Shown here: positions 1 through 10,653 of the stretch, in pieces
Numbering within the stretch: the stretch's first letter is position 1
How the letters are laid out: each line of letters opens with the position of its first letter
NCBI GenBank assembly: GCA_008501545.1
Contig: QQUM01000441.1
Coordinates: 1-10,653 of the forward strand
DNA: 10,653 nucleotides
Direction: 5' to 3'
From: Calditrichota bacterium
GTDB taxonomy: Bacteria; Zhuqueibacterota; Zhuqueibacteria; Zhuqueibacterales; Geothermadaptataceae
The notes under the pieces: generated by a model
What the model was told of the DNA's origin: nothing
Databases searched by the model: none
Seen by the model: only the letters and a program-made list of their open reading frames with translations
Translations under genes and position numbers: made by a program

Positions 1-314
1 ATTTCACTTTTCGCAAGCTCTTTGGCAATCTTTTGCTGTGTTTCCACTGAGCGGTTTTTCATTCCATTGTCTTCAAAAGCGGTAAATCCTTCATCAGCCA
101 TAAATTTAAGCTGATCGATTAAATCTTCGCCAGCATGATTTTTAAACATACCGAAGTGAGGAGCGAATTTGAGTTTGAATTTTCCCTTGCTGGCTTGTAG
201 AAGTGGGGAAGGTAATATGGCTGTTGCCGAAGCAGTGGATGCCGTGGCTGTTGCTGTTGCGGCTGCAAGTGTGGTTGCAATAAAATTTCTTCGGGATATA
301 TTTTTCTTTTCCAT
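1..314 (-). CDS. Tat-exported TIM-barrel sugar isomerase-like protein (3' part cut off)
   Basis: The first 104 residues are visible; the rest runs off the left edge. The N-terminus is a twin-arginine signal (MEKKNISRRNFIATTL, Arg8-Arg9) followed by an unusually repetitive Ala/Thr/Ser stretch to about residue 32, so the protein is probably exported folded to the periplasm. The mature start (KFKLKFAPHFGMFKNHAG) and the following DQLKFMADEGFTAFEDNGM segment resemble the hydroxypyruvate isomerase-like branch of the xylose-isomerase-type TIM-barrel superfamily, as found in Bacteroidota and related phyla. The ATG at 314 is chosen because AGGAGG (321-326) lies six bases upstream and the Tat motif follows directly. 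The metal-binding residues expected in the second half are outside the window, so activity cannot be judged. It is the last visible gene of a minus-strand group of two oxidoreductases and two TIM-barrel proteins. The true reaction and substrate are unknown. Confidence 0.8.
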   Translation of the reverse strand, partial: MEKKNISRRNFIATTLAAATATATASTASATAILPSPLLQASKGKFKLKFAPHFGMFKNHAGEDLIDQLKFMADEGFTAFEDNGMKNRSVETQQKIAKELAKSE

Positions 315-329
315 TTTCTTCCTCCTCAT

Positions 330-377
330 AATCGTGATGATCGATCAGGGGATATCCTCTGATCGATCATCACGATT
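330..377. repeat. 48-bp near-perfect palindrome, copy 1 of a dispersed repeat
   Basis: Bases 331-348 (ATCGTGATGATCGATCAG) are the exact reverse complement of 359-376. The ten bases between them contain the self-complementary GGATATCC, so the whole element folds with a single imperfect pair. It sits between the stop of the oxidoreductase gene (402) and the Shine-Dalgarno site of the downstream TIM-barrel gene (start 314). In minus-strand mRNA it would be a long hairpin right before translation starts. There is no T-tract, so it is not a typical intrinsic terminator. A related core lies at 8672-8699. Confidence 0.8.
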
Positions 378-401
378 TATCTGCATTTATTTATCCGTAT
401 T

Positions 402-1718
402 TTAAATCGTCCACGCCCCTCGCATCGGCCGCCAGAGCATGCGGTTCGCTTCTTCATCGTTGATGAAACGTTCTTTTTGTACATCGAAGTGTATTTTTCG
501 TCCCAACAACATGGCAATTTTACCAAGATGGCCGGTCATGACGGAATGGTGTGCGACCTCAACCGGCGTGATGGTTTTCTTGCGTGAACGAACACAATCG
601 AGAAAATTTTGATGGTGATCTGTACTTTGATAAAGGTGAATATCCTGCGCGGAAAGCGGCGTCCGGATAATGGTGTCGTTGCTGGCACGAAGATGGCCAC
701 CGCGATTGACATGAATCCAGCCTTCATTTCCAATAAAATGCACACCCATGCCTTTTTCCTGCTTGCGTTGATCGGCTACGATCATTGTAAAACCTTCAGC
801 GTATTTGGCTTCGAAATAATAGTCGGTTGGTGTATCAAACTGGCCGTCAAGTGCTGGAGGGTATTTTGCATAGCCTTCGATTTCTGCTGCAGCGCTGCGT
901 TCCGTGTTCATGCCCCAGTGCGCAATGTCGATGTGGTGTCCGGCCCAGTCGGTGAGCTGGCCACCGGAATAGTCACTGATCCAGCGGAAGTTCCAGTGAC
1001 AGCGGGTTGGATTGTACGGCACGTAAGGCGCGGGCCCCAACCACATGTCGTAATCAAAATGTTCAGGAACCGGGGCAGGTTGTGTCGAGCCTTTGCGAAT
1101 GGAATTGCCCCACGGCAAGCCGACACGAACGGTGTGAACCTCACCAATTCGGCCATTGCGGACAAGTTCACAGGCAAAACGGAAGTGGCTTTGTGAACGC
1201 TGCCAACTGCCGGTTTGCCAGACAACGCCGTAACGCTGGACTGTATCGACGATTGCGCGGCCCTCCCGGATGGTGTAGGCGAGTGGTTTTTCGCAATAAA
1301 TATCTTTTCCTGTCCGTGCAGCAGCACTGGCGATAATCGCATGCCAATGATCGGGAGTGGCTATCATGACAGCGTCGATATCTTTGCGAGCCAGCACTTC
1401 GCGGTAATCTTTATGAATGGTGCAGTCTTTCGAGGCATATCTTTGATTCACAAGGTTTTGTGCATTTTCTGCGTGGTGCCGGTCGACGTCGCATACGGCA
1501 ACGACACGTGCTCCCGACAGCTCCAAGAAGGAGCGCATGTTGCTCGTTCCCATACCACCAACACCGATACAACCGATCGTAATTTTATCATTTGGCGCAA
1601 CAAGGCCGGCTTTTGCAAAAATTCGGGAGGGGAGAATAGATGGGAATGCCGCAGCTCCCATGGAAATTGCAGCAGCATTTTTAAGAAAAGTACGGCGGTC
1701 GATCTTTTTTTTCTTCAT
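402..1718 (-). CDS. Tat-exported Gfo/Idh/MocA family NAD(P)-dependent oxidoreductase
   Basis: The 438-residue protein begins with a Tat signal (DRRTFLK at 7-13, hydrophobic stretch to about 33, likely cleaved near SRIFA-K). A Rossmann domain follows, with the dinucleotide loop GCIGVGGMG (49-57) and the family motif CEKP (142-145), whose Lys144 is the expected catalytic lysine. The C-terminal α/β domain carries GGQLTDWAGHHIDIAHWGM (252-270), typical of exported members. The family oxidises or reduces sugar and cyclitol hydroxyls with NAD(P). Exported members are thought to carry tightly bound cofactor loaded before Tat export, as in Zymomonas glucose-fructose oxidoreductase. The ATG at 1718 has GAGGAAG a few bases upstream. 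It follows the cytoplasmic TIM-barrel gene by 70 bases and precedes the exported one, so co-transcription is likely. The sugar substrate cannot be read from sequence. Confidence 0.9.
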   Translation of the reverse strand: MKKKKIDRRTFLKNAAAISMGAAAFPSILPSRIFAKAGLVAPNDKITIGCIGVGGMGTSNMRSFLELSGARVVAVCDVDRHHAENAQNLVNQRYASKDCTIHKDYREVLARKDIDAVMIATPDHWHAIIASAAARTGKDIYCEKPLAYTIREGRAIVDTVQRYGVVWQTGSWQRSQSHFRFACELVRNGRIGEVHTVRVGLPWGNSIRKGSTQPAPVPEHFDYDMWLGPAPYVPYNPTRCHWNFRWISDYSGGQLTDWAGHHIDIAHWGMNTERSAAAEIEGYAKYPPALDGQFDTPTDYYFEAKYAEGFTMIVADQRKQEKGMGVHFIGNEGWIHVNRGGHLRASNDTIIRTPLSAQDIHLYQSTDHHQNFLDCVRSRKKTITPVEVAHHSVMTGHLGKIAMLLGRKIHFDVQKERFINDEEANRMLWRPMRGAWTI

Positions 1719-1788
1719 CGCTCTTCCTCAAAATGATTCGCGTTCAGAAATAAAACAGTGCAGATCCGGTTTCGAGATGAGTTTTTAT

Positions 1789-2784
1789 CTACTTCTCATC
1801 AAAAGCTGCATCAAATGCGACTGTGGACGGAGAGAAATTGATACTGTTAACAAATTCACAGGCTTCTTCGGCGCCATATTTGCGCTCCATACCGCAGTCT
1901 TCCCATTCCACTGAAAGTGGTCCGTTGTACCCGATGTGGTTCAGGGCACGAATTATTTCTTCAAAATCCACATCCCCGTGACCCAGGCTGCGGAAATCCC
2001 AACCACGCTGTGCATGCCCAAAATTGAGGTGACTGGCGAGAATACCGCTGTAGCCATTGAGTTGCAAGGCCGCATCTTTCATGTGAACATGGTAGATGCG
2101 ATCTTTAAATTCGTAAAGAAACATAACCGGGTCGACCATTTGCCAGAGAAGATGACTGGGATCAAAATTGAAGCCAAATGCCTCGCGTCCGTCAACGGCT
2201 TCAACGGCACGTTTTGCTGTGACGATATCGAATGCGATTTCAGTCGGATGGACTTCAAGTGCGAATTTTACACCGCATTCATCGAAAACATCGAGAATGG
2301 GATTCCACATGTCGGCGAAATACCGAAAGCCGTCATCGATCATCTTGTCGGGAACTGGCGGGAAACTGTAAAGCAGATGCCAAATCGATGAGCCGGTAAA
2401 GCCATTTACGACATTTAAACCCATGTTTTTAGCCGATCGTGCAGCATTTTTCATTGTTTCAACAGCCCATGCACGTTTTTTCTCCGCATCGCCGGCGCAG
2501 TTTGCCGGTGCGAAACCATCACTTCGACTGTCGGTGTTGGGGTCGCAAACCAGTTGCCCGGCCAGGTGATGGCTTATAGAGAAAATTTGCAAACCATTCC
2601 TGGCGAGGATATCTTTCTGCTGCTTGCAATAATCCAAATCTGTCGCACCACGATCGACGTCAAAATGATCGCCCCAGCATGCTAATTCGAGACCATCGTA
2701 GCCCCATTTTGCGGCTTTCTCAGCCATTTCTTTTACCGGAAGATCTGCCCATTGCGCAGTGCAAAGAGTAACTGGGCGTGCCAT
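1789..2784 (-). CDS. Cytoplasmic xylose-isomerase-like TIM-barrel sugar isomerase/epimerase
   Basis: The 331-residue protein has no signal peptide. The N-terminal segment (TAQWADLPVKEMAEKAAKWG, then GYDGLELACWGDHFDVD at 28-44) is characteristic of a sugar phosphate isomerase/epimerase subgroup common in Planctomycetota, Verrucomicrobiota and Bacteroidota. Likely divalent-metal ligands of the AP-endonuclease-2/xylose-isomerase barrel are visible: Glu177 (FALEVHP), Asp208 and His211 (FDPSHL), His234 (HVHMKDA) and Glu293 (SVEWEDCGM). Length is normal for the family. The start has GAGGA about seven bases upstream. It lies between two Gfo/Idh/MocA genes. Family members include isomerases, epimerases and lyases acting on 3-keto-glycosides. 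Together with the neighbouring dehydrogenases, a role in elimination or isomerisation of an oxidised sugar is plausible but inferred. Confidence 0.88.
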   Translation of the reverse strand: MARPVTLCTAQWADLPVKEMAEKAAKWGYDGLELACWGDHFDVDRGATDLDYCKQQKDILARNGLQIFSISHHLAGQLVCDPNTDSRSDGFAPANCAGDAEKKRAWAVETMKNAARSAKNMGLNVVNGFTGSSIWHLLYSFPPVPDKMIDDGFRYFADMWNPILDVFDECGVKFALEVHPTEIAFDIVTAKRAVEAVDGREAFGFNFDPSHLLWQMVDPVMFLYEFKDRIYHVHMKDAALQLNGYSGILASHLNFGHAQRGWDFRSLGHGDVDFEEIIRALNHIGYNGPLSVEWEDCGMERKYGAEEACEFVNSINFSPSTVAFDAAFDEK

Positions 2785-2822
2785 TTTTTGTCCTCACTGT
2801 TAATGAAAAATAATTCAATAAT

Positions 2823-2895
2823 CAATATTCAACACTCAATAACCAATTTCCAAATTTAAATCAATTGGACATTGAATATTGGATATTGAGTGTTG
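2823..2895. repeat. AT-rich inverted and direct repeats between two sugar genes
   Basis: The 112-base gap between the Gfo/Idh/MocA stop (2897) and the TIM-barrel start (2784) is built from variants of CAATATTC and CACTCAATA. CAACACTCAATA (2830-2841) is exactly complementary to TATTGAGTGTTG (2884-2895), and CAATATTC (2823-2830) to GAATATTG (2874-2881). The mRNA could fold here, directly after the upstream stop codon. Because there is no GC-rich stem with a T-tract, I read it as a low-complexity intergenic repeat, not a clear terminator. Confidence 0.6.
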
Positions 2896-2896
2896 T

Positions 2897-4066
2897 TTAT
2901 TGCATTTTTGTCCATTTTTCTGTGCCGTTGCTGTTCTCAATCACTTTTTCGATGAACAGCATACCGCGTACACCTTCATGCACTTGTGGAAAATCGGAAA
3001 TCAATTCAGAAGGTTGTTCTCCATTCAATTTGGCCCGAATGGTATCGGCGAAGTTACAGTAGTGGTTGGCAAAGGCTTCAAAAAAGCCTTCCGGATGACC
3101 GGGGGGAATGCGTGTTGCATGGGCCGCCGCAGCGCTTTTTTCACCAACATAGCCTGTGCCGCGCTTCCAGACTTCTTCTCCCTGTCCGAGAACACCCACA
3201 TGCAAATAGTTTGGATTTTCCTGATTCCAGTGCACGCTTTTCTTCTCACCATAAATCCAGATGGCAAGATGGTTTTCTTCGCCAACTGCAATTTGGCTGA
3301 CATGCAGGATGCCTTTTGCACCTTTTTCCAGTCGCAGCATGCAATTGACATCATCATCAAGGATGCGGCCTTCGACAAAGGTGGTGAGATCAGTACAGAC
3401 GTGGGTGATTTCCAGGCCGGTCATATATTCGACAAGGTTGGCAGCGTGGGTTCCGATATCACCGAGCGCACCGCCGGCGCCGGACTGTTTTGGATCGCTG
3501 CGCCAGACCGCTTGTTTTTGCTCTTCTTTTTCAAGTGCAGTGGCAAGCCAGTCCTGTTTGTACTGCACAACCACCTTACGGATTTTTCCAAGGTCACCTG
3601 CTGAAATCATGTCGCGTCCGAGCTTTACCATTGGGTAGCCTGGATAATTGTGCATTAATCCAAAAACGAGGCCAGATTCATCAACAATTTTCTGGAGTTG
3701 CAGTGCTTCGGCGTGAGTGAAGGTCATGGGTTTTTCGCACATAACATGAAATCCGGCATCGAGAAATGCCGCGGCGATAGGGAAGTGGGAGTTGTTCGGG
3801 GTGGTAATTGCTGCAAAGTCAATGCGCTCTTCGGGTGGTAATTGCAGCTCTTTCTCGATCATGATTTCCCAGGAATCATAGGTTCTTTCGGGATCGATAC
3901 CGTAAATTTGTCCCGCCAGACGTGATCTTTCCGGATTGCTGCTGAATGCGCCGGCCACAAATTCGATATTGCCATCGAGAAAAGCTGCTTTGCGGTGTAC
4001 ATCGCCGATAAAAGCGCCTGGACCACCGCCAATCAGACCCATTTTTAATCTTCGCTTAGAAGACAT
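2897..4066 (-). CDS. Cytoplasmic Gfo/Idh/MocA family oxidoreductase
   Basis: The 389-residue protein has no signal sequence, in contrast to its paralogue at 402-1718. The N-terminal Rossmann fold starts at LKMGLIGGGPGAFIGDVHR (7-25). ITTPNNSHFPIAAAFLDAG precedes the catalytic CEKP motif (110-113, Lys112). The C-terminal substrate domain contains GALGDIGTHAANLVEYMTG (199-217), whose His207 is the usual active-site histidine. The variant GGGPGAFIG loop and the insert after GIDPERTYDSWEIM match the subgroup that oxidises glycosides or inositol-like sugars using NAD. The ATG at 4066 has AGGAG about ten bases upstream. It is the first gene of the four-gene sugar group and is separated from the membrane-protein gene by 215 bases, so it may have its own promoter. 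The exact substrate is unknown. Confidence 0.9.
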   Translation of the reverse strand: MSSKRRLKMGLIGGGPGAFIGDVHRKAAFLDGNIEFVAGAFSSNPERSRLAGQIYGIDPERTYDSWEIMIEKELQLPPEERIDFAAITTPNNSHFPIAAAFLDAGFHVMCEKPMTFTHAEALQLQKIVDESGLVFGLMHNYPGYPMVKLGRDMISAGDLGKIRKVVVQYKQDWLATALEKEEQKQAVWRSDPKQSGAGGALGDIGTHAANLVEYMTGLEITHVCTDLTTFVEGRILDDDVNCMLRLEKGAKGILHVSQIAVGEENHLAIWIYGEKKSVHWNQENPNYLHVGVLGQGEEVWKRGTGYVGEKSAAAAHATRIPPGHPEGFFEAFANHYCNFADTIRAKLNGEQPSELISDFPQVHEGVRGMLFIEKVIENSNGTEKWTKMQ

Positions 4067-4174
4067 TTTTATTTTACTCCTGTGATAATTTTTTTGAGTT
4101 GGCAGTGTGCGAGGTGAATTGATACATAATGAAATCGTTTGTCCTCATGCCTGTAGATGGTTTATAAAAGCTTA

Positions 4175-4180
4175 ATTATA
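4175..4180 (-). promoter_or_regulatory. Possible -10 box for the sugar gene group
   Basis: On the minus strand bases 4180-4175 read TATAAT, a perfect -10 match, about 110 bases before the ATG at 4066. A T-rich stretch lies upstream, but no well-spaced -35 box is visible. The rest of the gap 4067-4281 shows no gene and no convincing terminator. Confidence 0.3.
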
Positions 4181-4281
4181 AAGGCGATAATATTTAAAAA
4201 AAACAAAGGAAAACGAATGCATAAACCATGAATGACAATTTTTTACAGTTGTTCTTCCTTGAGCGGATCCTTACAATCTTA

Positions 4282-5586
4282 TTATTTCTCAGATTGCAAA
4301 GAGACTGGTTTTAACATGTATGAATTTGCCAGAATTCTTCCGGTTAAAAATGCTGTTGCTGCCGCAGTGGCACCGACCAAATCAAATGAGTTCACAAGAA
4401 CGAACAATACCACCGCGATCGTACACACTTCAATAAGTGTTGCCATTGTAATCGGTTTTGTGTGTTGTGTTGCAACGAGAATGGATCGCTGCCAGGAAAG
4501 TATAACCGATAGACCGGGCAGCAGAATGAGTACAAGTGTCGGAATGCGGGCGAATGCAGCTAATTCCGGGGACAAACCCGAGACTGTCTCATACCACCAG
4601 GAAAATGCTGGCGGCGAAGCGATAATCAGCAGGCCGGTCGATGCTGATATAGCAAGATTTCTGGCGAATTTTGCAATGGCTCGTTTCTGCGGTTCCTGCA
4701 TTTTTAAATAGGTCACACCAACTTCCTGGAAGGATAAACCGAAGGCGCGGAAAACAAAGACAATTGCGTTGACTACGGGCAATACCGCCAGCGATTCCAG
4801 CGAATTCCTGCTTTGTCCAACAAAAAATGTAACCAGTGGATGCACACCCAATCCTAAAAATGAAGTCAAAGCGAGTGGGTAGTAAAATGCTGTAATTCTG
4901 CGGTAGGTGAGTGATTGCGTGCTGATTTTCGTCGATTTGTTACGGATATTTTGTGTTGCACTGTGTGCCATGATCCGTGCTGTCAGTGCTTCCAAAACAA
5001 CGCCGACACTGAGTGCAAAAGCACCGACATAGGCACCCTGAAAACTGCTGAATGCATACAAGACAACGGCCGTAAGTGTCATGCTTGTTACGCGAATAAC
5101 CGTGCCATAGGCAACTTTACGGGTTTGGTGGCTGCGAATGAGAATCCCCTGATAAAACCGCCGGTAGCCAATTGCACCCGGCCACGGGAGCAGAATAAGC
5201 AAAGCAATATGTGTCAGCCGGGTGACTTTTAGCTCAAGCCCGATTAAGTCCATCATGATAAAATTAAAAATGGCCGGCACGAGTAGCAGCGCCATAGCCA
5301 CGGTGATCAGGATATTCAGTGAGTAAGTAAAATTGCGAAGTCTGTTAAATGTATGTGCGTCTTCTATCAACGCGGTCGAAGCCGTCATGATCATAATTAC
5401 CGGTGCTTCAATAATCAGAGCGAAAGAATAAGCGACACCGTACGCAGCGAGATTGAAGGTCGAATCGGTGAGGCGGGCGATTATTGCAGTTAAAAACGGC
5501 CCTTCAAAGGCCATCATCAACCAGGTAAGCAACAGGGGTGACCAGAATTTAAAGATTTCTTTTTGGCTAAGAGAATTTTGGTTCAT
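4282..5586 (-). CDS. Multi-pass membrane transporter of MATE/MOP type, ANK-like
   Basis: The 434-residue protein is almost entirely hydrophobic, with about ten to twelve likely transmembrane helices, in two halves split by a hydrophilic stretch around 205-230. This fits the multidrug/oligosaccharidyl-lipid/polysaccharide flippase superfamily. Two segments recall the animal progressive ankylosis (ANK) family: AAYGVAYSF (47-55), and YPLAL (236-240) followed by HPLVTFF and SLESLAVLPVV (262-272), where ANK has a similar PLAL...RPIVNLF...EAVAIL pattern. That resemblance is from memory, not an alignment. The substrate is unknown; ANK itself exports organic anions and ATP/pyrophosphate-related compounds. 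No clear Shine-Dalgarno precedes the ATG at 5586, and an in-frame stop lies six codons upstream, so this is the longest start. It follows the small membrane protein by 77 bases. Confidence 0.75.
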   Translation of the reverse strand: MNQNSLSQKEIFKFWSPLLLTWLMMAFEGPFLTAIIARLTDSTFNLAAYGVAYSFALIIEAPVIMIMTASTALIEDAHTFNRLRNFTYSLNILITVAMALLLVPAIFNFIMMDLIGLELKVTRLTHIALLILLPWPGAIGYRRFYQGILIRSHQTRKVAYGTVIRVTSMTLTAVVLYAFSSFQGAYVGAFALSVGVVLEALTARIMAHSATQNIRNKSTKISTQSLTYRRITAFYYPLALTSFLGLGVHPLVTFFVGQSRNSLESLAVLPVVNAIVFVFRAFGLSFQEVGVTYLKMQEPQKRAIAKFARNLAISASTGLLIIASPPAFSWWYETVSGLSPELAAFARIPTLVLILLPGLSVILSWQRSILVATQHTKPITMATLIEVCTIAVVLFVLVNSFDLVGATAAATAFLTGRILANSYMLKPVSLQSEK

Positions 5587-5587
5587 G

Positions 5588-5660
5588 CAAATAGCGACAC
5601 GTTAGAAAATGAATGCATACGATCATGCCTGTTCCATCCACTCAAAAAAGTGTCGCATTT
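5588..5660. repeat. Inverted repeat flanking the gap between two membrane-protein genes
   Basis: Plus-strand AAATAGCGACAC (just inside 5588-5599) and GTGTCGCATTT (about 5650-5660) are complementary except for one extra base. They bracket the gap between the stop of the small membrane gene and the start of the transporter. The loop is about 50 bases and no T-tract follows the second arm, so the function is unclear. Confidence 0.35.
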
Positions 5661-5663
5661 ATG

Positions 5664-6035
5664 TCAACCAAGCGCATAGAGGTAAGATGCAGCACCGATA
5701 AGTGAGATAATTGCAAGAACGATCAAATTCCACCGGTATTCGTCAGTTTTTCGGCGATGCCGCTTTTTATTGATGATGAGACCGGTTATGCTGAGAATTA
5801 TGCAGAGAATAAACCACGAAAAAGACAAAAAGGCAAGGGATTCGTTCCAATAAGTGCGCATTTCGATGTGGAATAATCGATCAAAAAATGTTTCGAAATC
5901 CGGTTTCGCCTTATCAAAAAGTACAAGGGAAATTATGAAGTTAATCCAGCCGAAAATTGCCAGCCAATGGATTGCTTTTATGAGCTTGTCTGGCCCTCGC
6001 CGTCGGTTTCGCCCGTAGTTCGTTGTCTCAGGCAT
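5664..6035 (-). CDS. Small three-helix membrane protein, function unknown
   Basis: A 123-residue protein with a basic, proline-containing N-terminus (about residues 1-20, including GRNRRRGP). Three hydrophobic segments follow: about 21-41 (IHWLAIFGWINFIISLVLF), about 67-89 (AFLSFSWFILCIILSITGLI) and about 104-122 (LIVLAIISLIGAASYLYAL). A charged, aromatic loop with FETFFDRLFHIEMRTYWNES lies between helices one and two, and a basic KKRHRRK loop between helices two and three. I do not recognise the family. I prefer the ATG at 6035 because AGGA lies eight bases upstream; a GTG one codon earlier (6038) is only five bases from it. The gene lies 156 bases downstream of lysC, so it may share that transcript, but no functional link is evident. 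Confidence 0.65.
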   Translation of the reverse strand: MPETTNYGRNRRRGPDKLIKAIHWLAIFGWINFIISLVLFDKAKPDFETFFDRLFHIEMRTYWNESLAFLSFSWFILCIILSITGLIINKKRHRRKTDEYRWNLIVLAIISLIGAASYLYALG

Positions 6036-6191
6036 CACATTGTTCCTTTTGTGCCATGGAGATTTTCCCGTGAGGTCCGCACAAGCTCATAAAGCAATTT
6101 CTTCAACGCAATCAGCGTATCCTGGTGGTTTTATTCAATTGTGTATGCTGCACTGTTCGGATAGCTTGAAGTAGCAAATGATTGCAGATTA

Positions 6192-7619
6192 TTACACCAT
6201 TTGCAAAACTGCGCCGCGTTTCACAGCCCCATTCGTTGTTGTATCATCCGCCAGAATATCACTGTGAATTGCCTGTATTGCCGGTTCGCAGTCCGCAGTT
6301 TCTACAATAAAATATGCAGCAGCAGATGATGCGCCAATGGAAACCAGCCGGAGAGCAATGTCACGACTTATAAAAGCTTGCAAAACCCGGTTGTTTATGT
6401 GCTGATCTTCGGTAACGCCCTCACCTACAAGGGCTACGAGTGAGATATCGTCAACAATCGTAATTTGCTGTATGCTGGGAAGGCCCAATGACGTTACCAG
6501 TTGCTCACCTTGCTGCAGATTTTCTTTGGCCAGCATAAAATTTATCGACGTCTGCGAAGTAAAAATCGATTTAATATTGATATCCGCGTCATTGAAGGCC
6601 AACGTTATTTTATTAATTATGCCCGGGTTGATACCAATACCGGGTCCCGACATTTTTAGCAAAGCGATATCATTTGTGTAGGTCACGCTTTTTAGCTGGC
6701 CTGTCGCTTCTTCGGGATCATTCCGGATAATGGACGGGGCATCATTCACACTGCAGATTTCATTTATACTGAATATGCGGACCGGGATGTTTTTTTCAAC
6801 GAGTGGTTCGACGGTCATCGGGTGCAAAATTTTTGCTCCGAAATAGGATAGTTCAGCTGCTTCCCTGTAAGTCAGGTGTTTAAGCAGGCGAGGATTTTCG
6901 ATAATGCGCGGGTCGGCGCTCAGGAAGCCACTCACGTCCTTCCAGGTATCCAGGGAGGGTGCGTTGATGCAGCGGGCGATGGCAGCAGCAGTGTAATCGC
7001 TGCCTCCACGGCCCAGGAGTGTAACCCGGCCATTGTCGCGGGAAACGCCGTAAAATCCGGGAACCACGTTGGTTAAATTGTTGTTGAGACGTTTTTTCAC
7101 CAATGGCACAGCCCGCTCAAAATCGATGCGGGCATTCCCAAAACGGCCGTCAGTGATGAGCCCCATTTCTTCCGGTGTAACTTTTTCACATGCGATTCCG
7201 GCAGCAGAGAGAACAGACACGATTAATGAAGCAGAGAGCCGTTCACCGAAACTCATGACCATATCTTCGGTGAAATCGGGTGCTTCACCAAGATAATGCA
7301 CGCCTTTTAGGTACTTGGCAAGTTCATCGATCCGCACTTTTATTTGATTTACTGCCTGCTCCCGCTTTTTAGGTAAATCGATGTATTGGTGAATAATATC
7401 GCGTTTTAATGTCGTGAGATAGTCACTTAACTCCTCAATCACAGCCCGGTCATCCGTGGCTTTTGCAATCGTTTCTTTCAGACGGTCCGTCAAACCATAC
7501 CACGCAGAAACGACGATGACAAGTGGTTCATTGTATGCTCGCACAACTTCGATGATTTTACTCAGGTCGTCTTTGGATTTCAGATTCGACCCGCCAATTT
7601 TTATGACTCTTTTACTCAT
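6192..7619 (-). CDS. lysC: Aspartate kinase, monofunctional, with C-terminal ACT domains
   Basis: Phosphorylates L-aspartate with ATP, the first committed step to lysine, threonine, methionine and isoleucine. The 475-residue protein has an amino-acid-kinase domain: the N-terminal motif is KIGGSN (7-12; most homologues have KFGGTS), followed by SFGERLSA (123-130), VPGFYG (186-191), GRGGSDYTA (203-211), WKDVSGFLSADPRI (226-239) and SYFGAKILHP (258-267). Two ACT-like regulatory domains follow, about 319-380 (MSGPGIGINPGIINKI) and about 394-465 (LVALVGEGV, then RLVSIGASSAAAYFIV), so feedback inhibition by lysine or threonine is expected. There is no homoserine dehydrogenase fusion. The ATG at 7619 overlaps the asd stop as ATGA, implying translational coupling. 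The gene symbol is by function; the regulatory class (lysC-like or thrA-like) cannot be decided by eye. Confidence 0.95.
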   Translation of the reverse strand: MSKRVIKIGGSNLKSKDDLSKIIEVVRAYNEPLVIVVSAWYGLTDRLKETIAKATDDRAVIEELSDYLTTLKRDIIHQYIDLPKKREQAVNQIKVRIDELAKYLKGVHYLGEAPDFTEDMVMSFGERLSASLIVSVLSAAGIACEKVTPEEMGLITDGRFGNARIDFERAVPLVKKRLNNNLTNVVPGFYGVSRDNGRVTLLGRGGSDYTAAAIARCINAPSLDTWKDVSGFLSADPRIIENPRLLKHLTYREAAELSYFGAKILHPMTVEPLVEKNIPVRIFSINEICSVNDAPSIIRNDPEEATGQLKSVTYTNDIALLKMSGPGIGINPGIINKITLAFNDADINIKSIFTSQTSINFMLAKENLQQGEQLVTSLGLPSIQQITIVDDISLVALVGEGVTEDQHINNRVLQAFISRDIALRLVSIGASSAAAYFIVETADCEPAIQAIHSDILADDTTTNGAVKRGAVLQMV

Positions 7620-8644
7620 AACAGGTGCCCTTGGTATTGTCGGATGAATGCTTCAGCGTTAATTATTGAACCCCCGGCCGCGCCGCGCACAATGTTATTA
7701 GCCAGCAGAAGAAAACCGAACATGTTGTTTTGCCGGCGTAATCTCCCGGTAAAAACCTGCATCCCGGCCGGTTCGCCGTGCCATGCCAGTTTTGGTTGTG
7801 GAAAATCAACTGCGTCGCCATAGAGAACAGGCACTTTTGGTGCAGTCGGCAGGGCAGGGCCATCGAGCTGGAAATTTTTCCATGCTTGCAGTATATCCTG
7901 TTCGTTGACATTCTGTTCAAACTCAAGCCACAGTGCTTCCAAATGGCCGAATTTAACCGGAATGCGCACACAGGTTGGATAAATCTCAGTTTCTATCTCA
8001 AGGATTTTCTGGCATTCACGAATCACTTTGCCTTCTTCGCCATTGATGTGCGGAATGGCGTTCTCCATGATATCCAGTGCGGACAAGCCGGGATAGCCGG
8101 CGCCGGAAATCGCCTGATAGGTTGAAACAAACATTTTCCTGATGCCGAACGGCCGCAGCGGTGCCAGGGCAACAGCGAGACCTGCTGTGGTGCAATTGGA
8201 GTTTGTGATGATAAATCCTTTTTCCGGGAATCCCTGTTTTTCGATTTGGGCGAGTGATGGAAGATTCACTTCCGGAATGAGAATCGGCACGTTGTTTTCG
8301 TAGCGGTAAGCGCTGGCATTGGAAAAAACCCAGAAGCCGGCGTCACGCAATTCAGCTTCCACGCCCTTGGCGATGTCCGCCGGGAGCGCACTGAACACGA
8401 TTTGCACATCTGCCTTTTTTAATTCTTCGATATCAAATTTTGCAAAATTTAACGCGGCAATCGATTTTGGAAGGGGTTGTGGCAAAAGCCAGGTCGCTGA
8501 CCCGCCATAATTTTGCCCTTCCCGTTTGTCTGATGCGATGACGCGGGTCAGTTTAAACCAGGGATGTTCGGCCAGCATTTGTAAAAATACCTGTCCCACC
8601 ATGCCGGTGGAACCGAGTACGGCACATTTTATTTTATTTTTCAT
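7616..8644 (-). CDS. asd: Aspartate-semialdehyde dehydrogenase, archaeal/fungal type
   Basis: Reduces aspartyl-4-phosphate with NADPH to aspartate semialdehyde, the second step of the aspartate pathway and the branch point to lysine. The 342-residue protein begins with the Rossmann motif VLGSTGMVGQ (9-18). HPWFKLTRVIASDKREGQNYG (about 27-47) is typical of the archaeal/fungal subfamily rather than the E. coli type. The catalytic cysteine is Cys151 in SNCTTAG, and the probable general base is His234 in RIPVKFGHLEA. The C-terminus contains the NNIVRGAAGG segment of the cofactor-binding fold. The ATG at 8644 is preceded by AAGGA. It is first in the operon and its transcription is likely controlled by the leader upstream (8755-8898). 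Its stop overlaps the lysC start by four bases. Confidence 0.95.
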   Translation of the reverse strand: MKNKIKCAVLGSTGMVGQVFLQMLAEHPWFKLTRVIASDKREGQNYGGSATWLLPQPLPKSIAALNFAKFDIEELKKADVQIVFSALPADIAKGVEAELRDAGFWVFSNASAYRYENNVPILIPEVNLPSLAQIEKQGFPEKGFIITNSNCTTAGLAVALAPLRPFGIRKMFVSTYQAISGAGYPGLSALDIMENAIPHINGEEGKVIRECQKILEIETEIYPTCVRIPVKFGHLEALWLEFEQNVNEQDILQAWKNFQLDGPALPTAPKVPVLYGDAVDFPQPKLAWHGEPAGMQVFTGRLRRQNNMFGFLLLANNIVRGAAGGSIINAEAFIRQYQGHLL

Positions 8645-8667
8645 TTTTTGTCCTTTCTGTGCTCTTT

Positions 8668-8701
8668 CCGATCGAGCAGGGGATATTCCCTGATGGATCG
8701 G
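8668..8701. repeat. Palindrome in the asd 5' region, copy 2 of the dispersed repeat
   Basis: Bases 8668-8701 pair around a central GATATT/C core with only two mismatches and a wobble (CCGATC against GATCGG, CAGGG against CCCTG). The core 8672-8699 matches 341-368 at 24 of 28 bases in the same orientation. It lies about 24 bases before the asd start, between the attenuator terminator and the ribosome binding site, so it would form a hairpin only in read-through mRNA. Confidence 0.7.
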
Positions 8702-8754
8702 GAGAAAGACCGGTTGTGAATTTTATGAATCCAATTTATTAAGCGCTTTGGTGC

Positions 8755-8788
8755 AAAAAAAAAGCCTTTCCAAAACGGAAAGGCTTTT
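8755..8788 (-). terminator. Intrinsic terminator (attenuator) upstream of asd-lysC
   Basis: On the minus strand GCCTTTCC (8784-8777) and GGAAAGGC (8771-8764) form a perfect eight-base stem with loop GTTTT. Four more A-U pairs extend it to twelve, and a run of nine T (8763-8755) follows. This is a textbook rho-independent terminator for leftward transcription, but it stands 110 bases before the asd start and not after a gene. It comes 26 bases after the leader peptide stop, so it fits a conditional attenuator. On the plus strand only four T follow the stem, so rightward termination would be weak. Confidence 0.9.
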
Positions 8789-8830
8789 ATAGTCTAAAAC
8801 TGTTCAGCTGAATGCTATAATCCACCTTTT
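8779..8830 (-). promoter_or_regulatory. Candidate antiterminator hairpin of the asd-lysC leader
   Basis: In the minus-strand RNA, AAAGG (8829-8825) can pair with CCUUU (8783-8779), which is part of the terminator's 5' arm, and UUAUAG (8820-8815) with CUAUAA (8792-8787). A small internal loop separates the two helices. This fold excludes the terminator. Its 5' strand contains the last codons and the stop codon of the leader peptide, so a ribosome reaching the stop would mask it, whereas a ribosome stalled upstream would leave it free. The pairing was found by eye; no energies were computed. Confidence 0.65.
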
Positions 8831-8898
8831 CGAAAACGACATTTACAAGTCGTGGTCATCATGGTTGTTTTCGTGGTTTTAATGATGGATTTTATCAT
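8815..8898 (-). CDS. Attenuator leader peptide rich in Thr, Lys, Met and Ile
   Basis: A 27-codon ORF starting MIKSIIKTTKTTMMTTT and ending in RKGGL. It contains seven Thr, five Lys, three Met (including the start) and three Ile, the four amino acids made from aspartate semialdehyde, which the genes just downstream produce. It precedes a strong terminator and asd-lysC. The expected role is regulatory: when charged tRNAs (mainly Thr) are scarce the ribosome stalls at codons 8-17, the antiterminator forms and the operon is read. When they are plentiful the terminator forms. The E. coli thrL peptide has the same kind of composition, but the sequence is not otherwise the same. The Shine-Dalgarno is weak (AAGG, about 12 bases upstream). 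An in-frame stop ten codons upstream, with no other ATG, GTG or TTG between, supports this start. Confidence 0.8.
   Translation of the reverse strand: MIKSIIKTTKTTMMTTTCKCRFRKGGL
8831..8873 (-). promoter_or_regulatory. Candidate 1:2 (protector) hairpin in the leader
   Basis: In the leader RNA CGAAAAC (8873-8867, within codons Thr9-Lys10-Thr11) is exactly complementary to GUUUUCG (8837-8831), and ACC (8877-8875) to GGU (8826-8824). This fold would overlap the 5' strand of the antiterminator and so favour termination when the leader is not translated. A ribosome stalled on the Thr/Lys codons would disrupt it. A smaller alternative stem, ACGAC with GUCGU around the Cys-Lys-Cys codons, is also possible. 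Confidence 0.5.
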
Positions 8899-8942
8899 GT
8901 TAATTTTATGCCTTGATTTCTCTTTTCAAAGAAGGAAGGTTT

Positions 8943-8970
8943 AAAATAGAGAATTTCATTTTAAATTCAA
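8943..8970 (-). promoter_or_regulatory. Possible promoter of the asd-lysC operon
   Basis: On the minus strand TTGAAT (8970-8965) and TATTTT (8948-8943) are spaced by 16 bases, like a weak σ70-type -35/-10 pair. Transcription would start about 38 bases before the leader peptide ATG. The area is AT-rich, so chance matches are easy. The remaining gap 8971-9081 shows no gene and no convincing rightward promoter. Confidence 0.3.
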
Positions 8971-9093
8971 GTAAATTTTTATTTATACGAAATAATGCAA
9001 ATTTATTCGGAAATTTCTCTTGTAACAAAAACAAATCACTACCGTAGGACAGGTAATTGAAATTTAAGTGCATGCATAAAGAAGGGAGATTTA

Positions 9094-10653
9094 ATGATGA
9101 AGCGCTTTAATTCCATCCTGTTTTTACTGTTTTTACCGACACTTGTTTTCGCAGGAAAGAAAGAACTTGTATCAATTGATAATATTTATCCCCAGGAAGT
9201 CCGGGTGCAAGGTTTTACACTGCCGCAGCAAACGCAGGTTGAGATAACAGCTGTCGGCGCTTACCAGAAATCCCGTTCAAACAGCGTTATATTTGGATAC
9301 GGCTGGATCATCAATGCGGACTCCCGCGAGTTGGTCTGGGAAATGAAATCGGAACGTATCCGCTCCCGTCATGTCAAACCTGATCTGCAACATGATGAAA
9401 TCACCCTCGAGAAAGGTTCCTACGAAGTCTACTATTCTTCCTACCCCTATTACCGTTCTTTTAATAAATGGGATTATGATGAAGATTACTCATTGGGTAA
9501 ATTCATCATGGGTATTATAAAAGGCTTTGATTTTGATGATTGGGATGATCACAATTTCGATCGCTTATGTGAAAAATTTAAAATTGTTGTGGTTGGAGAT
9601 GGTGAGCCGCTTGCGAAAGATGATTTACGCAGAATGGCGGAAAAACGGGCCGAAGCGGAAATCGTCCATCTTTTTGCCAATCGCGATGATGATTATCTCG
9701 AGCAGGGTTTTGAACTCACTCGTGACACAAAAATAGATATATCTGCCTATGGCGAAATGCGGGAAGATGGTCGCTATGATTATGGCTGGATTATTAATGC
9801 AGACTCCCGCAAAAAAGTATGGCAAATGGAGTTTTGGGATAGTCAGGAAGCCGGCGGCGCACGCAAAAATCGTGCGGTAAATGAAACGATAAATTTACCG
9901 GCAGGTCGCTATGCAGCTATCTTCGTGACGGATGATTCTCACTCTGCTGAAGAGTGGAATTCACCTCCACCGTTCGATCCGCTGTCCTGGGGCATGCGAA
10001 TCCGACCCGCTGATCGGAGTAAAAGGGCTGCTATTAAAAAGTTTGATTACAGCAAAGTTGCTGAACAGCAAACAGTTGTTTCACTGTCGAAAGTACGTGA
10101 TAACGAGTACCTCGAACAGGCTTTTCGTATTGAGAAACCCGGTTTGTTTCGTATCTATGCCGTCGGTGAAGGCCGTGCAGGTGAAATGTTCGATTTTGGT
10201 TGGATCCTGGATGCCAAAACACACAAACGTATCTGGGAGATGCACTACGACGAAACCGAGCATGCAGGTGGGGCACGAAAAAACCGTATGTTTGATGATG
10301 TAATTGAATTGGAAGCTGGTGATTACATCGCCTGTTATCAGACGGATGGCACCCATGCCTATGGCGAGTGGAATGCCACCCGTCCGCACGATGCCCGTTC
10401 CTGGGGATTGACTGTTTTTATCGCAGATAAAAATCTCAGTCGGCATGATGTTGAAAAAATTGATATGCCGGTCGATGAAAATGTTATTGCGAAGATCTGG
10501 CGCGTTCGCGATCATGCACACAAACAAGTTCGCTTCGAGCTGGACAAAAATACGGAAGTGCGCATTTATGCAATCGGCGAAGGTGATCGAGGTGAAATGT
10601 TCGATTATGCCTGGATAGAAAAAGATAATGGACGTACCGCCTGGGAAATGCGC
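9094..10653 (+). CDS. Secreted protein with tandem GWI-W-M/EWN-SWG repeats (3' end cut off)
   Basis: An open frame of 520 codons without a stop, running off the right edge. It begins with a Sec signal peptide (MMKRFNSILFLLFLPTLVFA, likely cut before Gly21), so the protein is exported. AGGGAG lies five bases before the first ATG and eight before the second; either may be used. The mature part is built of about 137-residue repeats anchored at Trp71, Trp232, Trp370 and Trp507 in the pattern GWI-(I/L)-(N/D)-A...W-x-M. Repeats two and three also share AGGARKNR (253-260, 391-398), a (T/D)D-x(2)H-x(4)EWN-x(5)-D-x(2)SWG stretch and equal spacings (22, 56 and 67 residues after the first Trp). Repeat one is divergent and about 23 residues longer, with a Tyr/Asp-rich insert. 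I recognise no named domain. The alternation suggests β-sandwich modules, perhaps binding a cell-surface ligand, but that is inference. It is transcribed away from asd and stands alone on its strand. Confidence 0.85.
   Translation, partial: MMKRFNSILFLLFLPTLVFAGKKELVSIDNIYPQEVRVQGFTLPQQTQVEITAVGAYQKSRSNSVIFGYGWIINADSRELVWEMKSERIRSRHVKPDLQHDEITLEKGSYEVYYSSYPYYRSFNKWDYDEDYSLGKFIMGIIKGFDFDDWDDHNFDRLCEKFKIVVVGDGEPLAKDDLRRMAEKRAEAEIVHLFANRDDDYLEQGFELTRDTKIDISAYGEMREDGRYDYGWIINADSRKKVWQMEFWDSQEAGGARKNRAVNETINLPAGRYAAIFVTDDSHSAEEWNSPPPFDPLSWGMRIRPADRSKRAAIKKFDYSKVAEQQTVVSLSKVRDNEYLEQAFRIEKPGLFRIYAVGEGRAGEMFDFGWILDAKTHKRIWEMHYDETEHAGGARKNRMFDDVIELEAGDYIACYQTDGTHAYGEWNATRPHDARSWGLTVFIADKNLSRHDVEKIDMPVDENVIAKIWRVRDHAHKQVRFELDKNTEVRIYAIGEGDRGEMFDYAWIEKDNGRTAWEMR

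Follow-up and report, generated by a model that had tools for sequence, protein, structure and literature searches.

Does the DNA ahead of the asd-lysC operon in this genome of an uncultured bacterium hold a ribosome-mediated attenuator and, if so, which amino acids would it sense? Ribosome-mediated attenuation is a textbook mechanism, and it had been proposed for this operon in a preliminary description of the stretch analyzed here (the window, 10,653 nucleotides). The proposal is well supported by our analysis: the parts of such a system were found in all three genomes of the genus that were examined (G000, the window's own, G001 and G002, all with asd), similar units were seen in other members of the phylum, and judging from these features the element at 8755-8898 very probably is a transcription attenuator of the classical type (Table 1).

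Table 1. Positions of the asd-lysC leader, its predicted regulatory parts and the genes downstream, in window coordinates.
Feature	Position	Strand	Remarks
Possible promoter, TTGAAT-N16-TATTTT	8943..8970	-	read by eye; below consensus scan threshold
Leader peptide ORF, MIKSIIKTTKTTMMTTTCKCRFRKGGL	8815..8898	-	27 codons plus TAG stop; kept in G001 and G002
Region 1, AAUCCAUC	8884..8891	-	1:2 stem with 8826-8819 (GGUGGAUU)
Control codons 7-17, KTTKTTMMTTT	8848..8880	-	K7, T8, T12, T15 and T17 invariant in 3/3
Region 2, AAAGGUGGAUUAUAG	8815..8829	-	ORF 3' end including stop; antiterminator 5' strand
Region 3, CUAUAAAAGCCUUU	8779..8792	-	antiterminator 3' strand; overlaps terminator 5' arm
Intrinsic terminator	8755..8788	-	12-bp stem, nine T at end; also found by consensus scan
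asd, aspartate-semialdehyde dehydrogenase (asd_EA type)	7616..8644	-	TIGR00978 above cut-off
lysC-like monofunctional aspartate kinase with ACT domain	6192..7619	-	overlaps asd stop

The two genes named as controlled were borne out by domain searches. The asd product matches TIGR00978 (asd_EA), and the lysC-like kinase passes TIGR00657 and carries AA_kinase and ACT domains, with no homoserine dehydrogenase domain found in it. The large upstream ORF of the window faces the opposite way (9094 onward, plus strand), so no upstream gene is evident that the terminator ahead of asd could belong to.

The 27-codon minus-strand ORF was also as first described, with Thr (7), Lys (5), Met (3) or Ile (3) at 18 of its 27 residues; it is thus short and rich in codons for products of the pathway, as expected for a ribosome-mediated attenuator. 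Among 3000 dinucleotide shuffles of 8645-9093, scored for ORFs of 15-45 codons, none gave 7 Thr per 10 residues and none gave 11 of 11 T/K/M residues; a third threshold of 8 Thr was likewise reached by no shuffle, but the real leader, with 7, also falls below it. This composition bears on the alternative that we are looking at a gene for a small RNA or small protein that ends in an ordinary terminator, with asd transcribed from a promoter further downstream, which would be in keeping with the 110 bp between the T tract and asd in the window. That gap is, however, about 30-40 bp in G001 and G002, the ORF composition fits the products of the operon that follows, and the same layout also precedes metY, metX and aspartate-kinase operons; we regard a separate small gene as improbable.

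Two inverted repeats were seen elsewhere in the window: a palindromic intergenic element at 330-377 (24-nt arms, 96% complementary), and an imperfect repeat at 2805-2920 (49-nt arms, 73% complementary) that lies between two minus-strand genes and runs into the end of one. A stretch that by eye resembles the 330-377 palindrome lies at about 8670-8700, between the attenuator and asd, where an inverted-repeat tool finds none; the core pattern of this second stretch was absent from all other loci examined, including G001 and G002.

Downstream of the leader ORF and ahead of the first structural gene, the terminator and its nine-T tract were recovered by folding as well as by the consensus scan. The stem (8788-8760) has 12 pairs, a GTTTT loop and a free energy of -16.9 kcal/mol (z -6.2 versus shuffles); the T tract spans 8763-8755, with four of the nine T inside the stem. 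Of 40 genomes searched for the stem pattern, 3 contain it, each a single time: G000, G001 and G002. Both helices of the antiterminator built from the ORF end (AAAGGU/GCCUUU plus UUAUAG/CUAUAA, with the leader stop codon included) were also recovered by folding, at -11.1 kcal/mol and thus less stable than the terminator. For this single sequence the pairing is near chance (z -1.4, 21 of 200 shuffles equally good; tail-to-terminator pairing p 0.077 in 1000 shuffles), and its significance comes from the leader set as a whole. Folding of the whole leader gave z -3.0 versus shuffles. The protector stem described earlier exists in that region 1 pairs with the ORF tail, but it encloses the Thr and Lys codons and does not cover them.

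We compared the asd upstream regions across the genus, whose close relatives carry source names of candidate division KSB1 or Calditrichaeota. A leader, a 1:2 stem, an antiterminator and a terminator precede asd in all three genomes, and three mutually exclusive stems (1:2, 2:3 and 3:4) are possible in each leader. The peptides of the genus mates are MNLITTSKTTMCTTIITMTCNICFWRGGL in G001 and MKIKSTTKTMKMTMMKTMTCTCGFWKGGL in G002; all three share the end GGTGGATTATAG, and gaps among the ORFs are of whole codons only. In G001, the 1:2 stem is retained via different codons and in a different register (CCACCUC with GAGGUGG). From the last Thr codon to region 2 the distance is 6 codons in both G000 and G001, and 4 in G002. 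The alignment proposed in the preliminary description thus showed the ORF, its Thr content and the stems to be kept in 3/3, but gave little covariation within the genus because region 2 is nearly invariant there. By eye, a promoter-like TTGRAW-N16-TATYTT also precedes each leader (TTGGAT-N16-TATCTT in G001, TTGGAA-N16-TATCTT in G002). G000 and G002 have a further aspartate kinase gene, with a terminator hairpin upstream of it but no leader, and with another gene ending before it. In the genus, the flanks examined around hom, thrC and dapA yielded no leader-plus-terminator pair.

Beyond the control codons, Cys18 (8847-8845), Phe22 (8835-8833) and GGL are invariant in the three genomes, and the RNA pairing explains GGL but not Cys or Phe. 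A conserved tail of this kind might itself stall the ribosome, perhaps with an effector, as in nascent-peptide arrest. Only three sequences show the invariance, however, and the tail differs in other families with the same layout, making arrest by the peptide about as improbable as the small gene considered above.

The search for related leaders covered the phylum, where 49 of 82 genomes gave an asd match at 1e-30. In family f8, 6 of the 8 asd-bearing genomes carry a terminator immediately ahead of the gene and a leader bearing Lys, Thr and Met codons, since G045 keeps the terminator without a leader and G023 has no clear unit. The Gly-Leu codons of these leaders (GGGCTT and variants) match the 5' arm of the terminator, and compensating changes were seen by eye (GGGCTC/GAGCCC in G050, AGGCTT/AAGCCT in G048). 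In three of the six leaders (G044, G036 and G049), the gap between the nearest Thr or Lys codon and the GGGCTT-like region 2 is exactly four codons, or about one ribosome footprint; in the other three it is 0, 5 and 2 codons. Upstream of asd in G045 (L023), the terminator is kept and the leader ORF of its genus mate G046 is missing, through deletion or assembly error. The gene after asd in G044, G036 and G045 is of one kind, not a kinase and GFO/IDH-like by Pfam in G045; this kind of gene is absent directly after asd in G048.

Leaders with other targets were found as well: a Thr/Lys/Met leader before an aspartate kinase in G038; a Met and Thr leader in G006, in an operon with metY first and the kinase and asd later; Met-rich leaders before metY-metX-kinase in G066 and before metX, then a kinase (by N-terminal motif), in G015; and a Lys/Met leader in G042 before a gene without assigned function, then asd. 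The Met-rich leaders and their terminators lie at 1268-1412 of L097 (G066), 2889-3045 of L095 (G006) and 2947-3068 of L099 (G015, minus strand), and none of the three has an Rfam match at gathering score. In the window's genus, Met/Cys leaders precede metY in both G001 and G002, with a tandem pair in G002 (L143, minus strand: ORF 990-1085 with terminator 1109-1138, and ORF 1279-1392 with terminator 1432-1456) and one in G001 (L144), resembling the first G002 unit by eye; metY was not found in G000 (68% complete). In family f6 (G051, G033, G018 and G039), asd is preceded by a terminator, a remnant or nothing, and no convincing leader; a candidate leader ORF in G051 was rejected because it runs through its own terminator. 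No leader-like terminator lies directly upstream of asd in 20 further regions of the class and phylum, where asd often follows another gene, and no leader was found at the metY loci of the f8 and f6 genomes.

Across 14 leaders that we selected, the pairing of ORF tail and terminator gave individual p values from 0.001 to 0.97 (1000 shuffles) and a Fisher combined p of 3e-10. With one leader per genus, the combined value was 7e-8 (G002 for the window's genus), or 2e-6 with the worst leader of each multi-leader genus. The G038 leader shows no tail pairing (p 0.97) and those of G006 and G066 show it weakly (p 0.2). A strict scan, with thresholds fixed after most candidates had been seen, returned 12 matches when run over both strands of 151 loci (616 kb) and none in four shuffles. 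All 12 lie on the same strand as, and directly ahead of, operons of asd, aspartate kinase or metY, and scanning all 212 loci returned the same 12 units.

That the terminator has an alternative pairing would also fit a riboswitch, a T-box or a protein-bound attenuator. However, the window has no Rfam match at gathering score, the 12 weak matches in nine related asd loci are all under gathering, 18 met, hom and kinase loci have none at gathering, and the weak matches in the leader are mostly to unrelated families; we consider such a regulator highly improbable. Sub-gathering matches (Thr_leader at 24 bits in L022 and L024, Trp_leader at 30 bits in L025, and others) were judged to be chance or family resemblance.

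From the sequence, its conservation and the competing pairings, we infer transcription, translation and ribosome stalling, with a direction of response and acting amino acids, as follows. RNA polymerase would start just upstream of the leader. With ample threonyl-tRNA, and probably lysyl-tRNA too, the ribosome would reach the stop codon and cover region 2, allowing the terminator to form and keeping asd-lysC off. If the tRNA is scarce, the ribosome would stall in the Thr/Lys/Met run, leaving region 2 free to pair with region 3, which would block the terminator and permit transcription of asd-lysC. In an untranslated leader, region 2 would be hidden in the 1:2 stem, making termination the default.

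Which amino acids act is less certain. The same mechanism might sense threonine only, like the thrABC attenuator, with the Lys, Met and Ile codons as filler of an AT-rich leader. Thr alone has several invariant positions (four, against one for Lys), and the genus leaders have a GC content of 0.35-0.37, favoring AAA. Yet the G001 leader has the same GC content (0.36) and one Lys codon, versus 5 and 6 in its genus mates; this 98% complete genome has one kinase match, no dapB match and dapA only under cut-off, whereas both genus mates carry the pair, which may point to loss of the DAP pathway in G001. The leader of its metY nonetheless contains three Lys codons, and Lys outnumbers Thr in 4 of the 6 f8 leaders. 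We regard sensing of threonine alone as rather unlikely, though well ahead of the other alternatives. The earlier statement that Lys is as prominent as Thr nearly holds for G002 (7 T, 6 K), less so for the window (7 T, 5 K) and not for G001 (8 T, 1 K).

A wider comparison pointed the same way. dapB was found in G000, G002, G038, G044, G048 and G036 (in the last near dapA, with 119 bits against a cut-off of 122). In G046, G049 and G050, tblastn located it next to the kinase, G046 being counted although its dapA match is under cut-off. G001, G006 and G066 had no dapB match at 0.001 and dapA matches below cut-off; in a control, the dapB search was positive in 11 of 14 known genomes, missing Thermus, Deinobacterium and Sulfolobus. 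Leader Lys codons number 5, 6, 3, 4, 4, 6, 5, 3 and 2 in the nine dapB genomes and 1, 0 and 0 in the three without. This is full separation (2-6 versus 0-1; exact p 0.0045 for fractions and 0.008 for counts, kinship ignored, genomes of known DAP status only, which excludes G042 and G015), though two of the three dapB-lacking leaders (G006 and G066) head met operons and only the within-genus contrast compares like with like. That contrast, between G001 and its genus mates, is suggestive of Lys sensing, not proof. The idea that one leader senses several branches is thus plausible, in that Lys codons go with dapB, with the qualification that no residue but Thr is invariant at several positions. 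Threonine would be the surest signal of the window's leader, and sensing of Lys, and of Met, is likely for operons that supply those branches.

In enterobacteria, thrL-thrABC has a Thr-rich leader peptide with an ORF end that doubles as an antiterminator strand, followed by a terminator. The window's leader shares these traits and an aspartate-pathway target, and differs in sequence, in its Lys and Met codons, in phylum and in its target, since it precedes asd and a monofunctional aspartate kinase and not thrA-thrB-thrC. Against the Rfam threonine leader model (RF00506), a comparison called for in the preliminary description, it scored 18.3 bits (gathering 55; E 0.31, 261-base search) and therefore lies outside that family. 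The ilvGMEDA leader is multivalent (Leu/Val/Ile), and would resemble our reading in that one leader answers several end products; the Thermus lysine leader, on which we found nothing in the literature searched, would resemble it in being a Lys leader. Both belong to other pathways and lineages. The closest published case we found is the SEP5 sORF of the Alphaproteobacterium Sinorhizobium meliloti, with six Thr and three Lys codons near its 3' end, which the report places in the 5'-UTR of a gene named aspartate dehydrogenase, describes as a possible leader peptide whose translation was detected by Ribo-seq and Western blot, and finds conserved only in Sinorhizobium (PMC10117765). It shares with the window's leader the Thr and Lys codons and the 5'-UTR of an aspartate-named gene, and differs in lineage; the available text of that report does not describe alternative stems. 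Since a Thr/Lys leader has already been proposed in Sinorhizobium (PMC10117765), the window's appears to be a variant and not the first of its type. According to the part available to us of a 2010 survey, leader-peptide systems were known from Proteobacteria and Actinobacteria, with bacilli added (PMC2965389); further related papers are PMC4833913 and PMC1262725. Among the literature matches listed, which cover few subscription papers, there was no report of this mechanism for the phylum or for asd-lysC.

Tentatively, and at somewhat less than even confidence, we suggest that the leaders of this phylum are many-input sensors heading the aspartate pathway, with codons that change as the pathway gains or sheds operons and branches, Lys disappearing with the DAP/lysine branch and Met taking over when met genes join. 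A further type worth searching for is represented by the Met/Cys leaders ahead of metY. Because G000, G001 and G002 differ as they do, genome comparison can be used to test which amino acids a leader senses. If the leaders do take many inputs, their codon content would predict which products an operon serves.
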